From contig NZ_JAQUVZ010000034.1 of the NCBI RefSeq assembly GCF_028693135.1, positions 1-39,815 on the forward strand: 39,815 bases of DNA. The letters run 5' to 3'. Origin of the DNA: Methanosarcina sp. (GTDB lineage: Archaea; Halobacteriota; Methanosarcinia; Methanosarcinales; Methanosarcinaceae). This document shows, piece by piece, positions 1 to 39,815 of this stretch; position 1 is the first letter of the stretch; each line of letters begins with the position of its first letter. Both the position numbers and the translations under genes were made by a program. The notes under the pieces are model-generated. The model was given only the letters and a program-made list of their open reading frames with translations, ran no database searches and had not been told where the DNA came from.

Positions 1-301
1 TGTTTTTTATTGCTTTCTGTACAGTTTTATCGACAAGGGAAAGGTCCTCTGGAAGAATAATATCAGACCACGATAATTTTTGGGAAATGAACTCCATTTT
101 AGAATAACCGGTTAGTTTCTCTACACTTTTACCGATGTAATGTATAGCCCAGGAAGACTCACTCGACACTCTAAAAACAGTTACCGGAAGGCTGTCTATT
201 AGCGAGCTTATCTCCTTTGCTGTTGAATCGTCATCCTCAACTAAATTATTTAAAGAGTTATTTTGCTTGGCATTTCCTAAATCAAGGACTGTTGAAGGCA
301 T
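1..301 (-). CDS. PAS-domain sensor protein, N-terminal part (runs off the window)
   Basis: Partial gene: the ATG is the complement of 299-301 and the frame stays open to base 1, giving the first 100 residues. After a polar leader of about 35 residues comes a PAS-like stretch, with TVFRVSSESSWAIHYIGKSV followed by KLTGYSKMEF and the typical W-x-D-I-I-x-P-E-D ending near residue 90. PAS domains bind small ligands, or sense redox state or light, in signalling proteins. Methanosarcina genomes hold many PAS histidine kinases and PAS-containing regulators, so a kinase is likely, but the output domain lies outside the window. No membrane segment is visible in this part. The 500 bases to its right hold no other gene. 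Confidence 0.75.
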   Translation of the reverse strand, partial: MPSTVLDLGNAKQNNSLNNLVEDDDSTAKEISSLIDSLPVTVFRVSSESSWAIHYIGKSVEKLTGYSKMEFISQKLSWSDIILPEDLSLVDKTVQKAIKN

Positions 302-828
302 GTATAATCAATCCCCTAATTATTTATATATTAACTCTAATTATAATTAGTGGAAGTATTTAAAATTATAGGTAAGAGAAAAACCATTACAAATAATGAC
401 ATTTAAACTATTGGTAACAATTTATTCATTTTAGACAGTAAAAAACAAACCTAACAATTCTGTGATCTAATATTGAAAGTAGCACTTCTTAGAAAAGAAA
501 AATTTGCTGAACACTTTGATTCTTAAACAATTTGTGAACATATTTCAAGAGAATCCCACTCTTCCCGCTTGCAGAGATAAGACTTGATAACTTCAGCCAA
601 ATGGAATTTCAAAAAAATAGAGCTCTATAATTGGCAGTGTACTTTATAAATTTTTTGAGCCACATGGATTTAGACTTTTTGAGAGTTAAAAAGCAATTGC
701 ATGCTTCCAGGCTGCAATAGAATTAACTAAATTATTTACAGGTCTAGAGATCCTGTCAATTTCCAAAGGGAGGAACAAAATTATTTAAATAAAGTAAAAA
801 ATGTATATATCCTTGGTTTCAATGTGAA
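302..828. other. Intergenic, AT-rich, no gene seen
   Basis: This spacer separates the divergent PAS gene and the DsrE-family gene. It is very AT-rich, has no frame of credible length on either strand and no strong hairpin. Its two ends should hold the divergent promoters. Confidence 0.5.
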
Positions 829-840
829 ACTTTATATACA
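829..840 (+). promoter_or_regulatory. TATA box of the DsrE-family gene
   Basis: The sequence ACTTTATATACA lies about 50 bases before the ATG at 888. It fits an archaeal TATA box placing transcription start near 860-865, leaving a short leader. Confidence 0.5.
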
Positions 841-887
841 TCCAGGTAATCTGTTTCAGAAAAGTATTGTTCAAACTTGGGGTTCTT

Positions 888-1256
888 ATGACAAAAGTCG
901 AAAAGGTATTACTGCTACTAAAAAATATGGTGTACGAAAGCACCAGCCCGCAGGAAACTCTCAAGTTCGCTAAGTATTATAGAAGTAAAGGACTCAACGT
1001 TCTGGTTATTCTATGGGGACCTATGGGAGTATTACTTGCAAAGAAAGATAAAACTAGAGGGTCACCCAAGTACGATGCCGCGGTTCGGGAATGCATCGAG
1101 ATGGGAATAGAATTCCGATGCTGCCAGCTGGCCTCAGATATGATCGGCCTTAAGAAGGAAGAATTGATCCCGGGAATTGAGTTTATTTGCTCAAAAGACG
1201 TGGCTGAACTTTTTCTGACGTACCGCGAGGAAAACCAGCTGACTATAAACTTCTGA
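888..1256 (+). CDS. DsrE/DsrF-family protein
   Basis: Product of 122 residues. The fold pattern is that of the small DsrE/DsrF/TusD-like alpha/beta family: a first strand KVLLLLKN, a helix QETLKFAKYYRSKG, a second strand LNVLVILWGPMGVLLA, then AAVRECIEMGIEFRCCQLASD and the late strand IPGIEFI. Characterised relatives relay sulfur through a cysteine, usually as hetero-oligomers. Here Cys69, Cys78, Cys79 and Cys101 are candidates and the CC pair is notable, but a sulfur-relay role is inference. The ATG at 888 is preferred over an in-frame TTG 21 bases upstream because the protein begins naturally at MTKVEKVLLLL. The gene stands alone, with its own TATA box and no neighbour within 600 bases downstream. 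Confidence 0.75.
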   Translation: MTKVEKVLLLLKNMVYESTSPQETLKFAKYYRSKGLNVLVILWGPMGVLLAKKDKTRGSPKYDAAVRECIEMGIEFRCCQLASDMIGLKKEELIPGIEFICSKDVAELFLTYREENQLTINF

Positions 1257-1890
1257 ATTTGACAGTTGAGTCAATAATCAACTTAAAAGAATAGTTAATA
1301 TTCTTTTAAAATCTCTTTCAAAATAATTAATTAGAATTACTTTTTAATGATTGTATTTTTAAATCACTTTTTTAAATCAATTTTTAAAGATTATTTTTCA
1401 AAATTACCTTTTAGCCTACATTCGACAGTAAGCACATCCTCACAAATTAATATTTTTGATCGTTATTATTTGTAGATTCAATTGGAAATCAGTCTCATGA
1501 GGATTATGCATCTAATGAAATTGTTCATTTATTCAATATTTAATAAATATATATTAAGGATGTCATGGAGAACATTTAGGAGTTTTTAATTTAAATAAAA
1601 TTCCAAAAATTCTGAGAAAATCGATATCAATAGAAAAATCAAATGGATTTTTACGTTTACATGCCGAAAGCAGGATTCAGGAGCTATTTTTGTAAACGGC
1701 TGCTACAAAACAGACAACAATTTTTATGCTTTCCAATATATCTTGATGAACTTTGTAAGGTAGTCTGAAAAACTACTTTTAAGGAATGAATTATATGCTA
1801 ATATGTAGATATTTAGAGTAAAAATGGATCTTAATATAAAGGCGCCATATTCAAAAGAGCAAAATATTCGAATTAGCGTTTCTTACCGTA
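1257..1890. other. Intergenic, AT-rich, no gene seen
   Basis: About 630 bases of low-GC sequence with many short A and T runs. I see no frame of coding character and no strong inverted repeat. It ends in the hmgA promoter. Confidence 0.5.
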
Positions 1891-1936
1891 ACACTATATA
1901 AATATTGGTAAAAAAATAAAAAGACCAGCTGGTGAT
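1891..1936 (+). promoter_or_regulatory. hmgA promoter and ribosome binding site
   Basis: CACTATATAAATATT at about 1891-1905 is a good archaeal TATA box. Transcription would begin near 1925-1930, and GGTGAT at 1931-1936 matches the end of archaeal 16S rRNA and fixes the ATG at 1940. Confidence 0.6.
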
Positions 1937-1939
1937 TTC

Positions 1940-3196
1940 ATGTTTTTAAAAGATTATGAACTTGGTGAGGAAGAAAAGCTTCTTTTACAGAAGGTTCTCG
2001 ATGGGGATATAGCCTTTCGTAAAATTGAAGAGTTTACAGACCCGTCAACAGCCGTAAAAATCCGGCGACTTGCTATTCAGGAATACGCAAAACTCGAATT
2101 TGAACATATCCAGAAATTCTCTTTAGACGTGGAAACTGTAACAAAGAAGAATATTGAAAACATGATAGGAGCAGTTCAGATTCCTCTTGGGGTTGCCGGG
2201 CTTCTGAAGGTAAACGGAGAATATGCGGACGCTGAATACTATATACCTCTGGCTACAACGGAAGGTGCCCTTGTTGCCAGTGTAAACCGCGGTTGCTCAG
2301 TCATCACAAAGTCAGGGGGAGCGAATGTCAGAGTCTTTGAAGATCAAATGACCAGGGCCCCGGTCTTTAAGCTTGAGAACCTTGACAGGACTAAAAAATT
2401 TTACGACTGGGTGAAGCGTCCTGAAACTTTCGAGCAGATGAAAGAAGTTGCTGAAAAGACTACCAGGTTTGGAAAACTGCTCTCTGTACAGCCCTTCGTT
2501 ACCGGAACATATGTCTATCTCAGGTTTTCCTATGATACAAAAGATGCAATGGGCATGAATATGGTGACCATAGCCACAGATGCAGTGATGCACCTCATAG
2601 AAGACGAGTTTGGCGCACAACCTGTTACCCTTTCGGGAAATATGTGCACTGACAAAAAACCTGCGTCCATAAGTACCATTCTTGGAAGGGGAAAGACTGT
2701 GGTTGCCGAAGTTACCATTCCTCAAGAGATAGTCAAAGAAACCCTCAAGTGTACTCCAGAGTCAATGTTTGAGGTAAATTACAGTAAAAACCTGCTTGGT
2801 TCGGCAAGAGCAGGAGCCCTGGGATTTAATGCCCACGCAGCAAACATTATCGCTGCCGTCTACCTTGCCTGCGGGCAGGATGCTGCCCACGTTGTCGAAG
2901 GTAGCACTGCAATTACGAGTATGGAACTTACAAAATATGAGGAAATTCACTGCTCTGTAACCCTCCCAGCCCTTCCTGTAGGTACAGTCGGAGGAGGCAC
3001 TGGCCTTGGAACCCAGAGAGATTGCCTGAATATTCTCGGCGTCGCCGGGGCAGGAGATATCCCTGGAATAAACTCTCGAAAGTTTGCAGAAATTGTAGCC
3101 TCTGCCGTACTTGCAGGAGAGATTTCCCTCATAGGGGCTCAGGCTGCCGGACACCTCGCCCGTGCCCATGCCCAGCTCGGCCGTGGAAAGTTCTGA
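1940..3196 (+). CDS. hmgA: Hydroxymethylglutaryl-CoA reductase (class I)
   Basis: Reduces HMG-CoA to mevalonate with two NADPH, the committed step toward the isoprenoid chains of archaeal lipids. The 418-residue length is typical of archaeal class I enzymes, which lack the eukaryotic membrane anchor. Visible motifs: ENMIGAVQIPLGVAG (residues 73-87), TTEGALVAS with the catalytic Glu108, DAMGMNM (202-208) for NADPH binding, DKKP with Lys239, GQDAAH with Asp314, GTVGGGTGLGTQ (348-359) and GHLARAH with the catalytic His405. The start has a TATA box and an SD at suitable distances. It is monocistronic: the next gene is over 1 kb away, and a hairpin about 160 bases after the stop could terminate it. 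Confidence 0.97.
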   Translation: MFLKDYELGEEEKLLLQKVLDGDIAFRKIEEFTDPSTAVKIRRLAIQEYAKLEFEHIQKFSLDVETVTKKNIENMIGAVQIPLGVAGLLKVNGEYADAEYYIPLATTEGALVASVNRGCSVITKSGGANVRVFEDQMTRAPVFKLENLDRTKKFYDWVKRPETFEQMKEVAEKTTRFGKLLSVQPFVTGTYVYLRFSYDTKDAMGMNMVTIATDAVMHLIEDEFGAQPVTLSGNMCTDKKPASISTILGRGKTVVAEVTIPQEIVKETLKCTPESMFEVNYSKNLLGSARAGALGFNAHAANIIAAVYLACGQDAAHVVEGSTAITSMELTKYEEIHCSVTLPALPVGTVGGGTGLGTQRDCLNILGVAGAGDIPGINSRKFAEIVASAVLAGEISLIGAQAAGHLARAHAQLGRGKF

Positions 3197-3208
3197 AGCT
3201 CCGGAGTC

Positions 3209-3233
3209 AACTACCCGCTAAATCTAAAGATTT
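3209..3233. repeat. 25-bp dispersed palindromic repeat, copy 1
   Basis: Twenty-five bases starting AACTACCCGCTAAATC, containing the palindrome TAAATCTAAAGATTTA (seven-base arms). The same 25 bases occur at 16686-16710, in each case just after the stop codon of a plus-strand gene (13-16 bases). It may be the end of an IS or MITE-like element; the source is not in the window. Confidence 0.7.
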
Positions 3234-3352
3234 AATGAGTTTCCTGCTGAAGGTTTATGAAAAATACAGGGAAAAACTCAGTCCAATCCACTCAGGAAAA
3301 AATAAAACCATAACTTGAACCTGCACCAAAACCCTTTACCGAAGCTAGAAAT

Positions 3353-3383
3353 CCCCTTCCTTAACGAAAGCAGCAGGAAGGGG
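3353..3383 (+). terminator. Hairpin downstream of hmgA
   Basis: CCCCTTCCT (3353-3361) and AGGAAGGGG (3375-3383) form a perfect nine-base stem with a 13-base loop, followed by a T-rich stretch. It may be a terminator or RNA-stabilising hairpin, but it lies 157 bases beyond the stop codon. Confidence 0.45.
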
Positions 3384-3763
3384 TGTTACACTTTTCATTT
3401 TGTTTAGTGCCGCCCGCATTGCCGCCCGAATTGCGCCTCGGGAGTACGCGGTCCTTTTCGCTGCGCTCAAGAGGACTACTTGATGGATTATAGCAGTGAG
3501 CGTAATTCAAGAGGACAAAATTAAAAATGTTTATGACCCGTACAACGTCATTCGCCTTATCGTGTCGTTTTTGTCACGCTCGACGCAGGAGAGCGGCTTT
3601 CAGACAAAAAAATAAGACAAAAGACCCTAAGAAAAGCCGTAAAGTAAAAGTAAAGTAAAAAGTAGGGAGATGCAGTCCGAACCGAATTAAAATATACCTG
3701 AAAAAGACTCTTTTCCACGTCTGTTTTTATTGATTTTTACTGGAGATTTCAACCTCTTGTTTC

Positions 3764-3882
3764 TTCTTTTATTTTCTTTCATCTTTTATTTTCTTTCATC
3801 TTTTATTTTCTTTCATCTTTTATTTTCTTTCATCTTTTATTTTCTTTCATCTTTTATTTTCTTTCTTCTTTTATTTTCTTTC
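3764..3882. repeat. 17-bp tandem repeat, 7 units
   Basis: Unit ATCTTTTATTTTCTTTC, with the first and last units starting TTC instead of ATC. Seven contiguous units fill exactly 119 bases. The array is pure pyrimidine plus A, and an open frame across it is a composition artefact. Confidence 0.9.
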
Positions 3883-3904
3883 TTCGGTCTTCTTTTTTGC
3901 CGGG

Positions 3905-3923
3905 CCGCCAGACAAGCTGGCGG
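3905..3923. terminator. Perfect 7-bp hairpin in the element tail
   Basis: CCGCCAG (3905-3911) and CTGGCGG (3917-3923) pair around ACAAG. It lies in the tail of the dispersed element and is followed by TTTTATATT. A role as terminator is only possible; the partner copy at 36.1 kb keeps just part of this stem. Confidence 0.4.
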
Positions 3924-4142
3924 AGACTTTTATATTCACCTGCGAATTTAAATTAGGTTGCCGTGGTCAAGGGAATTATTCTCTGTCAAGAGGGGCATTT
4001 TTTGATAGAAATTGTTTTCTCTTAAGGTCAACATGAATTTTCCTGTTATCCCCTGTTGTTTTTTCTTGCATGGCTGGCGAGACGGCTTCAGCCCTGCGGG
4101 GTGCAGAAAAGAAAAACAAAGATTTCATCTTAAGGATATTTT

Positions 4143-4332
4143 GAATAACATCCGTTCTGAATAACATCCCTTATGAATAACATCCGTTCTGAATAACATT
4201 CCTTCTGAATAACATCCGTTCTGAATAACATCCCTTATGAATAACATCCGTTCTGAATAACATTCCTTCTGAATAACATCCGTTCTGAATAACATCCGTT
4301 CTGAATAACATTCCTTCTGAATAACATCCCCC
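4143..4332. repeat. 16-bp tandem repeat, 12 units with higher-order pattern
   Basis: Units of 16 bases starting GAATAACAT come in three variants: A ends CCGTTCT, B ends CCCTTAT and C ends TCCTTCT. The order is A B A C A B A C A A C, then a partial last unit. The A-B-A-C block of 64 bases is thus duplicated, showing two levels of amplification. No minus-strand frame through the unit contains a stop, which makes an apparent 69-residue open frame unavoidable; I do not regard it as a gene. Confidence 0.92.
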
Positions 4333-4470
4333 AATTAATAAGGAACCACCACTGTCTACTGGTTAAAGAGTTATTTTCGGAATATTATACATCAGACAAT
4401 TATTAAATTTTTATGAAAAGTAGAAATACTTATCATGATGTGAATTTATATGCTTGATATGGAGGCAGGT

Positions 4471-4620
4471 ATGAGCAATCCTGTTGATATTCTGGCCTGT
4501 GCTGTCACTTCAATAATTTGTTTTATTATATTATATGCTGTGCTCCAGACGGAGATATTGATACTGGGAATTGCTTTAATTGGCTGTATTCTGATTGGAA
4601 AAACCTTATATTTATTTTGA
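4471..4620 (+). CDS. Small two-helix membrane protein (49 aa)
   Basis: A short protein starting MSNPVDILACAVTSIICFII, with two hydrophobic segments, residues 7-25 and 28-46, separated by LQTEI. GGAGG at 4461-4465 lies five bases before the ATG, a convincing ribosome binding site; an in-frame ATG at 4450 has none. The gene ends in TGA. I do not recognise a family. It faces another small membrane protein gene on the opposite strand. Coding status rests on the SD, the clean transmembrane pattern and the balanced ends; similar Methanosarcina sequences would settle it. Confidence 0.5.
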   Translation: MSNPVDILACAVTSIICFIILYAVLQTEILILGIALIGCILIGKTLYLF

Positions 4621-4793
4621 AGGTTGAATAATTTTGATTCACACCATTATATTCTTTTCAGCCAGTTCCAATCTCATTTTTTCCAGGAAAAATTACTATC
4701 TGAATCTGATCCTCATCTATCCTTTCTTAAAACTGGCTCTGAATGGATCCTGTATTGGCTCTACCTTAGATTTTTTGTTAGCTTGCTTCGCTC

Positions 4794-5024
4794 TTATTTT
4801 AGTTCATCCTCATCCTCATCTTCCTCATTCCAGGTTAATTCCTCCTCTTCGTTTTCAGAAATATAATCACTCAGCGTGAGGAGAATAATTCCAATAAGGA
4901 CCACAATTGAGGCAATAATTTTGTTAACCGTAATCAGAAGAGCTCCAAGAAGTAGGAGGGAAAAACCCAGCAAAACACCCCGGCCTTTAGCAAAGAAGTC
5001 TTTTACTGCATCTTTAGATAACAT
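4794..5024 (-). CDS. Small membrane protein with acidic C-terminal tail
   Basis: A 76-residue product starting MLSKDAVKDFFAKGRG. Two hydrophobic segments follow (about residues 17-33 and 36-53), then a strongly acidic tail rich in Glu and Asp that ends EDEDEDELK. The start at 5024 is chosen because GGAG lies about a dozen bases upstream; an earlier in-frame ATG at 5063 lacks an SD. The family is not recognised. The layout suggests a short amphipathic N-terminus, a membrane hairpin and an acidic cytoplasmic or external tail. It ends in TAA and stands alone. Confidence 0.6.
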   Translation of the reverse strand: MLSKDAVKDFFAKGRGVLLGFSLLLLGALLITVNKIIASIVVLIGIILLTLSDYISENEEEELTWNEEDEDEDELK

Positions 5025-5426
5025 TTTAGCTATTTCTCCTCTGCAAATATTCTTCAAAAACATTTTATTCTTAGAGACTTTATTTCAGATAAGCAGAATA
5101 TTTTCAGCTTATGGATTCAGGAAGGAATCTGACAAAAGACCTGCTCCCAACATTATGCTCATCTTTTGTACTCACATGTGAACTTACTTTACTAGTACTT
5201 TAATGTCACGTTTTATAACTGATTTGCCACCCATTTTCCGGATCAGGTGCAGAAGCAAGATTATTTAAGGTTTAATATTAATATCTCTTTGGGTTGAAAA
5301 GGGTAAAAGCCTGAAAAGGCAGGGGAGAATATAATAAGAAAGGAAACAAAATAAGGGAAATTTCTGTTTTATGGCAATTATTTTAGAGGAGTTACATGCT
5401 CCATTTTTTATGCATTCTCATGATTT

Positions 5427-5470
5427 TTATAAAGTTGTATAAAGTTGTATACAGTTGTATACAGTATTAA
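5427..5470 (+). promoter_or_regulatory. Promoter region with 10-bp direct repeats before the oxidoreductase operon
   Basis: TTTATAAAG at about 5427-5435 resembles a TATA box. It runs into three tandem 10-base units (AAAGTTGTAT, AAAGTTGTAT, ACAGTTGTAT; 5431-5460) and the start of a fourth (ACAGTATTAA). A repeat of about one helical turn next to the TATA box is the sort of site a dimeric or cooperative regulator binds; no regulator is identified. Confidence 0.45.
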
Positions 5471-5534
5471 ACTCACAGTTAAGGAATGTGGGAATTACCT
5501 GAGAACTCAAAAAAATAAATAAATTTTGGAGGTT

Positions 5535-7265
5535 ATGTTTCTGGACTATACACTTCGAATAGGGGGAGAGGCCGGGCAGGGGCTGCAGACCATAGGAGGA
5601 GCTCTTGCAAAAATATTTTCCCGAACAGGATACCATGTATTTACACACCAGGACTACATGTCCATGGTCCGCGGCGGGCACAACTTTTACCAGATTCGCT
5701 TTTCCGACCAGAAGGTATCGGCTTACAGGGATATGGTCGACATTCTTCTCGCCCTTGACCTGAACACGATCGAAATTCACAAAAAAAGCGTAAGAGACGA
5801 TGGATTTGTACTGTATGACTCCGAGACTATAAAGAAGAAGTTTGAAGGGCCTGAATTTATAGATGTTCCCTTCAAAAAAATAGCCCTTGATGTCGGAAAA
5901 AGCAGTATCATGGCAAATACCGTAGCAACCGGGGCGGTGCTTGGCCTTTTTGACCTCGGACTCGAGCGCCTTAAGGAAATCCTGAAAAGCGCTTTCAAGA
6001 AAAAAGGAGCCGAGATCATTGAGAAAAACATAGCCTGTGCAAAAGCAGGGTATGACTATGTCCTCTCAAACTGTCCCAGGTGCGAAGCTGTTGAAATCCG
6101 GGAGCCGGAAGAAAAAAAACTCATGCTTATAGACGGGATTCAAGCAATCGGGATGGGAGCTCTCATGTCCGGCTGCAAGTTCTATTCTGCATATCCCATG
6201 ACGCCTTCGACAGGGATTCTGAATTACCTTGCCTCAAAAGCAGAAGAGTTCGGTCTTGTTGTAGAACAGGCTGAAGATGAAATCTCAGCCATAAACATGG
6301 CAATAGGCGCTTCTTTTGCAGGCGTAAGGGCAATGACCGGAAGTTCGGGAGGCGGGTTTGCCCTGATGGTAGAAGGGCTCTCCCTGGCAGGAATAACCGA
6401 AACCCCGATTGTGATTGCAGAAATACAGCGTCCCGGACCGGCTACGGGTTTACCCACTCGCACCGAACAGGCGGACCTGCTTTTCATATTATACGCAGGG
6501 CACGGAGAGTTTCCAAAGGTTGTCTTTGAGCCCGGGACCCCAGAACAGGCATTTTATCTCACTAACAGGGCTTTCGAACTTGCAGAGAAATACCAGATCC
6601 CTGTATTTATCCAGTCCGACCAGTACCTTGGGGATACCGAGTGGACCTTTGAAAACTTTGACGTTGAGCACCTGATCTACAATGATTACCGGCTGAGGGA
6701 AAAAGACCTGGAAGGGGTAGAGGAGTACAAACGCTACAAATATTCGGATACAGGGATTTCCCTGCTTGCAGTCCCCGGAGAATCTGGAAAGCACCTTGTC
6801 GTAGCTGACAGCGATGAGCACGACGAAGAAGGGCATATTATAGAGGACGCTGAAACCCGCATCAAAATGGTCCGGAAACGGCTGCTGAAAAAAATGCCGC
6901 TTATAAAAAAAGAAATAGAAGCCCCGTTGTTGTATGGAGATCCTTCTCCTGAAATCGTGCTTGTAGGGCATGGCTCAACTTACGGCGTGATGAAAGAAGT
7001 AGTGGATATCCTCTCTAAGGACAGGAAGATTGCTATGATGCATTTCAGCCAGATCTACCCGCTTTCCGAAAGGGATAGGTTCGATTATATAGAACTTCTT
7101 GAGAAGGCAAAGCTTGCCATCTCTATAGAAAACAATGCCATGGGCCAGTTTGCAAAGCTCATAAGAGCCGAAACGGGATTTGAATTTACCCACCAGATCT
7201 TAAAGTACGATGGAAGGCCGTTTACCATTGAAAACCTGAAGGAGGAAGTAGATGCCTACCTCTGA
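5535..7265 (+). CDS. 2-oxoacid:ferredoxin oxidoreductase, fused gamma-alpha subunit
   Basis: The large subunit of a two-subunit 2-oxoacid:ferredoxin oxidoreductase, which decarboxylates a 2-oxoacid to its acyl-CoA and reduces ferredoxin. Product about 576 residues. Residues 1-190 are the gamma domain (GGEAGQGLQTIGGALA near the start). After a linker the alpha domain begins: YPMTPSTG (family usually YPITPST), QAEDEISAINMAIGASFAG, GSSGGGFALM and GPATGLPTRTEQADLLF. The C-terminal part (EIVLVGHGSTYG) is the transketolase-C-like domain. The substrate cannot be read from sequence; similar proteins are often labelled 2-oxoglutarate- or pyruvate-specific without proof. GGAGG at 5528-5532 lies only two bases before the chosen ATG, so the start is slightly uncertain. 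It overlaps the beta gene by 14 bases, implying cotranslation. Confidence 0.9.
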   Translation: MFLDYTLRIGGEAGQGLQTIGGALAKIFSRTGYHVFTHQDYMSMVRGGHNFYQIRFSDQKVSAYRDMVDILLALDLNTIEIHKKSVRDDGFVLYDSETIKKKFEGPEFIDVPFKKIALDVGKSSIMANTVATGAVLGLFDLGLERLKEILKSAFKKKGAEIIEKNIACAKAGYDYVLSNCPRCEAVEIREPEEKKLMLIDGIQAIGMGALMSGCKFYSAYPMTPSTGILNYLASKAEEFGLVVEQAEDEISAINMAIGASFAGVRAMTGSSGGGFALMVEGLSLAGITETPIVIAEIQRPGPATGLPTRTEQADLLFILYAGHGEFPKVVFEPGTPEQAFYLTNRAFELAEKYQIPVFIQSDQYLGDTEWTFENFDVEHLIYNDYRLREKDLEGVEEYKRYKYSDTGISLLAVPGESGKHLVVADSDEHDEEGHIIEDAETRIKMVRKRLLKKMPLIKKEIEAPLLYGDPSPEIVLVGHGSTYGVMKEVVDILSKDRKIAMMHFSQIYPLSERDRFDYIELLEKAKLAISIENNAMGQFAKLIRAETGFEFTHQILKYDGRPFTIENLKEEVDAYL

Positions 7266-8103
7266 AGACTATAAAGGCCAGGTCCCTGCCTGGTGCCCAG
7301 GATGTGGAAATTTCCAGATCCTCTCAACTATCAAGCAAGCACTTGTCGAACTTGGCATTGAGCCCTGGGAAGTCCTGCTGGTCTCGGGAATAGGCCAGAG
7401 TGGAAAACTGCCCCACTACATGAAGTGCCACACCTTCAACGGGCTGCACGGCAGGACTCTGCCTGTCGCAACAGCTGCAAAACTTGCCAACCATCCCCTG
7501 CACGTGATTGCAGTTGCCGGAGATGGGGACTGTTACGGGGAAGGAGGAAACCATTTTCTCCATGCCATCCGCAAGAACCCGAATATCACCCTTTTCGTGC
7601 ACGACAACCAGATCTATGGGCTTACCAAAGGGCAAGCCTCGCCCACTACAGCCAGGGGAACTCACACAAAAATCCAGCCTTACGGGGTCCCTTCTGAACC
7701 CCTCAATCCTCTTGCGATGGCAATTTCTCTTGACTGCAGCTTCGTAGCCAGAGGTTTTGCTGGAAACCAGGAACACCTGAAAGAGCTGATGAAGGCGGCT
7801 ATCACACACAAAGGCTTTTCCCTGCTTGATATTCTTCAACCCTGTGTCACTTTTAATAAAGTGAATACCTTCAAGTGGTACAGGGACAGAGTTTACAAAC
7901 TCGAAGAAGAATATGACCCTTACAACCGCGTAAAAGCGTTTGAGCGGTCTCTTGAATGGGGAGACAAAATCCCGAACGGCATATTTTACAAAAACGATAA
8001 AGAAACACTGGAGGAAATGGTGCCGACAATTCGTAAAGAGCCCCTCGTGAGGCAAAAGTTTTCAATCGAAGCCGTAAAGCATGAGATTGAAAAATTTTAT
8101 TAA
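7252..8103 (+). CDS. 2-oxoacid:ferredoxin oxidoreductase, beta subunit
   Basis: The thiamine-diphosphate and iron-sulfur subunit partnering the preceding gene; 283 residues. The start is clear: GGAGG at 7241-7245 and an ATG inside the end of the alpha gene. CPGCG (Cys15, Cys18) opens the 4Fe-4S site. GDGDCYGEGGNHFLHAIRKN (residues 90-109) with DNQIYGLTKGQASPTT is the ThDP/Mg motif. LQPCVTFN gives Cys198. In relatives the third cluster ligand lies in a GIGCS motif; here it reads GIGQS (Gln49), and another cysteine occurs at Cys59 (MKCHTF). No separate ferredoxin domain is present, as expected for the two-subunit type. A T-rich run follows the stop. Confidence 0.93.
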   Translation: MPTSEDYKGQVPAWCPGCGNFQILSTIKQALVELGIEPWEVLLVSGIGQSGKLPHYMKCHTFNGLHGRTLPVATAAKLANHPLHVIAVAGDGDCYGEGGNHFLHAIRKNPNITLFVHDNQIYGLTKGQASPTTARGTHTKIQPYGVPSEPLNPLAMAISLDCSFVARGFAGNQEHLKELMKAAITHKGFSLLDILQPCVTFNKVNTFKWYRDRVYKLEEEYDPYNRVKAFERSLEWGDKIPNGIFYKNDKETLEEMVPTIRKEPLVRQKFSIEAVKHEIEKFY

Positions 8104-8571
8104 AAAACCTCACTTACTTTCTTTTTATTAGTTGGATCAGTCAAATATTTTTTATATACACTATTTAAACACATTCGAATATTTTTTATAGATCATGCTT
8201 AAAATCAGTCAAAAATTATTTTTAGAAATTATTTAAAACTCAGTTAGATATTCTACTTTTCCCTCAAAACACTCTGCCTGCAGCTCTGTGATTTTTATTA
8301 TATCTTTATATTTTTAAATAAACACTAATATATAAACTTTGTAATTTTTTGGCAAAGGTTAATAAATTAAAAGGTTCTAGTATCTGTTGTAAAATACTAA
8401 GTATGTATATGGGGGGTCATTAACCGGGAACCATAGGTCTCAGCTCCTGAGCAGATAGCTCATATAGCAAATTAGAATTAAAAAATATCAAGTGTCATGA
8501 CCTGGAAAATGGAGCCTTGTGACTTTTCTATATACTTTTCATAGATAAATAAATTATGGAGTGAAAATCGA
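8104..8571. promoter_or_regulatory. Archaellin upstream region: two TATA candidates, possible long leader
   Basis: No gene in 468 bases. AATATATAAAC at about 8327-8337 would give a leader of roughly 210 bases; CTATATAC at about 8528-8535 would give a very short one. Between them lies a GC-richer patch (8409-8470, ggggggtcattaaccggg onward) that could be structured. The SD GGAGTG at 8558-8563 serves the ATG at 8572. Which promoter is used cannot be decided from sequence. Confidence 0.45.
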
Positions 8572-9168
8572 ATGAAAGGAATTTTTAACATCTTTAGAAA
8601 AGACGAGAAAGCCTTTACAGGGTTGGAATCTGCAATCGTGCTGACCGCTTTCGTAGTGGTGGCAGCAGTATTCTCCTATGTAGTTCTCGGGGCTGGGTTT
8701 ACAACCTCCGATACCGCCAAGAAAGCCATTGACGAGGGTGTCAAACAGACTACTTCCTCCGTTGAGCTTGCAGGCGACGTGATCGCAAAAGGTACTACTG
8801 GAAATTCCCCCGATGTAGATAACTTAACTGTTACCCTTCAACTCACAGCAGGCCAGTCCCCGGTGGATATAGGAGCAGCCAATAGTTCAGGACTGATGAT
8901 TGTATCCTACACTGACAACTCGACCTATGTTCCGGACGTAAATTGGACATCGACCTTCATCGGAGCCAACGACAGAGATACTGTGCTGGAACAGCACGAA
9001 AAAGTGGAACTCACCATCATTGTCCCTAATCCCTCAATGCTGAAAGGGACTAAAACTCAAGTGGTTAACAGAGAGTTTAGGATTGAACTGAAACCGAGTG
9101 TCGGTGCAATCGTGCCTGTCACCAGAATTACGCCTCCGCAGATAGACAATGTCATGAACCTGAAGTAA
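8572..9168 (+). CDS. arlB: Archaellin (archaeal flagellin), filament subunit
   Basis: The major filament protein of the archaellum; 198 residues. The N-terminus is a class III (type IV pilin-like) signal: a basic leader, KAFTG, then LESAIVLTAFVVVAAVFSYV. The prepilin peptidase should cut after Gly17, and the hydrophobic helix then forms the filament core. Sequons for N-glycosylation are present (NLT, NSS, NST, NWT), as is common in archaellins. Only one archaellin is present here, whereas many archaea have several. It begins the cluster and is separated from the motor genes by a strong hairpin overlapping its stop codon, which would favour high archaellin mRNA relative to the rest. Older name flaB. 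Confidence 0.93.
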   Translation: MKGIFNIFRKDEKAFTGLESAIVLTAFVVVAAVFSYVVLGAGFTTSDTAKKAIDEGVKQTTSSVELAGDVIAKGTTGNSPDVDNLTVTLQLTAGQSPVDIGAANSSGLMIVSYTDNSTYVPDVNWTSTFIGANDRDTVLEQHEKVELTIIVPNPSMLKGTKTQVVNREFRIELKPSVGAIVPVTRITPPQIDNVMNLK

Positions 9169-9193
9169 CCCCTAAATCTTTAGGGGTTACTTC
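9162..9193 (+). terminator. Perfect 15-bp hairpin overlapping the archaellin stop codon
   Basis: GAAGTAACCCCTAAA (9162-9176) and TTTAGGGGTTACTTC (9179-9193) are exact reverse complements around TC. The stop codon TAA (9166-9168) is inside the left arm. A CCCCTCTTTTACTG tail follows. It is probably a terminator, attenuator or 3' stabiliser that uncouples archaellin from downstream expression. Confidence 0.8.
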
Positions 9194-9251
9194 ACCCCTC
9201 TTTTACTGTTACTAAAACGGGAAAATTTATCTTCGTTTTCAGGTGATCAGT

Positions 9252-10004
9252 ATGGAACTGGACAAAAGAGTAAACGAAATTGAAACCGAACTGAAAATAA
9301 TGAAAGGGGTGATTAAGGAGTTGCTTGTGGACATAAGGGATCTGGTAAACAAAAGTGAAAATCCTTTCTGCAGCATCCCGAGCCTTGAATCACTGAAGAT
9401 TGAGGTACCGGAAAAAGGGGAGTCTGTAAATAACCAGTCAACTAAGACTGGCAATGAAGAAAACGGACTCGAGCCCAATGCAGAAGTTTCAGATTTAGGG
9501 GATCAAATAGTAAAAAACAGTGAAAACGTCTTGAAATCCCCCGGATCCAGCCAGGAAAATCCTGTACAGAATATCCCGATACCCGCCCAACCCAGCCAGG
9601 AAAATCCTGTGCAGAATACCCCGATAAAAGAAATTAACATGCCTGAACCTGAAAAACTCAGAAAAATTGACACATTCATGCTTGTCGAGCTTATGCGGTG
9701 GGTGGATTATGCTGTCAGAACAATAGGACACAGCAACCTCGAAGAATTGCTGAACCTCTATACTATTACCGGACATCTCCCTGAAGAGACAAAAGGGATT
9801 ATTGAAAACATTGCAAACCTTTCAATTGAAGAGCCCGCAGGAGAAGACAGGGTCAGCATGAAGGACAACATCATGGTGCTTTCGCAGTTGAGCGCTATCT
9901 TGAGCCCGGAAGAATTCAGAAAGAATATCCCGCAGCTTTATGAAACCTCTTCAAGCTGGAAAGAAAAAGAAAACGAGAAGAAAGCAGGGCTGGTCTTCAA
10001 CTGA
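9252..10004 (+). CDS. Archaellum motor-associated protein, ArlD/E type
   Basis: A 250-residue cytoplasmic protein of the Fla/ArlC-D-E group that forms the ring at the motor base and links it to the chemotaxis adaptor. The N-terminal 40 residues (MELDKRVNEIETELKIMKGV) are a predicted coiled coil. A low-complexity middle holds a 15-residue duplication (SQENPVQN twice; period 45 bases at 9547 and 9592). The C-terminal domain (KLRKIDTFMLVELMRWVDYAVRTIG ... LLNLYTITGHL) matches the conserved D/E domain. No separate C gene is seen, so one protein may serve the C, D and E roles. The ATG at 9252 is chosen because AGGTGATC at 9241-9248 is its SD; an in-frame GTG at 9243 lies inside that SD. Confidence 0.82.
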   Translation: MELDKRVNEIETELKIMKGVIKELLVDIRDLVNKSENPFCSIPSLESLKIEVPEKGESVNNQSTKTGNEENGLEPNAEVSDLGDQIVKNSENVLKSPGSSQENPVQNIPIPAQPSQENPVQNTPIKEINMPEPEKLRKIDTFMLVELMRWVDYAVRTIGHSNLEELLNLYTITGHLPEETKGIIENIANLSIEEPAGEDRVSMKDNIMVLSQLSAILSPEEFRKNIPQLYETSSSWKEKENEKKAGLVFN

Positions 10005-10215
10005 GTTTGAAGTTAGAAAGAACTGAAAGTTGAAACCAGCTGTTCATCCTCATTAACAGTATCATTTGAAATAATATCATTTGACACAATTTAATCTCAT
10101 AATACATTAACCAAACTTAATATCATCATTAACCAGTTTGAGAAACCGTTTAGTCAGAAATTGACATCAACTTATCCGGTTTGAAAAGACTGGAAAATAA
10201 AGCGAGGGTCGAAAA
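10005..10215. other. Gap inside the archaellum cluster
   Basis: This 211-base AT-rich spacer has imperfect repeats of TATCATTTGA and TTAATATCAT-like sequence. No gene or clear TATA box is visible. It may hold an internal promoter or be decayed sequence. Confidence 0.4.
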
Positions 10216-10710
10216 ATGAGTGGGGAATCGATAGGCTCTGCAATTCTAACAATAGCATCCGTTATCTGTGCATTTTCGTTTGCTTCAGTTGCATATCCCT
10301 CGGTTATCTCTGCAGGAGACCCGATAATGAGCCGTACGGACTCTATGGGAGACCAGATCCTGACAGATATGGAAATCCTGCATGAAACTACCGGGGCTGA
10401 AGGTACCGAGATTCATGTCTGGATAAAGAATGTGGGATGCAAGGGAATATCTTCAGGCACGATCCCTGAATCTGACCTCTTTTTCGGAGAGATAGGGAAC
10501 TTTGAGCGCATACCCTATGATGAAACCGGAAATCTGACTCCGGGTTGGAGCTACCTTATCGAACAGAATGGGGACGATAACTGGGATAAAGGAGAGACTC
10601 TCCGCATAAAAATTAAACCTGTAGATTTGCCTGTTACAGGAGATAAATACTTTATCAAGTTCAGTACATACAACGGGGTTTCTGAAGAGGCCTATTTCAC
10701 GGTGTCATAA
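10216..10710 (+). CDS. arlG: Archaellum stator-like protein ArlG
   Basis: A 164-residue protein with one N-terminal transmembrane segment (SIGSAILTIASVICAFSFASVAYP) and a beta-rich extracytoplasmic domain. The MSGESIGSAILTIAS opening resembles FlaG/ArlG proteins, and in other archaea ArlF and ArlG form the stator bound to the S-layer. The beta domain carries sequence such as GTEIHVWIKNVGCKGIS, typical of the archaellin-like fold. GAGGG upstream is a plausible SD. The stop overlaps the next ATG (TAATG), so the two genes are translationally coupled. The F/G assignment follows N-terminal pattern and order and could be swapped in some schemes. Confidence 0.8.
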   Translation: MSGESIGSAILTIASVICAFSFASVAYPSVISAGDPIMSRTDSMGDQILTDMEILHETTGAEGTEIHVWIKNVGCKGISSGTIPESDLFFGEIGNFERIPYDETGNLTPGWSYLIEQNGDDNWDKGETLRIKIKPVDLPVTGDKYFIKFSTYNGVSEEAYFTVS

Positions 10711-11231
10711 TGGGATTCGGGTCAATAATTGCAGCAATGATCTCGGTTGCAATCATCCTCCTGGCATCGTATGTCTGCTCGAATGGGGGGTTCTACATGG
10801 CAGACGGACTCGCTAATTCAGTCATTGATATGCAGGAAAACAAGAACGAAATGTTAAAAACGGAAATAGAGATTACAGGTATCTCAACTGACATGGCAAA
10901 TATGACAGTTCAGGCATCCCTGCAAAACACAGGCTCGACAAAAATCGGGGACTTCACTTACATGGACGTTATCGTTACCTATCAAAATGAATCAGGTGAC
11001 ATGAAGACGATTTGGATCCCTTATCAGGAAGGTGAAATCCCTTCAAATGACAGGTGGACAAAAATGGATATCGTTCCTGACCTGATAAACCCGGGAATTC
11101 TTGACCCGGGAGAGAGAATGGAATTGCAGATCAGGCTGGATGCCTCAGACCCACCTGGGAGCTCCACCGCAAACTGGCTTCTGGTAGCTGCCCCCAATGG
11201 GATAAAGGCTTCACGGTATTTCAGTGGATAA
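10710..11231 (+). CDS. arlF: Archaellum stator-like protein ArlF
   Basis: A 173-residue protein with an N-terminal membrane helix (GFGSIIAAMISVAIILLASYV), a short helical neck (MQENKNEMLKTEIEI) and a C-terminal beta domain ending FSG. The MGFGSIIAA opening is typical of ArlF/FlaF. It is expected to sit in the membrane with the beta domain in the pseudo-periplasm, contacting the S-layer and the filament base. It overlaps arlG by one base. The last codons and stop (TTCAGTGGATAA) are the first unit of a 15-bp tandem array that continues downstream, an odd feature described separately. Confidence 0.8.
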   Translation: MGFGSIIAAMISVAIILLASYVCSNGGFYMADGLANSVIDMQENKNEMLKTEIEITGISTDMANMTVQASLQNTGSTKIGDFTYMDVIVTYQNESGDMKTIWIPYQEGEIPSNDRWTKMDIVPDLINPGILDPGERMELQIRLDASDPPGSSTANWLLVAAPNGIKASRYFSG

Positions 11232-11309
11232 TACTTCAGAGGATAATATTTCAGTAGATAATATTTCAGTAGATAATATTTCAGTAGATAATATTTCAGT
11301 GGATAATTA
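11221..11309 (+). repeat. 15-bp tandem repeat copied from the arlF stop region
   Basis: Six units of TCAGTRGATAATATT-type sequence, period exactly 15: 11221, 11236, 11251, 11266, 11281 and 11296. The first spans the arlF stop codon, so every unit repeats the in-frame Ser-(Gly/Arg)-stop context. Units three to five are identical. Confidence 0.9.
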
Positions 11310-11412
11310 CGTATCAAGGAAGATCCTGATAAGCAAGTAAACGGAACAAATGGATACGGATACTAAAAAATCAGGGGATTTGTGGGAGAATCCCGGAGAA
11401 GGGGGGAGAGAA

Positions 11413-12210
11413 ATGGAAGGAAATAAGGACGACGAAGCACTGTTTGAAAAAGAGTCGTTCGAGGAAGAAGTATTCAGCGACCTGAAAGAAGAAGAAGAAG
11501 AAGAAAAAGCATCATTGGAGTTCATATCTACCGGAAACATGGAAATAGACAGGAAACTGGAGGGAGGCATTCCTACAGGTTCGCTTTGCCTGCTGGAAGG
11601 AGGAAACGATAGTGGGAAGTCTATTTTACTACAGCAAATAATGTGGGGAGCTCTGAACGAGGATAAAAGAGTTCTTGCTTTAACAACGGAAAAGACCTCA
11701 AAGGAACTTCTAAACCAGATGGAAAGCCTGAAGCTCGGGATTTCGGACTATTTCATAATTGGAAGATCAAAAATATTTGAAATTAATGCAAGCTATGTTG
11801 AGGAAAATCCCCAATTGAGCGAAAGCCTGCTTCTGGTACTTCTGGAATGTATAAAAAGATGCGATGAAGAACTGATCCTTATAGATTCCCTGACGATCTT
11901 TGCGGTGAACGCTTCGGAAAATGCAGTGTTAAATTTCTTTACTGAATGCGTAAAGCTGTGCGATAGGGGAAAGACCATTCTTATTAGCGTGCACGGGTAT
12001 GCATTTTCCCAGGTAGTGCTTTACAGGCTAAGGTCAGTTTGCAGTGCCTGCCTTGAACTCAGGATAGAACAGGTTGGAGACCAGAGGGTAAAAACTATGG
12101 AAATCCAGAAACTGAGGGGGGCAAAGAAAAATACCGGAAATATGGTGAGTTTTAATGTGGACAGTGAGTTTGGACTGAAGATCATTCCGGTTTCAAAGGT
12201 AAAAGCCTGA
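11413..12210 (+). CDS. arlH: Archaellum RecA-like regulator ArlH
   Basis: ArlH is a KaiC/RecA-superfamily ATP-binding protein that docks on the ArlI motor ATPase and the ArlC/D/E ring. A GGIPTG loop is followed by the Walker A GGNDSGKS, Walker B-like ELILIDSLT and a C-terminal RVKTMEIQKLRGAKK. The N-terminus is unusually long and acidic, with a run of glutamates (KEEEEEEKASLEF). The start is placed at 11413 because GGGGGGAGAG lies just before it; an in-frame ATG at 11350 would add 21 residues but has a poor SD. Length from 11413 is 265 residues. Two copies of a 26-base repeat (CCGGAAAGATGG...) fill the gap to arlI. Confidence 0.87.
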   Translation: MEGNKDDEALFEKESFEEEVFSDLKEEEEEEKASLEFISTGNMEIDRKLEGGIPTGSLCLLEGGNDSGKSILLQQIMWGALNEDKRVLALTTEKTSKELLNQMESLKLGISDYFIIGRSKIFEINASYVEENPQLSESLLLVLLECIKRCDEELILIDSLTIFAVNASENAVLNFFTECVKLCDRGKTILISVHGYAFSQVVLYRLRSVCSACLELRIEQVGDQRVKTMEIQKLRGAKKNTGNMVSFNVDSEFGLKIIPVSKVKA

Positions 12211-12222
12211 AAAAAAGAAAAA

Positions 12223-12278
12223 GCCGGAAAGATGGTAATCAGAAAAAAAACCGGAAAGATGGCAATAGGAAAAAAACC
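12223..12278. repeat. Two-copy repeat between arlH and arlI
   Basis: CCGGAAAGATGG followed by TAATCAGAAAAAAAA, then CCGGAAAGATGG followed by CAATAGGAAAAAAA. It is a purine-rich direct duplication of about 26 bases in the leader of arlI. Its effect on translation is unknown. Confidence 0.7.
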
Positions 12279-12294
12279 CGAATGAGGATTCTAG

Positions 12295-14130
12295 ATGGAA
12301 GCTCTGCCTTTTGACCCGTTGCCTACACCAGAGAACGGGGGGCGTTCCAGAGAAGAAATGTACTCCAGCCTTTCTCCAGAAATGCAGGAGTTCGTTGGCA
12401 GAGAAGAAAACCATCATATCCTTGATTATATCTGCAGGCTTCCAACGGAAAAAATAGGATTTCCGGAATTTTATCCCAAAATTTCGAGATCCATGAAAAG
12501 CATCAAACGTCCTAACCTGATCTATCCTACCGGAAAAGGACTTGCCGTCCATATATACCCGGATAAGGAGGATGTAAGAAACTATTACATTCCCCTGGAA
12601 CCCTGCCTTTTCCAGAAACTTGACAGGAAACTGGAGGAAGTTGAAAAGTTACTCATTGACGTGATATATGACCAGGATATTACTACAAAAGATCCTGAAG
12701 AGAAAAAGGAGCTCCTCGCGAAAGCCCTTGAAAAAGTCTGCGACGTAAGAGAGGATTTAAAGGAAAATTCCGGGAGATCGGAAGGAAAAAACGAGGGAAA
12801 AAGAAAAGTTTCAGGGCAGGAAAAAACTTCCCCTGGAGAAGGAAGTAACAGCCAAAAACCCGGAATTTTTGGAAACCTGAAGGAAGCCGGCAAATCATTC
12901 AAAATTAGAAAACTGCAGAAAATTTCCTTAACGCCTGAGGAATTCAGGGCGATCAAATACCTGATGCTAAGGGACAAGGTGGGGATGGGAGTGCTCGAAC
13001 CTTTACTTCTCGACTCAAATATAGAAGACATAAGCTGCAGTGGGCTTGGCAGGGTCTTTATTGAGCATAAGGTGTTCTCGTCTCTTAAAACAACAATCTC
13101 ATTTGAGGAAAACGAAGAACTCAATTCTTTTGTTATACAGATGTCCGAAAAAGTAGGAAAGCCAATTACATACAGGGACCCGATAGTCGATACTGCTCTT
13201 CTGGACGGATCAAGGATTAATATCGTATTCGGAGAAGACGTGTCAAAGCAGGGGAGCAATTTTACCATCAGGAAATTTATGGGGGTCCCTATTTCAATCC
13301 TTGAACTTATTGATTTCGGAACACTTGACTACACAATGGCTGCATACATGTGGATGATGCTTAGGGCAGGAATGAACTGCTTCGTTTCAGGGGAAACAGC
13401 ATCCGGAAAGACCACAATGATGAACGCAGTGACCGCTTTTCTTCCACCGGAGTCCAAAATAGTCTCTATTGAAGACACCCCGGAACTGCAGGTCCCTCAT
13501 AAGAACTGGACCCGGGAGGTTACGAGAAGTACAAGGGATGACAGCGGATCTGATGTCTCTATGTTTGACCTGTTAAAGGCAGCCCTGCGCCAGCGTCCAA
13601 ATGAGATTATGATAGGAGAGATTCGTGGGGTTGAAGGAAATATCGCTTTTCAGGCAATGCAGACAGGACACCCTGTAATGTCCACGTTCCATGCCGCCTC
13701 AGTTGAGAAACTTATCCAGAGACTGACAGGCGACCCGATAAGTGTTCCCAAAAATTATGTGGATAACCTGAACGTGGTTATTATCCAGAGTGCTGTAAAC
13801 GTTCCGGGAAAAGGGATGGGAAGAAGAGTCCTGAGCATAAACGAAATCGTAGGCTACGACTCAGAGAGCCAATCTTTTAATTTTATGGACATATTCAAAT
13901 GGGACCCTGCTACAGATACATTCAAGTTCACCGGGAAAAACAACTCTTACCTGCTGGAAAATAAAATTGCCCCTCGCCTGGGGATTCCTGAAAACCAGGT
14001 TAGAAGAATTTATTCAGAACTTGACAGAAGGTCAAAAATACTAAAGAAAGTCCACCAGGCCGGCATTACCAATTTTTACGATCTGTTCAACACCCTGATC
14101 CGGCTTGAGGAAGCGGGGCTAACAGCATGA
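12295..14130 (+). CDS. arlI: Archaellum motor ATPase ArlI
   Basis: The hexameric type II/IV secretion-family ATPase that drives archaellum assembly and rotation; 611 residues. Residues 1-200 are an N-terminal domain with a charged linker (EGKNEGKRKVSGQEKTSPG). The ATPase core has GETASGKTTMMNA (Walker A, about 366-378), IVSIEDTPELQVPH (Asp box), LRQRPNEIMIGEIRG (Walker B, about 430-445) and GHPVMSTFHAAS (His box). The length is at the upper end for the family because of the linker. GAGG at 12284-12287 supports the start. ATGA overlap with arlJ (14127-14130) shows tight coupling. Older name flaI. Confidence 0.96.
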   Translation: MEALPFDPLPTPENGGRSREEMYSSLSPEMQEFVGREENHHILDYICRLPTEKIGFPEFYPKISRSMKSIKRPNLIYPTGKGLAVHIYPDKEDVRNYYIPLEPCLFQKLDRKLEEVEKLLIDVIYDQDITTKDPEEKKELLAKALEKVCDVREDLKENSGRSEGKNEGKRKVSGQEKTSPGEGSNSQKPGIFGNLKEAGKSFKIRKLQKISLTPEEFRAIKYLMLRDKVGMGVLEPLLLDSNIEDISCSGLGRVFIEHKVFSSLKTTISFEENEELNSFVIQMSEKVGKPITYRDPIVDTALLDGSRINIVFGEDVSKQGSNFTIRKFMGVPISILELIDFGTLDYTMAAYMWMMLRAGMNCFVSGETASGKTTMMNAVTAFLPPESKIVSIEDTPELQVPHKNWTREVTRSTRDDSGSDVSMFDLLKAALRQRPNEIMIGEIRGVEGNIAFQAMQTGHPVMSTFHAASVEKLIQRLTGDPISVPKNYVDNLNVVIIQSAVNVPGKGMGRRVLSINEIVGYDSESQSFNFMDIFKWDPATDTFKFTGKNNSYLLENKIAPRLGIPENQVRRIYSELDRRSKILKKVHQAGITNFYDLFNTLIRLEEAGLTA

Positions 14131-15680
14131 CTTTCGCGCAGATAGTTCCAAACTTAAAACTGAATGCTGCAAAACAGGGAGTTGAAGGATACTTTAACCT
14201 CGCCAAAAAACTGAAAGACACTAACGTTATTGAAAGAGTCAATGATGATATGCTCTTCCTGCTAACATATATGGCTGCAATTTCAACTGCGGATATCGAA
14301 AGGAACAAGATCTTTAATTATGCAGGAAGCCAGAAGGAGTATGAAGCTTCGAAATACTTTAAACAGATCTATATCCTTGCCTCAAAATGGGGATATGAGT
14401 ATGCAAAAGCCTGCAAGTATATTTCTCAGAAATTGAAGGATGCCTATCTTGCAAAACTATTCGGCAGGATGGCAAATATCCTTTCTTCCGGAGAGCCTGA
14501 GAAAAACTTTCTGAAACAGGAACAAATCACAACGGCCGAGATCTACTCTAACGAGTACGAGAGATGTATTGAATCCCTTAAAAAATGGACCGACGGCTAT
14601 ACTGCCCTGATGGTGTCTGTAAACCTCGTTGTTACCATAATCCTTGTTTCGGTCATGATCTATCAGATAGGAAATATAGAAACAATTGCATCCCTGATTA
14701 TATTGTTAACTCTTACCATATGCGGGGTTGCCCTGTACATTATATACAAGTCAGCTCCTGCCGAAAAAAAGGTACATGCCCTTAGCCGTAAATCAAAGGA
14801 ACAGAAGCAAATCAGATTCTTGAGCCGGATTCTGCTCCCTATCGGTGCGGTTTCTCTTATTGTTCTCATTTTGTTAGGGACAGAACTGAAATTTATCCTG
14901 ATTGGAGTGACCTTCTTTACACTTCCGATAGGCGTCCTTGCTATAATTGACGACCGGAAAATCGGTGAACGAGATGCCAGTTTTCCTGCTTTTGTAAAGA
15001 CATTGGGGACCCTTGCAGGAACAACGGGAATCACTATAAGGAGTGCAATGGAAGACCTTGACATGGAAACTATCGGCTGTCTCAAGCCTGGAGTTGAAGA
15101 GCTGTACATGGGTCTTTCTATGGGGCTTAAGTCCAGGCTTTGCTGGGATAAATTCATAGGGGAAACAGGCTCCGAACTGATCAACAGGTGCTCAAGGATC
15201 TTTACCGATGCAATCGACCTGGGGGGTAATCCAGCTGAGATAGGGGACATAGTTTCGACATCAAGCCTGGCAATTGTCCTCCTGAGAATGAAACGGCAGC
15301 TGGTCAGTTCCGGCTTCAAGGGACTTGCAATAATCCTGCATGCTGTGATGGTTGGGCTTCTGATCTTTGTACTGGAGATAATTTCCACATTCGGTGGGCT
15401 CGTCTCCGAGATGAGCGAATCTTTGGACGGCGGGATGAATGGGATGCCCGGAATAGGAATGAGTATGTTCAATATGACCGAAAGTTTACCCACGCTCTAT
15501 AAATTAACTTTTTCCGTGATAATTATTCTTACGATTTCAAACGCTCTCGTAGTAAAGATTGTGGAAGGCGGAGGAAATTCTAAACTTTTTTTCTATGGGG
15601 GCCTGATGTCCGGAATTTCGGGGCTTTGTATGATCATTATCCCTCCTGTTGTATCGAGGGTATTCACATTTGAGATCTGA
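14127..15680 (+). CDS. arlJ: Archaellum platform membrane protein ArlJ
   Basis: A polytopic membrane protein, homologous to type IV pilus PilC/TadC, that forms the platform above the ArlI hexamer. 517 residues. A soluble N-terminal region of about 150 residues is followed by membrane segments near 155-175 (LMVSVNLVVTIILVSVMIY), 185-205, 240-260, 262-280, 400-420, 455-480 and 490-512. A cytoplasmic loop between them carries the conserved positive residues expected to touch ArlI. A Gly/Met-rich stretch (GGMNGMPGIGMSMFN) precedes the last helices. It overlaps arlI by four bases. Older name flaJ. Confidence 0.93.
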   Translation: MTFAQIVPNLKLNAAKQGVEGYFNLAKKLKDTNVIERVNDDMLFLLTYMAAISTADIERNKIFNYAGSQKEYEASKYFKQIYILASKWGYEYAKACKYISQKLKDAYLAKLFGRMANILSSGEPEKNFLKQEQITTAEIYSNEYERCIESLKKWTDGYTALMVSVNLVVTIILVSVMIYQIGNIETIASLIILLTLTICGVALYIIYKSAPAEKKVHALSRKSKEQKQIRFLSRILLPIGAVSLIVLILLGTELKFILIGVTFFTLPIGVLAIIDDRKIGERDASFPAFVKTLGTLAGTTGITIRSAMEDLDMETIGCLKPGVEELYMGLSMGLKSRLCWDKFIGETGSELINRCSRIFTDAIDLGGNPAEIGDIVSTSSLAIVLLRMKRQLVSSGFKGLAIILHAVMVGLLIFVLEIISTFGGLVSEMSESLDGGMNGMPGIGMSMFNMTESLPTLYKLTFSVIIILTISNALVVKIVEGGGNSKLFFYGGLMSGISGLCMIIIPPVVSRVFTFEI

Positions 15681-15785
15681 AAGAAGTTTTCAGTTGAGAA
15701 AGATATTTTCAGTTAGAGTAGAAAGAAAAGTATCGGAAGACAGTTTAGAAACAAGAATAAATCAGACTTTGTGGGAGGTAATAGG

Positions 15786-16670
15786 ATGAACAGTTTAAAA
15801 GATATAAAGATAGACGGATTAAAAGAACTTAGAGAAAGTGGATTAAAAGGTTTGAAAATGAGTGGCTTAAAGGATTTAATACTCAAACCAAAAACAGCTG
15901 ATGTGAATCTCGAAAAAGATGTCAAATATATGGATGATTTGACAAAAAATAAAGATCAGGTTAAGAGAAAAATAATAAAGCTAATAAAAGAAAAAAGGGA
16001 GCTTGAAGCCCGCATTGATCTGATCCAGAAAGCAGGAAACGAAAAAAGTGAAGAAATATCAGAATTACCCTGGCGGGAAGAAATTTTCCCTCCACTCCCC
16101 AGAAAAGTACGTGTAAAAATATCCGAGCTTTCAGAAGTCAAAAAAGGTTATTTACATGTGGAAAATTCCGGATTTTCAACGGTAAAAGTTAGTGGAATGG
16201 AGATGGAGGTTAAAGGAATAGATGAAAAATCTGAAGATAAAGCACTTGAAGGAAAAACATCTGAAGATGTAATACATTACACTAGCCAAACTACTATAGT
16301 AAATGATGCCGAAAAAGCAGACCCAAAAAGTGGAACTGGTGAAATAAATAAGGGTAAAAATGTTCCGGAGAAGGCAGAACAAATAAAAACCACATATCCT
16401 TTCTCAGAAGAGAAAGTGAAAGAAAATAAAGTTTCCAGTGGGAATTCCAGCGAAAGTCCCATTGAGAAGAGCAAGCCTGAAAGCAAAAACAACCCTACAG
16501 CGAGTCTTTTTGGGGATAGCCTGATTGAAGATCTGCTGAATAGTGATGATCTAAACCCTGAAGAGGAGCAGGGTTTTATGAAATATCTGGAAGAACAGGA
16601 AGTGGGAGAGCTAATTACGGATTTAAAAAATGTACGGGCTCTCCTGGCTCGGGCAGAACATGTAGGGTAA
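15786..16670 (+). CDS. Uncharacterised charged coiled-coil protein after arlJ
   Basis: A 294-residue soluble protein, family not recognised. The SD GGAGGT at 15774-15779 fixes the ATG at 15786. The N-terminus has an eight-residue pattern (DGLKELRE, SGLKGLKM, SGLKDLIL) that could form an amphipathic helix. Residues 45-85 are a coiled coil (KNKDQVKRKIIKLIKEKREL). The middle holds PPLPRKVRVKISELSE and a Ser/Glu/Lys-rich disordered region; the C-terminus (LIEDLLNSDDL ... GFMKYLEEQEVGELITDLKNV) is again helical. Position, strand and the 105-base gap suggest it belongs to the archaellum cluster. Composition resembles adaptor or scaffold proteins; a role in linking motor and signalling is inference only. 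Confidence 0.72.
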   Translation: MNSLKDIKIDGLKELRESGLKGLKMSGLKDLILKPKTADVNLEKDVKYMDDLTKNKDQVKRKIIKLIKEKRELEARIDLIQKAGNEKSEEISELPWREEIFPPLPRKVRVKISELSEVKKGYLHVENSGFSTVKVSGMEMEVKGIDEKSEDKALEGKTSEDVIHYTSQTTIVNDAEKADPKSGTGEINKGKNVPEKAEQIKTTYPFSEEKVKENKVSSGNSSESPIEKSKPESKNNPTASLFGDSLIEDLLNSDDLNPEEEQGFMKYLEEQEVGELITDLKNVRALLARAEHVG

Positions 16671-16685
16671 ATTAGTGAGAAAGTA

Positions 16686-16710
16686 AACTACCCGCTAAAT
16701 CTAAAGATTT
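16686..16710. repeat. 25-bp dispersed palindromic repeat, copy 2
   Basis: Identical over 25 bases to 3209-3233 and likewise placed shortly after a stop codon. It directly abuts the transposase remnant that follows, supporting an insertion-sequence origin. Confidence 0.7.
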
Positions 16711-16712
16711 GA

Positions 16713-17138
16713 GATTATGCCAAGTTTAAAGAGTATAAACATTTGTACACAAATCCTCAAGGTAACAGGATATACGGTTACCGGACAAAACATGTGTTTT
16801 TTGGACAGGAATTTACAACTCTTGTTCTCTACAATGAAGCCTCATACAAAAAACAGATGAAAAGCCACGAAGAAAGAAAGGCAAAGATCTGGGAAAAACT
16901 AACGGACCTGAAAATAAGACTGGAGAGCAACAGGGGAAAAGAAAGGGATAAAAGCAGTGTTGAGAGGGAAATTAATGATATTATTCACAAAGATTTCAGG
17001 GCATTATTTGGGTATAAAGTTGGAGAAGTACCACCAGGAAAGAAAAAGCCGACTTTAGACATATGGACTAAAAAAGAACTGGATTTTGTTATCCTTGAAT
17101 TTGGGGTTCAGAGGGCTGATTCTCAAGAAATAAGGTAA
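16713..17138 (+). pseudogene. Transposase remnant (possibly IS1634-like)
   Basis: The frame is open from 16713, straight after a stop, with no credible start codon; the residues DYAKFKEYKHLYTNPQGNRI lead into GYRTKHVFFGQEFTTLVLYN and a Lys/Glu-rich helical stretch (KIWEKLTDLKIRLESN, SSVEREINDIIHKDFRALF). From memory this resembles the middle of long transposases of the IS1634 type found in Methanosarcina; that family call is not certain. It ends early at TAA 17136-17138 and lacks both catalytic ends, so it is a fragment. No terminal repeats were found. Confidence 0.45.
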
Positions 17139-17342
17139 AAAGATCCTGAATATTTCTTATTCTGATTGGAAATTACTTTTTCATTTTTTATAGTTGTTTA
17201 CACTTTAAGGACAGCAATGTTTATGGTTAAAATATTGCGTTCCTGGTGAAGTCTTGAAAATTGTGATAAGTTCGAGAACTAGACGTAATATAAAATTAAA
17301 GTGATAAATAGAAAAAATCCCCGTTATATTGGAAAAGTTCCC

Positions 17343-17418
17343 TTTATATATTAAAAGGTTGTATATTTGTTGATTTATAATTATTTTTATTGCAAATATC
17401 CAAAATCCGCACGGGGGG
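17343..17418 (+). promoter_or_regulatory. Promoter and SD of the YVTN protein
   Basis: CCTTTATATATTAAAAGG at 17341-17358 holds a strong TATA box. Transcription start would be near 17378, and GGGGGGAT at 17413-17420 is the SD for the ATG at 17425. Confidence 0.55.
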
Positions 17419-17424
17419 ATTTAG

Positions 17425-18843
17425 ATGAAAGAAATGACATGTGGTAAAACACACAGAGGGCATGCCCTCATAACAGTTTTAGGAGTAACGACGCTGGCGC
17501 TTTTAATGCTGGCAAATATCGCAGGCGCCGCGCCATTTGCATATATTTCGAACTACGGTGACAACACAGTCTCTGTAATTGACACAGCCACAGATACTGT
17601 TACAGCCACGATACCTGTAGGACTCAATCCTAAAGGAGTGGCAGTCAGTCCAGATGAATCAAAAGTATATGTGGTGAACGAAAAAGACGGTACTGTCTCT
17701 GTAATTAACACGTCCACTAACACTGTTATGTCCATTGTGCCTGTAGGAGACGGGCCTTTAGGAGTTGCAGTCACCCCCAATGGATCAAAGGTATACGTAA
17801 CGAACTATAAAAGCAGCACTACCTCGGTGATTGACACGTCTACTAACACTGTTACAGCCACGGTGCCTGTAGGATCCTTGCCTTACGGAGTTGCAGTCAA
17901 CCCGGATGGGACAAAGGTATATGTGGCAAACGCTGCCAGTAGCACGGTTTATGTAATTGACACAGAAACAAACAATGTAACATCCATTGTGCCTGTGATG
18001 GGCGCTCCGGACGGAATTGCAGTCACCCCTGATGGAACAAAAGTATATGTGGCGAATAACGAGAGCAACATCGTCTCTGTAATTAACACGTCCACTAATA
18101 CTGTTACAGCCACTGTGCCTGTAGGAATCTGGCCCTATGGAATTGCAATCACCCCGGATGGATCAAAGGTATATGTGTCAAACTGTTACAGCAACACTAC
18201 TTCCGTAATTGACACGTCTACTAACACTGTTACAGCCACTGTGCCTGTTGGATTGTATCCCACCGGAATTGCAGTTACCCCTGATGGAACAAAAGTATAT
18301 GTGGCAGACACCAATATCTCTATAATTAACACGTCTACCAACACTGTTACAGCCACTGTGCCTGTAGGATCCTTGCCTTATGCCTTAGGGAAGTTTATAG
18401 GAGATCCAGTAACAATAACCACCATAGGAGAGCCAGTAACAGTAACCACCATAGGAGAGCCAGTAACAGTAACCACCCCCACAACAGCCACGGAGACCTA
18501 TTGTAAGGAAGTTAATGATTATCTACCAAAGTATGCCGATGGCGTTGTTCTTAATATAATAAACAAAATTGGTAGTGATATCCTCGTAGTTTGGACGAAG
18601 GCAGATTCCAAAAAACCCGTTTTCAAAGTGAATGTCCCCACCGGGCAAACCCGCACAGTTACAACTCCTGCAGGTAATTTTGATGAATATATCAGAACAG
18701 GATGTTTATGGTACCGTGTAATCCAAACTAATGATGAACACACTCAGTTGAAATCTGGTTATAAGTACACTGTTACATACTATTGGGGATCTAATGGAAC
18801 CGGGCTTACACCAATCCCTGATAGCGAAGTTCCGGAAATCTGA
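17425..18843 (+). CDS. Secreted YVTN seven-bladed beta-propeller protein
   Basis: A 472-residue exported surface protein. The signal peptide is residues 1-35 (ITVLGVTTLALLMLANIAGA). Residues 36-330 form seven YVTN blades, each reading roughly KVYVxNxxSxTVSVIDTSTNTV then ATVPVGxxPxGIAVTPDG. At DNA level the blades are nearly identical, a sign of recent duplication or gene conversion. A threonine-rich linker repeats TIGEPVTV two to three times. The last 110 residues (from TETYCKEVNDYL) form a separate domain with two cysteines. No C-terminal membrane anchor is visible, so it is either secreted or held by the S-layer. YVTN proteins are abundant in Methanosarcina envelopes; binding partners are generally unknown. 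Confidence 0.88.
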   Translation: MKEMTCGKTHRGHALITVLGVTTLALLMLANIAGAAPFAYISNYGDNTVSVIDTATDTVTATIPVGLNPKGVAVSPDESKVYVVNEKDGTVSVINTSTNTVMSIVPVGDGPLGVAVTPNGSKVYVTNYKSSTTSVIDTSTNTVTATVPVGSLPYGVAVNPDGTKVYVANAASSTVYVIDTETNNVTSIVPVMGAPDGIAVTPDGTKVYVANNESNIVSVINTSTNTVTATVPVGIWPYGIAITPDGSKVYVSNCYSNTTSVIDTSTNTVTATVPVGLYPTGIAVTPDGTKVYVADTNISIINTSTNTVTATVPVGSLPYALGKFIGDPVTITTIGEPVTVTTIGEPVTVTTPTTATETYCKEVNDYLPKYADGVVLNIINKIGSDILVVWTKADSKKPVFKVNVPTGQTRTVTTPAGNFDEYIRTGCLWYRVIQTNDEHTQLKSGYKYTVTYYWGSNGTGLTPIPDSEVPEI

Positions 18844-19690
18844 TACAAAGCTTAATTCATTGATTCTCGGCTAAGGAATATTCTTGCTTGAAGGGTGTCG
18901 ATCATCTAAGAAATCATCAGGAATCGTCTGCAGATTTTGCCTTCATTACCTGAAATCGGCACCTTCTTCCAGCACAGAGATGGATTGAAAAAAAATAGAT
19001 CTTCATCTGGGTAGCCTATTGCACACCAATTGAGAGCCCATTCTCCAGGAGAAAGTTGCTTTTCTGACAAGCTACTCCTGTGTTTCCGGGTCATGTAGAA
19101 CACAAACATCTTACTCTTTTAAGTTATGGAGTTTGCCCGTTACCTGGACGGAAAAATGAAAGCACTGGATTTTTTTAGCCCTGAATATAGGGTTCAGAGA
19201 ATGTACATCTCGTCGAAAATGCACATCTTACCGAAAATGCACATCTCACCGAAAATGAGGTGCAGAGAGGATGTATGCAATTTTCGGGTTTCCTCTATGA
19301 CCCTCGACAGCTTTTCCATGTAGAAATGCAGATGGGACTTTTTTAATCCTGACCCCTTAATTGAAGAGGTTCAAGCCTGAATGGAGACTCTGTGCGGGAG
19401 GATGACCTGTGGCAATTACAGGCCAGGCAAAAGAAGGAAGTAAAATACATACAAAGGCAAAAAATTAATAAAGATATACGACGTTAACAGTATAAGGACA
19501 TTCCAGAACTTCCATAAGGGATTAAAAGTGAATTTAACAGGATCTGACAGGATAAAGGCAGCACTGTTTGCTCAATACTCTTGTTTAATCGGTGCGGCAG
19601 TTAACCTGATGTATGCCTCGACACGAAGTCTTTTAGCACGGATAATAAGTAAAAAACAATATGAAATAATTCGAAATTATGGAGATTCCC
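18844..19690. other. Decayed intergenic sequence with an 18-bp tandem triplet
   Basis: No gene is supported in about 850 bases. Short open frames (minus 18906-19109, plus 19126-19323, plus 19528-19740) lack ribosome sites or family likeness. At 19204-19257 three 18-base units (NACATCTYRYCGAAAATG) repeat in tandem. The segment may be a decayed gene or IS. Confidence 0.45.
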
Positions 19691-19693
19691 TGC

Positions 19694-19927
19694 ATGAAAC
19701 GAAAATTCCAATCAGGAAGCGACTATCTCATTTTGTATGACTGCGGTACTGCCTTCTTACGCTATGGAGATTCTTCTCCTGTCAAATGCGATTATTACGA
19801 AAGTGGAAACCTCATAACAATTAGATTAGAAGGGGATACAATGCAGATGCAGGTAGAAGAAGGGGGTATTAGTTCGGTTATGGGTGATAGATGGGAGGAA
19901 GTTTATCCTTTTGAGGTTGCAGTATAA
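19694..19927 (+). CDS. Hypothetical protein (77 aa)
   Basis: A small soluble protein starting MKRKFQSGSDYLILYDCGTA, with alternating beta-strand-like segments (YLILYD, LITIRLEG, TMQMQVEEGG) and an acidic end (DRWEEVYPFEVAV). GGAG at 19681-19684, nine bases before the ATG, is a fair SD; an in-frame ATG at 19679 lies before that SD. It ends in TAA. The family is not recognised. Composition and reading frame look more protein-like than the surrounding frames, but it sits in a decayed region next to a tRNA fragment, so it may be a remnant. Confidence 0.4.
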   Translation: MKRKFQSGSDYLILYDCGTAFLRYGDSSPVKCDYYESGNLITIRLEGDTMQMQVEEGGISSVMGDRWEEVYPFEVAV

Positions 19928-20028
19928 TAGATATTCTCCTTCTTTTAGTTTGATGAGTGCGATTTGAACCCATGAAATCCTTTGATGCCAGATCTTAAAC
20001 TTAGCTACATACAAATATTTATATATTT

Positions 20029-20098
20029 AGAGAGACGTATTTATAATTACTTAATTGTGTGAACAGACCTCCCGCCTGAAATGTGCAATCAGGCGGGA
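20029..20098 (+). ncRNA. Possible small RNA or orphan terminator hairpin
   Basis: TCCCGCCTGA (20070-20079) and TCAGGCGGGA (20089-20098) form a perfect ten-base GC-rich stem with a nine-base loop, in an AT-rich spacer. A TATA-like ATATTTATATATTTA lies near 20026-20040, about 30 bases before. It is either the terminator of the preceding small gene or a short transcript of its own. Confidence 0.35.
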
Positions 20099-20314
20099 AA
20101 ACCCCAATAAAATCTCTCTTTTTCATCTCTTTCCCTTGCTTGAAATTACTTTTTCGGGAAAATAACAATTAAATTCTGATAGCGTCTAAAATCGGGGACA
20201 AGTCAGGGGCACATGTGGATGTAGATATGCAGGTAGATTCTTAAAAACAGCCCGGGAACGATTATGGCTCAAGCATGGCCCGTAAACAACAAGAAAAATA
20301 AAAAAAATTCTGGA

Positions 20315-20342
20315 TGCGAGGGGTGCGATTCGAACGCACGAA
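20315..20342 (-). repeat. tRNA-Leu 3'-end fragment (candidate outer att site)
   Basis: TGCGAGGGGTGCGATTCGAA and the following CGCACGAA match the acceptor and T-arm part of the tRNA-Leu gene at 29097-29181 with about one mismatch in 28 bases, same orientation. The rest of the tRNA is missing, and no matching 5' acceptor strand lies nearby, so it is not a working tRNA. Such 3' fragments mark integration boundaries. Confidence 0.65.
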
Positions 20343-20366
20343 TGTATCCAGTTCTTTGAGAACACA

Positions 20367-20430
20367 GGTAAATTACTTTTATACCCCTTCCTTGACAGAC
20401 ATCAGTCTGCCTGGAGGGGTAGTTTACCAG
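20367..20430. repeat. Large imperfect hairpin element
   Basis: GGTAAA at the left end pairs with TTTACC at the right; TACCCCTTCC pairs with GGAGGGGTA; CAGAC pairs with GTCTG around ATCA. The right arm read on the minus strand begins GGTAAACTACCC, similar to the start of the 25-bp dispersed repeat. It sits between the tRNA fragment and the stop of the homospermidine synthase gene and may be an IS end or the gene's terminator. Confidence 0.45.
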
Positions 20431-20433
20431 GGA

Positions 20434-21882
20434 TTAACTTACGAAAAGAAAGTTTTCGAATTGCCATGGATCAGGATTGTGTTTCACGGCTGGGTTTTCT
20501 TTGAAAAATATTTTGCGATTTTTAAGTGGTGTCCAGTCCGAAGGTGTGGAAATAAATTTTCCAAGATACGGTTTGGCAATATCCAGGACAAAATCATGAG
20601 GCAAGTCCTCAGGTGTTTTAATACCTTCTCGTGGATTTTCAAGCATCCAGAGTATAGCAGCAACAATGCCTGCAGCTACCTGAAGAGTAGTAGCATTCTG
20701 CCCGGGAGCAAGGGGTCTGGCCTCTTCAATGCTCAATGAACTCCCAGTCCACCAGGAATTATAAGAATGGCCCATCAAGAGTGCCCCTATTATATCCTCA
20801 CCAGATGTGATTTCATTTGTCATAATCCTGAGTCTGGGTTGAAGCTCATAATTCCGGCCTCGCAATTCGCAAAGAGAGGAAAGTGTGTCGTGACAGGGCA
20901 TATAAGCATAATGTACGGTAGGCCTATAGACCGCCTCGTCATCTTCCCAAACAGTTAACAGTTTTGAAAGTCCATACGATTCGCCATGACGGATCGCCAT
21001 ACCTACAATTTCTTCATCCGGTATCCACGATCTGACCCATGTATTAATGCCCATCTGGGGCAAGAGAATCACGTTTTTTGGTCCGTAAGGAGGTATATGC
21101 GCCAGGGGCGGCAATTTGCTCTCATGCGTTCCCCAGGCTATTTCAACAGGAGCAGTTCCTTCTTCCCTCAATCCTTCAATGCTCCATGTCCCTACAAATT
21201 CATTTACCTCCTTTGCCCGGTTTGCGACTTGAGTATCTCGCTCGCTACAATGGATCACTTTGACTCCCAATTTCTTAGCCAGGCGGGCAAAATCCCTGTT
21301 CTTTGCAAGAAGGGAAATTTCCTGTTCATCCTCAGGAGAGACTTTCTTATCTTCACAGGTGCGGGCGGCAATATCCAGCAAGCCTTGCTTTACGAAGTGA
21401 GTTATCAGGCCAGGATTTGCGCCATGGTCAACAACAGCAGTCGGCGCATCTTTCCAATCATGGGAAAGTTCAAGCAATCTCATTTGCCGTAAATAAAGCG
21501 ATTTTTCCAATAGACTTTGAGTCATAAATTTCTCGGCAGGGTCCCATACTTCAACCGAAGTGTTAACATACAATACATTGTGCTCATGGCACCACTTAAT
21601 GATGTCATTGGCATCGATATTCCATGAAAGATCAATGAGCAAGCCTTCATCTTCCATATATTGTGACAGAACTTGATCCAAATTTTTTGGGGTAATCTTT
21701 TCACAGACAAATCTTAATCCTTGATTAGTATATTTTTTCAGGGCTTTTGATTTGTCTTCAAAATCAATTAAGGTAATGTTTTCTAACGGAACATCGAGTT
21801 TGTCCAGTAAAATAGGTAGGGTGCATTGTGAAACTGAGCCATAACCAATAATGAGGATTTTATTGGAAAATCTTTTTTTCAT
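20434..21882 (-). CDS. Homospermidine synthase
   Basis: Makes the polyamine sym-homospermidine from two putrescines (or putrescine and spermidine) with NAD as catalytic cofactor. 482 residues, close to the roughly 480 of the bacterial type. An N-terminal Rossmann fold is seen (KILIIGYGSVSQCTLPILL). Further family-like stretches are LSWNIDANDIIKWCHEHNVLYVN, VDHGANPGLITHFVKQG (about 158-174), MGHSYNSWWTGSSLS and LAPGQNATTLQVAAG. It is distinct from the deoxyhypusine-synthase-like plant enzyme. No SD precedes the ATG; a TATA-like GTTATATTC about 30 bases upstream suggests a leaderless message. It lies next to a tRNA fragment inside the accessory segment and may have been acquired laterally from bacteria. 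Confidence 0.88.
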   Translation of the reverse strand: MKKRFSNKILIIGYGSVSQCTLPILLDKLDVPLENITLIDFEDKSKALKKYTNQGLRFVCEKITPKNLDQVLSQYMEDEGLLIDLSWNIDANDIIKWCHEHNVLYVNTSVEVWDPAEKFMTQSLLEKSLYLRQMRLLELSHDWKDAPTAVVDHGANPGLITHFVKQGLLDIAARTCEDKKVSPEDEQEISLLAKNRDFARLAKKLGVKVIHCSERDTQVANRAKEVNEFVGTWSIEGLREEGTAPVEIAWGTHESKLPPLAHIPPYGPKNVILLPQMGINTWVRSWIPDEEIVGMAIRHGESYGLSKLLTVWEDDEAVYRPTVHYAYMPCHDTLSSLCELRGRNYELQPRLRIMTNEITSGEDIIGALLMGHSYNSWWTGSSLSIEEARPLAPGQNATTLQVAAGIVAAILWMLENPREGIKTPEDLPHDFVLDIAKPYLGKFISTPSDWTPLKNRKIFFKENPAVKHNPDPWQFENFLFVS

Positions 21883-22568
21883 AGGATTCGTAAACGCAAG
21901 ACATGAATATAACTTTTCTCATATTAACTTTTCACAATAATGTGGTCTGATCCCCCCAAACTTAAGTGGAGGTCCATAAATGAAAAAGATATTAGCCTTG
22001 CAGATTCTCTCAAAAAATCTGAACAACTTCATCAGATACAACATACCTGCTAAAACTTATTGTGTTATTTCAATTCAGACGGAGCTTTACAGGTCGTTCA
22101 GGACTGTCCCAAAATCTGGATCACTGGTTAAGAGACATTTTTAACAAAACTGAGAGGGTGCAAATATGAAAAAATCAAGCTCTGTATTATGAAAATATAT
22201 GCAAAGTGATGGCAATGAATCCTCATGGAAAGGAATATTAGAGCTTTAAAAACTAAATCATTAAGATCAGAGATTTGTTAAAGAAGCAAAAGCCTTGTTT
22301 TACCAGACAGGTCGGGAATTCACGACACAAGAATAATTCTTGATAAAAAATAATTTGATAAGACTTTTATAATACCATATAGTGCTATAGTATAATGCTC
22401 TAAATAACTGCTACAGATGATTCAAGTTTTGTTTTGCTCAAACATAGGAGTTTTGTGTTGATGGAGGAGTCTCTGGAACTTAGTAGAGTTTATTCGAAAC
22501 ACAAGATAACAAATTCATTCGATTTGAAGCCTATTGTGGCTGATGTATGTAATTTTGTCTGAGTGTAA
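21883..22568. other. Intergenic, one doubtful small ORF at 21980-22144
   Basis: About 690 bases. A frame for 54 residues (21980-22144, starting MKKILALQILSKNLNNFIRY) has a good SD, GGAGGT, at 21968-21973, but shows no domain and low coding character. The rest has no reading frame of note and could be decayed IS sequence. Confidence 0.35.
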
Positions 22569-22637
22569 ACTATAAAATACTGAATATTTCATAGAGGACT
22601 TAATAATAAATATTGTTATAACCTCCCCCAGGTGATC
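22569..22637 (+). promoter_or_regulatory. Promoter and SD of the beta-helix protein
   Basis: AACTATAAAATAC at about 22568-22580 is a TATA candidate, and AGGTGATC at 22630-22637 is the SD for the ATG at 22641. An in-frame GTG at 22632 lies inside the SD and is not the start. Confidence 0.5.
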
Positions 22638-22640
22638 GTT

Positions 22641-25232
22641 ATGTTTAGACGAGCATTAGTAACTTCTTTTCTTGTATTTTCTTTTATCTTTGTATACGTT
22701 CCTTCTGCTTCATGTATGAGTTCTCCGCAAACAATTTATGTTGCAGGGGACGGCAGTGGAGATTATAATTGCGCTGGAAAAAGTGATCAGGTACAGATAA
22801 ACCAGGCACTGCAATTTGTAGCAAATAACAGTGAATACACAACTGTCCATCTTAAAGGACCTTTTACTTACGTTATTGATGATAGTATCCTGATTGGCAA
22901 CAATACAATTCTTGAGGGAGACTCTACTGCTGTGATCAAACTTGCTAACCACGCAGGCTGGCCTTCGATGAAACCTCTTATCCAGCAGATGGGCGGCAAG
23001 GGAAATAACATTACAGTAAGGGGCTTTGAGGTCGATGGAAACTATGAGGACAATCGTGAAATTCTGCTGGGTAGAGGATACTACAATGTAATGTACTTTA
23101 CTTACTGTAATAATGTAAAAGTATACGACATGTATATGCACGATGGGAATGGGGACGGATTGAGGATAAACAAGGGTTCCAACATTCAGTTTTACAACAA
23201 CACTGTATACAAGCTGGGACACGACGGTCTGTTTGCACTCAGGAGTGAAAATGTGGAGGCATGGAACAACCGAATAACCTGCAGGACCAATAGCGCTCTC
23301 AGAGTATGGAACTCAAACCACGTAAAATTCCACGATAACGTCATCGACTCTTTCCACCATTGGAGTGCAGGAGGTCCGGGAATACAGATTGAAAAAGGAC
23401 CTGATTCCTCAAATCAGACTGCGATCGTAAACGATGTAGAGGTGTATAACAATACTATCTATAACAGTTTTGGGCCCGGGATCTGGATGCCAGATTATGA
23501 TACCTCTACTAGCATCGGGGATCAGGGAAAAAGTGTCCATATTCATCACAATATCTTCTACAGCACCGGCACTAATCCCAGTATTACCTCAATTGGGGGC
23601 ATTGTAGCGAATGGGTTTAATGGGACCCTTATCGAAAATAACTTATTTGACAGCTGCTATGGTGCTGCGATCTCCCTCACGTCCCCTCCTGAGTATATTC
23701 CATCAGGTGGATTATTCAAGATTACTGTGCGCAATAACATAATCGTAAACACTCAGGAGGGTATAACAGACCCGAATGGGACGGGATATGCAGCAATAAA
23801 TAATTTCCCCCAGATATACGATTTAGTGCTGCAAAATAACGGCCTTTACGATAATGTGCGTGGAGATTATAAAAACTGCACATCTACAACAGATATATAC
23901 GTAAATCCTCTCTTTGCAGACCCGAAAAATCATGATTACCGTCTGCTGTCGGTTGAAGGCCGCTGGGATGGAAAAAAATGGGTAAAAGACAAAGTGAGTT
24001 CTCCCTGCATTGATGCAGGTTATCTTCATTCCGACTATTCTGCTGAACCGGAACCAAACGGAAACCGAATAAACATAGGTCCGGATGGAAATACGATATA
24101 TGCCTCAAAATCAGGGTCAGATGGATCAACCCCTATATCTTCAGAACCCTCAACTGCATGGAAATGGAGTAACAAAATCAAAAAATATATAGAAAGATTA
24201 TGGAATGATGCTGGAAATGATATTGAGATAATACCCAATTACACTATCGTTTCCCCTGCTCCCGCTCAAAGTGCTCCCTCTATCGTAAATGAAACTCAAA
24301 TCACTACCAGCGTATCATACAAGGAATCTCCTTCGATCTACGGTGAGAGGATAGTGTGGCAGGACTACCGAAATGGAAACCCGGGCAATGCAAGCTGGGA
24401 CATTTATATGTACGATATAACCGCTTCAGAGGAAGTCCGGATCACTACTGATGAATCGTGGCAGGAAAATCCTGAAATTTTTGGGGATAGAATAGTATGG
24501 GAGGATGGGCGCAATGGAAACCAGGATATCTACATGTACAATATTTCCACCAGCACGGAAACACAGATTACAAACGATGAGTCAGATAATACTCGCCCTG
24601 TTATCTATGGGGACAAAATCGTATGGGAAGAACGGCTCGATTCCGGAAACCATGATCTCTACATGTACGATATACCCACTTCAAAGGAAATCCGGATTAC
24701 AAACGGTGAATCGGATAAATTGGATAATATTCACCCTGCTATCTACGGGGACCGGATAGTATGGCAAAGGCATGCCGGAGAAAACCATGATATTTGCATG
24801 TACACTATTTCCACCCGTAAGGTAACTCAAATAACTAAAAACGGAAATGCCTTTAATCCTGCCATCTATGAGGGCAGGGTCGTGTGGGAGGATCATCGCC
24901 TTGCAGATGAGTATGATCTCTCAAGTTCGGATATTTTTAACTATGATCTCTCCACTCGCAGGGTAACTCAGATCTCAAGAAGCGGAAGAGCACATAATTC
25001 TGCTATCTATGGTGACAGGATTTTGTGGTATGATTTCCGTAGCGGCAATGATGATATATATCTGTATAATATATCAACTTCCAGGGAAATTCAAATTACC
25101 ACAAATATGTCAGAGCAGGAATTTCCCGCAATCTCCGGGGACAGAATAGTGTGGCAGGATTACCGAAATGTACCGTATAACGCTGATATATATATGGGTA
25201 GTATTAGCTACCCACCTGCCGCTGATTTTTAA
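22641..25232 (+). CDS. Secreted right-handed beta-helix and TolB-like propeller protein
   Basis: An 863-residue exported surface protein. A signal peptide (ALVTSFLVFSFIFVYVPSASC) is followed from about residue 30 to 460 by a parallel beta-helix of the pectate-lyase/NosD kind, with repeated N-N-x-I/V turns such as VKVYDMYMHDGNGDGLRINK and IEVYNN-like rungs. A linker (SAPSIVNETQITTSVSY) leads to about seven repeats of the form YGDRIVWxDxRNGNxDIYMYDISTSxExQIT, a TolB/YncE-like propeller (about 555-860). This architecture is like Methanosarcina surface proteins, including the disaggregatase group, which acts on the methanochondroitin matrix; whether this one is an enzyme cannot be told. No C-terminal anchor is seen. 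Confidence 0.85.
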   Translation: MFRRALVTSFLVFSFIFVYVPSASCMSSPQTIYVAGDGSGDYNCAGKSDQVQINQALQFVANNSEYTTVHLKGPFTYVIDDSILIGNNTILEGDSTAVIKLANHAGWPSMKPLIQQMGGKGNNITVRGFEVDGNYEDNREILLGRGYYNVMYFTYCNNVKVYDMYMHDGNGDGLRINKGSNIQFYNNTVYKLGHDGLFALRSENVEAWNNRITCRTNSALRVWNSNHVKFHDNVIDSFHHWSAGGPGIQIEKGPDSSNQTAIVNDVEVYNNTIYNSFGPGIWMPDYDTSTSIGDQGKSVHIHHNIFYSTGTNPSITSIGGIVANGFNGTLIENNLFDSCYGAAISLTSPPEYIPSGGLFKITVRNNIIVNTQEGITDPNGTGYAAINNFPQIYDLVLQNNGLYDNVRGDYKNCTSTTDIYVNPLFADPKNHDYRLLSVEGRWDGKKWVKDKVSSPCIDAGYLHSDYSAEPEPNGNRINIGPDGNTIYASKSGSDGSTPISSEPSTAWKWSNKIKKYIERLWNDAGNDIEIIPNYTIVSPAPAQSAPSIVNETQITTSVSYKESPSIYGERIVWQDYRNGNPGNASWDIYMYDITASEEVRITTDESWQENPEIFGDRIVWEDGRNGNQDIYMYNISTSTETQITNDESDNTRPVIYGDKIVWEERLDSGNHDLYMYDIPTSKEIRITNGESDKLDNIHPAIYGDRIVWQRHAGENHDICMYTISTRKVTQITKNGNAFNPAIYEGRVVWEDHRLADEYDLSSSDIFNYDLSTRRVTQISRSGRAHNSAIYGDRILWYDFRSGNDDIYLYNISTSREIQITTNMSEQEFPAISGDRIVWQDYRNVPYNADIYMGSISYPPAADF

Positions 25233-25248
25233 GTATCCGCCGTATCCG

Positions 25249-25289
25249 GAAAAGCACCTCTTATGACTAGTTCAGGAGCGGGGCTTTTC
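25249..25289 (+). terminator. Hairpin downstream of the beta-helix gene
   Basis: GAAAAGC (25249-25255) and GCTTTTC (25283-25289) form a seven-base stem, 17 bases after the stop. The loop is long (27 bases), partly extendable by CC/GG pairs. Confidence 0.4.
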
Positions 25290-25354
25290 TTAACAATGGC
25301 TGAAGCCAGATTAAAAGAGCCTGGAGCTATTTACGTATACTTCGCATCAGAGAG

Positions 25355-25493
25355 GATCTTGCGAACTTCATTAAAAAGCAAATAAATTTGAATAATTGAG
25401 CAAAAATGTGACTAAAAGAAATTTAATCGATCAAAAAAGTTTGATGCGAGAGGTTCGATTCGAACGCCCGAACTCCTACGAAACTGGACTCTG
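25355..25493 (-). repeat. tRNA-Leu 3'-half fragment with its downstream flank (internal att-like site)
   Basis: 25445-25493 matches the 3' half of the tRNA-Leu at 29097-29145 with about four mismatches in 49 bases, ending in the anticodon loop. The flank 25355-25444 also matches 29002-29096 (shared ATAATTGAGCAAAAATGT, CTAAAAGA and A-run blocks). The T-arm mismatches would weaken the stem, so this is not functional. It is a second copy of the intact tRNA's 3' side plus flank. Confidence 0.75.
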
Positions 25494-25630
25494 TTTTATC
25501 CCAAAATTAGTTCGCTTTTTTAATTTCTTTTGTTGTAGTTATATATCATCTATATATATGACTCACTGTTGACTTCAACTTCGAATTTGTTTTATTTTAC
25601 ATGATCACCCCACAATATCAGAATAGAATT

Positions 25631-27075
25631 CATTGGTCATCGGTTAAGAACTTCTTTCCATCTACCAATAGTGTTTTTCATTTCACCTTTTCATTAAAAC
25701 CATTTTTCTCTGAACCTTTCTCTGTTTACATGCGGATCCAATGCTTGACTTTCATATACACTCATTATCGTTTCAAAAGTTCTTTGAATTCCACATCTAT
25801 TCAGAATTACTGTCAACAAATCTGATGCATTCTCTGCAAATATTGTGCTCCAACGTAACTGCGTATATTGAGCCATTTTTTCAGGATGAGCTGTTGAGTT
25901 TCTTACAAGAGAATAAATTCTTCTGCTAACGATTAGTGTCAACATTGCTGTCCATATTAGAGCCTCAATTACCTGCACATTCTTTGTTTCAAGAACGTCA
26001 AGAGCGTATTTGCTTTTCAACTCCTTAAACAGCAGTTCTATGTCCCATCTTGCTCCATATAATTTTGCAATGTCTTTTGCATTCAAAACATCTTTCTGAA
26101 TATTTGTGATATATATGTGATGCTTTTCATCTTCATCATTATATACCGCAACAAGACGTACAAGCAGCTCATCCCGCTTTTGTTTGCCTTTATACGCTCT
26201 TCTTTTGAATGCTATTTTTACAACTGCATCAATATCTTTCCCAGAGAGTTGTTTAATACACTCACTAACAGGTTTTTCCGTGAACTCTTTGCTTTTAGTC
26301 TTAGAAAGTCCCTCTTCAACAGAAACAAGAATCGGATCCATATTCTTCCTTATTCTTGAGACAAAATATCCTCCGTTTTCCTCAACTCTTGCAAACATTT
26401 GAGTTTTGTAAAATCCAAGATCAACAAGAAGAATACGGTCTTTGATCCATGGACCGATTTTCAATGTTTTGATCTCAGCTGTTTTTTCAGAGTACAGAGC
26501 AACTGTTTTAGGCCCATTAGCAACTGCACTTACCATAACTCCCACTTTTACCCCAGCAGCTACTGTTCTTGCTCTTGCTGCTGGAAACTTGTCTGCTAAA
26601 GATGAGTGAAGACGAACAATTGTACTGTCTTGAATGAGAACATCCTGAAAGTTTTCGAGTTTTTTGCTAAGTTTTCTACCAGGTTCTTTTGCAAGCTCTT
26701 CTATGCCGTGAATAACACACTGATGAAGAAACTCAACAAGTTCTGGAGTGAATCTATAGTACCAGCTGCTGTCGCTTAGGGTCTTATGTGATTCTTTTTC
26801 ATATTCTCTTTTTAAACTGGCAAGTGTACGCTGCAAGCGTACACCAAAACCAAGAGTTAAAACCCAAAAGATGATGACAGGGTCAATTTTACGCTCACGT
26901 ACTATGAGACCAGTTTCTTTGGCAGTTTGCCTTAACCACTCTTCGGGAAACATTTCCCGAAGAGAGTCTTCAAGAGTAGGTGGGGGATGAGGAGACATAG
27001 ATGCACTAATATTTAGATTATTATTATAAAAACACATACGAGAGTGATTCCCTAACGCTTAACCGATGACGCATG
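25631..27075 (-). mobile_element. Complete IS4-family (ISH8-like) insertion sequence
   Basis: The 1445-bp element has 18-base terminal inverted repeats: left CATTGGTCATCGGTTAAG (25631-25648) and right CTTAACCGATGACGCATG (27058-27075), which differ at two positions when compared as inverted copies. It is flanked by an exact 10-base direct repeat, GAATAGAATT, at 25621-25630 and 27076-27085, the target duplication expected for this group. It contains one intact transposase gene. The clean duplication points to a fairly recent insertion. Confidence 0.93.
25694..27037 (-). CDS. IS4-family DDE transposase
   Basis: Cuts and joins the ends of its own element; 447 residues, full length. The catalytic triad can be placed at Asp137 (LIQDSTIV), Asp206 (ILLVDLGFYK) and Glu334 in YGARWDIELLFKELK, which with the preceding Tyr/Arg and following Lys is the Y-(2)R-(3)E-(6)K signature of the IS4 family. 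The GGYFVSRIRKNMDP stretch after the second Asp is typical of the ISH8 subgroup. The ATG at 27037 is taken; another at 26998 would shorten it by 13 residues. No frameshift or stop interrupts the frame, so the enzyme is probably active. Confidence 0.93.
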   Translation of the reverse strand: MCFYNNNLNISASMSPHPPPTLEDSLREMFPEEWLRQTAKETGLIVRERKIDPVIIFWVLTLGFGVRLQRTLASLKREYEKESHKTLSDSSWYYRFTPELVEFLHQCVIHGIEELAKEPGRKLSKKLENFQDVLIQDSTIVRLHSSLADKFPAARARTVAAGVKVGVMVSAVANGPKTVALYSEKTAEIKTLKIGPWIKDRILLVDLGFYKTQMFARVEENGGYFVSRIRKNMDPILVSVEEGLSKTKSKEFTEKPVSECIKQLSGKDIDAVVKIAFKRRAYKGKQKRDELLVRLVAVYNDEDEKHHIYITNIQKDVLNAKDIAKLYGARWDIELLFKELKSKYALDVLETKNVQVIEALIWTAMLTLIVSRRIYSLVRNSTAHPEKMAQYTQLRWSTIFAENASDLLTVILNRCGIQRTFETIMSVYESQALDPHVNRERFREKWF

Positions 27076-27363
27076 GAATAGAATTGAAATTTACTAAATG
27101 TTCTACATTTTACGTCGTCTGCTACGGTATCATGTATTGAACATTCAAATAGATTTGAATCCGCGAAATAATTTCAGGATACAACATAAAATTTGGAAAA
27201 GCGGAGTGAAGAGAACGGAAGCTTCCACTTCAGGGGGTGTTTTTGCTAATATTTGTTAACCGGTTGAATTTTCAGCCAATCTGTATTACCATAATGAGCA
27301 CTATTGAAGTTATACAGATTATGACTTCCGGAGATTCACACTTAAAACTGAACTGGTCATTAT

Positions 27364-28215
27364 TCAGATAAATTTACATTTTTCTTTATGTGGGCAGTCA
27401 AATTCAAGTGTATCGCATTTCCTAGGTCTTTTGTTTAGATAATCATTTAACGTTATTGAGTAAAATAATTCATTTCCATCATCTGTTCTTAAGCAAATTA
27501 CTCTTACTGTTTTGTCTTTGTTAAATTTTAGATTTATAAAATGTTTTGAGTACTCACTTAAGAATAATACTAGTTTTCTTTGGATCTCTTTTACATGATC
27601 TTCAACATTTTCTATGTTTATTTCATTAGGAGCGCCTTTTCGTTGATTATATGCTTTTTTATATGAGTAACACGGTCCACTCGATTCAGATGTGGAGATT
27701 AAACCAGTTAAAAAATGAGTTGCTTCTGACCTTATGGCGTGAACTTCTACATACCAATCCGTTTTTTCTAATATTTTCGAATAAGATTCATCAAGTTTCT
27801 GTTTATCATTTAAAAACTGTTTTTTCTGTCTATCAAAACTGTTACTTAATACGTCATTAGAGTAGAATTTTTTTACTAAAAAGCTAAGATTTTCACACAG
27901 GCCATATATCGAATTTAGATATGCCTCATATCTAATTGTTAAAAGTATTCCCTGAACGTCATAAGGAATTCCTTCAATCTCTCGTTTCTTGTTTTCTTTA
28001 TCCCACACCGGAATTTGTTCTAATACCTCTCTATATGAAACTAAAACAGCCACAAATTTGTCTCTTATTGATCGTGCAAAATTAGATACGTCTGGAACTT
28101 TGATTTCAGAGGTACTGAGAAATAGTACAAGTAGATCAAACTCTGAATAATTGTTATTTTCTGGGAAAAACACGTATCCTGGGAATTTCTGATATATTGC
28201 ATTATTTTGTACCAT
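27364..28215 (-). CDS. HEPN-motif protein with cysteine-rich C-terminus
   Basis: A 283-residue protein, mostly helical. DWYVEVHAIRSEATHFLTGL holds an R-x4-H motif (Arg162 to His167), the signature of HEPN domains, many of which are metal-independent RNases in toxins and defence systems. The pattern is reminiscent of the Cthe_2314-like HEPN group, which is an inference from memory. The C-terminus (CDTLEFDCPHKEKCKF) has three cysteines and a histidine that could bind zinc. The start is the ATG at 28215; an upstream TTG is less likely, and no SD is visible. Low GC and its site between tRNA fragments suggest accessory origin. No partner antitoxin (such as an MNT nucleotidyltransferase) is adjacent. 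Confidence 0.65.
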   Translation of the reverse strand: MVQNNAIYQKFPGYVFFPENNNYSEFDLLVLFLSTSEIKVPDVSNFARSIRDKFVAVLVSYREVLEQIPVWDKENKKREIEGIPYDVQGILLTIRYEAYLNSIYGLCENLSFLVKKFYSNDVLSNSFDRQKKQFLNDKQKLDESYSKILEKTDWYVEVHAIRSEATHFLTGLISTSESSGPCYSYKKAYNQRKGAPNEINIENVEDHVKEIQRKLVLFLSEYSKHFINLKFNKDKTVRVICLRTDDGNELFYSITLNDYLNKRPRKCDTLEFDCPHKEKCKFI

Positions 28216-28339
28216 ATGAATACACAAATTTTTATCTTTAGCTAGTAGTCGTTTTTCTCAGGATATATTGAAAGCTATTTACTTGGATCGGATTTTATTT
28301 GTCCTATTTGATTGTGTAGTATAGGATGTTTACAAATCA

Positions 28340-28812
28340 TTAAGCATCTTGAAAATATTCATCAAAGTTTTTATAAACTCGATACGCTTCTTGCGCGCAC
28401 TCATCAGGTTTACTAAATATTTTGTCTAAACTATCGCTTATACTTACAAATTTTAATTCGTTCGCTGCTTCTCTAATACGAGTCACAGTGTTTGTAACTT
28501 CATTTCTCAATGTAGAGGTAACACCTCGTATACCTCTACAGAAACGTCAATGTATAATTTTGCATAATCTGAAAGTATATCTCTCGCTTCTGAAATATTA
28601 TGTATGTTACTATTTTTATAAGAAGTCCAATATAAGTAAAATTTTAACAGAGCTTTTTTAACTAATCCTTTAGCGATATTCAATTGTTCTTTTTTGTCCG
28701 CTCTCGCATCGCGGAACCTAGTAAACTCAGAATCAAAGTTGCGTTGGTGCACCCTGGCGCAAGCAACGGAGTATGTTCGCGCCACCGCTCTAAATTCCGT
28801 TAAAGGAAACAA
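28340..28812 (-). pseudogene. Frameshifted gene of unknown function, broken at a palindrome
   Basis: Two minus-strand frames join to make one protein-like sequence. The first (from about 28812) reads TRFRDARADKKEQLNIAKGL through ILSDYAKLYIDVSVEV. After a frame change near 28520-28535, the second reads RGIRGVTSTLRNEVTNTVTR through YRVYKNFDEYFQDA to TAA at 28340-28342. No ATG opens the first part, so the 5' end is also missing. The shift coincides with a perfect 10-base inverted repeat. The family is not recognised; the sequence is helical and charged. It lies upstream of the HEPN-motif gene on the same strand and may be its decayed partner. Confidence 0.5.
28511..28540. repeat. Perfect 10-bp inverted repeat at the frameshift
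   Basis: TGTAGAGGTA (28511-28520) and TACCTCTACA (28531-28540) are exact reverse complements around ACACCTCGTA, which itself contains a partial copy of the arm (ACCTC). Confidence 0.85.
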
Positions 28813-28910
28813 TAACCCTAAACACTTTAGTTTGAGTAGAAGTTAACAACCGGAAAATGGAATTGATAAATTACATATTATCATTAACGGTTATCGGGAA
28901 AGTTTTCCAT

Positions 28911-28931
28911 CCCCGCAGCAAGCTAGCGGGG
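28911..28931. terminator. GC-rich hairpin between the pseudogene and the tRNA
   Basis: CCCCGC (28911-28916) pairs with GCGGGG (28926-28931), with an AGCAAGCTA loop that can add two pairs. It stands out from an AT-rich background; function unknown. Confidence 0.4.
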
Positions 28932-29083
28932 TATTCGACTGATAATAATTGAAACCGAATGACTATCCGCGAATAGCGTATGAGTCCATTGCCTTAGAGA
29001 TATATCTTGACGCAACTACATAAAAAGCAAGCGAATCAGAATAATTGAGCAAAAATGTAACTAAAAGAGAGTCAATCGATTAA

Positions 29084-29092
29084 AAAAAAGTT
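29084..29092 (-). terminator. T-run terminator of tRNA-Leu
   Basis: On the minus strand a run of eight T residues follows shortly after the tRNA 3' end, a usual archaeal tRNA terminator. Confidence 0.5.
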
Positions 29093-29096
29093 TGAG

Positions 29097-29181
29097 TGCG
29101 AGAGGTGCGATTCGAACGCACGAACTCCTACAAGACTGGACTCTGAATCCAGCGCCTTTGACCTGGCTGGGCAACTCTCGC
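29097..29181 (-). tRNA. tRNA-Leu (anticodon CAG)
   Basis: An 85-base class II tRNA. Acceptor arms GCGAGAG and CTCTCGC pair perfectly, with discriminator A. The D arm contains CCCAGCCAGGTCAAAGG; the anticodon stem-loop is CTGGA-TTCAGAG-TCCAG, anticodon CAG; the long variable arm is TCTTGTAGGAGTTCG; the T arm is GTGCG-TTCGAAT-CGCAC. No CCA is encoded and no intron is seen. A TATA-like sequence lies in the short spacer upstream (about 29200-29212). Fragments of this gene occur at 20315, 25445 and 29225. Confidence 0.95.
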
Positions 29182-29224
29182 AAATTGATATTACTTGTCA
29201 ATAAAATATATTTCTAGATGCAAA

Positions 29225-29267
29225 ACTCTGAAGCAGGCACCTTTGACCTGGCTGGGCAACCCTCGCA
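29225..29267 (-). repeat. tRNA-Leu 5'-half fragment
   Basis: It matches the 5' half of the tRNA-Leu from the acceptor strand to the anticodon loop (shared CCTTTGACCTGGCTGGGCAA block and CTCTGAA). The anticodon stem is decayed. With the 3' half at 25445-25493, which ends at the same anticodon-loop point, it would rebuild one tRNA gene. Confidence 0.65.
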
Positions 29268-29451
29268 CGATATGGCTCCTGTTGCAGCAGCAAATAGTGG
29301 CGCTCTTTGTTCTTATACTTTTTCCTTGAAAGCCCTTTCGGAGAGTGAAAAAACCCTCAAACTCATTATAAATATTTATTTTTTGAGGGGTTCAATCACT
29401 AATCTCGGGAGTTTATTTTGGAATACTCGAAAATTCCAGATAGAAGTATGG

Positions 29452-29483
29452 GAAATTGATGAAATTTTCATCTCATCAATTTC
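29452..29483 (-). terminator. Hairpin overlapping the argF stop codon
   Basis: GAAATTGATGA (29452-29462) and TCATCAATTTC (29473-29483) are perfect reverse complements with a ten-base loop. One arm is inside the last argF codons and the TGA stop is in the loop. It is a likely 3' stabiliser or terminator, although no T-run follows. Confidence 0.5.
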
Positions 29484-30376
29484 AGGATAAGGGCTTTCTG
29501 GGCATGCAGGCGGTTTTCTGCTTCTTCGAAGACCACAGAGTTCGGGCCGTCCATGACCTCATCCGTAATCTCCAGACCTCGTCTGGCGGGCAGGCAGTGC
29601 ATGACTATTACATCCGGCTTTGCAACTCCAAGGAGTTCGGTGTTGACCTGGAACCTGGTAAAGTCCTTCAGGCGCTTTTCCTGTTCGGCTTCGTCACCCA
29701 TGGAGACCCAGACATCAGTATAGATAATATCGGCATCCTTTGCGGCAACTTTCGGGTCATCTGTAATTGTGAACTTGCCTCCAAGAGCTTTTGCCTGTTC
29801 AAGGAACTCGGCTTTTGGCTCATAGCCTTTCGGACAGGCAACGACAAACTCCATTCCCATGATAGCCGAGCCAAGCAGGGCAGAGTTGCAGACGTTGTTT
29901 CCATCTCCAACCCAGGCGAATTTAAGGCCTTCTAACTTTTTCTTGAACTCCATGATGGTCATGAAGTCACCCAGGATCTGGCAGGGGTGTTCCCGGTCGG
30001 AGAGGGCATTGATCACGGGTATGGTTGAATATTCGGCCAGTTTCTTCACAGTTTCGTGGCTCATAACCCTGGCCATGATTCCGTGCAGGTAACCGGAAAG
30101 GGTCCTTGCAGTGTCCTCAATGGTCTCGCCTCTTCCTACCTGGATGTCCCTGGAGTTCAGGTAAAGGGCATGTCCCCCGAAATCGCTCATTGCAACCTCA
30201 AAGGAAACTCTGGTCCTTGTTGAGGATTTCTCGAAAATCATTCCAAGGCTTTTATGCTTCAGGTACTCGGTATATTCTCCTGCCTTGCGCTTTGCTTTCA
30301 GGTCCACTGCCGATTCAAGGAGTTCGTAGATCTCCTCTCGGGACAGGTCAGTTATAGAAAGTACATCTTTCTTCAT
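29468..30376 (-). CDS. argF: Ornithine carbamoyltransferase
   Basis: Joins carbamoyl phosphate to ornithine to give citrulline in arginine synthesis. 302 residues, the usual size. Carbamoyl-phosphate motif SSTRTR at about 52-57, the [14 protein letters not shown] stretch (HPxQ), the ornithine-binding WVSMGDE stretch and HCLPARRG near residue 264 are all present, which together separate it from aspartate carbamoyltransferase. The start is the ATG at 30376; an in-frame TTG nine bases earlier is unlikely. It follows purD on the same strand after about 100 bases, which include an AT-rich stretch with a TATA-like sequence, so it probably has its own promoter. Confidence 0.97.
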
Positions 30377-30475
30377 AGGTCTCAAACCCCGGCTTATTTC
30401 TAGCTGAATTTAAACTTTATATTACTTGCATAGTACTTATTTACAAGCGTTATCCCTGCATATTTTTTCAAACAG

Positions 30476-31777
30476 TTAGCTTCTAAGTTCTTTCATATGG
30501 TCAATTCTTTTCTGGATAAGATCGGCAGTGCCTATATCTTTCCGGAAGAAAAGTTTACCCTTAATATTTTCAAGAGCGTTCTGGGCGATTTTTTCTGCAG
30601 CCTCTATTGTTTCTGCACGCCCCACGACAGCAACTGCACGGGAGCCGGTAGTGTAAATTTTCCCCTCTTTTTCATACACACTTGCATAGTAGACTGAAGC
30701 TTCTCCCACATCTCCTACAACTACTTCGCTGTCTTTTTCAGGATTATCCGGGTAGCCTGCGGGAACTGCATATTTACAGACCGTCGCTTTCTTGCTGAAC
30801 TTTACAGGCAGGTTTTCAAGGGTGCCTTTTACTACAGCAGACATAATTTCTACAAAATCAGTCTCGATAAGGGGGATAACATTCATAGCTTCAGGGTCTC
30901 CGAACCGTGCATTGAACTCCACGACTTTGGGGCCGCTGGCTGTCAGGATAAACTGCCCGTAGAGAATGCCCTGGTATCCTGTCCCTGTTTCCTCATACAG
31001 CGCTGTTACCGTATGCTGCATAATCTTTTTTGCCTGCTCAAGGTCTTCGGAAAGCATGAAAGGAAGGATTTCTCCTGTATCGGTGTATGAGCCCATGCCG
31101 CCTGTATTCGGTCCGAGGTCCCCTTCATAAGCTCTCTTATGGTCCTGCACTGCAGGGAAAAAGGCAAGGTTTTTTCCATCCACAAAAGCCTGTAGAGTAA
31201 ACTCTTCTCCTATGAAACGTTCCTCAATAACTACAGACCCTTTTTCCAGAAGCTCGCTTGTATATTCCCTGGCAGCTTTGAGGTCAGGGAGCTGGTCACC
31301 CATCACCTTTACGCCTTTACCGCCTGTAAGCCCGGAGGGCTTGACTGCAACGTCGCCCAGCTTTTCAATGAAAGCATGTGCTGGAGCCTCGTCCGTGAAA
31401 ACTTCATAGGCAGGACAGCCTTCAATTCCATATTTCTTCATGAAGTTCCTTGCCCATGCCTTATCAAACTCAATAACTGCACAGGCTTTCCTGGGACCTA
31501 CAACAGGGACCCCGGCTTCCCAGAGGGCATCTGCAACTCCTGCTGCAAGCGGAGCTTCAGGCCCCACAAAAGCCATCTCAATTTTCCTGGCTTTCGCATA
31601 TTCAACAATTTTTACAACCTCGGTTTCCTTTTCAAGCAGGAAATCCTCACAGAGGGCGGCAATTCCGGGGTTTTTCTTTGCCATTAACGCATAAAGGATG
31701 GGGTTATGCTTGCTTTTCTTAATTCCTTCGGCAACTGCGTGTTCCCTTCCGCCGCCGCCGATAAGCAAAATCTTCAT
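30476..31777 (-). CDS. purD: Phosphoribosylamine-glycine ligase (GAR synthetase)
   Basis: The second step of purine synthesis: ATP-dependent joining of glycine to phosphoribosylamine. About 433 residues, a normal stand-alone PurD. Motifs: [14 protein letters not shown] at the start (N domain), [16 protein letters not shown]-grasp [13 protein letters not shown], the PurD signature [19 protein letters not shown], and [14 protein letters not shown] for the Mg/ATP site. AAGGAG just upstream fits an ATG at 31777 (seven-base spacing) better than an ATG at 31783 that it nearly touches. A monocistronic layout is likely. Confidence 0.97.
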
Positions 31778-31783
31778 TTTCAT

Positions 31784-32511
31784 TCTCCTTGTTCAAAAAA
31801 ATTTATTTTTAACCTTAAATTTGTTTTTGATACCTGATGAGGAAATATGGTGAAGAAAAGGTGAAGGATTCTTAGGATCGCAAGACCTTTTTTTCTATCT
31901 TAAAAATATATTTATCTTTATAAACGATAGTTTTAATCAATAACACAATAAAGGATTCCCTAATTCTCTATTTCTTCTAATAAATATCTTCTCATTGTTT
32001 ATCTTCAAGTTTATCTAAAAATTCAGCAAGTTTCAGTAGTTCCGAATCTCCTTATTTTGAGATGATGAATCTTAAAACAATGTTCATGACATAGCTGTTG
32101 ACTTTCATGGCAGATCCTATTGACTTTCATGGCAGATCCTATTGACTTTCATGGCAGATCCTATTGACTTTCATGGCAGATCCTATTGTGGGAGTAGAGA
32201 CACTCCAGATATAGGGTGAATTAAACCAGAGAACGGAACTTCATGGAGCTTTTTAGTGCATCTAAATCCAACAGGACAATAAAGGGCATAATTAAAAAGC
32301 CCACAAAATAAAACTGAAATACGTCTACTGATTTTGAATAACAGACCGGATTGAGTCATTATGTAATATTCCAGTATTCCAGTCAAGTTGTTCCTGGATT
32401 GCTTTACGAAATTTACTTGGAACTACTGTTCGGTGGAATTTACATATTAAAAAGATTAAAAAGATTAAATATATTAAACATTTTAGACCTTTTAGACCTT
32501 TTAAACATCCC
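31784..32511. other. Intergenic with minisatellite, no gene seen
   Basis: About 730 AT-rich bases. Besides the 22-bp array there are short direct repeats (TTTTAGACC and ATTAAAAAG-like) near 32445-32500. No frame with an SD or family likeness exists. Confidence 0.5.
32099..32186. repeat. 22-bp tandem repeat, 4 exact units
   Basis: Unit starts TGACTTTCATGGCAGATC; four contiguous exact copies fill 88 bases. Perfect identity suggests recent expansion or homogenisation. Confidence 0.93.
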
Positions 32512-33879
32512 TTAACTTAATAGACCTGATATCAGAACATATATTCCGGCTGAAATCCCTGCCCCCACAAAGGTTGCAACAAAGTTTACCCCGCTGTTTG
32601 AGAGCACATCCCTTTTCTGAAGAGTAGCCCCGAGCAGGCTGTCCACATTTGTGCCGATAAAGCCTCCTGCAGTTGTAATAAGGACTGAAAGCAGAAGGTC
32701 GTCAGATATTCCAAGAACATAGCCAAGCACGCCTATGACTGCAGAACCTAAAATTGCGGCAAGTTCGCCCAGCGAGGAAACAGCCCCATCAGCCCCGGGT
32801 TCCGAAAGCTTGAGAGTTGTGATCATTCTGGGTCTTCCTTTTGCCGTGGTCCCGATTTCACTTGCCAGAGTATCGCCTGTAGCAGTTGCAACAGTGCCCA
32901 TGTAGGCATAAATAATCGGAAGGCTCTGATCAGGGAAGATACCATAAGCTACTGCAAGGACAAGGGCTGCCGTACTGTTCGAAAATACGTTTTCATAGCT
33001 CCGGATTCCGTTTTTTGTCTGAGCAATCCCGATCGATTCCTTGTATGCGTACTTGTACCTGGTAAACCCGCCGCCCAGAATGAAAAAAGTAAGCAGAAGC
33101 AAAAACCACTGAAATCCACTGAAAACAATTATCAGGACTCCGAGAAGGGCAGCACTGAGGAGAGCAGAAACGTCGGCAATTTTCGCCCTGTAAGCCAGCG
33201 CGCCGAGGAAAAGGGAGAAGACAAGGGCTACAAGCATTTTCTCCGGAGGGACCCAGTACCTGAACTCCTCAAAAATCCACATCGTCATCCCTGCTCCCAG
33301 AGACACCGGGATATTACTGTCTATCTTTGAAGGAATTGACTCAAAAAGAGAACCTGTAACTGCTCCAATAACAGCTATGAAAAATATAAAGTTATACGAG
33401 ATTGAAAGTTCCTGCCAGTAGACAATCCAGCTTGATGCAAGAAACGCCGCAATAATCCTGAGCGCAAGAAAAATCGAACTCCAGAGTAATGAAAAACTTT
33501 TCTTCTTCATCCTGCTCTTTCTGGACTCTAAATCAGCAGTAAAGCCTCTTTCCGAAAAAAAAGAGCTGTGGTTTCCTACAGCTGCAACTGCAAAGGCTGC
33601 AAGGACTATATAAAATGGGAATGTGTACGGAAGGTCTTTAGAAACTGCAGAAACAAGCAGCATCAGTGTAAGAGATAAAGAAAGGCTGGCTGCATCTCTG
33701 CTGCAGGAAAGAAACTTCCCAGAAAACCTCAACCCCAGGAAAAGGACAAAAGAAAGGAGGAGGAGCAGATCTACTCCTGCAAAAGGAGCTATCAGAATAA
33801 GCAGGAGATATAAGATGTGCATCACGGGAATTCCGTGGTAGGAAGTCCCATTTTCGAGGAGGGGGGTGTCTCTGTTCAT
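32512..33879 (-). CDS. DUF92 family integral membrane protein (phytyl-phosphate-kinase-like)
   Basis: A 455-residue polytopic membrane protein. The C-terminal half is a DUF92/TIGR00297 domain: GGGFTRYKYAYKESIGIAQ, GIRSYENVFSNSTAALV, TVATATGDTLASEIGTTAKG and SLGELAAILGSAVIGVLGYV. Plant and cyanobacterial VTE6, in this family, phosphorylates phytyl phosphate, so an isoprenyl-phosphate kinase in lipid metabolism is possible here. The N-terminal half adds several helices and a stretch, FESIPSKIDSNIPVSLGAGM, that recalls the P-x-D-N-x-x-V/I-P-L motif of SEC59/VTE5-type lipid kinases; this likeness is only suggestive. About eleven membrane segments. No clear SD precedes the ATG. Confidence 0.8.
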   Translation of the reverse strand: MNRDTPLLENGTSYHGIPVMHILYLLLILIAPFAGVDLLLLLSFVLFLGLRFSGKFLSCSRDAASLSLSLTLMLLVSAVSKDLPYTFPFYIVLAAFAVAAVGNHSSFFSERGFTADLESRKSRMKKKSFSLLWSSIFLALRIIAAFLASSWIVYWQELSISYNFIFFIAVIGAVTGSLFESIPSKIDSNIPVSLGAGMTMWIFEEFRYWVPPEKMLVALVFSLFLGALAYRAKIADVSALLSAALLGVLIIVFSGFQWFLLLLTFFILGGGFTRYKYAYKESIGIAQTKNGIRSYENVFSNSTAALVLAVAYGIFPDQSLPIIYAYMGTVATATGDTLASEIGTTAKGRPRMITTLKLSEPGADGAVSSLGELAAILGSAVIGVLGYVLGISDDLLLSVLITTAGGFIGTNVDSLLGATLQKRDVLSNSGVNFVATFVGAGISAGIYVLISGLLS

Positions 33880-34337
33880 TCTAGGACATCTTTTGTTTTT
33901 TATTCTTCCTGAGAAGCTACATAGAATAAGCTTTTCTTTATAAATAGATAGTTGTTTTTCCTTCCGATAATTGTTTAAAAATGAAATAAGATTTAAAAAT
34001 ATTTATGTATCTTATTACTTACGCTTGGAGTGATTTTCACGTCAGCCCTGGCGGTTATTCAAAGAACAAAGTAACTTTTTTGTCAGTGATTTCACTCCAC
34101 AGACACCTACTACTAATTTTTTATCTCAGAAAGTCTCTCTCACCTGCGATCCGGGAGAAAGCCTTTTTAAGAATTTTGTTGAGTGGTTTTCGGTCGTCTT
34201 TTGCTATAAGAATCATTTTATTTAAGGATAAGTGTAATTAGCAAAGCAGACAGATAATTATTGCAGTTAACAAATCCAGTTAACAAATCCATTAACTGGC
34301 TGAGATCTGATTTTACGCTTTATGTGAGGGGAAAATA
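33880..34337. other. Divergent intergenic region
   Basis: This holds the promoters of the divergent DUF92 and flavoprotein genes. A 14-base direct repeat, CAGTTAACAAATCC, occurs twice in tandem at about 34263-34290, possibly an operator. An open frame at 34005-34241 has no SD and no recognisable protein. Confidence 0.45.
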
Positions 34338-35768
34338 ATGAAAAATTATGACCTTATTGTGATAGGTACGGGCTCCGGAATGAATTATGTGAACTCTATT
34401 ATCGATTCGAATCCGGAGCTAAAAATAGCTGTTATAGATAAAGACGAACCCGGAGGGATCTGCCTGACCAGAGGGTGTATCCCTTCAAAACTTCTGCTCT
34501 ACCCTGCGGAGCTTGTAAGGGAACTTGAGACAGCTCCGCTTTTCGGGATCAAACTCGAGATAAAAGATATTGACTTCCGCATGATCATGGAACGGATGCG
34601 CAGAAGGATAGAAGAAGACATCGATATGATCAGGCAAGGGCTAACTGAGAGTACTTATCTTGACTATTATCCCGAAGCTGCCGAATTTACATCGCCGTAT
34701 ACCCTCAAGGTTGGAGAAGAGACCCTTCACTCCGAGATGATTTTCCTGTGTACGGGCTCAAAGCCTGCAATCCCGCCTGTTAAAGGGCTTGAAGAAACCG
34801 GCTACCTTACAAGCGACACCGTAATCAAACTCGAGGAATGCCCGAAAAGCCTTGCCATCCTCGGGGGAAGTTACATCGGAGCTGAGTACGGGCACTTTTT
34901 TTCAGCTATGGGAGCTGAAGTCACGGTTATAGGGAGAAATTTGCATTTTCTTCCCCAGGAAGAGCCCGAAATCTCCGAACTTGCCAGGATAAAGATGTCG
35001 GAATACATGAGAATCGTTACAAACCACGAAGCCATAGAGGTCAGAAAAGAAAGTAACGGGCAGAAAACCGTTATTGCAAAGGACAGAACCACGGGAGAAG
35101 AGACAAAAGTTACTGTAGACGAGATCCTGGTTGCAACAGGCAGATCCCCGAATACTGATATCCTCCACCCCGAAAGGGCAGGAATCAAGACAGATAGCCA
35201 CGGCTGGATTTTAGTTAACGAGTATCTGGAAACCTCCCAGCCAAATATCTGGGCTTTCGGGGACGCAAACGGAAAATACCTGCTCAAGCATGCAGGAAAC
35301 TATGAGTCCGGAATAGTTTTTCTCAATGCGATTATGAAAGAAAAAGTAAAGGTAGACTACCATGCCGTACCGCACGCAGTTTTCTCCTATCCGGAAATTG
35401 CAGGCGTGGGGATGTCAGAACAGGAAGCCATAAAGGAGTATGGGAAAGACCGAATCGTTATGGGCTTTAAACTCTTTGAAGATACGGCAAAGGGAGCTGC
35501 TATGGAAGCCAGGGGTTATTTCGTAAAAGTGATTCTGGACGGACAGGAAGACAAAATTCTGGGTGCCCATATTATAGGACCCCATGCCTCGGTCCTGATC
35601 CACCAGATAATTTCTCTCATGTATACGGCATCAAGAAGTGCAGAGCCAATTATCCGCAGCATGACCATCCATCCATCGCTCAGTGAAGTCGTCACAGGAG
35701 CCTTTTACTCCAGACTCTCCCCTGAACACTACCACCATGTCATGAAGCATCTCGGGCTAGAGGACTGA
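34338..35768 (+). CDS. FAD-dependent disulfide oxidoreductase (dihydrolipoamide dehydrogenase-like)
   Basis: A 476-residue class I pyridine nucleotide-disulfide oxidoreductase. The FAD motif is VIGTGSGMNYV, where the usual third Gly/Ala is Met, as in the GTGSGN of mycothione reductases. The redox disulfide is GGICLTRGCIPSK (Cys42, Cys47). NAD(P) fold: LAILGGSYIGAEYGHFF. ATGRSPNTD and WAFGDANGKYLLKHAG form the second FAD site. The dimer base HPSLSEVV supplies the catalytic His-Glu. Methanosarcina uses ferredoxin-dependent 2-oxoacid enzymes, so the natural disulfide (lipoamide, a thiol cofactor or a protein) is unknown. GAGGGG about ten bases upstream sets the start. Confidence 0.87.
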   Translation: MKNYDLIVIGTGSGMNYVNSIIDSNPELKIAVIDKDEPGGICLTRGCIPSKLLLYPAELVRELETAPLFGIKLEIKDIDFRMIMERMRRRIEEDIDMIRQGLTESTYLDYYPEAAEFTSPYTLKVGEETLHSEMIFLCTGSKPAIPPVKGLEETGYLTSDTVIKLEECPKSLAILGGSYIGAEYGHFFSAMGAEVTVIGRNLHFLPQEEPEISELARIKMSEYMRIVTNHEAIEVRKESNGQKTVIAKDRTTGEETKVTVDEILVATGRSPNTDILHPERAGIKTDSHGWILVNEYLETSQPNIWAFGDANGKYLLKHAGNYESGIVFLNAIMKEKVKVDYHAVPHAVFSYPEIAGVGMSEQEAIKEYGKDRIVMGFKLFEDTAKGAAMEARGYFVKVILDGQEDKILGAHIIGPHASVLIHQIISLMYTASRSAEPIIRSMTIHPSLSEVVTGAFYSRLSPEHYHHVMKHLGLED

Positions 35769-35822
35769 AAAGCCAGGTTTGAAGCCTGAAAAAACCGCTG
35801 AAAAGACGAATAAAAGTGCTCT

Positions 35823-35841
35823 GGGCTTGTATTTACAGCCC
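35823..35841 (+). terminator. Hairpin downstream of the flavoprotein gene
   Basis: GGGCT (35823-35827) pairs with AGCCC (35837-35841), extendable with one bulge by GT/AC. It lies about 55 bases after the stop. Confidence 0.35.
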
Positions 35842-35897
35842 GTGAGCCTAAACATTTGAGCAAATAGTCAACGGCTAGCTCGAATTTATGAGTCTGA

Positions 35898-36145
35898 ACT
35901 TCAATCCCCATACAACCTTATTCGCTATACCTAACCGTTTTTGTCACGCTCGACGCAGGAGAGCGGCCTGTCCCAAAAAAGAGAAGAAAGAAGAGAACAG
36001 ACAAATAATAATCTACCTCTGTTTTTTCCACATTTCCAAGCTTCTTCTTTCTTTTCCACATTTCCAAGCTTCTTCATTCTGTTTTTCGTCCTTCTACGCG
36101 TTTCTGCTTTTTGAGAAGAAACTCCAAACAAGCTGGTGGGAGCAT
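35898..36145. repeat. Dispersed element, copy B
   Basis: The head TTGTCACGCTCGACGCAGGA with GAGCGGC (35941-35967) is the same as at 3571-3597, with looser similarity before it. The interior is again pyrimidine-rich but with a different repeat: CCACATTTCCAAGCTTCTTC at 36028 and 36056 (28-bp period). The tail AACAAGCTGGTGGGAG (about 36125-36140) matches the tail of copy A. No gene is seen from 35769 to 36331. Confidence 0.6.
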
Positions 36146-36331
36146 CCATATTTAATCATAGAGCTCATCCCAAAACCAGGTTTATCCCTAAATAAATAGA
36201 AGTTTCAGAATCTTTTATTATCGCGAATTGGCTCTTTACATTATTTAAAAATCAACTTATACTAGAACTTCTTTCTCCCTTACAGTGTTAGAAAACCAAT
36301 ATTTTTCTTTTATCATACTTAACGTGATACC

Positions 36332-39300
36332 ATGCCTGCTCCCCCTCAAATAATTGAACTTGTCACTCGCTTTGATAACTATTATGAGAGATATAAGTCC
36401 CTTTCGTACAATGAAACACAAGTAAGAAGAGAATTTATTGATCCATTTTTTAAGGCATTGGGGTGGGACGTAGATAATACACAGGCATATGATGATAGAT
36501 ATAAAGAAGTTATTCACGAAGATGCTATAAAGGTGAGCGGGAAGACAAAAGCGCCTGACTACTCTTTTAGAATAGGTGGTATCCGAAAGTTTTTTGTTGA
36601 GGCAAAAAAGCCAGCGATAAATCTCAAGGAAAACCCTGAGCCTGCCTATCAACTCCGCCGTTATGCGTGGAGCGCTAAATTACCATTAAGTATACTAACG
36701 GATTTTGAAGAGTTTATTGTATTTGATTGTACAAAGAAACCCTTACTCAATGATAAATCATCTATGGGCCGAATTGAGTATTACACCTATAGGGATTATA
36801 TCGAAAAATGGGATGAAATTGAATCAAAGTATTCCAAAAACTCAATTTAGACCGGCAGATTTGATGATCTTGCAGAAAGTTTGGTGAGTAAGAAAGGTGG
36901 AAAAGGAACAGCTGGAATTGATGATTCATTCCTGACTGAAATCGAGGGATGGCGTGATATTCTTGCTAAGAATATTGCACTTCGAAACAATGAACTTTCT
37001 GTGCAGGAGCTAAACCTTGCTGTGCAAAAAATCATAGACAGAATTATCTTTTTAAGAATCTGTGAAGATAGAGGAATAGAAGAGTACGGACAACTCAAAA
37101 AGAAAGCTGAATGTAAGGAAATTTATGAAAATCTGAAAGATCTATTCATATATGCAGACAATAAATACAACTCCGGACTCTTTCACTTCGAAAAAGAAGA
37201 TTGGATGGAAGAGCCTGATATTTTGACACTTTCCCTTAAAATAGATGACAAGATTCTCAAACAGATTTTAAGTCATCTTTATTATCCTGAGAGCCCATAT
37301 GAGTTTTCCGTATTCCCTGCTGATATTCTTGGCCATGTTTATGAGCAGTTTTTAGGCAAGGTTATCAGGCTCACAGACACTCATCAAGCAAAGATTGAAG
37401 AGAAACCCGAGGTGAAAAAAGCCGGAGGTGTATTTTATACTCCTACCTATATTGTGGATTATATCGTCAAGAATACTGTTGGAAGGCTTGTCGAAGGCAA
37501 AACTCCCAATGAAATTTCAGAGTTAAAAATTCTTGATCCGGCATGTGGTTCAGGTTCTTTTTTAATAGGAGCTTATCAGTATCTTCTGGACTGGCACATT
37601 GGCTGGTATATAGACAAGCTTGTGCCATTTATAAAGGCAGGGAAACCTGCAACTGACAAAGAAGTACAAAAATTCCTGCCTGTAAAACCTATTCCAAAGA
37701 AAAAAGGAAAGAAAAAAATCAGGTCTGCAGGACTTGACTATGATTTTCCAATTTATCAGATGAGCGAAACTGACTGGCGTTTAACATCGGACGAAAAAAA
37801 GAGAATTCTATTGAATAATATCTATGGTGTTGATATTGACCAGCAAGCAGTCGAGGTTACAAAACTTTCTCTTCTTCTCAAGGTATTGGAAGGTGAAAAA
37901 GGAGAACGCATCGCAAAGCAGCTTACAATCACTCAGGAAAGAGTACTACCATCCCTGCATGAGAATATAAAGTGCGGGAACTCTTTAATCGGTCCGGATA
38001 TCTATAATAATGTTCCTGTAAGTCTTGATAATGAAGAAGATTTATACAAAATAAATGCCTTCGATTGGAATCGGGAGTTTACAGAAGTTTTTGAGAATGG
38101 AGGATTCGATGCAGTTATTGGGAATCCTCCTTATGTCCGGCAAGAACTTCTTAAGGGTCAAAAAGAGTATCTCAAAGACAAATATGAAGTATACCACGGA
38201 AGTGCTGATCTTTATGCTTATTTTATAGAGAAGGGAATTTCCCTTCTTAAAGAGAATGGACAGTTTTCTTATATTGTTGCAAATAAGTGGATGAGAGCTA
38301 ACTATGGAAAACCACTTCGCATATGGTTAAGTAAGAAATCTATTGACGAAATTATTGATTTTGGCGATCTGCCAGTTTTTAAAACAGCAACAACATATCC
38401 CTGCATATTGAGAGTTTCAAACGGAAAAATAAAAGGGCATTTCAAGGTTGTTCAGGTTGATACTCTGGATTTCTTGGATTTATCTCAGTATGTAGAAGGA
38501 AGTGGATATTTTGTAAATCAAGAATCACTTGATGATAACGGATGGTCTCTTGTAGATCAAGAAAACAGGTTACTTCTTGATAAGCTCATGAAATCTGGTA
38601 TGCCTCTTGGAGAATATGTGGGAGGAAAAATATATCGTGGGGTTTTAACTGGCCTAAACAAGGCATTTGTTATTGGTGAAGCTACAAAAGACCGGCTGAT
38701 TGCTGAAGATCCAAAGAGCTCAGAAGTTATTAAACCATTTTTAGCAGGCCGTGACATTAAAAGATACAAGGCGCTAATATCCGACAAGTATGTGATATTT
38801 GCTCGCCGTGGAATTGATATCAGTAAATATCCAGCAATCCTTGCGCATCTTCAGAAATTCAAATCGGAGCTTACACCAAAACCCGAGGAATGGAAAGGAG
38901 AATGGAAAGGGAGAAAGCCTGGTTCATACAAGTGGTATGAAATCCAAGATTCTATCGACTATTATAAAGAGTTTGAAAGAGAGAAAATATTGTATGCAGA
39001 GATTGCGACAATGGGGCAGTTCACTCTGGATAATAATGGATTTTATTCCGATACAACTTCATATATTATGGGAAATAATTCACATTATTTATTAGGCATT
39101 TTAAACTCAAGATTATGGACTTTTATGTTTTCTAATGTTAGTTCAGTTATCAGAGGGGGATTCTTTAGATGGAAACGTCAATATATGGAAAATCTCCCTG
39201 TCCACACCACCGATTTCTCCAATCCCAAAGATGTAATTCGGCATGACAAGATAGTATCACTTGTCGAACAAATGCTTGTAATGAATAAAAAACTCGATAA

Positions 39301-39430
39301 CTCAAAGCTTGGCAGTGAAAGAGAGATGATCCAGCGTCGGATCGACGCAACAGATGCAGAAATTAACAGGTTAGTTTATCAGCTCTACGATTTGACTGAG
39401 GAAGAGATTAAGATTGTGGAAATGAAATAA
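36332..39430 (+). CDS. Type IIG restriction-modification enzyme with an in-frame TAG (candidate pyrrolysine codon)
   Basis: A single 1032-codon frame with only one interruption, TAG at codon 173 (36848-36850). Residues 1-172 form a PD-(D/E)xK nuclease domain: APDYSFRIGG with Asp76, then FFVEAKK with Glu90 and Lys92. After the TAG the frame continues TGRFDDLAESLVSKKGGKG and FLTEIEGWRDILAKNIALRN, the helical linker of Eco57I-like enzymes. The adenine methyltransferase core has GVFYTPTYIVDYIV, motif I DPACGSGSF (402-410) and motif IV NPPY (598-601). A target-recognition region fills the C-terminus. Both halves look intact. GTGAT upstream is the SD. Read-through would give the normal fused enzyme; termination gives a lone nuclease domain. 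Separate re-initiation at 36881 or 36884 lacks a good SD. Confidence 0.88.
36848..36850 (+). other. In-frame TAG codon, possible pyrrolysine
   Basis: The codon replaces one residue between NSI and TGRFDD without any frame change. Genes read as intact in this window otherwise end in TAA or TGA, consistent with rare TAG use in pyrrolysine-decoding archaea. Confidence 0.55.
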
Positions 39431-39459
39431 TGATCGAGCCTATTATTTAGACTACGGTT

Positions 39460-39690
39460 TTATTTTTTGATCAGGTCAAAAACCCACCTGTTGACGCCTG
39501 AAGCAACGTTTCCGCAACGCCTGTGAAATTCAACCTCGAACCCCATTTTCCCATACTCTTCAATCAAACCAGGGATCTGCGAATCCGTATTGAAAGTGTA
39601 AAAATGGATCTTTCCTCCTTTTTTTACATTTCCTGAAACCTCATCAAGAAAATAGTCCATACCGTAAGGAGTTGGCACAATTGCTCTGTA
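39460..39690 (-). pseudogene. Trm5-like tRNA methyltransferase, C-terminal stub cut by an IS
   Basis: About 76 residues remain: RAIVPTPYGMDYFLDEVSGN, GGKIHFYTFNTDSQIPGLIE and the C-terminal signature CGNVASGVNRWVFDL, typical of the Met-10+/Trm5 group that makes m1G37 (or wyosine-pathway enzymes). The expected Asp-Arg before AIVPTPYG is broken at the Arg, exactly where insertion-sequence DNA begins; a stop follows upstream in frame. The catalytic SAM-binding part is absent from the window. Since Trm5 is usually essential, another copy is likely elsewhere, or this is a paralogue. It ends head-to-head with the restriction-modification gene, 29 bases apart. Confidence 0.75.
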
Positions 39691-39815
39691 TGTCAATGGC
39701 GGTTAAGAATCTTCCAATTTCGGCGGTTTAAAACCTTCCAATTCACAATCCTTGAGAAAAGTTCGAGGATTGTAGATAATGTTGAAAATGGAGGAATGGC
39801 TATTGATACGAGATT
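39691..39815 (+). mobile_element. IS21-family element, left end (runs off the window)
   Basis: The sequence begins TGTCAATGGCGG and holds two copies of a 22-base motif GGCGGTTWARAAYCTTCCAATT at 39698-39719 and 39722-39743 (24-base period). Multiple internal transposase-binding repeats near a TGT end are typical of the IS21 family. The transposase gene follows. The other end and target duplication are outside the window. Confidence 0.7.
39779..39815 (+). CDS. IS21 transposase IstA, first 12 residues
   Basis: The ATG at 39779 opens MLKMEEWLLIRD, the usual start of IstA proteins, whose first helix-turn-helix follows at once. GAGGAT upstream may be the SD. The gene runs off the window, so nothing else can be judged. 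Confidence 0.6.
   Translation, partial: MLKMEEWLLIRD

What the first reader, a model, noticed from the sequence alone, without database searches (positions are those of the whole stretch)
3536..3925. Dispersed element with conserved head and tail around a variable pyrimidine minisatellite
Seen: 3571-3597 and 35941-35967 share a head of about 27 bases. Each is followed by T/C-rich sequence with its own tandem repeat (17-bp x7 in one, 28-bp x2 in the other), and then by an ACAAGCTGG tail. Length differs (about 390 versus 250 bases). Inference: a family of non-coding repeats whose ends are kept while the inside expands independently, perhaps a MITE or a structured RNA with a variable spacer.
Basis: seen in the sequence. 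Interest (0 to 1): 0.58.

Follow-up and report, generated by a model that had tools for sequence, protein, structure and literature searches.

The report
Methanosarcina jumping repeat with conserved core
The two matching stretches are copies of a non-coding jumping DNA element, present about 70 times in this archaeal genome and probably moved by enzymes of IS1-type insertion sequences, and it carries one short internal hairpin that is kept far more strictly than the element's own ends, which is unusual and unexplained.

Summary
The head hairpin occurs 70 times in this genome; 46 of 70 have the tail hairpin 126-573 bp downstream, with independent minisatellites between. Both lie inside a larger, non-coding, intergenic element of 636-943 bp with imperfect terminal inverted repeats. 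Complete copies have 8-bp target duplications (6 of 12 match at 7-8 of 8 bases; 0 of 20,000 permutations as good), and relatives show empty sites. Insertion sequences of 1.16 kb with an IS1-type transposase, similar ends and 8-bp duplications occur in the genus, one in this genome. So this is a MITE-like element, probably mobilised by IS1-type transposases. A structured RNA is not supported.

Not ordinary: the 21-bp head is about 97% identical between copies against about 72% for the inverted repeats, and after a shared leader it is either intact or replaced by one of two other hairpins. Its role is unknown.

The parts
3408..4350 (+). Copy 1 of the element: 5' end lost or replaced by palindromic cassettes, 3' inverted repeat present
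   Evidence: Flanks collinear with relative G024 (L153) where the element is absent (257 bp instead of 1157 bp); 3' repeat match 4320-4350. The left boundary is approximate.
3425..3442 (+). Palindromic cassette hairpin CCCGA...TCGGG
   Evidence: Read; recurs upstream of many copies
3451..3476 (+). Palindromic cassette hairpin GTCCTTTT...AAGAGGAC
   Evidence: Read; recurs upstream of many copies
3533..3576 (+). Leader unit (about 46 bp) that precedes the head
   Evidence: Leader pattern found 59 times in this genome, control 0
3577..3597 (+). Head hairpin CGCTC-gacgcagga-GAGCGGC
   Evidence: 70 copies with up to 3 mismatches, control 0
3598..3660 (+). Purine-rich tract
   Evidence: Mean purine fraction 0.74 in the 60 nt starting 27 nt after the start of the 25-base head match, over 46 copies
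3760..3882 (+). Pyrimidine-rich 17-bp minisatellite, 7.2 copies
   Evidence: TRF
3902..3927 (+). Tail hairpin GGGCCGCCAG-acaag-CTGGCGG...
   Evidence: Aligned in 46 copies
4142..4329 (+). Second minisatellite (16-bp/64-bp unit) next to the 3' end of the same element
   Evidence: TRF; unit resembles the subterminal TGAATAATATC sequence of other copies
4320..4350 (-). 3' terminal inverted repeat of copy 1
   Evidence: Pattern match with 3 mismatches; alignment score 21.5
35905..35946 (+). Leader unit of copy 2
   Evidence: Match at 35910-35948
35947..35967 (+). Head hairpin of copy 2
   Evidence: Exact match
36024..36080 (+). 28-bp x2 pyrimidine-rich repeat of copy 2
   Evidence: TRF
36118..36143 (+). 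Degenerate tail hairpin of copy 2
   Evidence: 8 mismatches to the tail consensus; no terminal repeat recognised

Best explanation
It is a MITE-like element: a non-autonomous DNA transposon of the genus Methanosarcina (genus name inferred). Complete copies are 636-943 bp, have imperfect inverted repeats of roughly 30 bp (GGTCGTCCACTGTTACATGGTTGATATTTT / GGTGGTTCCTGATTAATCGGTTGATATTAT) and make 8-bp target duplications. It is most likely cut and pasted, or copied, in trans by IS1-type transposases encoded by 1.16-kb insertion sequences with similar ends. Between the ends lie passengers: palindromic cassettes, a 46-bp leader, the head hairpin, a purine tract, a pyrimidine tract and a tail hairpin. 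The tracts expand and shrink by slippage, giving each copy its own minisatellite. Shown: copies, ends, target duplications, empty sites, related insertion sequences. Inferred: mobilisation in trans, slippage, and some sequence-specific role of the head hairpin that keeps it constant.
For: 70 head copies, control 0. TIR pattern 62 matches, control 0. 8-bp duplications: 11 of 20 TIR-bounded elements (6 of 12 large ones) match at >=7 of 8, 2.1% of mismatched pairs do; 0 of 20,000 permutations. One copy (L085+15496) sits inside another TIR element with an exact 8-bp duplication. 7 of 25 collinear own/relative pairs lack the head in the relative; 5 of these 7 were read in detail, L042+6721 against G024 is clean. 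Flanking genes: upstream gene same strand 35, opposite 32, none 3 of 70. IS partner: relatives of the transposase in 25 of 30 genus genomes; in 8 of 30 loci examined both ends match the MITE ends at a length of 1163-1166 bp, 6 of these 8 with 7-8 of 8 duplications, including the copy in this genome, L194; intact copies L221-L223 with 8-bp duplications readable in the sequence; PF03400 DDE_Tnp_IS1 30.2 bits, above its cut-off 24.1.
Against: Only 17 of 70 copies have a recognisable 5' repeat and 33 of 70 a 3' repeat at score >=11; the window's copy 1 lacks the 5' one and copy 2 both. 6 of the 12 large elements have weak or no duplication; L043 has a longer (about 53-bp) direct repeat at its ends instead. 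The MITE and IS ends agree only at 19-24 of 30 positions in the 8 full-length ISs, and no transposition was observed. NCBIfam IS1 scores 78.1, below its cut-off 100. A plain MITE does not explain why the head is the most conserved part.
Confidence: 0.86

Rival explanations
1. A multicopy structured non-coding RNA whose conserved hairpins are functional and whose middle is a free spacer.
For: Two hairpins and complementary purine/pyrimidine arms; head kept at orthologous loci.
Against: No Rfam match. Own arms pair no better than swapped arms: mean -22.0 against -22.7 kcal/mol for permutations of 76 elements. In 147 heads 23 of 36 altered stem pairs are broken, C->T 13 and G->A 14. TIRs and target duplications are not expected.
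Confidence: 0.06
2. The leader-head unit is a fixed chromosomal site (protein-binding or recombination site), and mobile cassettes, including the TIR elements, have gathered around it.
For: After a leader the next 21 bases are the head (0-4 mismatches) in 57 of 73 own and 52 of 63 other-species cases, otherwise nearly always one of two other hairpins; only 2 intermediates. At orthologous loci head identity averages 0.95, leader 0.82, everything around 0.50-0.66 (20 comparisons, one locus pair entered twice). Some pairs keep only leader and head while both sides differ. A few heads lie outside recognisable elements (L065, L067).
Against: The order of modules with a TIR, head and tail is shared between species, and empty sites lack leader and head as well. 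The orthologue comparison used only pairs in which a head was recognised.
Confidence: 0.25
3. REP/BIME-type palindromes spread by a Y1 (RAYT) transposase.
For: Small palindromic modules in varying combinations upstream of the head.
Against: 8-bp target duplications and long terminal repeats belong to DDE transposition (general knowledge). A linked Y1 transposase was not looked for.
Confidence: 0.04

Closest known systems
BrickBuilt MITE of Porphyromonas gingivalis (PMC4596501; abstract and section 5 read)
   Same: Intergenic element with conserved 'leader' and 'tail' around a variable minisatellite and inverted-repeat ends; 19 copies in one strain; up to 991 nt.
   Different: There one 23-nt unit is shared by all copies; here every copy has its own unit, plus a hairpin more conserved than the ends and palindromic cassettes. 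Unrelated host; no sequence comparison made.
IS1-family insertion sequences (NCBIfam NF033558, Pfam PF03400)
   Same: 8-bp target duplication and similar inverted repeats; the partner's transposase matches both models.
   Different: The repeat itself encodes no transposase; the partner is a single-frame or two-frame 1.16-kb element and scores below the NCBIfam cut-off.
Simple 175-219-bp MITEs of the same genome (found here)
   Same: Same type of ends and 8-bp duplications; related sequence near the 3' end (read by eye).
   Different: They lack leader, head, tracts and tail.

Membership tests
MITE (non-autonomous DNA transposon) | Terminal inverted repeats | tested here: met
   62 pattern matches, control 0; both ends recognised in 12 distinct large copies
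MITE (non-autonomous DNA transposon) | Target-site duplication of fixed length | tested here: met
   8 bp; 6 of 12 large and 11 of 20 of all elements at >=7 of 8; 0 of 20,000 permutations
MITE (non-autonomous DNA transposon) | No transposase gene, short, many copies, mostly intergenic | tested here: met
   636-943 bp between the ends; 70 heads; nearest ORFs of at least 90 aa lie outside in most copies, some short overlapping ORFs
MITE (non-autonomous DNA transposon) | Autonomous partner with matching ends | tested here: met
   IS of 1163-1166 bp with ends matching at 19-24 of 30
MITE (non-autonomous DNA transposon) | Mobilised in trans by the partner's transposase | not testable with these tools
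   Needs an experiment
IS1 family (partner) | IS1-type DDE transposase | tested here: met
   PF03400 30.2 bits over cut-off 24.1; but NF033558 78.1 bits, under cut-off 100
Known RNA family | Match to an Rfam model | tested here: not met
   0 matches at gathering threshold in the window and 0 up to E=5 in 3400-4050
Structured RNA | Covariation that preserves pairing | tested here: not met
REP/RAYT system | Linked Y1 transposase | not tested
   Not searched

The most novel reading that the evidence does not exclude
The leader plus hairpin is a functional, sequence-specific slot maintained by selection in Methanosarcina: one of three interchangeable hairpins must follow the leader, and IS1-type MITEs have captured and spread it. 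The head would be a protein-binding or recombination site with cellular use.
Probability: 0.27. Interest if true: 0.7.

Novelty: new variant of a known kind. Interest (0 to 1): 0.5.

Why it matters
It would describe a genus-wide, modular MITE family of methane-producing archaea with a probable transposase source, explain a part of the intergenic repeat content of these genomes, and expose an internal 21-bp motif conserved beyond the transposon's own ends, which is directly testable for a bound protein.

Tried and rejected
Rfam searches at gathering and relaxed thresholds gave nothing. A long stem from the two arms was tested and not supported. Head-stem changes do not preserve pairing or point to one strand. 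A link to defence genes was suspected from copy 2 and a few relatives; reading the neighbours of foreign heads shows mixed housekeeping genes; no enrichment test was run. Autonomous partners were first sought among unpaired TIRs of this genome, without success (L112 there is a 634-bp MITE with an exact 8-bp duplication), and in three contigs of other organisms, before they were found in relatives. The head motif is absent from the viral contigs (exact pattern). Over 392 genomes of the phylum 24 have it with up to 2 mismatches: 16 of 16 of this genus, 4 of 4 of genus g20, and 4 others with one or two two-mismatch matches each. Literature: ten searches of the held library showed no paper on this repeat; I saw listings and abstract starts only, except PMC4596501 (abstract and section 5). 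Original genome papers outside that library were not seen.

Full report
WHAT IS THERE. The two stretches share 27 identical bases at 3571-3597 and 35941-35967, each followed by a T/C-rich array and a tail as described. The head is not a pair but a family: with up to 3 mismatches 70 places in this 4.22-Mb genome, 38 on one strand and 32 on the other, reversed control 0. In the fetched loci 46 of 70 heads are followed by the tail hairpin GGGCCGCCAGACAAGCTGGCGGAGGC at 126-573 bp. The interior starts purine-rich (mean 0.74) and ends pyrimidine-rich (0.76), and holds a different tandem repeat in different copies: TRF score >=60 in 16 of 46, local shuffles mean 2.2, maximum 4 in 20 rounds.

THE REAL ELEMENT IS LARGER. 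Repeated sequence extends typically from about 200 bp before to about 500 bp after the head. On the 3' side it ends at ...AATAATATCAACCGATTAATCAGGAACCACC, after which copies differ; on the 5' side some copies start GGTCGTCCACTGTTACATGGTTGATATTTTTGAA. The reverse complement of the 3' end resembles the 5' end. A pattern built from the shared letters matches 62 places, control 0, several of them facing pairs 175-219 bp apart, i.e. simpler MITEs with the same ends. In window coordinates the 3' repeat of copy 1 is 4320-4350, so the minisatellite at 4142-4329 belongs to the same element; the left limit of copy 1, about 3408, comes from comparison with a relative. Copy 2 has no recognisable ends.

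IT INSERTS. Among 20 elements with two ends (12 large, 7 small, 1 of 634 bp) the 8 bases on either side match at 6.4 on average against 3.9 for mismatched pairs; 11 of 20 reach 7 or 8, mismatched pairs 2.1%; no permutation of 20,000 reached the observed mean, nor for the 12 large ones alone. One copy sits in another such element with an exact duplication. Against 800 kb of two relatives, 25 collinear locus pairs were found: 18 have the head on both sides, 7 do not; copy 1 of the window is among the 7, and L042+6721 is present here and in G026 but absent in G024. The copies sit without preference for the strand of the upstream gene (35 same, 32 opposite, 3 none).

WHO MOVES IT. Scanning the genus for the ends led to a 1165-bp element with such ends, a 7-of-8 duplication and two overlapping frames. 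Its parts match IS1 transposase models, and relatives are found in 25 of 30 genomes of the genus, with 3 matches in this genome. Of 30 loci, 8 give both ends at 1163-1166 bp, 6 of these with 7-8 of 8 duplications, including one in this genome (L194), whose reading frame holds a stop. Three copies in G018 have open frames of 384-388 codons; the 363-aa protein scores 30.2 bits for DDE_Tnp_IS1 (cut-off 24.1) and 78.1 for NCBIfam IS1 (cut-off 100). The ends agree with the MITE ends at 19-24 of 30 positions in those 8, so mobilisation in trans is likely but inferred.

WHAT REMAINS STRANGE. Mean pairwise identity among own copies is 0.967 for the 21-bp head, 0.872 for the tail hairpin, 0.721 and 0.709 for the 3' and 5' inverted repeats, 0.692 for the leader and 0.667 for the purine tract. 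Copies were chosen by the head, which favours it; but the rescan of the fetched loci allowing 4 mismatches gave the same 70. Searching by leader alone removes that bias in part: genome-wide, 45 of 59 leaders are followed by a listed head; in fetched sequence the next bases are a head with 0-4 mismatches in 57 of 73 own and 52 of 63 other cases, and otherwise nearly always one of two different hairpins, GCAGAG-TTGCG-GCTCTGC or CCCGA...TCGGG, with 2 intermediates (most of that sequence had been fetched because it holds a head). So the leader is followed by an interchangeable hairpin. At orthologous loci of different species the head averages 0.95, the leader 0.82 and the surroundings 0.50-0.66 identity (20 comparisons, one pair twice), and some pairs keep only leader and head. 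The motif occurs in all 16 genomes of this genus and all 4 of one related genus sampled, and in 4 of the remaining 372 of 392 genomes only as one or two two-mismatch matches.

NOT AN RNA, ON THIS EVIDENCE. No Rfam match. Arms of the same copy pair no better than swapped arms. In 147 heads 36 stem-pair cells are altered and 23 of these are broken. The conservation is of sequence rather than of pairing.

NAMES. The closest published anatomy found is BrickBuilt (PMC4596501, abstract and section 5).

Noticed in passing
L068 2537-3030 (G000:C33:42642-43135): Four leader units spaced about 151 bp apart, the first three followed by the other two hairpin types and the last by the head: a tandem cassette array.
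   Followed up: partly
window 36332-36850: ORF downstream of copy 2 that looks like the start of a restriction-modification protein (by eye, no search run).
   Followed up: no
window 25694-27037: Transposase ORF matching DDE_Tnp_1, unrelated to the element's ends as far as seen.
   Followed up: no
window 17565-18369: Coding repeat array with a 126-bp period inside a 472-aa ORF.
   Followed up: no
window 32098-32188: Perfect 22-bp tandem repeat, 4.1 copies.
   Followed up: no
L067 3069 and 5238 (minus strand): Two isolated heads followed by a shared TTTTCCGTGAAGTCTGCAAAAAAGC, without leader, tail or recognisable ends.
   Followed up: partly
L043 flanks (G000:C73) and L044 (G000:C87): Two contigs carry the same element and flanks; the element is bordered by a direct repeat of about 53 bp instead of 8 bp.
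   Followed up: no
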